Assembly: GCA_012523975.1 (NCBI GenBank)
Contig: JAAYSF010000094.1
Coordinates: 1 to 32,970 of the forward strand
Length of the DNA: 32,970 nt
Reading direction: 5' to 3'
Source of the DNA: Veillonellaceae bacterium
GTDB lineage: Bacteria > Bacillota > Negativicutes > JAAYSF01
The notes beneath the pieces are model-generated. The model was not told the DNA's origin, did not search any database, and saw nothing but the letters and a program-made list of their open reading frames with translations. Of the stretch, positions 1-32,970 are shown piece after piece. A program made the translations under genes and the position numbers. How positions within the stretch are numbered: position 1 is the first letter of the stretch; each line of letters starts with the position of its first letter.

Positions 1-99
1 CCGCAGTTCGCTTGTGAAGCTTGTGGAGCCGCCATGTACCCTCGCTATTACAAAGGAGTTCATGGGTTTGAGTATCGGATATCAGATGTGAGGAACTAA
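1..99 (+). CDS. C-terminal fragment of an unidentified protein with a CxxCG motif
   Basis: An open frame runs from the window edge to TAA at 97-99 and encodes the last 32 residues of a protein. It contains CEACG, half of a possible zinc ribbon, followed by aromatic and basic residues (YYKGVHGFEYR). The other half of the motif and the start lie outside the window. I do not recognise the family. A good stem-loop terminator follows 4 nt after the stop, which supports this being a real gene end. Confidence 0.5.
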   Translation, partial: PQFACEACGAAMYPRYYKGVHGFEYRISDVRN

Positions 100-103
100 A
101 AGG

Positions 104-122
104 ACCGCGCTAGCGGTTTTTC
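104..122 (+). terminator. Rho-independent terminator after the left-edge gene
   Basis: ACCGC (104-108) and GCGGT (113-117) form a 5-bp stem with loop GCTA, followed by a run of T to position 121. It sits just behind the TAA at 97-99 and before the convergent end of the ubiE-like gene. Confidence 0.75.
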
Positions 123-141
123 TTATTATCTGAAGCAAGTC

Positions 142-855
142 TCACTTTATACCTACATGAACGGCTGCAATACCGCCGGTTAGTTCAAAATACTGGACAT
201 TGCTTAAGCCATGGTTTTCAAATATTACAGCTATATCTTTCTGGTGAGGATAGTCTTTGAGGGACTGCGGCAGCCAGCTATAAAATCCGTCGGCGCCGAC
301 TTTAAGTTTGCCGAGCAACGGCAGGATCTGTTCAAAATAAAAATAATAGAGCTGTTTTAAGACTGGGGCAGTCGGCTTAGCAAGTTCTAGGGATATAACT
401 GTGCCGCCGGGGCGAGTCACGCGGCACATCTCAGCAAGGGCTTTATTTATATCAGGGAGATTACGTAGACCGAAGCCGGTTATAGCACAGTTAAATTCAT
501 TGTCGGGAAATGGAAGGGCTAGTGCATTACCCTGTACTAAAGTGATTACTTCCTTAACAGGTGACTTACTAATGTTTTTTTCTGCTATGTCCAGCATGGC
601 CTTGCAAAAGTCGAGCCCGATTACTTGGCCGGCAGGGCTGACTTGGGCGGCTAGACCAAGCGTTAACTTGCCGGTACCGCAGCAGACATCAAGAACTTTA
701 TTGCCCGGCTGTAATTCAGCTTTTTGGAGTGCAAATCTGCGCCAGTATCTATCTTGATTACAACTGAGCATGCTGTTCATAAAATCATAATGACTGCAAA
801 TAGCAGTAAATAATTTATGGACAAACTGTTCTTTGTTAGTAGTGAGATGTTTCAT
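142..855 (-). CDS. ubiE: UbiE/MenG-type demethylmenaquinone methyltransferase
   Basis: A 237-residue class I SAM-dependent methyltransferase, normal length for UbiE/MenG/COQ5, predicted to make menaquinone from demethylmenaquinone in the last step of quinone synthesis. The N-terminal FxxIxxHYDFMNSMLS pattern and LDVCCGTGKL (about 55-64, SAM-binding loop) are typical. So are GFGLRNLPD, the post-motif II region VTRPGGTVISLELAKP and the C-terminal TGGIAAVHVGIK. AGGAGA lies at 863-868, a few bases before the ATG. It is transcribed away from mqnE, which makes an early intermediate of the same quinone, so the pairing fits a futalosine-pathway menaquinone producer. In some bacteria UbiE also methylates ubiquinone precursors, but no ubiquinone genes are visible here. 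Confidence 0.93.
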   Translation of the reverse strand: MKHLTTNKEQFVHKLFTAICSHYDFMNSMLSCNQDRYWRRFALQKAELQPGNKVLDVCCGTGKLTLGLAAQVSPAGQVIGLDFCKAMLDIAEKNISKSPVKEVITLVQGNALALPFPDNEFNCAITGFGLRNLPDINKALAEMCRVTRPGGTVISLELAKPTAPVLKQLYYFYFEQILPLLGKLKVGADGFYSWLPQSLKDYPHQKDIAVIFENHGLSNVQYFELTGGIAAVHVGIK

Positions 856-1003
856 AGAGTTTTCTCCTAATATTTCTTTACGCAGTAATAGTATAGACTA
901 AAATTTGCTAAAGAAGAACATGAGTCTTTTTGGTCGCAGTCTAAAAACAATATGTAGGGGCTATATTAATAATGTATAATAGGAAGGGCACTATTATTAG
1001 GTG

Positions 1004-1040
1004 CCTGCTGAACTCGCAAAGTTCGGCCAGCTTAGCAGGA
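1004..1040 (+). other. Branched stem-loop in the mqnE 5' leader
   Basis: CCTGCT (1004-1009) can pair with AGCAGG (1034-1039). Inside it, GAACT (1010-1014) pairs with AGTTC (1020-1024) around loop CGCAA. A TATAAT box lies upstream at 975-980 and the mqnE ribosome-binding site at 1070-1075, so the structure would be in the transcript leader. I could not match it to a known riboswitch class. It may be a leader RNA element or chance pairing. Confidence 0.35.
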
Positions 1041-1086
1041 AGATATCGCTATGTGCTGAACATATATAGAGGAGGGAGTGGCACTA

Positions 1087-2172
1087 ATGAATGGAATATT
1101 ACATAAAATAGAAATAAAAGTAAAACATGGTGAAAGATTGACAAAGGAAGAAGGTTTAGCCCTTTTTGCCTGTGATAATCTGGCTTGGTTGGGTTATTTA
1201 GCTGATATTGCGAGACAGCGTATTAGCGGTGATTATGTTTATTATAATGTCAATAGACATATAAATCTTACCAATATCTGCACATCTCGCTGTAAGTTCT
1301 GCGCGTTTGGTTGTGACAAGGACAGTGGACAAGCTTATGAGATGAGTAAGGAGCGGGCGCTCAAAATAGCAAAAGCTGCCGCTCAAGACCCCGATCTTAG
1401 AGAACTACATATCGTCAGCGGACTGCATCCAGACTGGCCGTTTGAGTATTATGTAGATATTATAAAGTCTTTACGGACAGAATTGCCGCATATCCATCTG
1501 AAGGCGTTTACAGCAATTGAAATCTGCCATTTCGCCAAAATATCAGGAAAATCAGTAAAAACAGTTCTGGCCACTTTACAGGATGCCGGTATGCACTCAA
1601 TGCCAGGCGGCGGGGCTGAGATATTATCAGACAGAGTACGCAAGGAACTTTGTCCGGAAAAAGCTAGCGCCGGCGAGTGGCTTGAGACTGTCCGTACTGC
1701 GCATCAGATGGGGATTCGTTCTAATGCCAGTATGCTGTACGGACATATCGAAACGTTAGAGGAGCGCGTCGACCATTTGATTTCTCTCCGGACATTACAG
1801 GATGAGACAGGTGGCTTTCAAACCTTTATTTGTTTCCCGTTCCATCCGGGAAACACTGTTCTCGAAGGGAAGATAACTCGCGGCTCAGTATGGGACGATC
1901 TCAAGACTATGGCAATATCGCGGCTAATGCTTGATAACTTTAGAAATATAAAGGCCTACTGGATTATGCTGACGCTGCCAGTTGCTCAGTTGGCGCTTGG
2001 CTTTGGTGCTAATGATATTGATGGTACAGTAAGCGAGGAAAAGATAATGCATGCCGCCGGGGCGAAATCGGCAAAATCTTTGGATAAGGAAACCTTGATC
2101 AGCACAATAAGACAAGCCGGACGTATTCCGGTAGAACGCGATTCGATGTATAACATAGTGAAAGTGTTGTAA
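1087..2172 (+). CDS. mqnE: Aminofutalosine synthase MqnE (radical SAM)
   Basis: A radical SAM enzyme of the futalosine menaquinone pathway. MqnE joins 3-[(1-carboxyvinyl)oxy]benzoate to SAM-derived adenosine to give 6-amino-6-deoxyfutalosine. The cluster-binding CxxxCxxC is visible as C65-TSR-C69-KF-C72, within NLTNICTSRCKFCAFG. Other family stretches are ELHIVSGLHPD, LKAFTAIEI and MPGGGAEIL. Length is 361 residues from ATG 1087, usual for the family. An in-frame GTG at 1078 sits only 2 nt after the AGGAGG (1070-1075), so ATG 1087 is preferred. MqnC is the related alternative, but the CAFG cluster context and MPGGGAEIL stretch favour MqnE. It is divergent from the UbiE-type methyltransferase that would finish the same pathway. 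Confidence 0.92.
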   Translation: MNGILHKIEIKVKHGERLTKEEGLALFACDNLAWLGYLADIARQRISGDYVYYNVNRHINLTNICTSRCKFCAFGCDKDSGQAYEMSKERALKIAKAAAQDPDLRELHIVSGLHPDWPFEYYVDIIKSLRTELPHIHLKAFTAIEICHFAKISGKSVKTVLATLQDAGMHSMPGGGAEILSDRVRKELCPEKASAGEWLETVRTAHQMGIRSNASMLYGHIETLEERVDHLISLRTLQDETGGFQTFICFPFHPGNTVLEGKITRGSVWDDLKTMAISRLMLDNFRNIKAYWIMLTLPVAQLALGFGANDIDGTVSEEKIMHAAGAKSAKSLDKETLISTIRQAGRIPVERDSMYNIVKVL

Positions 2173-2176
2173 AGCA

Positions 2177-2209
2177 ATAGTCAGCCTGATATAGCGTCAG
2201 GCTGACTAT
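2177..2209 (+). terminator. 13-bp stem-loop after mqnE
   Basis: ATAGTCAGCCTGA (2177-2189) and TCAGGCTGACTAT (2197-2209) pair perfectly around a 7-nt loop. There is no good T tract after it, so it may be an imperfect terminator or an mRNA 3'-end stabilising hairpin. Confidence 0.6.
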
Positions 2210-2230
2210 CTATGTAAAATCAGGCTTATA

Positions 2231-2239
2231 TGTTATAAT
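2231..2239 (+). promoter_or_regulatory. Extended -10 promoter for the membrane-protein operon
   Basis: TGTTATAAT is a TGn-extended -10 box. It lies 59 nt before the ATG of the 580-residue membrane protein and just after the mqnE stem-loop. The -35 region is weak, as is common with an extended -10. Confidence 0.5.
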
Positions 2240-2297
2240 TTTCCTAGAGAGAACATAATATATTTTAGGGGCTAGGAATGGGGGGAGACAAATTTTT

Positions 2298-4040
2298 ATG
2301 AAGGCGCTAGTAGCCATATTTGTACTATTTAACGCCGGGTACTTTTATTTTAGACTGCCAGTCTTGGCTTTCGGGTTTACCGATTGGTCGGTACCGATTA
2401 TAGCTTTAGGGTTGGTATTTTTAATTGTGCCGCTTTTGACGCTGCTCAGTAAGTTTCGGGATATGGTTGAAGGAACTGTATGGGGCGAAATTCTGATAAG
2501 AATGTTTCTTCAGATTTTCACTAAAGAACAGCAACGGCAAAATGTTATTAATATCAGCCAGTACCAGAAGTACGGCTGGCTGGTAGGAAAGTACCGTGGC
2601 CTGGCAATATCAGCTGGTTTGCTGCTGGCAATCGGTGTTGCCAATACTACCCTGCTGCCCCTATTAACATCGGTACCGCTTTTTTACCATCAATCCTACC
2701 GTAATTTACTTGGCGAGGTTAAGGAAAGCTCTTTCTCTTCCGATGTTGAACCAATAAATCTGTCACAGATTCGCATAGTGGATGAGGAGACCGCCATTAA
2801 GCTGGCCGAGAAACAAATCGGGGAGGTTCCGGCTCTCGGCAGTGAAGTACAGTTGGGTGAAATGGAATTGCAGAAAGTCAACAATAAGCTCTATTATGTG
2901 GGGCCGCTTGAACATCGGGGTATATTTCAATGGATTTCTAATCATAGCCGTGGCAGTAAGGGCTATGTTATGGTTTCGGCGACCAACCCACAAGATGTTC
3001 GTCTGGTACAAAATATCGGCGGTCGGGATATCTATCTAAAATATCAGACCAAGGGCTTTGTAATGGATTACTTACCGCGGTATTTATATTTTAACGGCAT
3101 TATTAATGTGGGTATGGCGGATTTTTCGTTTGAGGTTGATGATGAATTAAACCCGTACTGGGTTGTGACATTGTATAAGAATAAAGTCGGCTACAGCGGG
3201 GGGGACGCGGTAGGTGTAGTAACCGTTAATGCTGAGAATGGTCAGATTAATCGCTATTCGCTTGATAACATCCCCAAGTGGATTGACCGTGTACAGCCCG
3301 AAGCCTTTGTCTATAACCAAATCAGAGATTGGGGTCATTATGTAAATGGTTTTTTGAATACCTTATTTGCCAAAACCGGGACATTAAAGCCGACAGACCA
3401 AAGCGTGCATTTGATTTACGGTAATGATGACAGTGTTTATTGGTATACCGGTATTACATCATATGGTAAAGATGAAAGCACGGTAGGTTTTATCCTGGTT
3501 AATTCGCGCACTAAAGAGGCAAAGTGGTATAAGGTAGCCGGCGCTAATGAAACAAGCGCCTGTAAGTCGGCAGAAGGCCAGGTTCAAGAAAAGGGTTACC
3601 GGGCTGGCTATCCTATCTTATATAATATTAACAGCGTTCCGACTTATATAGCTCCCCTTAAGGACAAGGAAGGTCTGTTGAAATCGGTAGCATTTATTTC
3701 AGTAGAAAACTATAACCTTGTCGGCGTCGGCCCTGACATCGAGAGTGCCATGCGCTCATACCGGGTAAGCTTAGCCAGCCGGGGTAATCTGTTTATCCCG
3801 GACAACGAGATCCAGCAAGTTACCCTAAATGGACGTATTACCAGAATTTCTTCCGCTGTAAAGGGTGGAGAATCATATATTTACTTTATGCTTGAAGGCG
3901 ATAAGCGTATCTTCATCGGGCTGGCAAATACATCGCCTAAGCTGCCGTTGGCGCAAGTTGGTGATGCCATAACAGTGATTTTCAATGATAATGGTGAAAG
4001 CACAGTTAATATCAATGAATTCCAAGGCGAAAGCTATTAG
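2298..4040 (+). CDS. Membrane-anchored protein of unknown function, 580 aa
   Basis: I do not recognise this family by name. Residues 2-20, 31-50 and 101-125 are hydrophobic membrane segments. The remaining about 450 residues look soluble and probably extracytoplasmic. Around residues 160-240 and 270-330 there are stretches that resemble PepSY-type repeats (EETAIKLAEKQIGEVP, then YWVVTLYKNK and GVVTVNAENGQI); this is an impression, not a firm match. The last about 75 residues (VTLNGRITRIS ... VGDAITVIFND) look like a small beta-barrel, possibly OB-like. A GGGGGGAGA ribosome-binding site precedes the ATG. It is followed after 10 nt by two DUF445 genes, so the three are probably co-transcribed and may act together at the envelope. 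Confidence 0.85.
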   Translation: MKALVAIFVLFNAGYFYFRLPVLAFGFTDWSVPIIALGLVFLIVPLLTLLSKFRDMVEGTVWGEILIRMFLQIFTKEQQRQNVINISQYQKYGWLVGKYRGLAISAGLLLAIGVANTTLLPLLTSVPLFYHQSYRNLLGEVKESSFSSDVEPINLSQIRIVDEETAIKLAEKQIGEVPALGSEVQLGEMELQKVNNKLYYVGPLEHRGIFQWISNHSRGSKGYVMVSATNPQDVRLVQNIGGRDIYLKYQTKGFVMDYLPRYLYFNGIINVGMADFSFEVDDELNPYWVVTLYKNKVGYSGGDAVGVVTVNAENGQINRYSLDNIPKWIDRVQPEAFVYNQIRDWGHYVNGFLNTLFAKTGTLKPTDQSVHLIYGNDDSVYWYTGITSYGKDESTVGFILVNSRTKEAKWYKVAGANETSACKSAEGQVQEKGYRAGYPILYNINSVPTYIAPLKDKEGLLKSVAFISVENYNLVGVGPDIESAMRSYRVSLASRGNLFIPDNEIQQVTLNGRITRISSAVKGGESYIYFMLEGDKRIFIGLANTSPKLPLAQVGDAITVIFNDNGESTVNINEFQGESY

Positions 4041-4050
4041 CGGGTGAAAG

Positions 4051-5286
4051 ATGAAGTCTAATAAACACAAAGCAACAGTAACGCTAGGAATAGTGTCCGT
4101 CGGTTTTTTAGTTAGTTACCCGTTCAGCAATACTTTTGTGGGGGGGCTGGTGACCAGCGGCTGTCAAGCCGCTTTGGTTGGCGGCCTTGCCGACTGGTTT
4201 GCCGTTACAGCGCTGTTTAAAAAGCCGCTGGGGATACCTTACCGAACGGCGCTCATTGCCCGTAATCGGGAAAGAATATTTACGGCGCTAATGGATATGG
4301 TCGAAAATGAGCTCATAACCAAAGATAATATAATTCGCGAACTAGACCGATATGATTTTGCCGGTTTTCTTATTCAATATCTTGAGGAGCATGGCGGTAA
4401 AGACGATATAAAGGCCATTGTACGCAAAATTAGTATTGATTTGATTGAGCAGGCGGAGCCAACCGAGCTGGGGCAGATTATTGACAGAATGATTAAGACC
4501 AATGCTGACCAAATAAAGGCTGCGCCGCTGGTTGTACAAGCTATTGAGTGGTCGGTAAAAAACGGCTATGTCGATAGGCTTGTAGATTTTGTTTTAAATG
4601 AACTAACCCGAATTACCGAACATCCGCAGATGTGCATTGAGATAGCAAGAATTATTAAACAGGCGAAAAAGGCCTACGAACACGATATGGCAGGCCGGCA
4701 GCTAGTATCAGCGCTTCTTAATATTTCAATTGACAGCCTTGCGCTTATGGTCCAGCAAAAGCTTACTGTTTTTCTTGGAGATCTTAAAAACCCAACCAAT
4801 CCGCTGCGCATTCGCATAAAAGATTGGCTGGAAGGCTTAGCTGAAAGTTTGAAGGAAGATGATGATTTTCAGGCTAAGATAGAGGAATGGAAAGCAGCTT
4901 TTTCTGCCAAAATTGATATAGCGGCACTAATTTCGGAGCTCCTTAACGGTTTACGCCAGTCAGGGGCGAATGTTGGAGGACTGCTCCGGCTTACGCGCTG
5001 GTTTAGTTATAAGTTTGATAATTTGATTGCAGATTTTAAAGCTAACTCCAGTCAGCAGGAGAAAGTCGATAAAGCTTTTAAACAGCTAATTAATCAGCTT
5101 GTGGAGAGGCATCACCATCAAATCGGCCTCACGGTTAAAACGGCACTTGATAAGTATAGCAACGCAATGTTGGTAGAGTTTATTGAAAGCAAGGCCGGCA
5201 ATGATCTGCAAATGATAAGAATAAACGGGTCAGTAGTTGGCGGAATTGTTGGCATGCTGATCTTTTTAGTCACGTACTGGTTGTAG
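4051..5286 (+). CDS. DUF445 family membrane protein (first copy)
   Basis: A 411-residue DUF445 (YheB/YjiN-like) protein. The family signature GGLADWFAVTALFKKPLG is at residues 44-61, followed by ARNRERI. One hydrophobic segment lies at 9-35 and another at the very C-terminus (VVGGIVGMLIFLVTYWL), so a long helical middle domain is held between membrane anchors. The function of the family is not established. It starts 10 nt after the preceding gene, with GGGTGA as ribosome-binding site, and is followed 10 nt later by a paralogue. Both copies end with the same kind of IRINGSVVGG segment, which points to tandem duplication. Confidence 0.9.
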   Translation: MKSNKHKATVTLGIVSVGFLVSYPFSNTFVGGLVTSGCQAALVGGLADWFAVTALFKKPLGIPYRTALIARNRERIFTALMDMVENELITKDNIIRELDRYDFAGFLIQYLEEHGGKDDIKAIVRKISIDLIEQAEPTELGQIIDRMIKTNADQIKAAPLVVQAIEWSVKNGYVDRLVDFVLNELTRITEHPQMCIEIARIIKQAKKAYEHDMAGRQLVSALLNISIDSLALMVQQKLTVFLGDLKNPTNPLRIRIKDWLEGLAESLKEDDDFQAKIEEWKAAFSAKIDIAALISELLNGLRQSGANVGGLLRLTRWFSYKFDNLIADFKANSSQQEKVDKAFKQLINQLVERHHHQIGLTVKTALDKYSNAMLVEFIESKAGNDLQMIRINGSVVGGIVGMLIFLVTYWL

Positions 5287-5296
5287 GTGGTGAGCT

Positions 5297-6598
5297 ATGA
5301 AGAATCGAAGAATTGCTAATGCCACACTGGCTGCCGTTGCTGTGCTTTTTGGAGTGGTTTTGCTAATTCGCTATCAATACTATGACAATTTAATGCTTAA
5401 AGCTTTATATATTGTTCTGGAAGCCGCCCTAATCGGAGGAGTGGCAGATTGGTTTGCCGTAACCGCGTTATTCGAGAAGCCATTGGGTTTCCCTTGGCAT
5501 ACCGCTATCATTCCGCGTAATCGCGGTAAAATTATTGAAGCTTTAACAAATACCGTACAAAATGAGCTGTTAAGTAAGGAATCGATTAAAGAGCGATTAG
5601 CCGATATTCATATCGTTAGGTTATTTGTTACTTGGATTGAAGAACGAAATGGCAAAAGGGCGCTTGCAGAGATGACGGCCGATTATGCTCGGCGGGTGAT
5701 CTTTAGCCTAGATGCCCGAGCAGCAGCCCAGTCACTCGAAAGACTGCTTAAAAGCAAGTGGCAGGAGGTCTATCTCTCAGCTTTATTAAGCAGGCTTGTC
5801 CGTCTGTTTCTCCAAAAACAAGGCGATGAAAAGTTGATTGATTTTTTGCTTAACGAAATTATTCGAATAGTTGAGACGCCCAAAACCCGGGTCATGATTC
5901 ATAATTACTTAGAGAAGTACTCCAATGAGGTTGCTGACGCCTGGTGGAAACAACTGATCAAAAACGTTCTCGAAGCCGTTGACGCTGTTAATATTGCTGA
6001 AGCAGCAGCTGTGCTCCAAACAAATATTATAAATGAGCTGCATAACATAGAAAAGCCGGATCATCCTTTACGTCAGCTAATCCGGACGCGGCTACAGGAT
6101 TTGGCCGACAGGATGGAAGATGACCCTGAACTGGCTGCAACAATTAAGGAATGGCAGAGCGGGCTGGCAGAACGAATTCGACTCGAGGATGTATTGACCG
6201 AGCTTATTGAGCTGGCTTTAGCCTGGGAGCGGCGGTCCATTGATGAAACACAACGTTCACAGGTTGCTGATTGGGTTTTAAGTCAAGTGTCCAAGTACTG
6301 GGAAGTATTTAAGCAGGATAATGAACTTCAGGATTGGTTAGAGAAGTATGCAAAAGAGGCGTTGCATGAAATAATCGAATCTGAACATTATCTGGTTGGT
6401 ACAATAACCAGCAACGCTTTAAGCATTCTTACTGATAAAAAGTTAGCTGAATTTATTGATGATAAAGCCGGTGAAGATTTGCAGTGGATTCGGATTAATG
6501 GTTCAGTCGTAGGCGGTTTTGTCGGGCTAGTACTGTTTTTGTTCCTGCAGTTCTTTTATGATCCGTATGTCGTGCCGGCATTACGCAGCTTGCTGTAG
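5297..6598 (+). CDS. DUF445 family membrane protein (second copy)
   Basis: A 433-residue paralogue of the preceding gene. It has an N-terminal membrane helix (about 7-25), the signature GGVADWFAVTALFEKPLG, then PRNRGKI, a long charged helical body and a C-terminal hydrophobic segment after DLQWIRINGSVVGG. Compared with the first copy it carries an extra tail of about 13 residues past the last membrane segment. The ribosome-binding site GGTGGTGA is directly before the ATG. It belongs to the same probable operon. Function is unknown for the family; a role in the cell envelope is only inferred from topology. Confidence 0.9.
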   Translation: MKNRRIANATLAAVAVLFGVVLLIRYQYYDNLMLKALYIVLEAALIGGVADWFAVTALFEKPLGFPWHTAIIPRNRGKIIEALTNTVQNELLSKESIKERLADIHIVRLFVTWIEERNGKRALAEMTADYARRVIFSLDARAAAQSLERLLKSKWQEVYLSALLSRLVRLFLQKQGDEKLIDFLLNEIIRIVETPKTRVMIHNYLEKYSNEVADAWWKQLIKNVLEAVDAVNIAEAAAVLQTNIINELHNIEKPDHPLRQLIRTRLQDLADRMEDDPELAATIKEWQSGLAERIRLEDVLTELIELALAWERRSIDETQRSQVADWVLSQVSKYWEVFKQDNELQDWLEKYAKEALHEIIESEHYLVGTITSNALSILTDKKLAEFIDDKAGEDLQWIRINGSVVGGFVGLVLFLFLQFFYDPYVVPALRSLL

Positions 6599-6609
6599 GG
6601 GGAAGCTAT

Positions 6610-6717
6610 ATGGAAAAAGTGCTGACCTTTATTATAATTATGTTTATTTCGGTATGCGAGGCTGCTGATATGCTTATGAAATTTTTTTACGATAGATTTT
6701 TTGGTGGTACGCGGTAG
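6610..6717 (+). CDS. 35-residue single-pass small membrane protein (predicted)
   Basis: ATG at 6610 opens a 35-codon frame ending in TAG 6715-6717. A strong GGGGGA lies at 6598-6603, overlapping the stop region of the second DUF445 gene, with 6-nt spacing. The product begins MEKVLTFIIIMFISVCEAAD: a short hydrophobic stretch from about residue 5 to 16, then a basic, aromatic tail (KFFYDRFFGGTR). This is the composition of a small single-pass membrane protein. Position and ribosome-binding site suggest it is the last gene of the operon. No family is recognised, and a chance ORF cannot be excluded. Confidence 0.45.
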   Translation: MEKVLTFIIIMFISVCEAADMLMKFFYDRFFGGTR

Positions 6718-6793
6718 AATTTAAACCTCAAAAAGCATAGGATAGTAAAGCTTAAAAAAACTGGATTTTGGGATAGCTATAGGGAGGTTAAAT

Positions 6794-7492
6794 ATGCCGG
6801 TAGGACTAGTTGGTGTTGGACGTATGGGTAAGGCCCTGACAGCTAAATTGGCTGGACATATAGAACTTGTACTATTTGACCGGGATAATACCGAGCTTAT
6901 TGCGGTAGCAGGAGAATATAATACAAAAATATCTGAGAGCCTTGAAGATATAGCCGCTATAGGCACAGTCATCTTAGCAGTACCTGACCGCGAAGTAATC
7001 AGCTGTATTAAGGTCTTCAATCGATTGCCCCAGCCATTGACAGTAATAAATATAGCTACTAATGTTGACAGGCATGTCCTGCGGGAGACAGCAGGCCGAA
7101 ACGTCAAATGCATTAGTGCTAAGATTATCGGGCAGGCTGATGAGATGATGGCCGGGCAGCGTCCGGTTATTATGGTAGATGATCATCCGGTCGAAATGGT
7201 AGCCGCTACGGCTGAAATCTTCAGCAAGGTTGGTGATGTTATAATCGGCAGGGCAGATCTGGTAGCACAAATTAACCGCATGGCCGCGGAAAAAGTACTA
7301 ACGGCAGCCGTCACTATCGAGGAAACGCTCCGTAGGCAAAACATTACTGACCAAGCAATTATCAATAATGCCATTGGCCAAGTGGCTGTAGGCATATTAA
7401 AAGCCTATGCCAACTCAAATCTAGGTCCCTTTGCCCGTGAGATTGTTCAGCAGGTTAGAACCAAGTTAAGAACACCGTACGACAAAAAGTAA
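6794..7492 (+). CDS. NAD(P)-binding, pyrroline-5-carboxylate reductase-like protein
   Basis: A 232-residue protein with an N-terminal Rossmann fold: GLVGVGRMG (GxGxxG, residues 4-12), acidic end of beta-2 (LFDRDN), and VILAVPD typical of the P5C reductase/F420-reductase-like superfamily. The C-terminal half is helical and could be a dimerisation domain. It is shorter than classical ProC (about 265-270 residues) and I do not see the usual ProC C-terminal signature, so it should not be called ProC. The substrate is unknown. AGGGAGG is 7 nt before the ATG. A terminator follows at 7520-7565, so it may be transcribed alone. Confidence 0.8.
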   Translation: MPVGLVGVGRMGKALTAKLAGHIELVLFDRDNTELIAVAGEYNTKISESLEDIAAIGTVILAVPDREVISCIKVFNRLPQPLTVINIATNVDRHVLRETAGRNVKCISAKIIGQADEMMAGQRPVIMVDDHPVEMVAATAEIFSKVGDVIIGRADLVAQINRMAAEKVLTAAVTIEETLRRQNITDQAIINNAIGQVAVGILKAYANSNLGPFAREIVQQVRTKLRTPYDKK

Positions 7493-7519
7493 TTTTTAAT
7501 CGTAGACATAAGGAAAAAA

Positions 7520-7565
7520 CGAGATGTCACGCCACTGCGAGCGAGGCGGGCGATCTCGGCTTTTT
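7520..7565 (+). terminator. Terminator, REP-like stem, after the NAD(P)-binding protein gene
   Basis: CGAGAT (7520-7525) pairs with ATCTCG (7553-7558), and inner CGCC/GGCG bases can extend the stem; TTTTT follows at 7561-7565. The wording GAGATGTCACGCCACTGCGA resembles the dispersed palindromic repeats of the CACTGCGAGCGA type that occur in many bacterial genomes. Confidence 0.7.
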
Positions 7566-7571
7566 GCAAAC

Positions 7572-7620
7572 AAACTAAACGGCTGTACTGCCCATACTGG
7601 CAGCACAGCCGTTCTAGTTT
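7572..7620 (-). terminator. Terminator for the pdx cluster
   Basis: AACGGCTGT...CTGCC on the left arm pairs with GGCAG...ACAGCCGTT on the right arm, with flanking AAACTA/TAGTTT extending the stem. Read on the minus strand it begins at the pdxT stop codon and is followed by a T-rich stretch. Confidence 0.7.
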
Positions 7621-8200
7621 ATCTACTATATTTATTTTTCACCATTGAAATGAAATATTTATGGATCCGGTCGTCATCGGTAAGCTCAGGGTGAAATGCC
7701 GTTACCAGCAAATTGTCTTGACGGGCAATTACTACCTTGCCATTAACTTCAGCCATTACCTGAACATGAGGTCCTACGCTCTCAATATATGGCGCGCGGA
7801 TAAAGACAGCTTTAACAGGCTCATCGCCAAATTCCGGTACGTTAAGATCAGCCTCAAAGCTTTCTCGCTGACGGCCAAACGCATTGCGCTGGACTACGCC
7901 ATCCAGTAAGCCTAAGCGGGGCTGATTGCTGCCGACAATATCTTTGCACAACAGAATCATGCCGGCGCATGTCCCATAGATAGCCATACCTTGGCTGGCT
8001 CTGGTTTTGATTTTGTCCATCAAGCCCCATTCAACCATCAGTTTTCCAATGGTAGTGCTTTCGCCGCCTGGGATAATCAGGCCCTCAATTTCGTCAAGTT
8101 CTTCCGGCTTTCTTATTTCGACTGCTAGCGCCCCGCACCGTTCAAGCATGCGACGGTGTTCACGAAAAGCGCCTTGCAGGGCTAGTACCCCGATTTTCAC
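7619..8200 (-). CDS. pdxT: PdxT, glutaminase subunit of pyridoxal 5'-phosphate synthase
   Basis: A class I glutamine amidotransferase that hydrolyses glutamine and passes ammonia to PdxS. The 193-residue product has PGGESTT (45-50), the nucleophile in GTCAG (C78), and the His-Glu pair in FHPELT (H170, E172), completing the triad. Start: GTG at 8200, which gives MKIGVLALQG and the normal family length. It has GAAGG at 8209-8213 with 8-nt spacing; the longer open frame upstream lacks this support and enters pdxS. It lies 22 nt after pdxS, the fixed gene order of the DXP-independent B6 pathway. The operon ends at the hairpin overlapping its stop. Confidence 0.96.
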   Translation of the reverse strand: MKIGVLALQGAFREHRRMLERCGALAVEIRKPEELDEIEGLIIPGGESTTIGKLMVEWGLMDKIKTRASQGMAIYGTCAGMILLCKDIVGSNQPRLGLLDGVVQRNAFGRQRESFEADLNVPEFGDEPVKAVFIRAPYIESVGPHVQVMAEVNGKVVIARQDNLLVTAFHPELTDDDRIHKYFISMVKNKYSR

Positions 8201-8222
8201 TAGTAATGCCTTCTTTCTCTGA

Positions 8223-9104
8223 TTACCAACCGCGTTCCTGCATGCGTTCATTAGCAGGAATGGTAGATATTTCAATACCGACCATCGGTTCACCGAGATC
8301 TTTTGATACTTCAGCCAGTACTTTAGGATCGTTGTAATAAGTGGTAGCAGCGACAATTGCCTTAGCCCGTTTAGCCGGATCACCTGATTTGAAAATACCG
8401 GAGCCAACAAAAATACCGTCGCAGCCAAGCTGCATCATAAGCGCTGCATCAGCTGGAGTTGCAATACCGCCGGCCGCGAAATTAACTACTGGCAGACGGC
8501 CGAGCTTCTTAGTCTCCATTACCAGCTCAAGCGGAGCCGCAATATTTTTAGCAAATGCTGCAACCTCTTCAACCGGCAGGTTTCGGAGCAACCTAATTTC
8601 ACTCATAACCATGCGGATATGCTTAACAGCTTCTACAACATTACCGGTGCCGGGTTCGCCTTTTGTACGGATCATGGCAGCACCTTCAGCGATACGGCGG
8701 AGGGCTTCGCCGAGATTTTTTGCGCCGCAGACAAACGGAACTTTAAAATTATGCTTATTGATATGGAACTTATCGTCAGCCGGAGTGAGAACTTCACTCT
8801 CATCTATGTAATCAGCACCTAATGATTCAAGAATCTGGGCTTCTACAAAATGTCCGATCCGGGCTTTGGCCATAACAGGAATTGAAACGGCATCCATAAT
8901 GCGCTGAACAATGGTCGGATCAGCCATTCTGGCAACGCCGCCGGCGGCGCGAATATCGGCCGGTACCCTTTCCAAAGCCATTACTGCACAAGCCCCAGCA
9001 TCTTCGGCAATCTTTGCCTGTTCGGGAGTGGTAACGTCCATTATAACGCCGCCTTTAAGCATTTCGGCCAAGCCGGCTTTTACGCGAAAAGTACCTTGCT
9101 GCAT
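8223..9104 (-). CDS. pdxS: PdxS, synthase subunit of pyridoxal 5'-phosphate synthase
   Basis: A 293-residue (beta/alpha)8 enzyme that builds PLP from ribose 5-phosphate, glyceraldehyde 3-phosphate and ammonia from PdxT. Highly conserved stretches are visible: GGVIMDV (D23), [30 protein letters not shown] (active-site lysine at about 80), and [11 protein letters not shown] (second lysine at about 148). C-terminal [21 protein letters not shown] is also typical. AGGAGG is just before the ATG. It is first in the pdxST pair and has its own -10 box at 9140-9145, downstream of pdxK. Confidence 0.98.
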
Positions 9105-9137
9105 GGTAAACCTCCTATATAGCTAACAAATTACTCA

Positions 9138-9170
9138 ATATTATAACCATGAGTTAGTGAATTAGTCCGG
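9138..9170 (-). promoter_or_regulatory. Putative pdxST promoter
   Basis: On the minus strand a TATAAT box (plus-strand 9140-9145) sits in the 102-nt gap between pdxK and pdxS, about 36 nt before the pdxS ATG. Just upstream is GGACTA followed by ACTAATTC/ACTAACTC, a short direct repeat. GGACTA recalls the half-site described for PdxR-family regulators, but only one clear copy is seen. Confidence 0.4.
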
Positions 9171-9206
9171 AAGAGACATGTATCACTTATCAGGGGTACA
9201 ACGACT

Positions 9207-10016
9207 TCAGTCATTAAAAAGGCGGTGAGCTGCATGACATGTCGGGCCAACATAGGAATTGAGCGGAAAACCATGTTTAATGGCACTGGTAATGAATGTT
9301 TTCGCTTGCTCAATGGCTTCGCGGACCGATAGTCCTTTAGCCAGTCCGGCTGTAATTGCGGCCGAAGATGTACAGCCTGCACCATGAGTGTAGGTTGTAT
9401 CAATTTTAGGCGATTCTAAGGTTACAAAATCTTTGCCATCATACAGGAGGTCGATAGCTGTTGCTGTGCCTAGTTTTGCGCCGCCTTTTATGAATACATT
9501 TTTAGCGCCGAGCTCATGAATTTTTACAGCGGCATTTTTCATATCTTCGACGGATTTTATACTGATACCGCTCAATTGGCTAGCCTCAAAGATATTAGGC
9601 GTAATTACAGTAGCACGGGGTACTAGGTATTCCCGGATTCCAATAGCAGATTCCGGATTTAGGACTTCATCGGTTCCCTTACAAACCATAACCGGGTCAA
9701 TGACTACACTTTTCACTTTATATTGGTCGAGCTTTTTAGTTACAAGGTTAATGATTTCAACAGTACCCAGCATTCCGGTTTTTATAGCATCAACCCCGAT
9801 GCCGTTTAGAACGGTTTCCAATTGTGCTTCTAATGTTTCCAGCGGCAGCGGATAAATATCATGGGACCAATTATTGTGCGGATTTTGAGCAACTATGACG
9901 GTGAGAGCTGTCATTCCGTAAACCCCAAACTCCTGGAATGTTTTTAAATCGGCTTGCATGCCAGCGCCGCCGCTTGTGTCCGATCCAGCGATTGTAAGTG
10001 CTTTGTAATTTGTCAT
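9207..10016 (-). CDS. pdxK: Pyridoxine/pyridoxal kinase PdxK (ThiD family)
   Basis: A 269-residue ribokinase-family enzyme predicted to phosphorylate B6 vitamers (salvage). Motifs: LTIAGSDTSGGAGMQADLKT (residues 7-26), VIDPVMVCKG, and the anion-hole/catalytic THGAGCTSSAAITAGLAKG. Overall wording, including the C-terminal HGFPLNSYVGPT, follows the Bacillus-type PdxK more closely than HMP-phosphate kinase ThiD. The two families are hard to separate by sequence alone, and a thiM gene at the right edge means a thiamine role is not excluded. Neighbours (pdxS, pdxT and a divergent PdxR-like regulator) favour B6 salvage. AGGAGGAATCTGAT precedes the ATG. Confidence 0.85.
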   Translation of the reverse strand: MTNYKALTIAGSDTSGGAGMQADLKTFQEFGVYGMTALTVIVAQNPHNNWSHDIYPLPLETLEAQLETVLNGIGVDAIKTGMLGTVEIINLVTKKLDQYKVKSVVIDPVMVCKGTDEVLNPESAIGIREYLVPRATVITPNIFEASQLSGISIKSVEDMKNAAVKIHELGAKNVFIKGGAKLGTATAIDLLYDGKDFVTLESPKIDTTYTHGAGCTSSAAITAGLAKGLSVREAIEQAKTFITSAIKHGFPLNSYVGPTCHAAHRLFND

Positions 10017-10049
10017 ATCAGATTCCTCCTAAGTAAGTATCTTAAGCTG

Positions 10050-10100
10050 TTTTTTGACATTTGATAAAAAATGTATAGCCTATAAACATGTTTGTATTAT
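10050..10100. promoter_or_regulatory. Divergent pdxK/pdxR control region with two small palindromes
   Basis: The 153-nt gap holds TTGACA at 10054-10059 on the plus strand, TATAGCCTATA at 10074-10084 (palindrome around one central base) and AAACATGTTT at 10084-10093 (perfect). TATAAT also occurs on the minus strand within TATTATAAAAT. These are plausible binding sites for the divergent regulator or RNA polymerase. Known MocR operators are usually direct repeats, so assignment is tentative. Confidence 0.35.
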
Positions 10101-10169
10101 AAAATGAATCTGATACTTTTAAAATATACAGAATGCGCATTTATGACTAGGACAGTTTGGAGGAAGACG

Positions 10170-11570
10170 ATGACAGATTTAATTTTTCTTGATTCTAACG
10201 GCAGCAGCCCTTTGTATATGCAGCTCTATGAGTATTTTAAAGCCGAGATTGAACAGCATAAACTAGCTGAGAACGAAAAATTACCCTCTATTCGGAATCT
10301 TGCCAATAGTATTTCTGTTAGTAAGGCAACGGTTGAAAAGGCATATCAGCAGTTAATGTGTGAAGGATATATTAACAACCGGAATAGGGCTTGTTATGTT
10401 GTCAATAAGCTGGAAGAAACAATAGTAAAACCGGTGTATACCGCAGGAAAGCCCAAGACCAGTGAACTGACCGATAATTGCAAACCTAGATATGATTTTG
10501 CTAGCGGTGAGATGGATTTAAATGGTTTTGATTTTTCGGTGTGGCGGCGCTATGTTAATAAAGTTCTTGCAAATAAAGAACGGCTTTTTGGGTATGGCCA
10601 CAGCAAAGGAGAAACTGAACTGCGCAAGCAAATTGGCCGCTATGTTCGGTCGCGAGGTGTTGAATGCCACTATGAACAAATTATTATTGGTCCCGGGGTG
10701 CAAAGTCTTTTAAATACCCTTTGCAGTCTGCTCAAGCCTACGCATAGCAGTATTGCTTTTGAGGAACCCGGTTTTACTACCGGTCGGCGCGTTTGGCATA
10801 ACTGGGGCTATACTATTGTCCCGGTACAAATGAGAAAAGAAGGTATTGATATAAGAGAACTGGCGCAAAGTGAGACCAGAGCTGTCTATTTAACTCCTTC
10901 TCACCAGTTTCCGACCGGGTACATTATGCCGGTCGGCGAACGGATGCGGCTGCTTGCCTGGGCGCAGCAGAACGATGCCGTTATCATTGAGGACGATTAT
11001 GACAGCGAATTTCGGTATTTCGGACGGCCGATCCCGGCAATGAAAGGGCTTGACAGTGGCGGCAATGTTGTATATCTTGGCTCCTTTTCAAAAGTTATTC
11101 CACCGTCTTTACGAATAAGCTATATGATCCTTCCAGACCGCTTGCTGGAGCTTTATGAGCGAAATGCGGCTCTGTATAATCAAGCTGTATCTACGATTGA
11201 ACAGTTAACCTTAGCCCAATATATGGCTGACGGCCATTTAGAACGGCAAATCCGACGACTGCGCAAATTGTACTATGAAAAGAAAATGCAGTTTATTGAC
11301 ACTATTCAACGGGTTTTCAGCAATCAGGTGGCCATTCAGGATAATGAATCAGGTCTCTTTATCGTATTGACTGTTAAACGCCCGGGGACCTCTCAAGATA
11401 TATTCTTGAAAGCGATGCAGCATGGATGTCAGGTTGCGCCCATCCAGAATTACTATTGGGAGACGGTGCAAGAGAGTTTCCCCCGGGTTATATTGTACTT
11501 TTCGAAAATACCGGTCCATGAAATGGAAGAAGCGATAAAGCTTCTGAAAAAAGCTTGGTTCGAAGAATAA
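10170..11570 (+). CDS. pdxR: PdxR-like MocR-family regulator (GntR HTH plus aminotransferase domain)
   Basis: A 466-residue transcription factor. Residues about 12-78 are a GntR winged helix (LYEYFKAEIEQ...KLPSIRNLAN...SKATVEKAYQQL). Residues from about 108 onward form a class I aminotransferase-like domain with EDDYDSEFR (274-282) and the PLP-binding lysine in GSFSK (K308). Such proteins sense PLP and regulate B6 genes; the divergent pdxK-pdxS-pdxT neighbours fit this role exactly. The start is ATG 10170: TTGGAGGA at 10158-10163 gives correct spacing, while an open frame extending to 10092 has no such site and would add 26 unlike residues. A role in another aminotransferase-linked pathway is less likely. 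Confidence 0.88.
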   Translation: MTDLIFLDSNGSSPLYMQLYEYFKAEIEQHKLAENEKLPSIRNLANSISVSKATVEKAYQQLMCEGYINNRNRACYVVNKLEETIVKPVYTAGKPKTSELTDNCKPRYDFASGEMDLNGFDFSVWRRYVNKVLANKERLFGYGHSKGETELRKQIGRYVRSRGVECHYEQIIIGPGVQSLLNTLCSLLKPTHSSIAFEEPGFTTGRRVWHNWGYTIVPVQMRKEGIDIRELAQSETRAVYLTPSHQFPTGYIMPVGERMRLLAWAQQNDAVIIEDDYDSEFRYFGRPIPAMKGLDSGGNVVYLGSFSKVIPPSLRISYMILPDRLLELYERNAALYNQAVSTIEQLTLAQYMADGHLERQIRRLRKLYYEKKMQFIDTIQRVFSNQVAIQDNESGLFIVLTVKRPGTSQDIFLKAMQHGCQVAPIQNYYWETVQESFPRVILYFSKIPVHEMEEAIKLLKKAWFEE

Positions 11571-11580
11571 TAACAAAAAG

Positions 11581-12822
11581 TTATTCCCCACACATCGCGG
11601 CGGCGATGGCGGCACCGACACCGGAGCCATCTTTAATTAATCCTGCCGACATTTTATTAGTAGCTGACTTACCGCATAGCGCTAAAAGTGTTGCCTGAAT
11701 AGCCCGGGCATAGCCAGGCATTTTTTCATATAGCGAACCATCGATAGCAATATGATGGCGGCGCTCAAGCCGGGGGTCGACGCGACGCAGTACTCCGTAA
11801 AAAGTGGCGGCGGCGAGCTGGGCCGACCGTGTTCGTAGTAAGGCTGCCGCTTGTTGTATTGCAGCTTGTTCAGCAACGTTAAGCCTAGAAGTCAAGTCTA
11901 TCGGTATATCGGCAATTAGTAGGGAAAGGTCTTGTGCCGTTATAGAATAAGGTATATCCAGCCGTTCCGACTCCCCAATAGGCAGCTTCTTACTTGCAAT
12001 TAAATCTCTAATAATCAGCCGCAGCAACTCGCCAAGATAATGACCGGAAACACTTTTCTCCAAAAGCTGCTGCCCGGGTTTTTCGCTATTGGCATCAAGC
12101 TCCTTATCATACCTAGTAAGGGGCAGTTTATCGAAGTTACCGGACTCCATGTTGATAATCATGGGTGCGGAATAATGAATAGACTCAAGATAAGCGGTAT
12201 TGTGACCGGTGCCGCAGATGGAGCCGATATCGGTATCGGGGTTTAGATAAGCCGAGGTCAGCAGCGTACCGACGGTATCGTTGATGACGGCTGCTGGACG
12301 AATGTTTCTCAGACCCCGGCGTTTTAAAGCGTCCTTTAAAAGGTCGGTGACGTTGGCGTTTTCTACGCCGGCAGTTTTAAGTTCTTTGGTCCAAGAAATT
12401 AAAACTGCTTCATTGATATAAGTCTGACGGCTGGGAAACGAAAAAGTATGGCCAAGCAGGATGATATCGTTTGAAGGGGCTATGTGAGCTATCTCCCCGG
12501 CGATGTAATCGAAGAGCTTTTCCGCATCTACGTTAGCGGCAGTATAATCATAATTATTAGTTCTAAGCGGCGATTGGCGATTTCTAACTACAGCGTACCG
12601 CCTATTGCCGTATAGCTCAATTAGCGCAACGCGGATATTAGTGCCGCCAAAATCAAGAGCTAGGTAAGTACCTCGCTCAGTGCCGGTTGGCGTAGATAAA
12701 TAGGAGGGCAGCATTTTGAGCGGACTAGGCTTTTGGGCTAAGCCGTCAGCCATCGCCGTTGCGAAGTCAGCGGTAAGCTGCTGAAGCTGTTCAAGCTTAA
12801 GCTTAAATAAATCATGAAGCAT
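11581..12822 (-). CDS. Eukaryotic-type hexokinase
   Basis: A 413-residue sugar kinase of the hexokinase fold with the wording of eukaryotic hexokinases rather than bacterial ROK or Glk enzymes. It shows LALDFGGTN (54-62), LGHTFSFPS (123-131), SWTKELK (143-149), NDTVGTL (181-187, catalytic Asp at 182) and GTGHNTAYLE (204-213). SGHYLGELLRL, IDGSLYEKMPGY and DGSGVGAA are also present. It should phosphorylate glucose or another hexose with ATP. The start is ATG 12822, set by AGGAGG at 12830-12835 with 7-nt spacing; codons upstream are unsupported. It converges on the PdxR-like gene, whose stop is 10 nt away, and is divergent from the DUF362 gene. The sugar specificity cannot be read from sequence. 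Confidence 0.9.
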   Translation of the reverse strand: MLHDLFKLKLEQLQQLTADFATAMADGLAQKPSPLKMLPSYLSTPTGTERGTYLALDFGGTNIRVALIELYGNRRYAVVRNRQSPLRTNNYDYTAANVDAEKLFDYIAGEIAHIAPSNDIILLGHTFSFPSRQTYINEAVLISWTKELKTAGVENANVTDLLKDALKRRGLRNIRPAAVINDTVGTLLTSAYLNPDTDIGSICGTGHNTAYLESIHYSAPMIINMESGNFDKLPLTRYDKELDANSEKPGQQLLEKSVSGHYLGELLRLIIRDLIASKKLPIGESERLDIPYSITAQDLSLLIADIPIDLTSRLNVAEQAAIQQAAALLRTRSAQLAAATFYGVLRRVDPRLERRHHIAIDGSLYEKMPGYARAIQATLLALCGKSATNKMSAGLIKDGSGVGAAIAAAMCGE

Positions 12823-12891
12823 AAAAAAACCTCCTATTATATGATAATATCTACTTATTAGGGGTAAACAAGCCAATTGGGAGGGAGCAGC

Positions 12892-14016
12892 GTGAAGGTT
12901 GCAGTAACCAAAGTTGATTCATATAACGAGACTTTAGTTGCCCAGGGCATTAGCCACGCATTAAAACAACTAGGTGGAATTAATAACTTTGTCAGCCCGG
13001 GAGATAGGGTGCTGATTAAGCCCAATATGCTGGAGGGTATGCCGCCAGCCAAAGCGACTACGACCCATCCAGAAGTAGTAAGGGCAGTTATCCGCCAAGT
13101 TAAGTCAGCCGGGGGACTGCCAATTATCGGCGATTCACCAGGCATCAATGGTACGAAGAAGGTTGCAGAACAATGCGGGATATTGGAGATATGCCGGCAA
13201 GAGGATGTTGAACTGTATGAATTCCAAAAGACCAGCGAATACGCCTATCCCCAAGGTCTAACCCTTAAGCGGTTTACCTTGTGTGATGTGCTGGAAAAGG
13301 TTGATAAAGTCATTTCGGTCGCCAAGATGAAGACTCATTCCTTCATGGGGATTACCGGTGCTGTCAAGAACCTCTTTGGCTTATTTGTCGGAACGGATAA
13401 AGCTCAGTTTCATTTACGAATGAAGGCTAGGCATGATTTTGCCGGAATGCTGGTTGATTTAACGGGCTTAGTAAAACCCGTTCTTTCCATCGTCGACGGT
13501 ATAACCGGTATGGAAGGCAATGGGCCGCGGAACGGGCAGCCGCGTTACGCCGGGATTATACTGGCAGGTGCCAATGCTTTTGCTGTCGATTTAGTAATGG
13601 CGAGAATTATGGGTTTCGAGGCTGAAAAGATGCCGGTAGCTGCCCGCGCACTTGCGGCCGGACTGGCACCCCGGCTTGAAGATATTGAAGTTATCGGTAG
13701 TGGAAAAAGTGTCAAATTGGAGTTTAAGCAGCCATATACGCTTGAATCGATTGAAGGTCGACTGCCAAGTAGGTTGGTAAAGCTAGGGCAGGAACAGTTA
13801 ACCCAAAAACCGCAGATTGCTAACTCCTGTATCGGGTGCGCACGCTGTGCCCAGCACTGTCCGCCTGATGCTATAAAGATAGTCAACAACCGGGCGGTCA
13901 TTGACTATCAAAAATGTATAAGGTGTTATTGCTGCCAGGAATTGTGTCCGGCGGATGCCGTTAAGCTTAAGTCGGGTTTTTTGTTGAAAACGGTAAGAAA
14001 ATTAACCAAACATTAA
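12892..14016 (+). CDS. DUF362 protein with C-terminal 2x[4Fe-4S] ferredoxin domain
   Basis: A 374-residue protein. The N-terminal about 290 residues are a DUF362 domain (VLIKPNMLEG, TTHPEVVRAVI, GDSPGI, VAKMKTHSFMGITGAVKNLFG). The C-terminus carries two ferredoxin-type clusters, CIGCARCAQHCP and CIRCYCCQELCP, each binding a 4Fe-4S centre. The family is common in anaerobes; the reaction is not established. The start is GTG 12892 with GGGAGGG at 12879-12885. An in-frame TTG at 12877 overlaps that site and is rejected. Its stop codon overlaps the stop of the convergent permease gene (TTAA, 14013-14016). Confidence 0.92.
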   Translation: MKVAVTKVDSYNETLVAQGISHALKQLGGINNFVSPGDRVLIKPNMLEGMPPAKATTTHPEVVRAVIRQVKSAGGLPIIGDSPGINGTKKVAEQCGILEICRQEDVELYEFQKTSEYAYPQGLTLKRFTLCDVLEKVDKVISVAKMKTHSFMGITGAVKNLFGLFVGTDKAQFHLRMKARHDFAGMLVDLTGLVKPVLSIVDGITGMEGNGPRNGQPRYAGIILAGANAFAVDLVMARIMGFEAEKMPVAARALAAGLAPRLEDIEVIGSGKSVKLEFKQPYTLESIEGRLPSRLVKLGQEQLTQKPQIANSCIGCARCAQHCPPDAIKIVNNRAVIDYQKCIRCYCCQELCPADAVKLKSGFLLKTVRKLTKH

Positions 14017-15329
14017 TCCCCGAAATACTTCTTAGGCAGTAATACATGTTCGCATAAAATACAGAGTAGCATACCGGCTAAGAAACCATTGCTAAAGATG
14101 TATCTAAGCCAGTCAGGCAGGGTGGAAAATGCCGTCGATGGCAGGGTGAAAATCCCCGTTCCGACTAATACCGGGATGCCGATTACAAAAATAGTGCGGC
14201 CGGCCATGTTTAAGCGGGCGTAATCTTGCAAGCCAAATCCAAGCATCTGGCAGAACGAAGCCAAGAGCACAGCATAGCCGACCGGAGCGGGAATGGAGCT
14301 AAGAAAACCGGCTATGGCAGGTATTACTCCCATCAGCATCATAATAACCGAAAATAAAATAAACGGGCCTTTGGCGCCGACGCCTGTCAAGCTGACCAGA
14401 CCGGCGCTGGCTGAATAGGGAACAAGGCCGATGGTGGCTCCAAGGCCGGATAATATATCGCCGATGCCTGTGAAGGCCACACCCTTATCATGGTTTTTCT
14501 TTGGTATCTTAATTTCAAGCGTCCGTTCCATGGCCAGAACACTGGCAACTGAATTAGAAAGTACCAAAATACCGGTCAAGATTGATATCAGGGTAATAGC
14601 CGGATCGAAAGTCGGCGTTCCCCAAGCTAACAGGGGCGGGAGTTCAACCGAAACAGTGCTGATACTGATTTCCGGCGAAATACCGATAATAGCTGCTGTA
14701 ATCCATCCGACGACAGTGCCTATTAAAATAGCCAGGCTGCGGATAAAACCGCGCGCTTTGAGATTGACTACGATAACAGTTGTAATAACGAGCAGTGACA
14801 CCACAAGGGATTGAAAGTCGATTGCCCCGTCCGAACCGGTAATACCAAGCATACCACGTACAAAGGAACCGGATAACTGAAGGGCCAGCAGAACCAGGAC
14901 GGTGCCCGTTACCGCTGGCGTAAACAACTTAAGGGCTTTGCTCATTAAACCGGTATAACCTAATATAACAAGGACAAGCCCGGCAACAAGCATGCCGCCT
15001 TCGAGATCAGACCGCAGCACTGCTAAATCCTTACCCATAGCGGGGGCCATTATTCCTAGTGTAACGAATATCCCCCACCACATACCGGCAGGCCCTTCAA
15101 TGATGGGTAACCGGTGGCCAAACATTATTTGCAAAATAGATGCCAGTGAAGCAAAAAACATTACCCGCTGCGTCAAACCGGCAATACCGGCTTGGTCGAG
15201 CCCGAGGGCTGCACCGACAACAATCGGAACTACTGATACGTTTACAAGGTTGAAGGCCAGCCATTGCAGAGAATAGAGGAAAGAGCGTCCAGCCGGCACA
15301 TGGTCATTTACATTATAAAGAATTGGCAT
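14013..15329 (-). CDS. NCS2-family nucleobase permease (uracil/xanthine type)
   Basis: A 438-residue integral membrane transporter with about 12-14 hydrophobic segments. It has NCS2 features: GPAGMWWG in an early segment, FTPAVTGTVL, GLVPYSASAGLVSLTGVGAKGP, and a domain arrangement like UraA/PbuX. It is predicted to import a purine or pyrimidine base with protons at the inner membrane. The substrate is uncertain because the substrate-binding helix wording is not one I can assign to uracil or xanthine. AAAGGA lies before the ATG. The gene stands alone on its strand, with the DUF362 gene converging on it and sharing its stop bases. No purine riboswitch is evident in the short upstream region. 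Confidence 0.88.
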   Translation of the reverse strand: MPILYNVNDHVPAGRSFLYSLQWLAFNLVNVSVVPIVVGAALGLDQAGIAGLTQRVMFFASLASILQIMFGHRLPIIEGPAGMWWGIFVTLGIMAPAMGKDLAVLRSDLEGGMLVAGLVLVILGYTGLMSKALKLFTPAVTGTVLVLLALQLSGSFVRGMLGITGSDGAIDFQSLVVSLLVITTVIVVNLKARGFIRSLAILIGTVVGWITAAIIGISPEISISTVSVELPPLLAWGTPTFDPAITLISILTGILVLSNSVASVLAMERTLEIKIPKKNHDKGVAFTGIGDILSGLGATIGLVPYSASAGLVSLTGVGAKGPFILFSVIMMLMGVIPAIAGFLSSIPAPVGYAVLLASFCQMLGFGLQDYARLNMAGRTIFVIGIPVLVGTGIFTLPSTAFSTLPDWLRYIFSNGFLAGMLLCILCEHVLLPKKYFGD

Positions 15330-15402
15330 AAGATATCCTTTCGTTAGGTGGGTTAAATCTCTGAATAAAAATGTGGTAATTTGTAGTCAGAGCCTCGCTT
15401 TT

Positions 15403-15419
15403 TGGTAAAGCTATTACCA
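15403..15419 (+). promoter_or_regulatory. Hairpin abutting the Shine-Dalgarno of a tiny ORF
   Basis: TGGTAA (15403-15408) pairs with TTACCA (15414-15419), the last base being the first A of AGGAGGTGAT. The same TTACCA can alternatively pair with TGGTAA at 15374-15379, so two exclusive hairpins are possible. Confidence 0.3.
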
Positions 15420-15434
15420 GGAGGTGATAGGGCG

Positions 15435-15539
15435 ATGAAGTGTCCAAAGTGTAATGCCGAATTTTCCAGTGAGCTTTCGCCACGTAATCGGGAGGATGAC
15501 AAAAACAAAGATAAAGAAAAACCACAATGTCCTACTTGA
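15435..15539 (+). CDS. 34-residue CPKC...CPT zinc-ribbon-like mini-protein ending at TGA
   Basis: ATG 15435 follows a perfect AGGAGGTGAT (15419-15428), one of the strongest ribosome-binding sites in the window. The product starts MKCPKC, has a charged linker rich in D, E and K, and ends CPT before TGA (15537-15539). The next codons are GGC TAA, so reading TGA as an amino acid would give CPT-x-G, the expected second half (CPxCG) of a zinc ribbon. The fourth cysteine is therefore replaced by a stop. Explanations: a degraded zinc ribbon, a three-cysteine protein, a sequence error, or selenocysteine at TGA. No family is recognised. Confidence 0.5.
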   Translation: MKCPKCNAEFSSELSPRNREDDKNKDKEKPQCPT

Positions 15540-15551
15540 GGCTAAGAATGA

Positions 15552-15570
15552 GGGCGGTCGTTGGCCGCCC
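15552..15570 (+). terminator. Hairpin between the mini-ORF and the Nudix gene
   Basis: GGGCGGTC (15552-15559) pairs with GGCCGCCC (15563-15570) around a triloop. It is followed by ATTAAATTTT rather than a clean T run. It probably ends transcription from the mini-ORF and, on the other strand, from the Nudix gene. Confidence 0.5.
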
Positions 15571-15594
15571 ATTAAATTTTCAGCTTGCGTTAGC

Positions 15595-16068
15595 CTAGCG
15601 TGTCGCCAAGTGCAATTTTAGGCGTTCGATAAACTCCCGCTGGGCGGGAATAATCTTTTGCTCGGCGACATCTACCGGAAAGAAGGCAGCCTTATCAATT
15701 TCAGGAAAACTCATAAGGTTACCCGAGCGTGGCGGCCACTCAATCTCAAAGGTATTGCTCTTAATTGGCTGATCGTCATTCCAGTCGCCGGCAAACGCCC
15801 AAGCATAAACTGTTTTGCCGCTAATTTGCTTAATCCAGCTGAGTGGAATAAAATCGCCATGCGGGATAATCCCCGTTTCTTCGGTAAATTCGCGAATAGC
15901 GGCCTCAAAATAGGACTCTGACCCTTCGACGTGACCCTTAGGGATGCCCCAATAGCCGGCATCCTTGTTTTTGTTATAGGGCCCGCCAGGATGGGCTAAG
16001 AAAATTTCTAATTGGCCGTTGTTAAGCCGATACATCATTAGTCCGGCGCTAATAATATTCAAAGTCAA
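15595..16068 (-). CDS. Nudix hydrolase (predicted NTP pyrophosphohydrolase)
   Basis: A 157-residue single-domain Nudix protein. The Nudix box is complete: G45, E51, R59-E60, E63-E64 and G66 in the Gx5Ex7REUxEExGU spacing. The N-terminus (SAGLMMYR...LEIFLAHPGGPY) and WGIPKGH are the wording of the COG4119 group of predicted NTP pyrophosphohydrolases. It would hydrolyse a nucleoside-diphosphate-linked substrate with Mg2+; the actual substrate is unknown. The start appears to be TTG at 16068, with AAAGGAAG a few bases before it and no nearer ATG that would keep the first beta strand. It is a single gene between convergent and divergent neighbours. Confidence 0.88.
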   Translation of the reverse strand: MTLNIISAGLMMYRLNNGQLEIFLAHPGGPYNKNKDAGYWGIPKGHVEGSESYFEAAIREFTEETGIIPHGDFIPLSWIKQISGKTVYAWAFAGDWNDDQPIKSNTFEIEWPPRSGNLMSFPEIDKAAFFPVDVAEQKIIPAQREFIERLKLHLATR

Positions 16069-16246
16069 TCGCTTCCTTTCAGGCCATTAGACAATAGTAT
16101 TTTTTTTTATACCGTTTAGGAATAACTAAATTTTACAGCAAATTGTGTAATTTTACTAGCGCTAGAAGTTTAAGGTGTATGAGAAGCGGCCATCAAGCTC
16201 AAACTAAGCTGGAAGATACCAAGAACTACGGCCTGGAGGTGTAACA

Positions 16247-17476
16247 ATGAGCGAATATATAAATAACCGTGAACATCGGCAAAAGGCGTTAAAGGAAATC
16301 ATCATGGAGCTGCATCAGGGCAAGCCCCTGCACGAAGTCAAGGCAAAATTTGATAAGATTGCCGGCGATTTGGACGCAGCTGAGCTGTCGCAAATTGAGC
16401 AAAAACTTATCAATGAAGGCCTTCCGGTTGCTGAAGTCCAGCGACTATGCGATGTTCATGCCGCCGTCTTTCGCGATGCGCTGTCTAAGAATCCAGACGT
16501 GAAGGTTGAACCGGGTCATCCGGTAGATATCTTTAAAGCTGAAAACCGGGCGTTGGAAAACTTGATAAAAAATGAGATTAGTCCAATTTTAAACAAATTG
16601 CGGGATGGCGCAGAAATTAATGATAAAGAAACAGTTTTAGAGCTCGTTGCCAAGCTTAATCTATTATGGGATATTGATAAGCACTACAGCCGCAAAGAAA
16701 ATTTAATTTTCCCCTTTGTTGAAAAATACGGCATAACCGGGCCACCCAAGGTAATGTGGGGTGTTGATGATAAAATCCGTGATTTGCTGAAGCAGGCAAA
16801 ACATTTAGCAACCAATTACCAGGCAACGCAAAAAGAAGAGCTAATCGAAAAAACTGAAGAAACACTCGCGCAAATTGATGAGATGATTTTTAAGGAAGAA
16901 AAAATATTCTTTCCTATGGCGCTTGAAAAGCTTACGCAAGACGAGTGGTTTAAAATAGCCGAAGACAGTGATGAAATTGGCTACTGCTTGGTCGAGCCTC
17001 AGCCGGGTTGGAAGGCCTATCGTGAGAAATCAGGCGCTCATATGAAGGCTGCTAAGGCAGAGCATCTTGATAGTGGCTTTATCAAATTTGACACCGGTCT
17101 CTTAACCCCCAAAGAAATTGACCTTATTTTTAAACATCTTCCTATCGATATTACATATGTTGATAAAGATGATGTCGTTAAGTTTTTCTCGGCTACCCCT
17201 GATCGCGTTTTTGCCCGGACCCGTACTATTATCGGCCGCAAGGTTGAGAACTGCCATCCGCCGGATAGTGTTCATATTGTCGAGAGTATTGTCAATGATT
17301 TTAAAAGCGGCAAGAAGAATAATGAAGACTTTTGGATTAAAATGGGCGACAAATATGTATATATACGCTATTTCGCTGTGCGTGATGAAAACGGGGAGTA
17401 TGTAGGTACGGTAGAGGTAACGCAGGATATCAAACCGATTCAGGGCATCAGCGGTGAAAAACGCATTATGGACTAA
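16247..17476 (+). CDS. DUF438 - hemerythrin-like - PAS domain protein
   Basis: A 409-residue predicted cytoplasmic sensor. Residues about 10-78 are DUF438 (helical, ending RLCDVHAAVF). About 90-240 form a hemerythrin-like HHE four-helix bundle with metal-ligand candidates in GHP, DIDKHYSRKENLIFPFVE and IFKEEKIFFPMAL. About 285-400 form a PAS domain (FKHLPIDITYVDKDDVVKFFS ... YVGTVEVTQDI). The domain trio is common in anaerobes and is thought to sense oxygen, nitric oxide or redox state through the diiron or heme site; no output domain is present. GGAGGTG precedes the ATG. The NamA-like flavoenzyme gene follows after 33 nt and may be co-transcribed. Confidence 0.92.
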   Translation: MSEYINNREHRQKALKEIIMELHQGKPLHEVKAKFDKIAGDLDAAELSQIEQKLINEGLPVAEVQRLCDVHAAVFRDALSKNPDVKVEPGHPVDIFKAENRALENLIKNEISPILNKLRDGAEINDKETVLELVAKLNLLWDIDKHYSRKENLIFPFVEKYGITGPPKVMWGVDDKIRDLLKQAKHLATNYQATQKEELIEKTEETLAQIDEMIFKEEKIFFPMALEKLTQDEWFKIAEDSDEIGYCLVEPQPGWKAYREKSGAHMKAAKAEHLDSGFIKFDTGLLTPKEIDLIFKHLPIDITYVDKDDVVKFFSATPDRVFARTRTIIGRKVENCHPPDSVHIVESIVNDFKSGKKNNEDFWIKMGDKYVYIRYFAVRDENGEYVGTVEVTQDIKPIQGISGEKRIMD

Positions 17477-17509
17477 TTTGGGGTACCAATCATAAGGGGG
17501 GAGATAGTT

Positions 17510-18526
17510 TTGCTGTTCAGCCCTATGACTATACGGGAACTTAAACTCAAGAATAGGATTGTTATGCCGCCAATGTGTATGTATGTAGCTGACCACGACG
17601 GCCGGGCAATCAATTGGCATGTAGTCCATTATGCATCGCGTGCAATTGGCCAGGTTGGCCTCATAATTGTCGAGGCAACCGGGGTAGAAGATCGTGGGCG
17701 AATTACTGATAATGATTTAGGCATATGGGAAGATGGTCAGATTGATGGTCTAAAACGTATAGTAGATGCAGTGCATCACTGCGGCGGCAAAATTGCTATT
17801 CAGCTTGGTCATGCCGGACGTAAAAGTACTGTGGGTTATACTACACCGGTTGCGCCTTCGGCAATAGCGTTCAGCAAAGAGTACCGGACTCCGAAAGAGC
17901 TGACTAAATCGGAAATTCAGCAGGTAATTGAAAAGTTCGCCAAGGCTGCTAACCGGGCCGCCACAGCCGGTTTTGACGCTGTCGAAATTCATGCTGCGCA
18001 TGGTTATTTAATTAATGAGTTTATGTCGCCGCTCGCCAATAAGCGTGAAGACGAATACGGCGGAAGCCTAGAAAATCGCGTACGCCTATTGGGTGAAGTG
18101 CTTAGCGCTGTAAGAAGTGTCCTACCGTCAAAGGTGGTAATCTTTGTTCGGGTTTCAGCCCATGATTACGAGCCGGACGGCAATACCCCTGAAATAACCG
18201 CCGACATGCTTAATCTGGTTAAAGACAAAGGAATTGACTGTGTCAATGTCAGCTCGGGAGCGGTAACCTCCTTTGCACCGCGGGCGTATCCGGGCTATCA
18301 AATTCCGTTTGCCCTAACCATTAGAGACAAAACTGGGCTTCCAGTAATAGGGGGCGGCTTAATCACTGAGCCAATCCAGGCCGAAACGGTTATTAAAGCT
18401 GGAGTTGATTTAGTCTATATCGGCCGCGAGTTGCTGCGCAACCCTTACTTTCCGCTCAAGGCAGCGCATACGCTCGGCCAGGACATCCATTGGCCACAGC
18501 CTTATGAGAGAAGTAAATATCGGTAA
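17510..18526 (+). CDS. namA: NADPH dehydrogenase NamA/YqjM-type old yellow enzyme
   Basis: A 338-residue FMN-dependent ene-reductase, the same length as Bacillus YqjM. Motifs: MPPMCMY with the redox-tuning Cys23 and Tyr25 of the YqjM class, IQLGHAGRKS, and the substrate-binding HAAHGYLINEFMSPL (His161, His164, Tyr166). It also has KREDEYGGSLENR and the phosphate-binding YIGRELLRNPYFPLKAA. It would reduce activated C=C bonds such as enals, enones or nitro compounds using NAD(P)H. The start is TTG 17510, with GGGGGGAG ending 6 nt before; no ATG is closer. It sits behind the DUF438-PAS sensor gene and is followed by a strong terminator. Confidence 0.92.
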   Translation: MLFSPMTIRELKLKNRIVMPPMCMYVADHDGRAINWHVVHYASRAIGQVGLIIVEATGVEDRGRITDNDLGIWEDGQIDGLKRIVDAVHHCGGKIAIQLGHAGRKSTVGYTTPVAPSAIAFSKEYRTPKELTKSEIQQVIEKFAKAANRAATAGFDAVEIHAAHGYLINEFMSPLANKREDEYGGSLENRVRLLGEVLSAVRSVLPSKVVIFVRVSAHDYEPDGNTPEITADMLNLVKDKGIDCVNVSSGAVTSFAPRAYPGYQIPFALTIRDKTGLPVIGGGLITEPIQAETVIKAGVDLVYIGRELLRNPYFPLKAAHTLGQDIHWPQPYERSKYR

Positions 18527-18530
18527 TAAG

Positions 18531-18570
18531 AAGACACTGCCATTCAAAAAGAAGGCAGTGTCTTTTGTAT
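18531..18570 (+). terminator. Rho-independent terminator after namA
   Basis: AAGACACTGCC (18531-18541) pairs perfectly with GGCAGTGTCTT (18554-18564), 12-nt loop, followed by TTTTGTATTT. It isolates the CRISPR-Cas locus from upstream transcription. Confidence 0.9.
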
Positions 18571-18595
18571 TTAAATCTTAGTCCTGAATTTATTT

Positions 18596-18611
18596 AAAAA
18601 TTCGAATTTTT
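18596..18611. promoter_or_regulatory. 16-bp perfect palindrome upstream of cas6
   Basis: AAAAATTCGAATTTTT is a perfect inverted repeat 69 nt before the cas6 ATG, within the 110-nt stretch between the namA terminator and cas6. It could be an operator for cas6 or a bidirectional weak terminator. No protein is known to me for this site. Confidence 0.35.
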
Positions 18612-18680
18612 CGCAGGGAAATAATGTAACGTAATTGAATAGCCTAAAGGAAGATATTTCCTAAATAAAGGAGACTGTCA

Positions 18681-19634
18681 ATGTTTTTTCTATTTCGCTT
18701 CGCTAAATATCAAATTGTTATCGAAGCCCAACAGTTCGGACTAGAATTGCCGCGGTATAAGGGATCAACCTTAAGGGGCGGTTTCGGACATGTATTTCGG
18801 CGGATTTGCTGCAGCCAACCTAAAGAAATTTGTTCGGTATGTCTCTTAGCACAAGCCTGCCCTTATGCGCTCATCTTTGAGCCAGGGCCGTCGCCGGGCA
18901 GTGAAGTACTAAAAAACTATAGCAATATACCACGTCCCTTTGTTATTGAGCCTCCGCTTGACGATAAGATGCATTACGCTCCGGGCGAGCGTTTAAGCTT
19001 TAATTTGATTTTGATTGGACAAGCAGTTCAATATTTGCCGTATTTTATCCTTGCTTTTAAAGAACTAGGCAAGGTAGGTATCGGCAGGGGACGCTTACCG
19101 TACAAATTGGTAGACATTGCGGCGGCTATCAATAACCGAGAGACTGTGTCTATATATAATACATCCACCGGAACTATCACACCTGTAGATTCGGAACAAA
19201 CAGCAGCAATATTGGATGAGTCGACCAATAAAACTGACGGTGTGCTTAAACTCGACTTTTTAACGATGACCAGGTTAAAGTTTGAAAATACGCTGACTAC
19301 AGATATTCCTTTTCACGTTCTTATCAGAAACCTGCTTAGAAGGATAAGCACGCTCTATTATTTTTATCAGGACGGACCAAAACTAGATATTGATTACAAA
19401 ATGCTTATAGATAAAGCCGAAGAGATTAAGATAATATCATCTGAGTTGAGATTAGTTGACTGGGAGCGCTATTCACAGCGGCAAAATACCCATGTGAATA
19501 TGGGCGGACTGGTCGGAAGTGTAGTTTATGAAGGTAATGTTGAGCCTTTCATGCCGTTAATCAAGCTTGGCGAGGTTATTCATGTTGGTAAGGGGTGTGT
19601 GTTTGGGTTGGGGAAGTATGAGGTAGCTGAATAA
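18681..19634 (+). CDS. cas6: Cas6 pre-crRNA endoribonuclease (RAMP)
   Basis: A 317-residue RAMP protein of the Cas6 C-terminal-domain family. It is expected to cut the pre-crRNA inside each repeat, 8 nt before its 3' end, giving the ACTGAAAC handle. Support comes from the N-terminal RAMP strand (YQIVIEAQQ), YKGSTLRGGFGHVFRR with a following four-cysteine cluster (ICSVCLLAQACPYA), GIGRGR, and the C-terminal glycine-rich loop HVGKGCVFGLGKYEV (about 301-315). It is a separate leading gene, 207 nt upstream of cas8. AAGGAGA precedes the ATG. The catalytic residues cannot be named with confidence, since Cas6 active sites vary. The CxxC pair is typical of this longer Cas6 branch. Confidence 0.9.
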   Translation: MFFLFRFAKYQIVIEAQQFGLELPRYKGSTLRGGFGHVFRRICCSQPKEICSVCLLAQACPYALIFEPGPSPGSEVLKNYSNIPRPFVIEPPLDDKMHYAPGERLSFNLILIGQAVQYLPYFILAFKELGKVGIGRGRLPYKLVDIAAAINNRETVSIYNTSTGTITPVDSEQTAAILDESTNKTDGVLKLDFLTMTRLKFENTLTTDIPFHVLIRNLLRRISTLYYFYQDGPKLDIDYKMLIDKAEEIKIISSELRLVDWERYSQRQNTHVNMGGLVGSVVYEGNVEPFMPLIKLGEVIHVGKGCVFGLGKYEVAE

Positions 19635-19644
19635 AATTATGTAC

Positions 19645-19706
19645 CCATTAGACGGGCTGGCTAAGTAAGCAATTAATTAATAGTTTCAGTCTCCATTATA
19701 TGGATA
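19645..19706 (-). ncRNA. CreR-like mini-CRISPR RNA candidate between cas6 and cas8
   Basis: On the minus strand, 19704-19683 reads TCCA-TATAA-TGGA then GACTGAAAC. The last nine bases equal the 3' end of the array repeat, including the 8-nt handle that Cas6 leaves. The array repeat has TCCTC/GAGGA at the hairpin position; here the pair is TCCA/TGGA, so the fold is kept although bases changed. A TATAAT box (plus-strand 19712-19717) would place the transcript start at about 19705, right before the hairpin. The following 36-38 nt (19682 down to about 19645) have spacer length. The 5' half of the repeat and a second clear repeat are missing. Family knowledge: CreR/CreA guide RNAs in type I loci have this form and steer Cascade to a promoter. 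An array relic is the alternative. Confidence 0.6.
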
Positions 19707-19751
19707 AAAGTATTATAGCTTTTCTTTATAAAACTATACATAACTTACTTA

Positions 19752-19800
19752 TTTACGACAATAATAAATTCATTACTATTAAGTAATCTATTAAATAATA
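19752..19800 (+). promoter_or_regulatory. Putative cas8 operon promoter with tandem TATTAA sites
   Basis: TTTACG (19752-19757) and TACTAT (19774-19779) with 16-nt spacing make a plausible -35/-10 pair. Overlapping it are TATTAAGTAATC (19777-19788) and TATTAAATAATA (19789-19800), tandem near-copies. Each matches the first 11 nt of the spacer-like part of the minus-strand CreR-like RNA at 10 of 11 positions. The area is very A+T-rich. Confidence 0.4.
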
Positions 19801-19841
19801 TGGAAGGGAGAGTGAGAATTAAATGAGGCGACATCAAGGAG

Positions 19842-21266
19842 GTGATTTTTCTGCAATATACCGGACATCCATTTGTTGATGTTGGGATTGCTGTGCTTGA
19901 GTCTTACCTAAAAAAGTACTGCACAGAATTTACTGAACAGGACTTGAGTAAGGCAGCAGAATGGTTAAAAGACGTATATAAGCGGAAAGATTTTAAGGGC
20001 TACTTAACTATTCATTTTCCTAACTCAGGTTGGTGTAATGCAAATATTAAAGAGGATACCAAGGCTGAGTACATTAAAAAGGTATTAAAGTCTTATGGCG
20101 ATCCTCCATTATCTTCAAAACGATCGTGTGCTTTTTGCAACAATCTAGCGCAGTTTTTAGCTGATCGACAGCATATACCCTTACTAACAGGTACAACAGT
20201 TCTTGTAACTGCGCCTAATGGGGTAGCAGGTTTACCAGTTTGCGGTTATTGCTTAATGGCCATTCAATTTTATCCACTCGGGACAATAAAAGTTAATGGA
20301 CGTCCGCTATTTTGGTGGACCACCGATACAGATATGACATTTGAATTAATAAACAACACTGTACAGGAAGTAAGAAAAAGCTTAGCCACCAGCCAGGAGA
20401 AAGTTGTAAATTTTAAGTGGCCGTTTACTAGACTGTTAAGTCAGGCGCGAGAAATCTTAGACGTATATGATGCCAAAAGCCTGCAGGCAAAAAAAGAAAC
20501 CCCCTTGCCAGATTGTATTGGCTATCACGTAACTAATTATGGTTCGGAGCCGGATTACGATCAGTATCTTATTCCGAGGGAGTTGCTCCAATTTTGGCGG
20601 CATGTTAGAGTAGCGGCTAAAGATGTCCGCGAGGCACACCACTATGTCGAGACATCTTCATGGATTATACCTAAACCTAAAAAGAAAGGAGCGAAATCAC
20701 AAGGCACCTCTGGGGTAGACAGCGAGGGCATTGGCTTTCTGCGCAACAGCTATTATGAAGCCCTTGGCAAGGCATTTCAGGAGCGAAACTGGCAAACAAT
20801 CATCGGGCGAAGAATTATAGGGTTCTTCCTACATACGAAGGAAGAAAACTACCATTGGAATAATTACCAGCTATGTGAGCTGTTTTTAGGAAAGGTGGGC
20901 GGAATGGAAAAACAACGGCTAGATATTGTTAAAAAAATAGCTGACGATATTGTCGATCATCTAATATTGGGCAATAACGAGCCCAAATGGCTGGACAACC
21001 TTTACAATCGAGAAATTAAACCGAATGAATTTATGCGGTATCTAGTAAAGGTTCAAAGAAAGTTAGCGGTGCTTGGTCAGCCTATTAACTTAGATGATAT
21101 ATTGACAATGTTTGATATTTCATCTTCTGATGATCCTGGGCTCAAGGATGCATATTTGATTAGACAACTATTTCTTATTCGGATGTTTGAAAGAATCGGT
21201 GCGCGCAACAGAGATCTACTAAAATCAATAAATGATGAAAAGAATGAAAATGAGGAGGTTATGTAA
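19842..21266 (+). CDS. cas8b: Cas8b1/Cst1, large subunit of type I-B Cascade
   Basis: About 470 residues, the size and wording of the Cst1 (Tneap) branch of Cas8b. The N-terminus QYTGHPFVDVGIAVLESYL is characteristic. The zinc-binding pattern CAFCNN ... VCGYC (about residues 94-140) is also typical. It should recognise the PAM and stabilise the R-loop. The start is unclear: the open frame begins at GTG 19842, but that GTG lies inside the near-perfect AAGGAGGTGAT (19836-19846). The best-spaced codon after it is CTG 19851 (giving (M)QYTGHP), with ATT 19845 also possible. Two short overlapping ORFs at 19800-19879 precede or cover the start. It is first gene of cas8-cas7-cas5-cas3, and its TAA abuts the cas7 ATG. 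Confidence 0.9.
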   Translation: MIFLQYTGHPFVDVGIAVLESYLKKYCTEFTEQDLSKAAEWLKDVYKRKDFKGYLTIHFPNSGWCNANIKEDTKAEYIKKVLKSYGDPPLSSKRSCAFCNNLAQFLADRQHIPLLTGTTVLVTAPNGVAGLPVCGYCLMAIQFYPLGTIKVNGRPLFWWTTDTDMTFELINNTVQEVRKSLATSQEKVVNFKWPFTRLLSQAREILDVYDAKSLQAKKETPLPDCIGYHVTNYGSEPDYDQYLIPRELLQFWRHVRVAAKDVREAHHYVETSSWIIPKPKKKGAKSQGTSGVDSEGIGFLRNSYYEALGKAFQERNWQTIIGRRIIGFFLHTKEENYHWNNYQLCELFLGKVGGMEKQRLDIVKKIADDIVDHLILGNNEPKWLDNLYNREIKPNEFMRYLVKVQRKLAVLGQPINLDDILTMFDISSSDDPGLKDAYLIRQLFLIRMFERIGARNRDLLKSINDEKNENEEVM

Positions 21267-22361
21267 ATGGCTTTTTTATCCGGACTACTCCTTATTGACT
21301 GTCCGGCCTCAGCGCTTAATAATGCCGGAAAAGACGAAGATGCTAACACTGACAACGCAACCGGAGTAAAGGCAGTTAAAGCAAAAGACGGTGTATATCC
21401 ATATGTCTCGGCGCAAGCCTTTCGGTACTGGTTGCGCGAGACAGTAAAGAAAGAGGCAACTTGGACCGCAACGCCGATATTCCGTGAAGGCAAAATTGCG
21501 TATACTGACGCAAATCCAATAAAATATGCTGAAGATGATCTTTTTGGCTATATGCGTGCTCCATCCAAGAAAAGTGATGCTGCTAAAAAAAGAACTGAAA
21601 CTGGTCTTTTAGACACTGCAACAAGTCTTGAAGATGGCGTAACGTTAACCCGTCATTCGCCATTCAAGGTTAGCACGTTAATATCTATTGCACCACTAAA
21701 AGAACTTACGCGGGATTTTGGGGTAATGGCTCGCCATGAAGGTGACCCAGTGCCGTATGAACATCAATTGTATAGAACAACACTACAGGGATTATTTTCA
21801 CTTGATTTAGCGATGACCGGAAGGTTTTATCACATTCAGCGTACAGGTTTTAAGCACCTCGATGCTGTCCGGATTCAACTGGCGGAAGAAATGGGACTAG
21901 CACAATGTGACGATGGCAAGGCTTACGAGTTACCGCTCGGTCAAAGGCTTAGCCGGATAGCAACTTTGCTTAAAGGTATTGCTACAATTAACGGTGGAGC
22001 AAAACAAGCTATCCACTATACCGATGTAAGCCCGAAGTTCTGCATTCTGGCTGTGGCGAAAGGCGGAAATCATTTGTTCTCTACTTCTGTCACTGCGGAT
22101 AGTAAAGGTAAACCAGAAATAAAGCTTGAAGCTGTAAAAGAAATAGCTCGAGTCTATAAGGACGAGCTATTAAGTGGAATTTACGTAGGCCTAAGTCAAG
22201 GATATCTCGATGGTCAACGTAAGGAGTTGGAAGAAGCATTAAGATTAATAAGTAGCCAAGAAGAATACGGTAAAAGAATAACGTTTATAGGGCATCCGAT
22301 AGAGGCAATTAACGCTTTCCTAGATGAGATGGGTAAGGAAAGAGAGCTATGGCTAAGTTAG
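21267..22361 (+). CDS. cas7: Cas7/Cst2 (DevR family), Cascade backbone subunit
   Basis: A 364-residue RAMP-fold protein of the Cst2/DevR group, which polymerises along the crRNA spacer. Typical wording: N-terminal FLSGLLLIDCPASALNNAGKD, then YPYVSAQAFRYWLRETV, the flexible thumb region around residues 90-130, and TRDFGVMARHEG. AGGAGG lies inside the last cas8 codons and the ATG directly follows the cas8 TAA, so translation is probably coupled. It overlaps cas5 by 13 nt. This pairing of Cst1, Cst2 and Cas5t defines the subtype I-B (Tneap) effector. Confidence 0.93.
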   Translation: MAFLSGLLLIDCPASALNNAGKDEDANTDNATGVKAVKAKDGVYPYVSAQAFRYWLRETVKKEATWTATPIFREGKIAYTDANPIKYAEDDLFGYMRAPSKKSDAAKKRTETGLLDTATSLEDGVTLTRHSPFKVSTLISIAPLKELTRDFGVMARHEGDPVPYEHQLYRTTLQGLFSLDLAMTGRFYHIQRTGFKHLDAVRIQLAEEMGLAQCDDGKAYELPLGQRLSRIATLLKGIATINGGAKQAIHYTDVSPKFCILAVAKGGNHLFSTSVTADSKGKPEIKLEAVKEIARVYKDELLSGIYVGLSQGYLDGQRKELEEALRLISSQEEYGKRITFIGHPIEAINAFLDEMGKERELWLS

Positions 22362-23128
22362 AAAAAGTCCTGCGGATACGCAGCAGCGCGGTAACCGCAT
22401 CTTTTCGGTATCCTCATGTTATGGTTGGGAAATTGCCTACTTTTGAGATGCCGCCTCCTGCGACAATTTACGGACATTTGTGCGGGGTGCTAGGCGAATG
22501 GTTCGACCCAGATGGAATGGAATTTGCCTATACATTTACTCATCAGGGTATTGGTGAAGATATAGAATTAGGTCAAATGATTGAATTTGGTACAGGTAAA
22601 GATAATAAACAGTTAGGCGGATTGCCGCAAAATATGATTGGTAGCCTGAATCCGCAACGCCGGCAGTTTCTGTTAAAACCAGAAATGACATTATATCTTA
22701 AGGGCTCAGATAACTTGCTGGCTAGATTTGAGAGAGCCTTCCGGTCACCGGCGTTTGCCTATATTATTGGGCGTAGTCAAGACGCTGCAACTATTAAATC
22801 GGTAGAATGGGTAGAACTAGTGCCGTCAGATAAAGCCTTTTTTTCCAATACACTGCTTCCATGGTCGCTTAGACAATGGGTGTTTCCAGGAAGGCCAGTA
22901 TACATGCCAAAAGCTATTAATTATCAAAAATTAAGGGAGCCGGTATTTGAGCGTTATTTAGAAATCAATGACAGAGCGCTTCGCATATTTGGACAGGGTG
23001 TTGAAGAAGATCTAATCAACCGTGAACCATTTACCACGATGATGGTAGATTTGGAAGATACAAAAACCTTTTTGGGCCAGAACCTTCCGAGGGGGGTATG
23101 GTTTCATGCTGTCGAAGGTATGGGCTAA
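22349..23128 (+). CDS. cas5: Cas5 (Cas5t type), Cascade subunit
   Basis: A 259-residue RAMP protein that caps the 5' handle of the crRNA in Cascade. The N-terminal strand and loop are typical of Cas5: LRIRSSAVTASFRYPHVMVGKLPTFEMPPPATIYGHLCGVLGEW (residues about 8-51). Its start overlaps the cas7 end by 13 nt, and its 3' end overlaps cas3 by 23 nt, so the three genes are tightly coupled. In I-B systems Cas5 is not catalytic, because a dedicated Cas6 is present upstream. Confidence 0.92.
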   Translation: MAKLEKVLRIRSSAVTASFRYPHVMVGKLPTFEMPPPATIYGHLCGVLGEWFDPDGMEFAYTFTHQGIGEDIELGQMIEFGTGKDNKQLGGLPQNMIGSLNPQRRQFLLKPEMTLYLKGSDNLLARFERAFRSPAFAYIIGRSQDAATIKSVEWVELVPSDKAFFSNTLLPWSLRQWVFPGRPVYMPKAINYQKLREPVFERYLEINDRALRIFGQGVEEDLINREPFTTMMVDLEDTKTFLGQNLPRGVWFHAVEGMG

Positions 23129-25436
23129 ATCAGCGGGTGTTCCTGGTGAACAGGGTCAGACCTTAGTTGAACATACTTGCGAAGTCGTTAAGCAAATGGG
23201 TAATTTTATTAAGCTATATGAAAAAGAAATATCTGCAGTTCAAGAAATAAATTTGGCACGTGTTTTACTATATTCAGCAATTTTACATGATGTTGGTAAG
23301 TGTCATCCTAAGTTTCAAGAGCAACTGCGTGGCCAAGGGGTATTTGGCCTTCGGCATGAGATTTTAAGCCTGGGATTTCTACAGTTCTTTGATATACCTG
23401 TAAAGGAACGAGGTTTTTTGGCTGCTGCTGTAGCTCTCCATCACAAGGATTGGAGAATGATTGTCGAAGGTAAAGGAAGCATGCCGGCCTACTTTGCTCT
23501 CGGTTTATTACCGCAAGAAATCGAACCGCTTAACGAACTAACTGCAGAAATAACAGGCGAATTAATTGCAACAATAAAAACTTATTTAGAAACCGCGCCG
23601 CTAATAATCCAGGATCAGACAGGTTTGAAGGTCGAAGGCTATAAGTTTAGAGGACAGATAGAAAGAAAACTCAATGAAGAAATATATTTAAACCTAAAAC
23701 AGATAAACCAGTTAATAGCAGATTTCGTTCGGCGTGAAGGCCGTCGGCAGGTAGTTGACGAGAGGGCTGTCTATGTCGGCGTTCTAGCCCGTGGACTACT
23801 TATGTCATCTGACCATCTGGCCAGTGTTGGCAATGTTTGTTTTCGTGATGGTTTCGCCAATGTTGAAGAAGTTATTGGCGCAATTAAAAGGAAAAAGACT
23901 GAGTTAATGCCGCATCAGCAACAGATTGCTAATATAGTTGGAGATGCTATTTTAGTTGCTCCAACTGGGTCAGGAAAAACTGAGGCCGCCCTGCTATGGG
24001 CGGCCAAACAGAGAGAATTTAAAAAAAGCAAGGGCAGAATGTTTATGCTCCTGCCTTATCGGGCCAGCATGAATGCTATGGGAAACCGGCTTAGCAAAGT
24101 ATTTGATAAAAGGTCGGTAGCAGTTATTCATGCCAAAAGCTTAATTCGCAACTTTGAAAATTTGGCTAATATGGAATATTCACCGAGTCAAGCTATTGCT
24201 ATCGCCCATCATCAAGAAAGCATAGCCAGGTTAAATTCAACTATGCTGCGAGTATGCAGTCCTTACCAGCTTATCAAAGCCTTTTTTGGTCATAAGGGTT
24301 ATGAAGCTACACTTTGTTCAGCAATATGTTCTCAATTAGTCTTTGATGAAATACATGCATATAATACTCAGATAACAGCTTTGACACTAATAGCAGCACG
24401 TTATCTGTGCAGGCGCTATAATGCAAGTGTTCTCTTTATGACGGCTACTTTGCCAAGTCATTTGCGTGATGCAATTAAGCGCTTATTTCCGAATATAGCG
24501 CCGATCGTTCAACCTCCATCTTATTGGTTAAAGAAAATTCAACGTCATAGATTTAAATTTTTAGACTGCCATGCTCTATCAGCAGATAGTGTTAACGTTA
24601 TATTAGCCGAGGCAAAAAAGGGATCGGTATTAGTAGTTGTAAATAGAGTTGATAGGGCAATCAAACTTGTATCCTTACTGGAAAGATACGATAAAGATGT
24701 TGTTTTATTACATAGCCGGTTTAATGCGCGGGATCGTGGCACTAAAGAACAGCAACTATCAGCAACTCCGGGGAAAATACTAGTAGCCACTCAAGTGGTA
24801 GAAGTTTCGCTTAATATTGACTATGATACCGGCTTTTTTGAACTAGCGCCACTGGAGTCTCTTTTACAGCGTGCTGGGCGGGTAAATCGAATGGGAAATA
24901 AAAAAGATTATTCAGATATAAATATTTTTGAGCATTTTCCAGGAGATGAATGGATTAAGGAGACTGCACCATATAACCCGAATCATTTACAGCAAGTGCT
25001 CGGCACATTAAAAAATTATATAGCAGAAACCCACAATGGTGTTTGGGATGAAAGTCTAGCGGGTGAATTAGTAGATAAATCTTACCCTTCAGATATGAAA
25101 GAAGAGTTGCTGTTAAAAATTAATCACTTTGTAGAAGAATTTGAAACTAACTTTGCCAATACGCTACAACCTTTTGGTGGACAAAGTTTAGAAACTATTA
25201 AGACGCAACTAGCCCAATGGGATAAACTATTTGATGGTATAGAAATTTTACCTGAATGTCTTATTCAAGAGGCGCTTTCTAGCCATAACAATCTAGAAGT
25301 AGATAGATTAAAGGTGCCTATAACTCAGAGCCAATTTAACAGATTGACTAAAGAAGGTAAGCTATACAGTGTTGAGTACATAAATGGTCTAATTGCAAAA
25401 TGTGAGTATAGTAAGAAACTAGGTTTAATCCTATAA
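23106..25436 (+). CDS. cas3: Cas3 nuclease-helicase
   Basis: A 776-residue fusion of HD nuclease and superfamily 2 helicase that degrades the DNA strand exposed by Cascade. HD domain: H23 in VEHTCEVV, H61-D62 in AILHDVGKCHPKF, H84 in LRHEI, and H112-H113 in ALHHKDW. Helicase: Walker A APTGSGKTE (about 285-293), DEIH (414-417), MTATLP (445-450), and motif VI LLQRAGRVNRMG. All motifs are intact, so interference is likely active. It overlaps cas5 by 23 nt, and GGGGGG at 23091-23096 provides its ribosome-binding site. It is last in the effector operon, followed by a terminator at 25534-25560. Confidence 0.96.
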   Translation: MLSKVWAKSAGVPGEQGQTLVEHTCEVVKQMGNFIKLYEKEISAVQEINLARVLLYSAILHDVGKCHPKFQEQLRGQGVFGLRHEILSLGFLQFFDIPVKERGFLAAAVALHHKDWRMIVEGKGSMPAYFALGLLPQEIEPLNELTAEITGELIATIKTYLETAPLIIQDQTGLKVEGYKFRGQIERKLNEEIYLNLKQINQLIADFVRREGRRQVVDERAVYVGVLARGLLMSSDHLASVGNVCFRDGFANVEEVIGAIKRKKTELMPHQQQIANIVGDAILVAPTGSGKTEAALLWAAKQREFKKSKGRMFMLLPYRASMNAMGNRLSKVFDKRSVAVIHAKSLIRNFENLANMEYSPSQAIAIAHHQESIARLNSTMLRVCSPYQLIKAFFGHKGYEATLCSAICSQLVFDEIHAYNTQITALTLIAARYLCRRYNASVLFMTATLPSHLRDAIKRLFPNIAPIVQPPSYWLKKIQRHRFKFLDCHALSADSVNVILAEAKKGSVLVVVNRVDRAIKLVSLLERYDKDVVLLHSRFNARDRGTKEQQLSATPGKILVATQVVEVSLNIDYDTGFFELAPLESLLQRAGRVNRMGNKKDYSDINIFEHFPGDEWIKETAPYNPNHLQQVLGTLKNYIAETHNGVWDESLAGELVDKSYPSDMKEELLLKINHFVEEFETNFANTLQPFGGQSLETIKTQLAQWDKLFDGIEILPECLIQEALSSHNNLEVDRLKVPITQSQFNRLTKEGKLYSVEYINGLIAKCEYSKKLGLIL

Positions 25437-25533
25437 TCTAATTTTGATGGAACATCATTATAAGGACTCCAGAGTCTAGGAATACAATTAGAAATTGAAC
25501 GAAATAAAAGAGATATATAAAATATAATATTTT

Positions 25534-25560
25534 AAACAGGCAAATTAGCCTGTTTTTTCT
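25534..25560 (+). terminator. Terminator between cas3 and cas1
   Basis: AAACAGGC (25534-25541) pairs with GCCTGTTT (25548-25555), 6-nt loop, followed by TTTT. It separates the effector operon from the adaptation genes. Confidence 0.88.
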
Positions 25561-25569
25561 TTTTATACG

Positions 25570-25597
25570 TATGACTAGCTAATCGGCTGGCTATAAT
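25570..25597 (+). promoter_or_regulatory. Putative cas1 promoter
   Basis: TATAAT at 25592-25597, with TATGAC at 25570-25575 as a weak -35 (16-nt spacer). It lies after the cas3 terminator and 37 nt before the cas1 GTG. Confidence 0.5.
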
Positions 25598-25634
25598 GCC
25601 AATAATAGTTAAATTATGGAAAGGAGTGATTAAG

Positions 25635-26642
25635 GTGCAGCTATTTATATCGAATTATGGAACCTTTGTTGGAAAGAAAAGCGAGCGACTGGTTATTAAA
25701 GAAAAAGGTCAAGTTGTAGGTGAGCACCCGTTTCATGATGTAGAACATGTGATGGTTGATAGCCTAGGGGTGAGCATTTCTACTGACGCTATTCTCGACT
25801 GTATGGAACATGGAATCCCAATTAGCTTTATGACACCCTCAGGAAATCCATATGCTAAGCTAATTCCGCCAACCTTAACCGGCACTGTCGTTACACGACG
25901 GGAACAGCTTTTTGCTTTTCGCGATCAAAGAAGCATTGAACTTTGCAAGGCGTTTATTGACGGGAAGATAAGCAATCAAATCAATACTGTAAAGTATTTT
26001 GCCAAATACCGTAAAACAGCTAACCCCGAAGATTATAAGCAATTGCAGACGATGCTTGATAAGATGGCACTTATCGCTAAAGAATTAAGCAAGATTAAAG
26101 GCATCTGTATAGATGATGCTCGTGGCTCAATCATGGCATTAGAGGGGCGAATAGGAAATCTTTATTGGGAGTGCGTTAAATTATTGACTTCGGGAAAAGC
26201 GGACTTTCCGGGGCGGGAGCATAGGGGGGCAGAAGATGCAATAAATTCGATGCTAAACTATGGTTATGCTATTTTAGCGCATCAAGTTGAGACAGCTCTT
26301 ACCTTAGCGGGGCTTGATCCCTTCGGCGGTTTTCTCCATGTAGATAGGCCAGGAAAAAAGAGTTTAGTATATGACTTTATGGAAGAATTTCGTCAGCCGG
26401 TAGTTGATAAAGTTGTTATTGCAATGGTTAACAAAGGAACTGATGTAAAGCTTTCCGATGGATTGCTCGAGCAAGATACCAGGCGAGCACTGGCAGCAAA
26501 GATAAATGAACGGCTTGAAAGTACCGAACGTTTTAAAGGCAAAAAGCAGCGGCTTAAAACTATTATCCAAACACAGGCTAGACGAATAGCTACTTTTGTA
26601 CGAAATGAGGCTAAGTACAAACCTTTCATCTGTGGGTGGTAG
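25635..26642 (+). CDS. cas1: Cas1 integrase
   Basis: A 335-residue metal-dependent integrase that inserts new spacers at the leader end of the array together with Cas2. The catalytic residues are visible as E170 in MALEGRIGNLYWE, H235 in GFLHVDRPGKKSLVYDF and the acidic E250-E251 of FMEEFR. The start is GTG 25635, with AAGGAG at 25621-25626 and 8-nt spacing, giving MQLFISNYGTFVGKK; the longer frame from 25596 runs through the -10 box and is rejected. It is first gene of a separately promoted adaptation operon. cas2 follows after 1 nt. Confidence 0.95.
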   Translation: MQLFISNYGTFVGKKSERLVIKEKGQVVGEHPFHDVEHVMVDSLGVSISTDAILDCMEHGIPISFMTPSGNPYAKLIPPTLTGTVVTRREQLFAFRDQRSIELCKAFIDGKISNQINTVKYFAKYRKTANPEDYKQLQTMLDKMALIAKELSKIKGICIDDARGSIMALEGRIGNLYWECVKLLTSGKADFPGREHRGAEDAINSMLNYGYAILAHQVETALTLAGLDPFGGFLHVDRPGKKSLVYDFMEEFRQPVVDKVVIAMVNKGTDVKLSDGLLEQDTRRALAAKINERLESTERFKGKKQRLKTIIQTQARRIATFVRNEAKYKPFICGW

Positions 26643-26643
26643 T

Positions 26644-26910
26644 ATGAAAACATATATAATTTATGATATCGAAGAAGATAAGCTACGGACTAAGATTTTT
26701 GAAACCTGCAAGGATTATGGTTTGCAGCATGCCCAGTATAGTACCTTTGTCGGCGAATTAAATCATAACCGTCGTGAAGAAATTTATCTAAAAATTAAAA
26801 AGCTTATTGGTCGTAAGCGGGGCAAGGTAGCCATTGTTCCGGTTTGCGATAAAGATGCTAGGCTTGCTAAAGCGATTGATACTATTAATGAGGGTTGCCA
26901 TGAATGTTAA
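26644..26910 (+). CDS. cas2: Cas2
   Basis: An 88-residue ferredoxin-fold protein and partner of Cas1 in spacer integration. It starts MKTYIIYDIEEDKLR, with the conserved aspartate of the first strand at residue 8, and continues with LQHAQYSTFVGEL typical of Cas2. The ATG at 26644 comes directly after the cas1 TAG, and GGGTGG upstream is a modest ribosome-binding site, so coupling to cas1 is likely. The 3' end overlaps cas4 by 11 nt. An upstream extension of the frame into cas1 is not supported. Confidence 0.95.
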   Translation: MKTYIIYDIEEDKLRTKIFETCKDYGLQHAQYSTFVGELNHNRREEIYLKIKKLIGRKRGKVAIVPVCDKDARLAKAIDTINEGCHEC

Positions 26911-27511
26911 GGTTACAGATATCAAGCAATACATTTACTGTCCGCGCATAATTTATTTTCTCTATGTTTGTCCGGTAAATAAAAAGACTACCTATAAAAT
27001 GCAAGCCGGCAAAGAAGAACATTTCATACTGGATAAGTTAGAGAGACGTCGAACCCTAAAGCGCTATAATTTAGAATCGGGCGAAAGAGTTTTCCATGCT
27101 TGGCTTAATTCTCCGCGGTTGGGGTTGCAGGGTAAGCTCGACTTACACATTATCTCGGGTAAGGATTACTTTCCGGTAGAATTTAAATTTACTACCAGAG
27201 GAGCCTCGCTTAATCATAAATATCAGCTTATCAGCTATGCCTTATTGTTAGAAGATAGTTTTAAATGCAACATCAGGTTTGGACTGTTATATCTTGTGCC
27301 GACTCAAACAATAATCCCGATAGAGATCACTCCTAACAGTCGGTTATTTGTTCATGAAATTATCGACAGGATACGCGAGATAGTTAAGTCTGAGCGAATG
27401 CCTGAGAAACAGAAGAAAACGGAGAAGTGCCGCGACTGTGAATATCTAAGGTTTTGCGGAGACATTGACTTTATACGAAAGGGGAATAAAATAAGTGTAT
27501 TTTTTAACTGA
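26900..27511 (+). CDS. cas4: Cas4 exonuclease
   Basis: A 203-residue PD-(D/E)XK nuclease with an iron-sulfur cluster. Cluster ligands: C14 in YIYCPRIIYF and three C-terminal cysteines in KCRDCEYLRFC. The nuclease core is GLQGKLDLHII followed by FPVEFKFT (E-x-K), with QLISYALLLE (motif QxxxY). Cas4 trims prespacers and selects those next to a PAM. Start ATG 26900 overlaps the end of cas2 by 11 nt. It is followed by a second Cas4-superfamily gene, csa1, overlapping by 17 nt, so the array is served by two Cas4-like enzymes. Confidence 0.94.
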   Translation: MNVKVTDIKQYIYCPRIIYFLYVCPVNKKTTYKMQAGKEEHFILDKLERRRTLKRYNLESGERVFHAWLNSPRLGLQGKLDLHIISGKDYFPVEFKFTTRGASLNHKYQLISYALLLEDSFKCNIRFGLLYLVPTQTIIPIEITPNSRLFVHEIIDRIREIVKSERMPEKQKKTEKCRDCEYLRFCGDIDFIRKGNKISVFFN

Positions 27512-28418
27512 AGCTGAGCGTAAGATGTTTTTAAAAAAAATGCTGCCCAAAGCCCGGAGGTTGGACGTAAATGATGAATTAAGGGGTTGGAATTGGCATC
27601 TGCCGACACTGGAACCATCCTACGAAGAACGGTTAGGAGTTTTTGAAGTAAGCAATGCCTATTGTCCTACGCACCGCGATTTATATTTAAACAGAGTACT
27701 GAAGAACAAGTTAAAGCCCAATTATTTCATGATATCAGGCAAGGCTTTTCATCAAATACTAGTGGATGTAGTTACCCATGCAAAAAGGCTTATTTATACT
27801 TATGGCGTCCACAATCTCCAGGAGTTAATCGCGGAACTTAGAAAGCCAGTTGAGATTACTTGGCCGTCTGAAATGTATTCTTTGAGCGATGAGCAGAAGG
27901 CTGAGCTAAAAATAAAAGGTAATTTTTTACGAGACTATGAGCAAAGCAGGATTTGTTCACGTGTTGAAGAAATATTAACGCAACAGCCATATATTGGGAG
28001 TGATTCGCTGGCCCATTTGGCGGCACCGATAGTCTGTGAAAATAAACTTGATGGCAGATTTTTGGGACTTAGTCCATATTTAAGCGCTGATGCCTTTGTC
28101 TTGTCCGAGCCAATGATTTTAGATTTTAAGTTTGGCCAGCCCGAGGAGTTTCATCGCCTGGCAACTACAGGTTATGCCCTAGTTATGGAGGCCATTCATG
28201 AAGTTCCCGTAAACTTAGGCTGCATAATTTATGGGCAATTTAAAAACGAGCGGCTTATAGTAACAAAGGACATGCATTTTATTGATGATGAGTTAAGACA
28301 GTGGTTTATCGAATCACGCGACGAAAAAATGCGAATGATATTCGAAGAAATTGACCCTGGATTGGCAGATAACTGTAAAGAATTTTGTCCAGGCTATTCT
28401 CTATGCCACACTAATTAG
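27495..28418 (+). CDS. csa1: Csa1/Cas4-family adaptation protein (second Cas4)
   Basis: A 307-residue protein of the Csa1 branch of Cas4 nucleases, usually found in type I-A adaptation modules. Support: N-terminus YFLTEAERKMFLKKMLPKAR, cluster cysteine C57 in NAYCPTHRDLYL, nuclease core CENKLDG ... SADAFVLSEPMILDFKFGQPEE (D-x-K) and TTGYALVME. The C-terminal cysteine cluster is CKEFCPGYSLC. In archaea with two Cas4 proteins, one defines the PAM end and the other the opposite end of the prespacer; the same split is inferred here. Start GTG 27495 has GGGG upstream and restores the conserved N-terminus; ATG 27525 is the alternative. It is last gene before the CRISPR leader. Confidence 0.85.
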   Translation: MYFLTEAERKMFLKKMLPKARRLDVNDELRGWNWHLPTLEPSYEERLGVFEVSNAYCPTHRDLYLNRVLKNKLKPNYFMISGKAFHQILVDVVTHAKRLIYTYGVHNLQELIAELRKPVEITWPSEMYSLSDEQKAELKIKGNFLRDYEQSRICSRVEEILTQQPYIGSDSLAHLAAPIVCENKLDGRFLGLSPYLSADAFVLSEPMILDFKFGQPEEFHRLATTGYALVMEAIHEVPVNLGCIIYGQFKNERLIVTKDMHFIDDELRQWFIESRDEKMRMIFEEIDPGLADNCKEFCPGYSLCHTN

Positions 28419-28564
28419 GAGTAGGTACTGAAATGATGTTTTTCGCAAATACCCCCTGCATTAATGCAGAAAACTATTTTGCGGGAAAATCGGCCTTCGT
28501 GGTTATATCTACAATGCCAACAAACCCAGTAAGAAGGCCTGTTCAAGGCATGCCGCCTTAGTCG
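28419..28564 (+). promoter_or_regulatory. CRISPR leader with nested inverted repeats
   Basis: The 146 nt between csa1 and the first repeat form the leader; the degenerate last repeat at the far end confirms this polarity. It contains CTGCATTAATGCAG (28456-28469, perfect palindrome) flanked by CGCAAA (28444-28449) and TTTGCG (28478-28483). A second inverted repeat, GGCCTTC (28492-28498) / GAAGGCC (28533-28539), lies closer to the array. TTGCGG (28479-28484) and TTATAT (28503-28508) could be a weak array promoter. Confidence 0.7.
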
Positions 28565-31200
28565 GTTACATTCGCCTTCCTCGTTTAATGAGGACTGAAA
28601 CACATAAACTGCTGTTCAACTATGGCTTGTTTTTCTTGTTACATTCGCCTTCCTCGTTTAATGAGGACTGAAACAAACTGGACCAAAATTATGAACTTGA
28701 ACAAAGACAAGCGTTACATTCGCCTTCCTCGTTTAATGAGGACTGAAACCCGCAAAAGGGACATGGTCTTAACTTACTTTCGCTCAGTTACATTCGCCTT
28801 CCTCGTTTAATGAGGACTGAAACTTAATCGCTTCGACTGCTGTTATTCCTCTTTGCGCTGTTACATTCGCCTTCCTCGTTTAATGAGGACTGAAACAACA
28901 TCCAAGATGCATATACTGTCAGGCCGCTCAACCTTGTTACATTCGCCTTCCTCGTTTAATGAGGACTGAAACGGAACTATTGTCGGCGGCACTTCAAGCA
29001 TTCATAACCCGTTACATTCGCCTTCCTCCTTTAATGAGGACTGAAACGTAGAAATTATTGAGGTCTTAGGATATGCAAAAGACGGGTTACATTCGCCTTC
29101 CTCGTTTAATGAGGACTGAAACACAACAAGGAAAAGGCCAATATCCTCCTGCAAATTAGTTACATTCGCCTTCCTCGTTTAATGAGGACTGAAACGCAGA
29201 TATCCTTTGACGCGCTCTTTAACATCAGGACATGTTACATTCGCCTTCCTCGTTTAATGAGGACTGAAACGGAAAGCAGTTGTCACTTCCATTTTAAGCA
29301 AAGCAGTTACATTCGCCTTCCTCGTTTAATGAGGACTGAAACAAAAAACAAGGGCGCGGATACCAGTCGTACCGCCGCCGTTACATTCGCCTTCCTCGTT
29401 TAATGAGGACTGAAACACAGAAGCTTGTGCAGCTGCACCTGCAGCGGCAGCGGTTACATTCGCCTTCCTCGTTTAATGAGGACTGAAACTTACTACAAAG
29501 TCACTTTGTGAAGCATATGTCACCGCGTTACATTCGCCTTCCTCGTTTAATGAGGACTGAAACGCATGATGGCAAGTATATCTTCACTTAATCCATCAGT
29601 TACATTCGCCTTCCTCGTTTAATGAGGACTGAAACACGGTGGTGCTCTGTATGCTCAAGAAAAAGGCAATATACGTTACATTCGCCTTCCTCGTTTAATG
29701 AGGACTGAAACATACATACCTTTACCATGTGTCAAGGTTTTTTACTTGACGTTACATTCGCCTTCCTCGTTTAATGAGGACTGAAACTATAGTTAGTGCT
29801 ATATATCTTGCCGGAATTATATCGGTTACATTCGCCTTCCTCGTTTAATGAGGACTGAAACCTTATATATACCCCCTCCATACAACAACTTACGAATAAA
29901 GTTACATTCGCCTTCCTCGTTTAATGAGGACTGAAACAGCAAAACGACTTCTGCAAATTAGCGGCATTTAAGAGTTACATTCGCCTTCCTCGTTTAATGA
30001 GGACTGAAACGCTGAACTAAACATTCCGATAGGATCCCGTTACTCCTGTTACATTCGCCTTCCTCGTTTAATGAGGACTGAAACTTCAAACAGCACTTGG
30101 GTTATGAATCATATATACTTCCGTTACATTCGCCTTCCTCGTTTAATGAGGACTGAAACGGAACCATGACGACAGAGGGCAGGAAGATTCAAACGAAGTT
30201 ACATTCGCCTTCCTCGTTTAATGAGGACTGAAACTCTAATAATGTTTCATAGTCGGGCTCATATTCAACTGTTACATTCGCCTTCCTCGTTTAATGAGGA
30301 CTGAAACTTGATATGAAATTCCTAGCTTTTCGCTCCATGCTTTAGTTACATTCGCCTTCCTCGTTTAATGAGGACTGAAACAGTGGCAGAGATAGAATGG
30401 ATAGTAACGGCAACGACAGTTACATTCGCCTTCCTCGTTTAATGAGGACTGAAACGTTTCAATAACCTTGTTGAAGGCATTGACATACTCGTTGTTACAT
30501 TCGCCTTCCTCGTTTAATGAGGACTGAAACGAAAAGGAAACATAAATCTTAGGGAATGTATCAAATGCGTTACATTCGCCTTCCTCGTTTAATGAGGACT
30601 GAAACACACTGTAACTACTAATTTTGCAGCTGATGATACTTTAGGTTACATTCGCCTTCCTCGTTTAATGAGGACTGAAACCTCCTTAACTGTTTAATAA
30701 ACTCTTTAACCTTTTGGTATGTTACATTCGCCTTCCTCGTTTAATGAGGACTGAAACCGATAAACAGCTAAATTCCTGCCGTAAATTTCCGTTCATGTTA
30801 CATTCGCCTTCCTCGTTTAATGAGGACTGAAACTTCCAAAAAATACTATTTCCCTTGGAAATGCTTTTAGTTACATTCGCCTTCCTCGTTTAATGAGGAC
30901 TGAAACACAATTTAACACTTACAGTTCCTTCTGGCGCCACACGTTACATTCGCCTTCCTCGTTTAATGAGGACTGAAACCTACAAGCTCATGCTCGGTAT
31001 ACCACTCGTTGCCGTGTTACATTCGCCTTCCTCGTTTAATGAGGACTGAAACTATGTGTTTTCCTCGATGCGAAGTATTACACCGTTTGGTTACATTCGC
31101 CTTCCTCGTTTAATGAGGACTGAAACAGGTACATTACCCTTTCCAGCCTGTCCTTACGGTCGGGTTACATTCGCCTTCCTCGTTTAATGAGGACTCAACC
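28565..31200 (+). CRISPR. CRISPR array, 36 repeats of 37 nt, 35 spacers
   Basis: I counted 36 repeats (first 28565-28601, last 31164-31200) and 35 spacers of 35-39 nt. The repeat starts GTTACATTCGCC, contains the hairpin TCCTC-GTTTAAT-GAGGA and ends CTGAAAC; the 8-nt 3' handle would be ACTGAAAC. Repeats are identical except the seventh (29011-29047), which has C instead of G at the loop start (CCTCCTTT), and the last, which ends CTCAACC. The degenerate last repeat places the leader on the csa1 side and new spacers at the left end. Transcription on the plus strand fits the handle orientation for the adjacent type I-B Cas6. All spacers appear distinct by eye. The array is large and regular, which suggests it is or recently was active. 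Confidence 0.99.
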
Positions 31201-31231
31201 TGTTAGTAATCGATCGGTAGGTAAATGTTAA

Positions 31232-31266
31232 AGGCCGTACCCGATGAAGGTACAGCCTGATTTTTA
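31232..31266 (+). terminator. Terminator after the CRISPR array
   Basis: AGGCCGTACC (31232-31241) pairs with GGTACAGCCT (31249-31258) with one mismatch, 7-nt loop, then GATTTTTATA. It would end the pre-crRNA transcript about 50 nt after the last repeat. Confidence 0.8.
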
Positions 31267-31519
31267 TAATGAGGTTTTACTAGCCATTCGTAGTGTCCGC
31301 AATAGGCAATACGGTTAACTAGCGTATCCTCTTAAGTGGGAGTTAACTATGTCTAAGTCCATGGATAAGTTCGACTAGGCTTCGGCTTCAGGTGTAGTTA
31401 AAACTCAATCGAAGCCAGTCTCACTTTAAGAACTGGCTAATTCCAGGCGAAAGTACTATTCTCAAAAGCATGTCTTTGTGTTAAGGTAAAGATAATCTGT
31501 TAAGAGAAGGGGATATGAT
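31267..31519 (+). other. Gene-free, hairpin-rich region upstream of namZ
   Basis: No gene is seen in these 253 nt. Several perfect inverted repeats are present: GTTAACT/AGTTAAC around 31314-31347, GGCTTCG (starting 31379) with CGAAGCC (31410-31416), and AGCCAGT (31413-31419) with ACTGGCT (31432-31438). The last two pairs overlap and cannot form together. This could be a structured 5' leader of namZ or an independent small RNA. I could not assign it to a known riboswitch family. Confidence 0.4.
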
Positions 31520-32752
31520 ATGGTTAGAGCAATCATACTTTTATGCATCGCAGTTTTTGGATTTTGTTTCATTCCCCAGACCGGGTATGCCAACGCGGCT
31601 GATGCGAAGAATGAGGCTGTCCGGTTAGGTATTGATAATATTGATGATTATTTACATATCTTTGCCGGTAAAAAAGTCGGTCTTATAACTAATGCTACGG
31701 GCATTAACAGCAAATTTGAAAGCTCTGTTGATATTCTTTACAGCAAGACTAACTTAGTGGCACTATTTTCGCCCGAGCATGGTATCCGCGGCGCGGCAAA
31801 AGCCGGTGACAAGGTAGGCAATATCATCGATGCTAAAACAGGCTTGCCGGTACATAGTTTATACGGTGCGACCAAAAAGCCGACGCCCGAAATGATCAGT
31901 GGTCTGGATATACTGGCTTTTGATATCCAGGATGTTGGCGCCCGGCCGTACACCTATATTTATACTATGGCGTATGCTATGCAAAGTGCTAAAGAGCAAG
32001 GCAAGACATTTGTTGTTTTTGACCGGCCTAATCCTATTGGCGGTGTGGAGGTTGAGGGCGGTCTTATAAAACCCGGGTATGAATCTTTTATTGGGATGTA
32101 CCCGATTCCCAGCCGTCATGGGATGACTGTCGGCGAATTGGCTCAGTTTTTCAATAGTGAGTTCGGCATTGGCTGTGAACTTATTGTTATTAAAATGACA
32201 GGCTGGCAGCGTAATATGTACTACTTCGATACCGGACTGCCTTGGGTTATGACGTCTCCTAACATCCCAACGCCGGAAACGGCGCTTGTATATCCGGGAA
32301 CAGGCATTTTCGGCGGAACTAATGTATCTGAAGGCGTTGGTACGACAAGGCCTTTTGAGTTTGTCGGCGCGCCCTGGCTCAATGGCGAATTTTTAGCTTG
32401 GCGGCTGAATAGAATGGAATTACCGGGTGTAATATTTAGACCGGCTTACTTTACGCCGCAGTTTGGATTGTATAAGGGCGAGCAGTGCGCCGGAATTCAA
32501 CTGCATATTACTGACAGTAACGCGTTTAGGCCGGTAAAGACCGCAATGCTCATACTTGATCAAGTAAAAGACCTAGGGGGCGATAATTTCAGATTTAAGC
32601 GTCCTAATGGTACTGACAGGTCGCTTGATCTTATTGTCGGTGATGACCGGCTGCGCACCGGCAGGGCGACGGTGGCAGAACTGCTCGGCGAATGGGCAGT
32701 AGAAGCCGATAGTTTTAAAGCGAAGGCCCAAAAATATTATTTATATGAATAA
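31520..32752 (+). CDS. namZ: NamZ-type exo-beta-N-acetylmuramidase (DUF1343), secreted
   Basis: A 410-residue DUF1343 protein; the characterised Bacillus member (YbbC/NamZ) removes terminal N-acetylmuramic acid from peptidoglycan fragments. An N-terminal signal peptide is clear: MVRAIILLCIAVFGFCFIP, with cleavage probably after the ANA near residue 26. Family wording: VGLITNATGI, LFSPEHGIRGAA, DILAFDIQDVGARPYTYIYTM, VVFDRPNPIGG, MTVGELAQFFN and PTPETALVYPG. It would act outside the cytoplasmic membrane in wall recycling or turnover. AAGGGGA precedes the ATG. It is preceded by a long hairpin-rich leader and followed by a terminator, so it looks monocistronic. Confidence 0.9.
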   Translation: MVRAIILLCIAVFGFCFIPQTGYANAADAKNEAVRLGIDNIDDYLHIFAGKKVGLITNATGINSKFESSVDILYSKTNLVALFSPEHGIRGAAKAGDKVGNIIDAKTGLPVHSLYGATKKPTPEMISGLDILAFDIQDVGARPYTYIYTMAYAMQSAKEQGKTFVVFDRPNPIGGVEVEGGLIKPGYESFIGMYPIPSRHGMTVGELAQFFNSEFGIGCELIVIKMTGWQRNMYYFDTGLPWVMTSPNIPTPETALVYPGTGIFGGTNVSEGVGTTRPFEFVGAPWLNGEFLAWRLNRMELPGVIFRPAYFTPQFGLYKGEQCAGIQLHITDSNAFRPVKTAMLILDQVKDLGGDNFRFKRPNGTDRSLDLIVGDDRLRTGRATVAELLGEWAVEADSFKAKAQKYYLYE

Positions 32753-32787
32753 GCAAGTCTTTTGTTGATAATGATTTTATAATAGGT

Positions 32788-32815
32788 AAACCTGTAGATG
32801 CCCTGCAGGTTTTTT
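32788..32815 (+). terminator. Terminator after namZ
   Basis: ACCTGTAG (32790-32797) pairs with CTGCAGGT (32803-32810), one G-U pair, loop ATGCC, followed by a T run to 32815. Confidence 0.85.
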
Positions 32816-32850
32816 CCATGTGGTTAGAGGATTACCATAATGCTATGCGA

Positions 32851-32868
32851 ATTATACCTAGGTATAAT
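32851..32868. promoter_or_regulatory. 18-bp perfect palindrome overlapping the thiM -10 box
   Basis: ATTATACCTAGGTATAAT is a perfect inverted repeat; its right end is TATAAT (32863-32868), 27-30 nt before the thiM ATG codons, so on each strand it ends in a -10-like box. A dimeric repressor bound here would block transcription. No TPP riboswitch fits in the 79 nt between the terminator and the start. Confidence 0.5.
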
Positions 32869-32894
32869 ATTGATCAATAAAAAAAGGATGGTTG

Positions 32895-32970
32895 ATGATG
32901 CTGAAACGCTTGTGGGAAGTGCGGGAAGAAGTAAGGAAACGCCGCCCGCTGATTGTCAATATAACCAATA
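32895..32970 (+). CDS. thiM: Hydroxyethylthiazole kinase ThiM, N-terminal fragment
   Basis: The first 25 codons of a gene cut by the window end. The translation MMLKRLWEVREEVRKRRPLI followed by VNITN matches the start of ThiM, where a helix EVRE-K-PL leads into the substrate-binding x-N-I-T-N strand. ThiM phosphorylates the thiazole alcohol of thiamine for salvage. AAAAGG at 32883-32888 fits either of two adjacent ATG codons (32895 or 32898). Identification rests on a short segment, so it is probable rather than certain. Confidence 0.7.
   Translation, partial: MMLKRLWEVREEVRKRRPLIVNITN

Follow-up and report, generated by a model that had tools for sequence, protein, structure and literature searches.

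CreR crRNA-like RNAs reportedly repress cas promoters, a finding said to go back to Liu et al. 2023, Cell Host Microbe 31:1481. In the description given by a review, the crRNA-like CreR RNA acts at the promoter of the cas operon to which it belongs, in general without an associated toxin, and CrePA joins a CreA guide to CreP, a toxic protein that usually contains a KilA-N domain (PMC12737573). The creA pattern comprises a psiR1 that keeps the Cas5-binding handle and a psiR2 that loses it (PMC9458426). In type I-B CreA, seed bases 1-5 and 7-11 are needed, and mutations at nt 6 or 12 are tolerated (PMC8501985). In the type I-B system of H. hispanica, repression by spacers no longer than 24 nt is accompanied by neither cleavage nor priming (PMC10989794), and the type I-B PAM of Thermoanaerobacter kivui was inferred to be CCN and then tested as CCA and CCC (PMC12044746). 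A type II counterpart cited in PMC9458426 is the scaRNA of Francisella novicida, a degenerate-repeat RNA through which Cas9 is directed to a promoter and represses it.

The window, that is, the whole stretch of 32,970 nt that was analysed, carries on its plus strand a complete type I-B locus, in which cas6 is followed by a 207-nt gap, cas8b, cas7, cas5, cas3, the adaptation genes, and a CRISPR array:

18681..19634, plus strand: cas6 (PADLOC Cas6, E 3e-104)
19842..21266, plus strand: cas8b of the Cas8b1/Cst1 kind, ORF called from GTG 19842 (PADLOC Cas8b, E 3e-53; NCBIfam Cas8b1/Cst1)
21267..25436, plus strand: cas7, cas5, and cas3, the remainder of the effector operon
25596..28418, plus strand: cas1, cas2, cas4, and a second Cas4/Csa1-type gene, the adaptation genes
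28565..31200, plus strand: CRISPR array, 36 repeats of 37 nt and 35 spacers of 35-39 nt

The 37-nt array repeat is GTTACATTCGCCTTCCTCGTTTAATGAGGACTGAAAC. Its final copy (31183-31200) is degenerate in the handle (ACTCAACC) and marks the leader-distal end; since this copy lies at the right end of the array, the leader is placed on the opposite side, after the last cas4-type gene. The reading frames of cas6, cas8b, cas7, cas5, and cas3 are all open, and thus Cascade and Cas6 are intact and co-located with a small repeat-spacer unit in the cas6-cas8b gap. This unit, at 19635-19719, is very probably a mini-CRISPR with two repeats whose product, a CreR-type guide RNA, represses the cas8b-cas7-cas5-cas3 operon of its host. 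Self-regulating CreR guides are already known, and the unit would be a further, well-supported example. Its parts are as follows:

19683..19719, minus strand: psiR1, degenerate CRISPR repeat GCTATAATACTTTTATCCATATAATGGAGACTGAAAC (23/37 versus the array repeat)
19704-19692, minus strand: psiR1 hairpin TCCATATAATGGA
19690-19683, minus strand: psiR1 5' handle ACTGAAAC, intact
19657..19682, minus strand: psiS, guide tract TATTAATTAATTGCTTACTTAGCCAG, 26 nt up to the psiR2 stem, with nt 1-21 as the pairing part
19635..19656, minus strand: psiR2, second degenerate repeat CCCGTCTAATGGGTACATAATT (14/22 versus the repeat end)
19733..19761, minus strand: top-scoring promoter of the unit, TTGTCG-17-TATAGT, start ~19726 (consensus match only)

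No other non-array segment of the window matches the array repeat as well as psiR1, the runner-up reaching 20/37, and only 3 of its mismatches fall within the last 18 nt. The array stem TCCTC/GAGGA is replaced in psiR1 by TCCA/TGGA, with pairing retained. Taken alone, psiR1 appears only modestly significant (~6e-4 for the cas6-cas8b gap by our own arithmetic), because 18-mers that deviate at no more than 3 positions have ~7 chance occurrences genome-wide, as judged from a reversed-pattern control. In a preliminary description, psiR1 had been presented as a lone minus-strand repeat-like element with an intact handle and a stem that still pairs; handle and stem are indeed there, but the element is not lone, given psiR2 at 19656-19635. 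The latter is composed of CCCGTCTAATGGG-TACATAATT, in which the array's CTC/GAG has become CCC/GGG within the stem-loop CCCGTCTAATGGG, still a stem, whereas the handle is worn (TACATAAT); by score, psiR2 is predicted to double as a weak intrinsic terminator. The same description had proposed a spacer-length tract behind the handle, and a tract is present, although at 26 nt it is shorter than the array spacers. It had also pointed to a TATAAT box, which exists at 19717-19712 as part of an alternative promoter, TGTATA-17-TATAAT, with a start at ~19705; TTGTCG-17-TATAGT, however, scores better and is predicted to be placed so as to transcribe all of psiR1. In Rfam, no match was obtained at gathering scores, and the single sub-threshold CRISPR-repeat match, which overlaps the guide's target, had 17 bits (gathering 35) and E 4.7. 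Outside the source genome, the search for DNA related to the gap returned only short coding or AT-rich pieces.

Besides psiR2, the feature that goes beyond the preliminary description, and the decisive one, is that the guide has a PAM-flanked target in the cas8b leader:

19780..19800, minus strand: protospacer TATTATTTAATAGATTACTTA, located in the cas8b leader (over guide nt 1-20, 16/17 readable positions match)
19801..19803, minus strand: PAM 5'-CCA-3' on the cas8b-proximal side of the protospacer
19752..19779, plus strand: top-scoring cas8b promoter, TTTACG-16-TACTAT, start ~19786 (weak consensus match)

At positions 6 and 12 of a guide, the bases are unread by type I Cascade. The guide tract TATTAATTAATTGCTTACTTA agrees with the protospacer at 18/21 bases, the mismatches being at 6, 12, and 14; when 6, 12, and 18 are ignored, the only readable mismatch left in the first 20 nt is that at nt 14, and the second-best site in the 33-kb window scores 13. 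A score of at least 16 was reached in 2/20000 guide shuffles and 1/20000 region shuffles (p ~1e-4). Pattern searches over the 2.47-Mb genome, on which the genome-wide checks of both repeat and target are based, identified the protospacer as the sole zero-mismatch partner for the pattern's 18 specified bases, all other sites having at least 2 mismatches. The PAM, which conforms to the CCN shown for type I-B of T. kivui (PMC12044746), faces cas8b and ends 47 nt upstream of its likely start, and the protospacer overlaps the predicted, weak cas8b promoter and start region. Copies of TATTAAGTAATC/TATTAAATAAT on the plus strand were rejected as the target, with a mismatch at nt 7 and a best score of 13/17 versus 16/17 at the minus-strand site. 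For deriving a PAM from the array's own spacers, no usable protospacers were found in phage or plasmid records, and the four leader-proximal array spacers had no matches in IMG/VR; one Lactococcus phage match (E 0.2) was disregarded, as were weak matches of array spacers of the related locus L024 in Pseudomonas phages (E 0.2-0.8).

The beginning of cas8b is itself unusual. The gene seemingly lacks a canonical start, a strong SD, AAGGAGGTGA (19836-19845), being followed by TTTTT-CTG, and the sole canonical in-frame start, GTG 19842, is located within the SD. Translation likely begins at CTG 19851, after the SD; the N-termini of relatives align close to this CTG. In two related loci, L097 and L098, the first effector genes past the targets also seem to begin with ATA/ATC/ATT, and such non-canonical starts may possibly reflect translational throttling. 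On the minus strand, a six-codon mini-ORF, ATG AAT TTA TTA TTG TCG TAA (~19752-19775), lies between the target and psiR1 without an SD; it superficially resembles the CreT mini-ORF of H. hubeiense, although TTA, at 20 per thousand, does not count as a rare codon here.

The arrangement suggests how the unit would work. The minus-strand promoter would yield an RNA spanning the unit, which Cas6 would cut at the psiR1 hairpin and perhaps also at psiR2, and the resulting crRNA-like RNA with the handle ACTGAAAC would be loaded into Cascade. The loaded complex would bind the protospacer (19800-19780) beside the CCA PAM, over the predicted cas8b promoter, and so block transcription. Pairing would extend over ~18-21 nt and end after nt 21, which would allow binding, and destruction by Cas3 is not expected; such a length fits repression (compare the spacers of up to 24 nt in PMC10989794). 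The outcome would be negative feedback, in which abundant free Cascade lowers cas8b transcription, whereas Cascade engaged by ordinary crRNAs or blocked by anti-CRISPRs would relieve the repression.

Comparable units are found in relatives. One with the same layout is that of L024, from the same class as the source, whose Cas6 is 60% but whose Cas8 is only 28% identical to that of the window. Its cas6-cas8 gap contains CCCGAACAGTTGGGGGACTGAAAT – TAGATTTGTTATTTATGCTTCCTT – CCCCGCCTAATGGGGACTGAAAA, oriented divergent from cas8 and with a psiR2 hairpin identical to that of the window at 12/13 positions (own count), and a good predicted promoter, TTGAAA-17-TATAAT, precedes psiR1. The guide has its target 21 nt before the cas8 ATG, with a CCT PAM and, over nt 1-20, no mismatches other than those at 6 and 18. 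Both guide and target are wholly unlike those of the window, which indicates that the pairing was retained while the sequence changed.

For a wider view, 61 loci around cas6/cas8 relatives were scanned by taking every non-array GACTGAAA-like site and seeking, blind to the PAM, a nearby match to the next 20 nt, with duplicated segments, palindromes, and low-complexity pairs excluded. Named relatives in genome contigs were obtained with a cas6 alignment as query and none with the single cas8 protein. Eleven main units emerged (the window, L024, L082, L083, L097, L085, L098, L105, L025, L030, and L077), all of which have CC at -3/-2 (CC[A/C/T], 11/11), compared with 11/226 random pairs of equal score. 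Mismatches occur at position 6 in 8/11 units, at 12 in 9/11, and at 18 in 6/11 (own counts), so that 23/33 cells at 6/12/18 are mismatched versus 5/165 at the remaining positions 1-17. The search selected for matching at positions that are not multiples of six, whereas 6/12/18 were not selected, and a mismatch rate of ~70% there is what would be expected of unread bases. This preference counts against simple DNA duplication, which would match at these positions too. When 141 loci were considered, the number of distinct CC-PAM units was 14 with the true handle and averaged 0.36 (max 2) over 25 permuted handles. The handle-adjacent hairpins vary yet pair (TCCA/TGGA, CTCC/GGAG, CCCT/AGGG, TCCT/AGGA, and ACCT/AGGT), with stems of at least 3 bp in 16/20 units versus 16% of shuffles, for which the rule was slightly stricter. 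Among high-scoring sites, L101 was rejected as a duplicated segment, and L111, L022, and L046 were rejected as palindromic, of low complexity, or without a CC PAM; matches scoring 13 (of 15) were kept as candidates only, their CC PAM frequency (10/129) being near background. In the nearest cas8 relatives (60%, 56%, and 44%), cas6 and cas8 are almost contiguous and no unit is detectable, so the distribution is patchy. A gene for a WYL/WCX-domain HTH regulator (Pfam) lies near the mini-CRISPR in L025 (13891-14901), L082 (1274-2338), L097 (1699-2694), and L077 (10436-11440); in L025, L082, and L077 it separates cas6 from the unit, and neither the window nor L024 has it in this place.

The idea, already put forward in the preliminary description, that a CreR/CreA-like unit limits its own effector is thus supported by the match to the cas8b leader, the CC PAM, the Cascade-type spacing of mismatches, and the recurrence with co-varying guide-target pairs. 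Other explanations deserve to be weighed against it. The unit might instead act as in CreTA: as the antitoxin, a CreA guide would keep silent a small toxin RNA or mini-ORF that is encoded between the target and cas8b or, on the other strand, from the target to psiR1, and the cell would thereby be addicted to Cascade. The creTA of H. hispanica likewise lies between cas6 and cas8 (PMC8501985), small hydrophobic ORFs occupy the equivalent place in several relatives, and an 18-codon ORF of the window, MRRHQGGDFSAIYRTSIC (19823-19879), opens with ATG AGG CGA, whose Arg codons are less used here (4.6 and 4.1 per thousand), loosely like the rare codons of CreT. Yet this ORF, the sole small one on the cas8b side, has poor SD spacing, is non-hydrophobic, and overlaps the cas8b start; the target-to-cas8b interval of the window holds no hydrophobic or convincing toxin-like ORF, although an RNA toxin, for instance one that sequesters a tRNA, may still be encoded there; in L024, of equal layout, the cas8 ATG directly follows the target with no mini-ORF; and the PAM side of the target faces cas8b. 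The CreTA explanation is accordingly improbable, and the coupling to a protective RNA or toxin that had been raised earlier finds no support in the window, where there is no convincing toxin ORF beside the target, although something similar is seen in several relatives.

It is very improbable that the unit is a decayed remnant, a fragment of an old array or an acquisition accident no longer transcribed or used, even though both repeats are strongly degenerate, the spacing is short, and the occurrence among relatives is patchy: guide and target still agree at the readable positions and have diverged at 6 and 12, both in the window unit and in independent units of different sequence, the PAM is conserved throughout, and a dead fragment would not go on pairing with the operon leader. 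Chance, by which an AT-rich gap would combine a hairpin and GACTGAAAC with a direct repeat that arose by accident or with two copies of a protein-binding site, is hardly credible. The gap is short, low in complexity, and AT-rich, and psiR1-like 18-mers (3 mismatches at most) number ~7 per genome by chance; against this stand the guide-target p of ~1e-4 on top of the repeat evidence, a CC PAM that has a chance frequency of ~5%, the recurrence of units in relatives far above control motifs, and the fact that a duplicated site would not prefer mismatches at 6, 12, and 18. Autorepression by a CreR-type guide hence is the preferred explanation for the window.

In some relatives, the region between the target and the effector operon contains hydrophobic single-pass ORFs of 27-48 aa, most with an SD, namely in L025 (29 aa, 15 nt past the protospacer), L077, a Thermincola ferriacetica MAG (28 aa), L082 (48 aa), L083 (27 aa), and L030 (~28 aa, own reading), and L086 and L139/Pelotomaculum propionicicum are further candidates. 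These ORFs possibly encode CRISPR-repressed peptide toxins, in which case the units would be antitoxin guides for a membrane peptide. A broader proposal, somewhat less than evenly probable in our estimate, is that the cas6-centred, mostly Firmicute type I loci share one mini-CRISPR slot that takes two forms: direct repression of the effector operon (the window, L024, L097, and L098) or repression of a 27-48-aa hydrophobic peptide before the operon (L025, L030, L077, L082, and L083, with L086 and L139 as candidates). No description of a CRISPR-repressed hydrophobic peptide toxin was found in the literature covered, in which CreR is represented by a review (PMC12737573). If the proposal is true, this would be a small membrane-peptide toxin repressed by CRISPR, distinct from the RNA (CreT) and KilA-N (CreP) toxins, and the CreR of the window would be a toxin-less form or the ancestral state. 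Beyond this, a Cas8b1-type I-B locus whose probable self-limiting guide can be read from sequence offers a testable guide, target, and PAM. A simple rule (the handle, ignored positions 6/12/18, a CC PAM, and a PAM side toward the operon) detects units in Firmicute loci that searches by sequence similarity miss. With it, one can measure how widespread CRISPR autoregulation is, and it hints at peptide toxins under CRISPR repression as a possible new class.

Among known systems, scaRNA resembles the unit, as far as its citation in PMC9458426 goes, in that a degenerate repeat RNA turns an effector to transcriptional repression; it differs in using type II Cas9 against a lipoprotein operon, in contrast to Cascade and cas genes in the window. 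With CrePA, the window shares a guide of the CreA type, but its target is not accompanied by a gene for a KilA-N or any other toxin; on the PAM side, cas8b comes next. The likeness to CreTA (H. hispanica, H. hubeiense, and Acinetobacter WCHA45) is closer, including the order psiR1-psiS-psiR2, a handle that survives in psiR1 but not in psiR2, tolerated mismatches at 6 and 12, and a place near cas6, in H. hispanica even the same cas6-cas8 position; in contrast, the target in the window belongs to cas8b, with no convincing toxin beside it. As described in the review (PMC12737573), CreR likewise is a degenerate repeat-spacer unit within a cas locus whose guide matches the effector-operon leader and needs no toxin, with predicted autorepression that is sensitive to crRNA load and anti-CRISPRs. 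Relative to that description, the guide, target, and repeats of the window are new, the unit is a divergent two-repeat one in a Cas8b1/Cst1-type I-B locus, and its psiR2 hairpin may double as a terminator. Judged by the CreR features that can be tested on sequence, the window appears to hold them all: a repeat-derived handle and hairpin in a cas locus, a leader-matching guide, a PAM, no toxin ORF, and an intact Cascade/Cas6.
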